NCBI GenBank assembly: GCA_030630935.1
Contig: DAOVMD010000159.1
Span: 1 to 6,979 of the forward strand
Reading direction: 5' to 3'
DNA: 6,979 bases
Origin: Candidatus Mcinerneyibacteriota bacterium
GTDB taxonomy: Bacteria; AUK180; JAQVHJ01
Of this stretch, positions 1-6,979 are shown piece by piece (positions within the stretch are counted from its first letter, which is position 1; every line of letters starts with the position of its first letter). A program made the position numbers and the translations under genes. The notes beneath the pieces are model-generated. The model did no database searches and was not told the DNA's origin. It worked only from the letters and a program-made list of their open reading frames with translations.

Positions 1-1
1 A

Positions 2-235
2 AAAAAAATTGAATCAGGAAATATTGAAGTTGGAATGAAACCTGATATGGTTCGGGCTGCACTTGGAGAACCTCAAAATATCACTAGATATTTTACAAGT
101 GACTCAAAACAAATCTGGGCTTTTTTTGTTAATCCCCACCGTACAGTTAAAGTTTATTTTGAGAATGGTAAAGTAAAAAAAATAGAACGAATTTCAAAAC
201 CCATGGAACCCCCGCCACCAGTATTTGGGTATTAA
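2..235 (+). CDS. BamE/SmpA-like outer-membrane-assembly-type domain protein, C-terminal part (5' end outside window)
   Basis: The reading frame is open from the first bases of the window and ends at TAA 233-235. The 77 visible residues include I-E-x-G-N-I-x-x-G-M-x-x-x-x-V, then A-L-G-E-P, a Trp-containing strand and K-V-Y-F-E-N-G-K-V. This pattern (a short helix entered by a G-M turn, an L-G-x-P turn, then beta strands ending in 'F-x-N-G-K-V') is typical of the SmpA/OmlA/BamE fold, usually found in small envelope lipoproteins. The tail is proline-rich (PMEPPPPVFGY). The ATG at 35 is the conserved Met of the G-M motif rather than a start, because the motif begins upstream of it. Signal peptide and N terminus are not visible, so a link to the BAM complex cannot be claimed; many unrelated envelope proteins share this fold. 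Confidence 0.6.
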   Translation, partial: KKIESGNIEVGMKPDMVRAALGEPQNITRYFTSDSKQIWAFFVNPHRTVKVYFENGKVKKIERISKPMEPPPPVFGY

Positions 236-249
236 CCCATTGTTTCACA

Positions 250-288
250 ATGAAAAAGTAAGAATGAATAATGAAGAATGAAAAATGA
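250..288 (+). repeat. Low-complexity AATGAA-type tract
   Basis: Variants of the words GAATGAA, AATAATGAA and GAATGAAAA recur about every 8-10 bases. It starts 15 bases after the stop of the first gene and encodes nothing obvious. It resembles the degenerate intergenic word arrays seen in other AT-rich genomes. No function is claimed. Confidence 0.5.
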
Positions 289-444
289 TTTTGCACTAAT
301 TATTATGCTGCATTTCTTTAGAGCAATATTTCTTAGTATAAAATATTAATTATCCTTAATTAACAAATGAAGGCAAATCCTTTGAATTGGTTGAATATAA
401 TTCTTCGATATAGTCAGGGAAGGAATTTATTAACTTAATTAAAA

Positions 445-497
445 CCTTCACTGCGCTCAGAGATTGCTTCAGTCACTACGTTCCATCGCAATGACAA
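445..497 (-). repeat. Degenerate copy of a dispersed intergenic repeat
   Basis: Read on the minus strand it begins TTGTCATTGCGATGGAACG, continues TAGTGACTGAAGCAATCTC and ends in GAGCGCAGTGAAGG. It closely matches, from memory, the repeat of form CATTGCGAGGAACGAAG / TGACGAAGCAATCTC found many times in the intergenic regions of several phyla. Compared with that form it carries two extra T's (in GATGGAAC and GACTGAAG), which suggests a decayed copy. It also has an internal near-repeat, TCACTGCGCTC versus TCACTACGTTC on the + strand. Confidence 0.6.
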
Positions 498-528
498 ATA
501 ATATCATTACTTTATCAAACATCTGAAT

Positions 529-543
529 GCATGCAAAGCATGC
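529..543. repeat. Short perfect hairpin GCATGC-AAA-GCATGC
   Basis: Two self-complementary GCATGC words (529-534 and 538-543) are separated by AAA, giving a 6-bp stem with a 3-base loop or two tandem SphI-type palindromes. Neither strand has a T-run after it, so it does not look like an intrinsic terminator for the protease gene that ends at 622. It lies between the dispersed repeat and the inverted-repeat arm. Confidence 0.4.
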
Positions 544-567
544 CTTTATAAAACACTTTAACAATTT

Positions 568-626
568 AACTATCCTAACTCTCGCACACTTGAACGTTTT
601 ATTAACACTTGAACTATTGAACTATT
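568..626 (+). repeat. Left arm of a 59-base imperfect inverted repeat flanking the protease gene
   Basis: The reverse complement of 2511-2569 aligns to this segment without gaps over 59 bases with about seven mismatches. Shared blocks include CGCACACTT, TTTTATTAAC and AACTATTGAACTATT. With one gap, similarity extends outward to about 556 here and 2580 on the other side. The inner end overlaps the protease gene: its TAG stop (622-624 on the minus strand) is made of repeat sequence. No transposase is present, so this is a dispersed-repeat or MITE-like arm rather than a recognised insertion sequence. Confidence 0.75.
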
Positions 627-634
627 TAACTATT
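611..634 (+). repeat. Tandem octamer (GAACTATT, GAACTATT, TAACTATT)
   Basis: Two exact octamers (611-618, 619-626) and a one-mismatch third (627-634) run from the intergenic repeat into the protease reading frame, where they supply the last few codons and the stop. A separate 10-base direct repeat, ACACTTGAAC, occurs at 586-595 and 605-614 in the same arm. Confidence 0.7.
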
Positions 635-2436
635 CCAATCTTACCTGTTTGTTCGAGTCCATTTTCATCAAAGATATAAAAGACATAAATCCCTGCAGCG
701 ATCTTTTTTCCGGCCACATTTTCAAGGACCCAGTCAAAGGAAGTACTGTCATCTTCATTAATATATTCAAAAATCAACTGTCCGGAAACAGTGAAGATTT
801 GTAAAGTACAATCAGGAGTTAGTTTATTAAATGTAATTTTACCATCTTCAATTGCTTTTACAGGATTTGGATAGACTTGTACTTTTGGAATCTCGTCATC
901 AATTGGGATTGTCCCGGTAGAAGTACCTGTTACAACGTACAAGAAAACATCATTACCGTTAATTGTTGAAGTAGGGGTATCGCTAGATTTATAAATAGCC
1001 CCGGGTGTTTGAGTAGAATAATTTGAACCTGCAGCAGTATAATCTTCGATCCAGAATTTGTTAACGGTTCCAATTGTAGCAGTTCCGGAATCCCCAAAAC
1101 TATTAGGATAGAATTCACCATTAGCCAGGTCATATATTTTCAATGTATAAGTATCTCCCGGGCTTGTTGATATCAAATCGGTAATATCTAAGATAACATC
1201 GTGAGAAGGATATGGCTGTATACCACTTCTGTTATACCTATCATCGAATTCCTTATTTAATGCCGGATTTGCTCTTGAAATAGTCCGCAGCAGATCTCCT
1301 CTTGCATTATGAGAGATATTAATTACAGCCAGGTATTCAGGTGAATAATTATTCCTGTCATCAAAAATGAAGACCCATTGATAAGCAAGATCAAATAAAG
1401 CTTCGTATGATAACCAGTAAAATCCATCATTAACATTTTCCCAGGAATATATCCCTGCACCCCAGGAATTGGCAACCTTAAAAGCTCCGTAAGTATTAGG
1501 ATTAGCATTCTCAGTATAGGGACCGTAGTTATCATCATAACCCACAAAAGTATTTGCATGATTAGTTGTTACAGAATTATAGGTGTCGTCAGTGAGAAGG
1601 TCATTCGAATCGAAATTTGAATATTCCCCTGCATCTATAACAATACTTACTAATTTACCTGAGCTCAGGATTGTTTTTATATTATTTAATACGTTTGCTT
1701 TATCTGTATCATCAAGGTAAATATAATATACGGGTTGTTTTACACTTCTCCATGGTGGGGCGTCTCTGAAAGCTGCTTCAGACGGCCAAGTCGTTGAATC
1801 GGAATCGTCATACGGCATTTTATCCCAGGTACAGCAGCCGATTTTATCTATTAGTTCCATCGCATCTCCGGCAGATGACCCTGAATCATATCCCGAATTA
1901 ATCTGATGGTAAACGAAATCAGGAGAAAATATCTTTGTATGATAACTTGCAGGAGTAGGTTCATTATTCCCACCGCCCCAGAGCCATGTCGCGCCGGATA
2001 GATTCCAACCTTGTTCTTGAGCTTCTTGAAATGTTTTCATATAATAAGCTATTGCCCAGCAGGTACAAGACCCTTCACCCGCCTGGTTCCCAATTGGGGG
2101 GAAAGCATTTGATGTTGAGTTATCAAAGGAGACAGGAGCTCTTGTTTTTCCTTTAAGGTTCGCTCTAATAATAACCTTTCCATTCTTTAATAATTCAGCA
2201 TACTCTCCTTCACGTAGAGGGGCAAAACCCGTACCTAAACCATTGAATTTAATATTATAATTTTTCCCGCGTTCATAAACTCCAAGAGAATCTTTCATCT
2301 GCTGAATCTGGTCAGAAGTGAAATTTGTATATTCAATCTCGAGACCGTTAATTTTTACAACCTTGACTTCTGCAAATGAAACAGTAATAATAATTAGGGA
2401 TAAAAATATAGTCATAATGAGTTTTAATCTTCTCAT
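622..2436 (-). CDS. Secreted papain-family (C1A-like) cysteine protease with C-terminal sorting domain
   Basis: This 604-residue protein starts with a signal peptide (basic MRRLK, hydrophobic 6-20, likely cleavage after V-S-F-A at 22). The peptidase domain spans about 110-360. It contains P-P-I-G-N-Q (Gln118, the oxyanion position), S-C-T-C-W-A with catalytic Cys126 before Trp, N-H-A-N-T-F-V-G-Y with His293, and K-V-A-N-S-W-G with Asn323, so the papain triad is complete. Residues 22-105 may form a propeptide. Residues 365-510 look beta-rich and end in D-S-G-T-x-x-I-G-T-x-x-x-F-W-I, loosely like a P-type domain (uncertain). Residues 518-604 match the type A sorting tail of secreted FCB-group proteins: V-Y-P-N-P-V, then G-K-K-I-A-A-G-I-Y, ending G-K-I-G-I-V-K. 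ATG 2436 is chosen because GGAGG lies 5 bases upstream and the signal peptide begins there; the frame stays open to 2520, beyond the promoter. G+C is visibly higher than in the next gene. It probably degrades extracellular protein; the substrate is unknown. Confidence 0.88.
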   Translation of the reverse strand: MRRLKLIMTIFLSLIIITVSFAEVKVVKINGLEIEYTNFTSDQIQQMKDSLGVYERGKNYNIKFNGLGTGFAPLREGEYAELLKNGKVIIRANLKGKTRAPVSFDNSTSNAFPPIGNQAGEGSCTCWAIAYYMKTFQEAQEQGWNLSGATWLWGGGNNEPTPASYHTKIFSPDFVYHQINSGYDSGSSAGDAMELIDKIGCCTWDKMPYDDSDSTTWPSEAAFRDAPPWRSVKQPVYYIYLDDTDKANVLNNIKTILSSGKLVSIVIDAGEYSNFDSNDLLTDDTYNSVTTNHANTFVGYDDNYGPYTENANPNTYGAFKVANSWGAGIYSWENVNDGFYWLSYEALFDLAYQWVFIFDDRNNYSPEYLAVINISHNARGDLLRTISRANPALNKEFDDRYNRSGIQPYPSHDVILDITDLISTSPGDTYTLKIYDLANGEFYPNSFGDSGTATIGTVNKFWIEDYTAAGSNYSTQTPGAIYKSSDTPTSTINGNDVFLYVVTGTSTGTIPIDDEIPKVQVYPNPVKAIEDGKITFNKLTPDCTLQIFTVSGQLIFEYINEDDSTSFDWVLENVAGKKIAAGIYVFYIFDENGLEQTGKIGIVK

Positions 2437-2441
2437 CTTCT

Positions 2442-2446
2442 CCTCC
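2442..2446 (-). promoter_or_regulatory. Shine-Dalgarno site fixing the protease start
   Basis: Minus-strand GGAGG, within AAAGGAGGAGAAG, lies five bases before the ATG at 2436. This decides the start over the in-frame ATG at 2520, which would place 28 extra residues ahead of an intact signal peptide and inside the repeat. Confidence 0.85.
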
Positions 2447-2468
2447 TTTTTTGATTCGATACAAAATA

Positions 2469-2497
2469 AGTATAACATTTTTTCTTTAAAAATGCAA
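2469..2497 (-). promoter_or_regulatory. Sigma-70-type promoter with extended -10 for the protease gene
   Basis: On the minus strand TTGCAT (2497-2492) is followed after exactly 17 bases by TATACT (2474-2469). A TG one base upstream of the -10 gives TGTTATACT, an extended -10. Transcription should start near 2462, leaving about 25 bases of leader with the Shine-Dalgarno site. The promoter lies just inside the right inverted-repeat arm, so promoter and gene are enclosed together. Confidence 0.6.
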
Positions 2498-2510
2498 ATG
2501 AAAAAAAGAA

Positions 2511-2569
2511 AATAGTTCAATAGTTGAAGAGTTAATAAAATGTTTAAGTGTGCGGGAGTTGAGATAGTT
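2511..2569 (-). repeat. Right arm of the inverted repeat flanking the protease gene
   Basis: This is the inverted partner of 568-626, with the same 59-base length and about seven differences. On the + strand it begins AATAGTTCAATAGTTGAAG and includes AAGTGTGCGGGAGTT. It lies 14 bases upstream of the protease -35 box and contains no gene. The arms are about 1.88 kb apart and together enclose promoter, leader and nearly the whole coding sequence. Confidence 0.75.
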
Positions 2570-2589
2570 CAATTTGTTTAATTCTGTTA

Positions 2590-2672
2590 ACCTCACAGAT
2601 AACTGATAGTAGAAAACAGAAACCCAACAGCTTTTCTGTCGAGAACAGATATCAGAGAATAGAGAGCTGAAA
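2590..2672 (+). other. Low-complexity CAGATA/CTGATA-rich spacer with a possible hairpin
   Basis: Between the right repeat arm and the next promoter the words ACAGATA, ACTGATA, AACAGA and CAGAGAATAGAGAG recur, as in a decayed word-repeat array. ACAGAAA (2616-2622) can pair with TTTCTGT (2633-2639) around a 10-base loop; ACAGA at 2645-2649 could compete for the same partner. No T-run follows, so no terminator is claimed, and no gene is visible. Confidence 0.35.
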
Positions 2673-2686
2673 AGAATTAATTTTCA

Positions 2687-2715
2687 TTGACCTTAAATCG
2701 ATATTATGTTATAAT
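2687..2715 (+). promoter_or_regulatory. Near-consensus sigma-70 promoter of the interrupted gene
   Basis: TTGACC (2687-2692) is followed by a 17-base spacer and a perfect TATAAT (2710-2715). Transcription would start near 2722, only about 18 bases before the ATG at 2740. The Shine-Dalgarno AGGGG (2731-2735) would lie within that short leader. Confidence 0.7.
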
Positions 2716-2739
2716 AAATCGTAAAATTAAAGGGGTAAA

Positions 2740-3705
2740 ATGAAAGCAAAACTAATTTTTATGTTTTCAATTACTATTTTCTTTATATTTATAAATCAAG
2801 CTTTTTCAACTGATACAAATATTGATATTAATAAAGTTGAATGGACAAAGGAAAATCTTAATATTCTTAAAAAAGTTGATCTTGAAATGGTAGAAAAATT
2901 CTTTAACAAATATATAAGTAAAAATAGTGATATTCTAAGAACAAATATTGGGGAATATATTTTTATAGATCTTAATAATGATGATAAATTAGAATTAGTT
3001 ATTACAACTGATGTCAGCGGGAGAGCTTTTTTTTAAATTGAAGTTATTCATAGGGAATCAGAAAATGATTATCATCGTGAATTTTTAGGTGGATTCATGG
3101 AGGTAGATCTTCAAAGTAAAATTGTTGATTTAGATAATAATGGTCAAAAAGAAATAATAATTACTAACCTTATTACAGAATATCGAGGTTGTGGGATATA
3201 TGCTGTATGGAATGCAATATATAAAATTGAAAATGGAGTATATATTCAATCGGATTCAGATTTTCCTGAATATTATACTAATATCTTTTTACCTGAAATT
3301 GAGAAGGAAATTAATGATATAAATAATAAAAAGATATTTGTAAGTAATAAGTTAAAAAGGGGAGATGAAAAAGTATTATATCGATATTATTTAAATAATT
3401 CCAATCAAATTCCTGATAAAGATGATAGGGAGCTGGATATAGTCGAGAGAGAAATGATTTTAAGTTTTTATTATCTCCCTTATGATAAGGTCTATAGAAT
3501 AACAAATATTAATTCTAAGGCTGGATTAGAAAGAGCAATCAAGTGGGCCAATTCAAATAATATTATACTCAGGAAAAACTCATTAATTGTGTTTCAAGAT
3601 ATAGGTGATAAAGATTCAATTATCCAAGTTGAGAGATTGTCAGAAGATAAAAATAAAGAGATATCAATAAAAGCAAAGAAAATTCTTGGAAAAATTAATA
3701 ATTAG
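2740..3705 (+). pseudogene. Secreted calcium-loop/HEAT-like protein interrupted by one in-frame stop
   Basis: One frame runs from ATG 2740 (AGGGG 4 bases upstream) to TAG 3703-3705, 321 codons broken only by TAA at 3034-3036 (codon 99). Both sides look like one protein. Residues 1-23 form a signal peptide ending near Q-A-F-S. D-L-N-N-D-D-K-L-E-L-V-I before the stop and D-L-D-N-N-G-Q-K-E-I-I-I after it are matching calcium-loop or FG-GAP/VCBS-like repeats. The 20 codons directly after the stop continue sensibly (IEVIHRESEN...). The last 50 residues or so (R-K-N-S-L-I-V-F-Q-D-I-G-D-K-D-S to K-I-L-G-K-I) read as a HEAT-like repeat pair. The stop follows a run of eight T's, but slippage cannot explain it because the frame is unchanged downstream; a substitution fits (TAT or CAA to TAA). 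AGGTGG (3087-3092) before ATG 3097 could allow re-initiation without a signal peptide. Function unknown. A sequencing error is possible. Confidence 0.7.
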
Positions 3706-3715
3706 GTTTAACTTA

Positions 3716-3745
3716 TTGAAAAGATTTTTCTTGAATTTATATTAT
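3716..3745 (+). promoter_or_regulatory. Candidate promoter for the HEAT-STAS-GAF/HD cluster
   Basis: TTGAAA (3716-3721) and TATTAT (3740-3745) are spaced 18 bases apart, each one mismatch from consensus. Alternatives overlap in this very AT-rich gap: TTGAAT at 3731 with TAATAT at 3754, and an exact TATAAT at 3768-3773 that is too close to the ribosome binding site to be useful. The choice among them is uncertain. Confidence 0.4.
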
Positions 3746-3789
3746 AAATATGTTAATATATATAAAATATAATAGGAGGAGACTTTATA

Positions 3790-4746
3790 ATGAGAAAGCA
3801 TTTGTTTCTTTTAGTTTTTTTAGTTATCACTTTGTTTGTAATTGGTTGTGGTCCTAATATTTCTGAGAAGGTTCGTGATCTTGAAAATCCATCAGCGGAT
3901 GTTCGTGAAAAGGCGCTTAAGGATTTAGTTGAGATAGGCGATCCTGCAGTTGCGCCTGTGATAGAAATCATAGGCAGTAAGAATGCAACCACGCGAACCA
4001 TTGCATCAGATGTCATGATAGAGATTGGAGAATCTTGTATTGCCCCGCTTTTAAAGGTAATAGATGACTCCAAATCGGATAGTATTAAAGCAGGTCAAGC
4101 GGTTTATATAATCGGTGAATTGGGTGAGAAGTACCAATCAAAAGTTGAAGATATTTTAATTAAACACGTTACAGATCCGCGATATGCGGTCCGGGTGAAT
4201 ACGATTGCAGCATTAGGTAAGATAAAATCTGAGAAATCGATAAAAGATTTAAATGGAATTTTAGAAAAGGAATTTGAAAGTGAGAATCCTGAATGGAATG
4301 TCATAACAATTTTAGCAAAATCAATTGGAATGATTGGACAGAATGGTGCAAATGAAATTCTTTTCAAATATCTAAATTCAAAAAAGACTCCATTACATAT
4401 TAAGAAGGATATTGCAACTTATATTGAAGGAGTTTCAACGAATGCAATGAGAGAGGATTTAATTAAATATGTAACTAATCTTGGTGGTAAAAAGCATAGT
4501 GGTTGGGGAACTCTTGACGGGATGAAGCTTATGTCCGTATTGACAAAGACTTTAGGTTCAATGCCCAAGAGTAAAGATTTAATAAATATTTTATTAGATA
4601 TTCAAAAGTATTATGGATTTGATGATACATTTTATCCAAAGGTAATTTATTCTCTAGATAAGATTGGTCCGAAGGATAAGGAGATACAGTCAATAATAGA
4701 TAAGCTTGAAGTAAAAAGAGAGAAACTTGAGAAAAAAGGGAAATAA
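3790..4746 (+). CDS. HEAT-repeat lipoprotein
   Basis: This 318-residue protein starts at ATG 3790, with AGGAGG (3774-3779) 10 bases upstream. Residues 1-20 are a lipoprotein signal: M-R-K-H, a hydrophobic run, then lipobox V-I-G-C with Cys20 as the acylation site. The next residue is Gly, not the Asp that retains lipoproteins in the inner membrane of E. coli. About 25-215 is a run of five or six HEAT repeats with helices of the type D-V-R-E-K-A-L-K-D-L-V-E-I-G-D-P-A-V-A-P-V-I (37-58) and Y-A-V-R-V-N-T-I-A-A-L-G-K-I (132-145). Such repeats form protein-binding solenoids. The end (297-318) is highly charged and could be a short coiled coil. It lies 20 bases before the STAS gene, so probably shares its transcript. 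It probably acts as an envelope scaffold; the partner is unknown. Confidence 0.85.
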   Translation: MRKHLFLLVFLVITLFVIGCGPNISEKVRDLENPSADVREKALKDLVEIGDPAVAPVIEIIGSKNATTRTIASDVMIEIGESCIAPLLKVIDDSKSDSIKAGQAVYIIGELGEKYQSKVEDILIKHVTDPRYAVRVNTIAALGKIKSEKSIKDLNGILEKEFESENPEWNVITILAKSIGMIGQNGANEILFKYLNSKKTPLHIKKDIATYIEGVSTNAMREDLIKYVTNLGGKKHSGWGTLDGMKLMSVLTKTLGSMPKSKDLINILLDIQKYYGFDDTFYPKVIYSLDKIGPKDKEIQSIIDKLEVKREKLEKKGK

Positions 4747-4766
4747 AAAATCATTAAGGAGATCGA

Positions 4767-5108
4767 ATGGAGAAGCTAAAAATTGAATTATCACAAGAAT
4801 CCGGAACTGTTATAATTAAGTTAGTTGGATATTTAGATGCAGAAACTTCACCAAAATTTGATGGAGTGATTTTAGATTTGATGCAGCAGAATAAATATAA
4901 AATGGTAGTAGATTTTTCAAAGCTTGATTATATCAGTTCTGCCGGATTAGGAGTTCTAATGGGGAAGATTGGGGAGATTCGGAATAAAGGTGGGGATATT
5001 GTAATCTCAGAATTACCTCAGAAAGTATTCAGAGTGTTTCAATTATTAGGGTTTTCAAAATTATTTAAAATTGTGGATTCAAATGCGGAGGCACTTAAGG
5101 CATTTTAA
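4767..5108 (+). CDS. STAS-domain anti-sigma factor antagonist-like protein
   Basis: The 113 residues form one complete STAS domain, the usual length for SpoIIAA/RsbV proteins. AAGGAG (4756-4761) lies 5 bases before the ATG. Visible hallmarks are G-Y-L-D-A-E-T-S-P-K-F (21-31), V-V-D-F-S-K-L-D-Y-I-S-S-A-G-L-G-V-L (47-64) and G-G-D-I-V-I (75-80). Ser58 aligns by eye with the phosphorylated serine of SpoIIAA (D-S-S-G); here that motif reads S-S-A-G. In known systems the dephosphorylated form binds an anti-sigma or HPK-type kinase and frees its target. No kinase, phosphatase or sigma factor gene is visible here; the 3' neighbour, 15 bases away, is the GAF/HD protein. So the partner could be encoded elsewhere, or the output could be something other than transcription. 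Confidence 0.93.
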   Translation: MEKLKIELSQESGTVIIKLVGYLDAETSPKFDGVILDLMQQNKYKMVVDFSKLDYISSAGLGVLMGKIGEIRNKGGDIVISELPQKVFRVFQLLGFSKLFKIVDSNAEALKAF

Positions 5109-5123
5109 TCAGCGAGGTATTAT

Positions 5124-6979
5124 ATGAAGACTAAGATTGTAAAAGGAGATTTACAGAATGTCGACCTTGACTTCGCAAAGAAGATAATTGAGATAAGTCA
5201 GACCTTAATATCCACTCTTAATCTTAATGATGTAATTAAAATTCTTATTAAACAATCTCGTGAAATAATTTTATGTGAGAAGATTATTGTTTGGTTATAT
5301 GATGAAGAGGAGAAGGTTTTATATCCACATTCTTTTTCTGGGATTAAGGAAGCATCATTAGAGCAAGTCACATATAAAGCAGATGAGAGTATTGTGGGTT
5401 GGGTATTTTCAAATAAAAAGGCTTTAATTGAACCTAATATTCAGAAGTCAACTCTATTTGTTAGGAAATCAGAATTCTCGGATGATATCTATAATGTAAT
5501 GTGTGTTCCAATTACATTTAAAGATAATGCATTGGGAATTTTATATGCTGCAAATAAAACAAAACATTTTGATTTCACATCAGAGAATGTAAACCACCTT
5601 ACTTTATTAGCAAATTATTCAGCGATTGCAATATATAATTCGAGGTTATACAATAAATTGGATGCTGATACTCATAGGATTAAAGGTTTATACGAAATCA
5701 GTTCGAGTCATATGCAGGAAGAGAATTTAACTGTTTTACTTGAAAAAATGCTTTTGATCCTAACAAATATTTTTGATTTCTCAAAGTTCTCAATATTCCT
5801 TTTTGATTCAAATGCTTTCCATTTGAAATTTGCAGCTTCGTTGGGTTATTCAAAGGAGCTTCTTGATGAGATTTTATTTATTGAAGATGATTTTATTCAG
5901 GATGCAATTGAAAATAATAAAATGATTATTTGTAATGATTTAGAGAATCACTGTATAAAAAAGCTCCAGGACGATGAAAATGATTTAAATTCAGTTATCA
6001 TAATGCCAATGTATGCAGATACAACTTTAATCGGAATCTTAACAATGGGTACAAATGATGAGGTTGTAAAAATTGATTCAAGTACAGAAGAGTATTTGAT
6101 GACCCTGACAAATCAAATGTCTGTCGTTATTCAAAATAATATTTTTTATAATACTGCACGATTTCAAATTCAAGAGTTCCAACTGTTAAGAAAGATCTTT
6201 AAAAATTTACAAAACTCTCTGAGTTTAACAGAAGTTCTAAATAAAATCTGTATCTTTGTAACTGAGCAATTAGCAATTGATACTTGTTCAATTTTATTAT
6301 ATGATGATAAGACGGAATTATTAGTTCTGAAAGCCACTAAAGGTTTTCCGCAATCCTGGGTTGATTTTGAAACCATGAAAATTGGAGATGGATTAATTGG
6401 CTGGTGTGCAAAGTATAAGGAAGAGTTGATTGTTAAATATGCTCAAAAGGATCCCAGGTTTGTTCACAGGATAGGGGATTATGAAGATAAAAATGAATCA
6501 TTTCTTGGTAACCCGATTCTTTATAAGACAAAATTAATTGGTGTGCTAATTGGACAGACTCTCAAACCCCACGATTTCATTCCAAATGAAGTTCATACAT
6601 TTGGTTTAATAGCAGATGAAATTTCTTTATTTATTGAAAAGGCAAAGTTATTTAATGAATTAAAGGATATGTACACAAAAGTTATCCGAATCTTCTCTGA
6701 TATTATTGAGTTACAGAATCCTGAGATTTCCGGGCATTGTGATAGAGTTGCGAGATATTCAGATATAATAACTAAAGCTATGAATTTGGAGGATTCAATT
6801 TCAGAACAAATTCGAATTGCCGCATACCTGCATGATATTGATAAGTTAGGTTTGAAACTTTCTGATTTAAAGAAATCGGGAAAATTTTCATTTGAAAAGG
6901 ATTATATTAAAAAGAAAGAAATTGTTTTTGATAAATTAATTGATCCCTTTAATCTCCCGGTTTTAGTAAAGAGTGCAAT
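5124..6979 (+). CDS. Triple-GAF sensor with C-terminal HD-GYP-like domain (3' end outside window)
   Basis: The frame is open from ATG 5124 to the window end, at least 618 residues; GAGG (5114-5117) lies 6 bases before the start. There is no signal peptide or transmembrane segment, so it is cytoplasmic. Three GAF domains lie at about 20-170, 188-340 and 352-508. GAF1 has D-E-S-I-V-G-W-V-F (87-95) and GAF3 has G-D-G-L-I-G-W (421-427) followed by K-D-P-R-F. GAF domains usually bind small ligands such as cyclic nucleotides. After a helical linker an HD-type domain begins at about 515: I-I-E-L-Q-N-P-E-I-S-G-H-C-D-R-V (His538), then A-A-Y-L-H-D-I-D-K-L-G-L (His570, Asp571). This is the HD-GYP pattern of cyclic di-GMP phosphodiesterases, but HDIGK reads HDIDK and the following region (residues about 590-605) lacks the usual His-Pro, so catalysis is doubtful. 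The GYP motif itself would lie outside the window. The STAS gene 15 bases upstream suggests joint signalling. Confidence 0.85.
   Translation, partial: MKTKIVKGDLQNVDLDFAKKIIEISQTLISTLNLNDVIKILIKQSREIILCEKIIVWLYDEEEKVLYPHSFSGIKEASLEQVTYKADESIVGWVFSNKKALIEPNIQKSTLFVRKSEFSDDIYNVMCVPITFKDNALGILYAANKTKHFDFTSENVNHLTLLANYSAIAIYNSRLYNKLDADTHRIKGLYEISSSHMQEENLTVLLEKMLLILTNIFDFSKFSIFLFDSNAFHLKFAASLGYSKELLDEILFIEDDFIQDAIENNKMIICNDLENHCIKKLQDDENDLNSVIIMPMYADTTLIGILTMGTNDEVVKIDSSTEEYLMTLTNQMSVVIQNNIFYNTARFQIQEFQLLRKIFKNLQNSLSLTEVLNKICIFVTEQLAIDTCSILLYDDKTELLVLKATKGFPQSWVDFETMKIGDGLIGWCAKYKEELIVKYAQKDPRFVHRIGDYEDKNESFLGNPILYKTKLIGVLIGQTLKPHDFIPNEVHTFGLIADEISLFIEKAKLFNELKDMYTKVIRIFSDIIELQNPEISGHCDRVARYSDIITKAMNLEDSISEQIRIAAYLHDIDKLGLKLSDLKKSGKFSFEKDYIKKKEIVFDKLIDPFNLPVLVKSA

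Follow-up and report, generated by a model that had tools for sequence, protein, structure and literature searches.

The locus analyzed here raises the question of whether a gene lying between inverted repeats is a mobile or invertible cassette or simply sits between two copies of a common dispersed sequence. The window, by which we mean the whole 6,979-nucleotide stretch of DNA studied, is the entire contig C263 of a 3.16-Mb MAG of a Candidatus Mcinerneyibacteriota bacterium (471 contigs), and a sequence-only reading had described it as carrying a secreted-protease transcription unit between two 59-base arms. Our analyses indicate that, very probably, each arm is an independent copy of an intergenic repeat that is specific to this genome and present in high copy number, and that the protease gene between them is chromosomal and was inherited vertically. 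The features concerned are:

241–528, no strand assigned: further dispersed-repeat material in the left gap; stretches like it were noted by eye in other gaps of the genome
529–631, plus strand: left repeat block, its extent defined by recurrent k-mers, holding a mini-hairpin and a degenerate core
563–627, plus strand: left arm, composed of one repeat unit of about 52 nt and the core that follows (TTAACACTTGAACTATTGAACTATTTAAC); the protease stop codon overlaps its 3′ end
622–2436, minus strand: papain-like (C1) cysteine protease of 604 aa with a C-terminal T9SS type A sorting domain, assigned by matches to TIGR04183 and PDB 3ois
About 2469–2498, minus strand: promoter-like site of the protease (TTTGCA-18-TATACT or TTGCAT-17-TATACT), between the right arm and the gene
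2501–2574, minus strand: right repeat block, its extent defined by recurrent k-mers
2510–2574, minus strand: right arm, a second copy of the left arm's repeat unit, its 3′ end facing the protease promoter
2687–2715, plus strand: strong promoter-like site beyond the right block, assigned to the divergent gene at 2740 (TTGACC-17-TATAAT)

The arm pair itself is real. Positions 563–627 and the reverse complement of 2510–2574 align without gaps over 65 nt with 8 mismatches (88%); a recount of the 59-nt version, for which about seven mismatches had been claimed, gave exactly 7, and the weak outward similarity noted before was also seen. The pair forms the longest inverted repeat of the window (the runner-up has 29 nt at 76%), and its longest identical run is 16 nt. 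Each arm is more similar to a copy elsewhere than to its partner: the best other copy of the left arm (C96:5967) and that of the right arm (C46:4078) both show 91% identity versus the 88% between the arms. RNA folding of the arms was no better than that of shuffled sequences. Within the left block, the mini-hairpin module (GCATGCAAAGCATGC) occupies 529–543 and the degenerate core 552–573, while the left gap contains an AATGA-type stretch at about 248–285 (scan match at 248–274) and, at about 445–505 on the reverse strand, a stretch that we take to be of the TGTCATTGCGA...GAAGCAATCTC type.

The gene between the arms was identified by residues 181–348, which span the catalytic region and match the solved C1 protease 3ois_A (E 4e-4), and by residues 521–600, which match the type A sorting domain TIGR04183 at 26 bits (cut-off 23); the protein had no match in Pfam at 1e-3. 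The description of a complete unit enclosed by the repeat stood only in part. The stretch from the right arm to the gene does contain the promoter-like site, an AGGAGG resembling an RBS and the ATG (2436), the 3′ end of the arm stopping about 11 nt short of the promoter-like −35 hexamer, but the stop codon (622–624) is inside the left arm; the protease thus runs a few bases into the repeat and the enclosure is not clean. The G+C counts offered as a contrast (25 in 1801–1860 and 11 in 2941–3000) are exact, but each is the extreme of its gene: overall, the protease gene has 37.2% G+C and the genes to its right 24.6, 33.8, 32.5 and 30.0%. The gap 2437–2739 shows the layout promoter, block, promoter, which was found in other divergent gaps as well. 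At 2740–3705, two ORFs in the same frame are split by an in-frame TAA (3034–3036), representing either one stop-interrupted gene or a sequencing error.

The sequence-only reading had proposed searching the arm against the whole genome and its relatives. In the genome, the 65-nt left arm matched at least 100 places. The conserved part of the repeat is an AT-rich core of 22–23 nt (AACACTTGAACTATTGAACTATC), and scanning the 3.16-Mb MAG with the 22-nt core at up to 3 mismatches returned 198 places (96 forward and 102 reverse), while the same scan with a reversed-control core returned 0 matches. That reading's other possibility, in which the gene happens to lie between copies of a common dispersed repeat, is borne out by this abundance and by the almost exclusively intergenic location of the units examined. 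Arrays of the repeat were also seen at contig ends in four stretches (L097, L104, L105 and L112, on contigs C53, C217, C294 and C432, respectively); more copies are therefore likely to exist than were counted, and the repeat is a probable cause of some of the breaks in the assembly.

The units occur in arrays of 1–9, and many copies form direct arrays of ~53-nt units, one of them with a higher-order period of 106 nt. Core-to-core distances fall mostly into two classes, 50–54 and 66–70 nt. The shorter class contains recurring spacers of about 30 nt between the cores, whereas the longer one mostly has an additional module, either CATGC[A/G]AAGCATG or a ACGTGCCATGGCACGT-type palindrome. With up to 3 mismatches allowed, the palindrome pattern was matched 96 times, a figure in which sites hit on both strands are included, and it varies by paired changes (ACGTGC..GCACGT, ACATGC..GCATGT, ATGTGC..GCACAT and ACTTGC..GCAAGT). 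The repeat is one component of a mosaic of modules found between genes, among them a hairpin with compensatory changes. A CRISPR array was considered for this layout and rejected, as the spacers are neither unique nor unrelated but recur between loci, with a median spacer-to-spacer similarity across loci of 0.80 versus 0.48 for shuffled sequences.

Among known systems, the layout is closest to the STAR elements of Staphylococcus aureus, with BOX next. STAR elements are interspersed intergenic direct repeats in which a short motif alternates with recurring spacers of ~40 bp, giving a unit of ~50 nt; a locus contains 1–7 motifs, and the mechanism of their spread is not known (PMC3532100). The present repeat shares the short core, the direct arrays, the recurring spacers and the intergenic location. 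However, its core is unrelated to the STAR consensus, a GC-rich 14-mer (T(G/A/T)TGTTG(G/T)GGCCC(C/A); PMC3532100), making it a new family of the STAR kind rather than a member, and it differs further in its two spacing classes, its extra hairpin modules and its lineage. The BOX elements of Streptococcus pneumoniae are modular and mostly noncoding, and contain a variable number of internal tandem units (PMC3049150); the present repeat, likened to them by layout, is likewise small, interspersed, modular and mostly noncoding, and its tandem units also vary in number. Unlike BOX elements, which have the defined end modules boxA and boxC around the boxB units, terminal inverted repeats and a stable fold (PMC3049150), its arms do not fold and no fixed ends were seen by inspection of 10 printed loci. 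BIME/REP elements form intergenic mosaics of a palindromic module and other motifs in more than 100 copies (PMC2817692, PMC8266576). The present repeat resembles them in its palindromic module within a mosaic, its copy number above 100 and its intergenic location, but the palindromic unit is confined to an optional hairpin module, placed as a spacer in direct arrays, and does not form alternating REPs.

We studied the placement of the repeat in the window and 69 further stretches of the genome (268 kb in total), with genes defined by simple ORF calls. Nearly all units (223 of 227) lie outside ORFs, and the array gaps for which both genes were seen comprise 19 divergent, 21 tandem and 7 convergent cases. 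A preference for arrays to face promoters appeared strong at first but was gone in the tandem gaps, where arrays facing a gene start and a gene stop were equally common (10:10). The 3′ end of the array was the end closer to the gene boundary in 33 of 45 arrays, a tendency rather than a rule. In printed gaps, the blocks were seen by eye to end just before promoter-like sequences, as they do in the window, and we infer that the repeats fill the dispensable part of the gaps, with selection acting on the promoters. The arrangement around the protease gene has a counterpart on contig C135, where arrays at 367–505 (plus strand) and 2764–2978 (minus strand) face inward and flank a pair of ORFs (97 and 643 aa). 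In the other cases among the stretches studied in which uniformly oriented arrays lie on either side of a single ORF (L031, L034, L038 and L042, the ORF in L034 possibly being spurious), the arrays run in the same direction.

The protease is present in the nearest relative, G001, which belongs to the same family (62% identity), and in four further genomes of the class (G002–G005, 49–58%), while none of 20 relatives searched, these five among them, yielded the repeat. The sequence-only reading had named, as evidence against a cassette, the repeat occurring at many intergenic sites in random orientation with no link to gene presence and the protease locus being syntenic in relatives lacking the flanks. 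The first is what we found, the repeat occupying many intergenic sites on both strands with no link to the presence of a gene; the second could not be used, as the gene order around the protease differs in G001. Exact scans with the core of 84,980 GTDB species and of IMG/VR, as well as a distant search of plasmids, gave no match in sets that may leave out this genome and its very near relatives. The Rfam families had no match in the window and five array loci, and a literature search with the letters of the repeat found no paper. The nearest named record reached through the protease is an unclassified MAG, “bacterium isolate STE_202.” Repeated 14-mers numbered 15 in 162 kb of G001 and 353 in 163 kb of this genome, the latter in stretches picked around arrays. 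G001 contains a different short repeat, GAATCACGAATCACG (stretches L137–L156). More distant relatives of the protease (37–44%) were observed in Bathyarchaeota MAGs (L086–L092), with matches ending at about residue 421–517 and not covering the T9SS tail.

The conserved core and spacing could also mean that the units are functional, as protein-binding or nucleoid-organizing arrays or as insulators between promoters, and are kept by selection rather than spread neutrally. The sharpness of the spacing classes, of which the 50–54 nt one corresponds to about five turns of DNA, the blocks adjoining promoter-like sites in many gaps and the pairing retained in the hairpin module by changes on both sides are consistent with such a role. 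We nevertheless consider it unlikely: the tandem gaps show no preference for gene starts, the repeat is absent from all relatives tested, the arms fold no better than shuffles, and copying of whole units would also produce spacing classes. Somewhat less probable is a REP-like nature of the repeats, with a Y1 (TnpA_REP/RAYT) transposase spreading them, as the palindromic module with compensatory changes and the three Y1_Tnp genes in the genome might suggest. RAYT genes are usually flanked by their own REPs. Here, no module of the repeat was found in the flanks (up to ~1.5 kb) of the three Y1 genes (L093–L095), in which the repeat differs from REP/BIME systems with a RAYT, and the palindrome is missing from most core spacers. 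One of the Y1 transposase ORFs (L093, 740–1207) has a C-terminal part consisting of short tandem repeats (ELQRYRSY / TKISLLQS). We regard as similarly doubtful a lineage-specific modular intergenic element, possibly a phased binding array, that fills gaps as far as the promoters and stop codons, has its 3′ end gene-ward and its cores about five helical turns apart, and was spread by a novel copying mechanism.

As its arms are two of about 200 intergenic copies, the protease gene very probably does not form a cassette that moves or flips, and the proposal of a repeat-mobilized or invertible unit is left without support. Movement of the gene by its inverted repeats, in the manner of a compound transposon or a MITE pair, would fit a whole gene with its promoter lying between inverted copies, its somewhat higher G+C than that of the neighbors and the altered gene order in G001. 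Such an origin is nonetheless highly improbable: five relatives have the protease without the arm, each arm has closer copies elsewhere, one arm contains the stop codon, and no transposase or recombinase family of Pfam matched the main proteins of the window. The combination expected of a composite transposon or an invertible cassette, a recombinase and a dedicated pair of near-identical arms, was thus not found. Least probable of all is a segment, 627–2510, flipped by site-specific or homologous recombination between the arms to alter protease expression, as the inverted arms might allow, since the promoter lies inside the segment and a flip would not switch the protease, the arms share no identical run beyond 16 nt, about 200 other copies exist, and the only two tyrosine recombinases of the genome (PF00589) are encoded outside the window.

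Under the favored explanation, independent copies of a dispersed repeat, units would spread between sites by some copying process, as suggested by the pattern of similarity among the copies, and their number within an array would change by slippage or recombination, the higher-order period making such growth plausible. Purifying selection would confine the units to gene gaps, such that blocks would end just short of promoters and stop codons. As arrays tend to have their 3′ end gene-ward, inward arms can arise without any cassette wherever blocks lie on both sides of a gene, and this tendency could explain the inward arms seen at some loci, such as that on C135. The single ORFs flanked by same-direction arrays count against this explanation in that the inward pair is not evidently typical. 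Both the neutrality of the repeat and its mode of spread are what we infer from these patterns.

The repeat represents a new, lineage-specific family within a known kind of element, and the apparent protease cassette is a product of the repeat background. An uncultured bacterial lineage has its own STAR/BOX-like repeat population, of about 200 cores and further modules, adding one more example to the problem of how small interspersed repeats disperse when no transposase is apparent.
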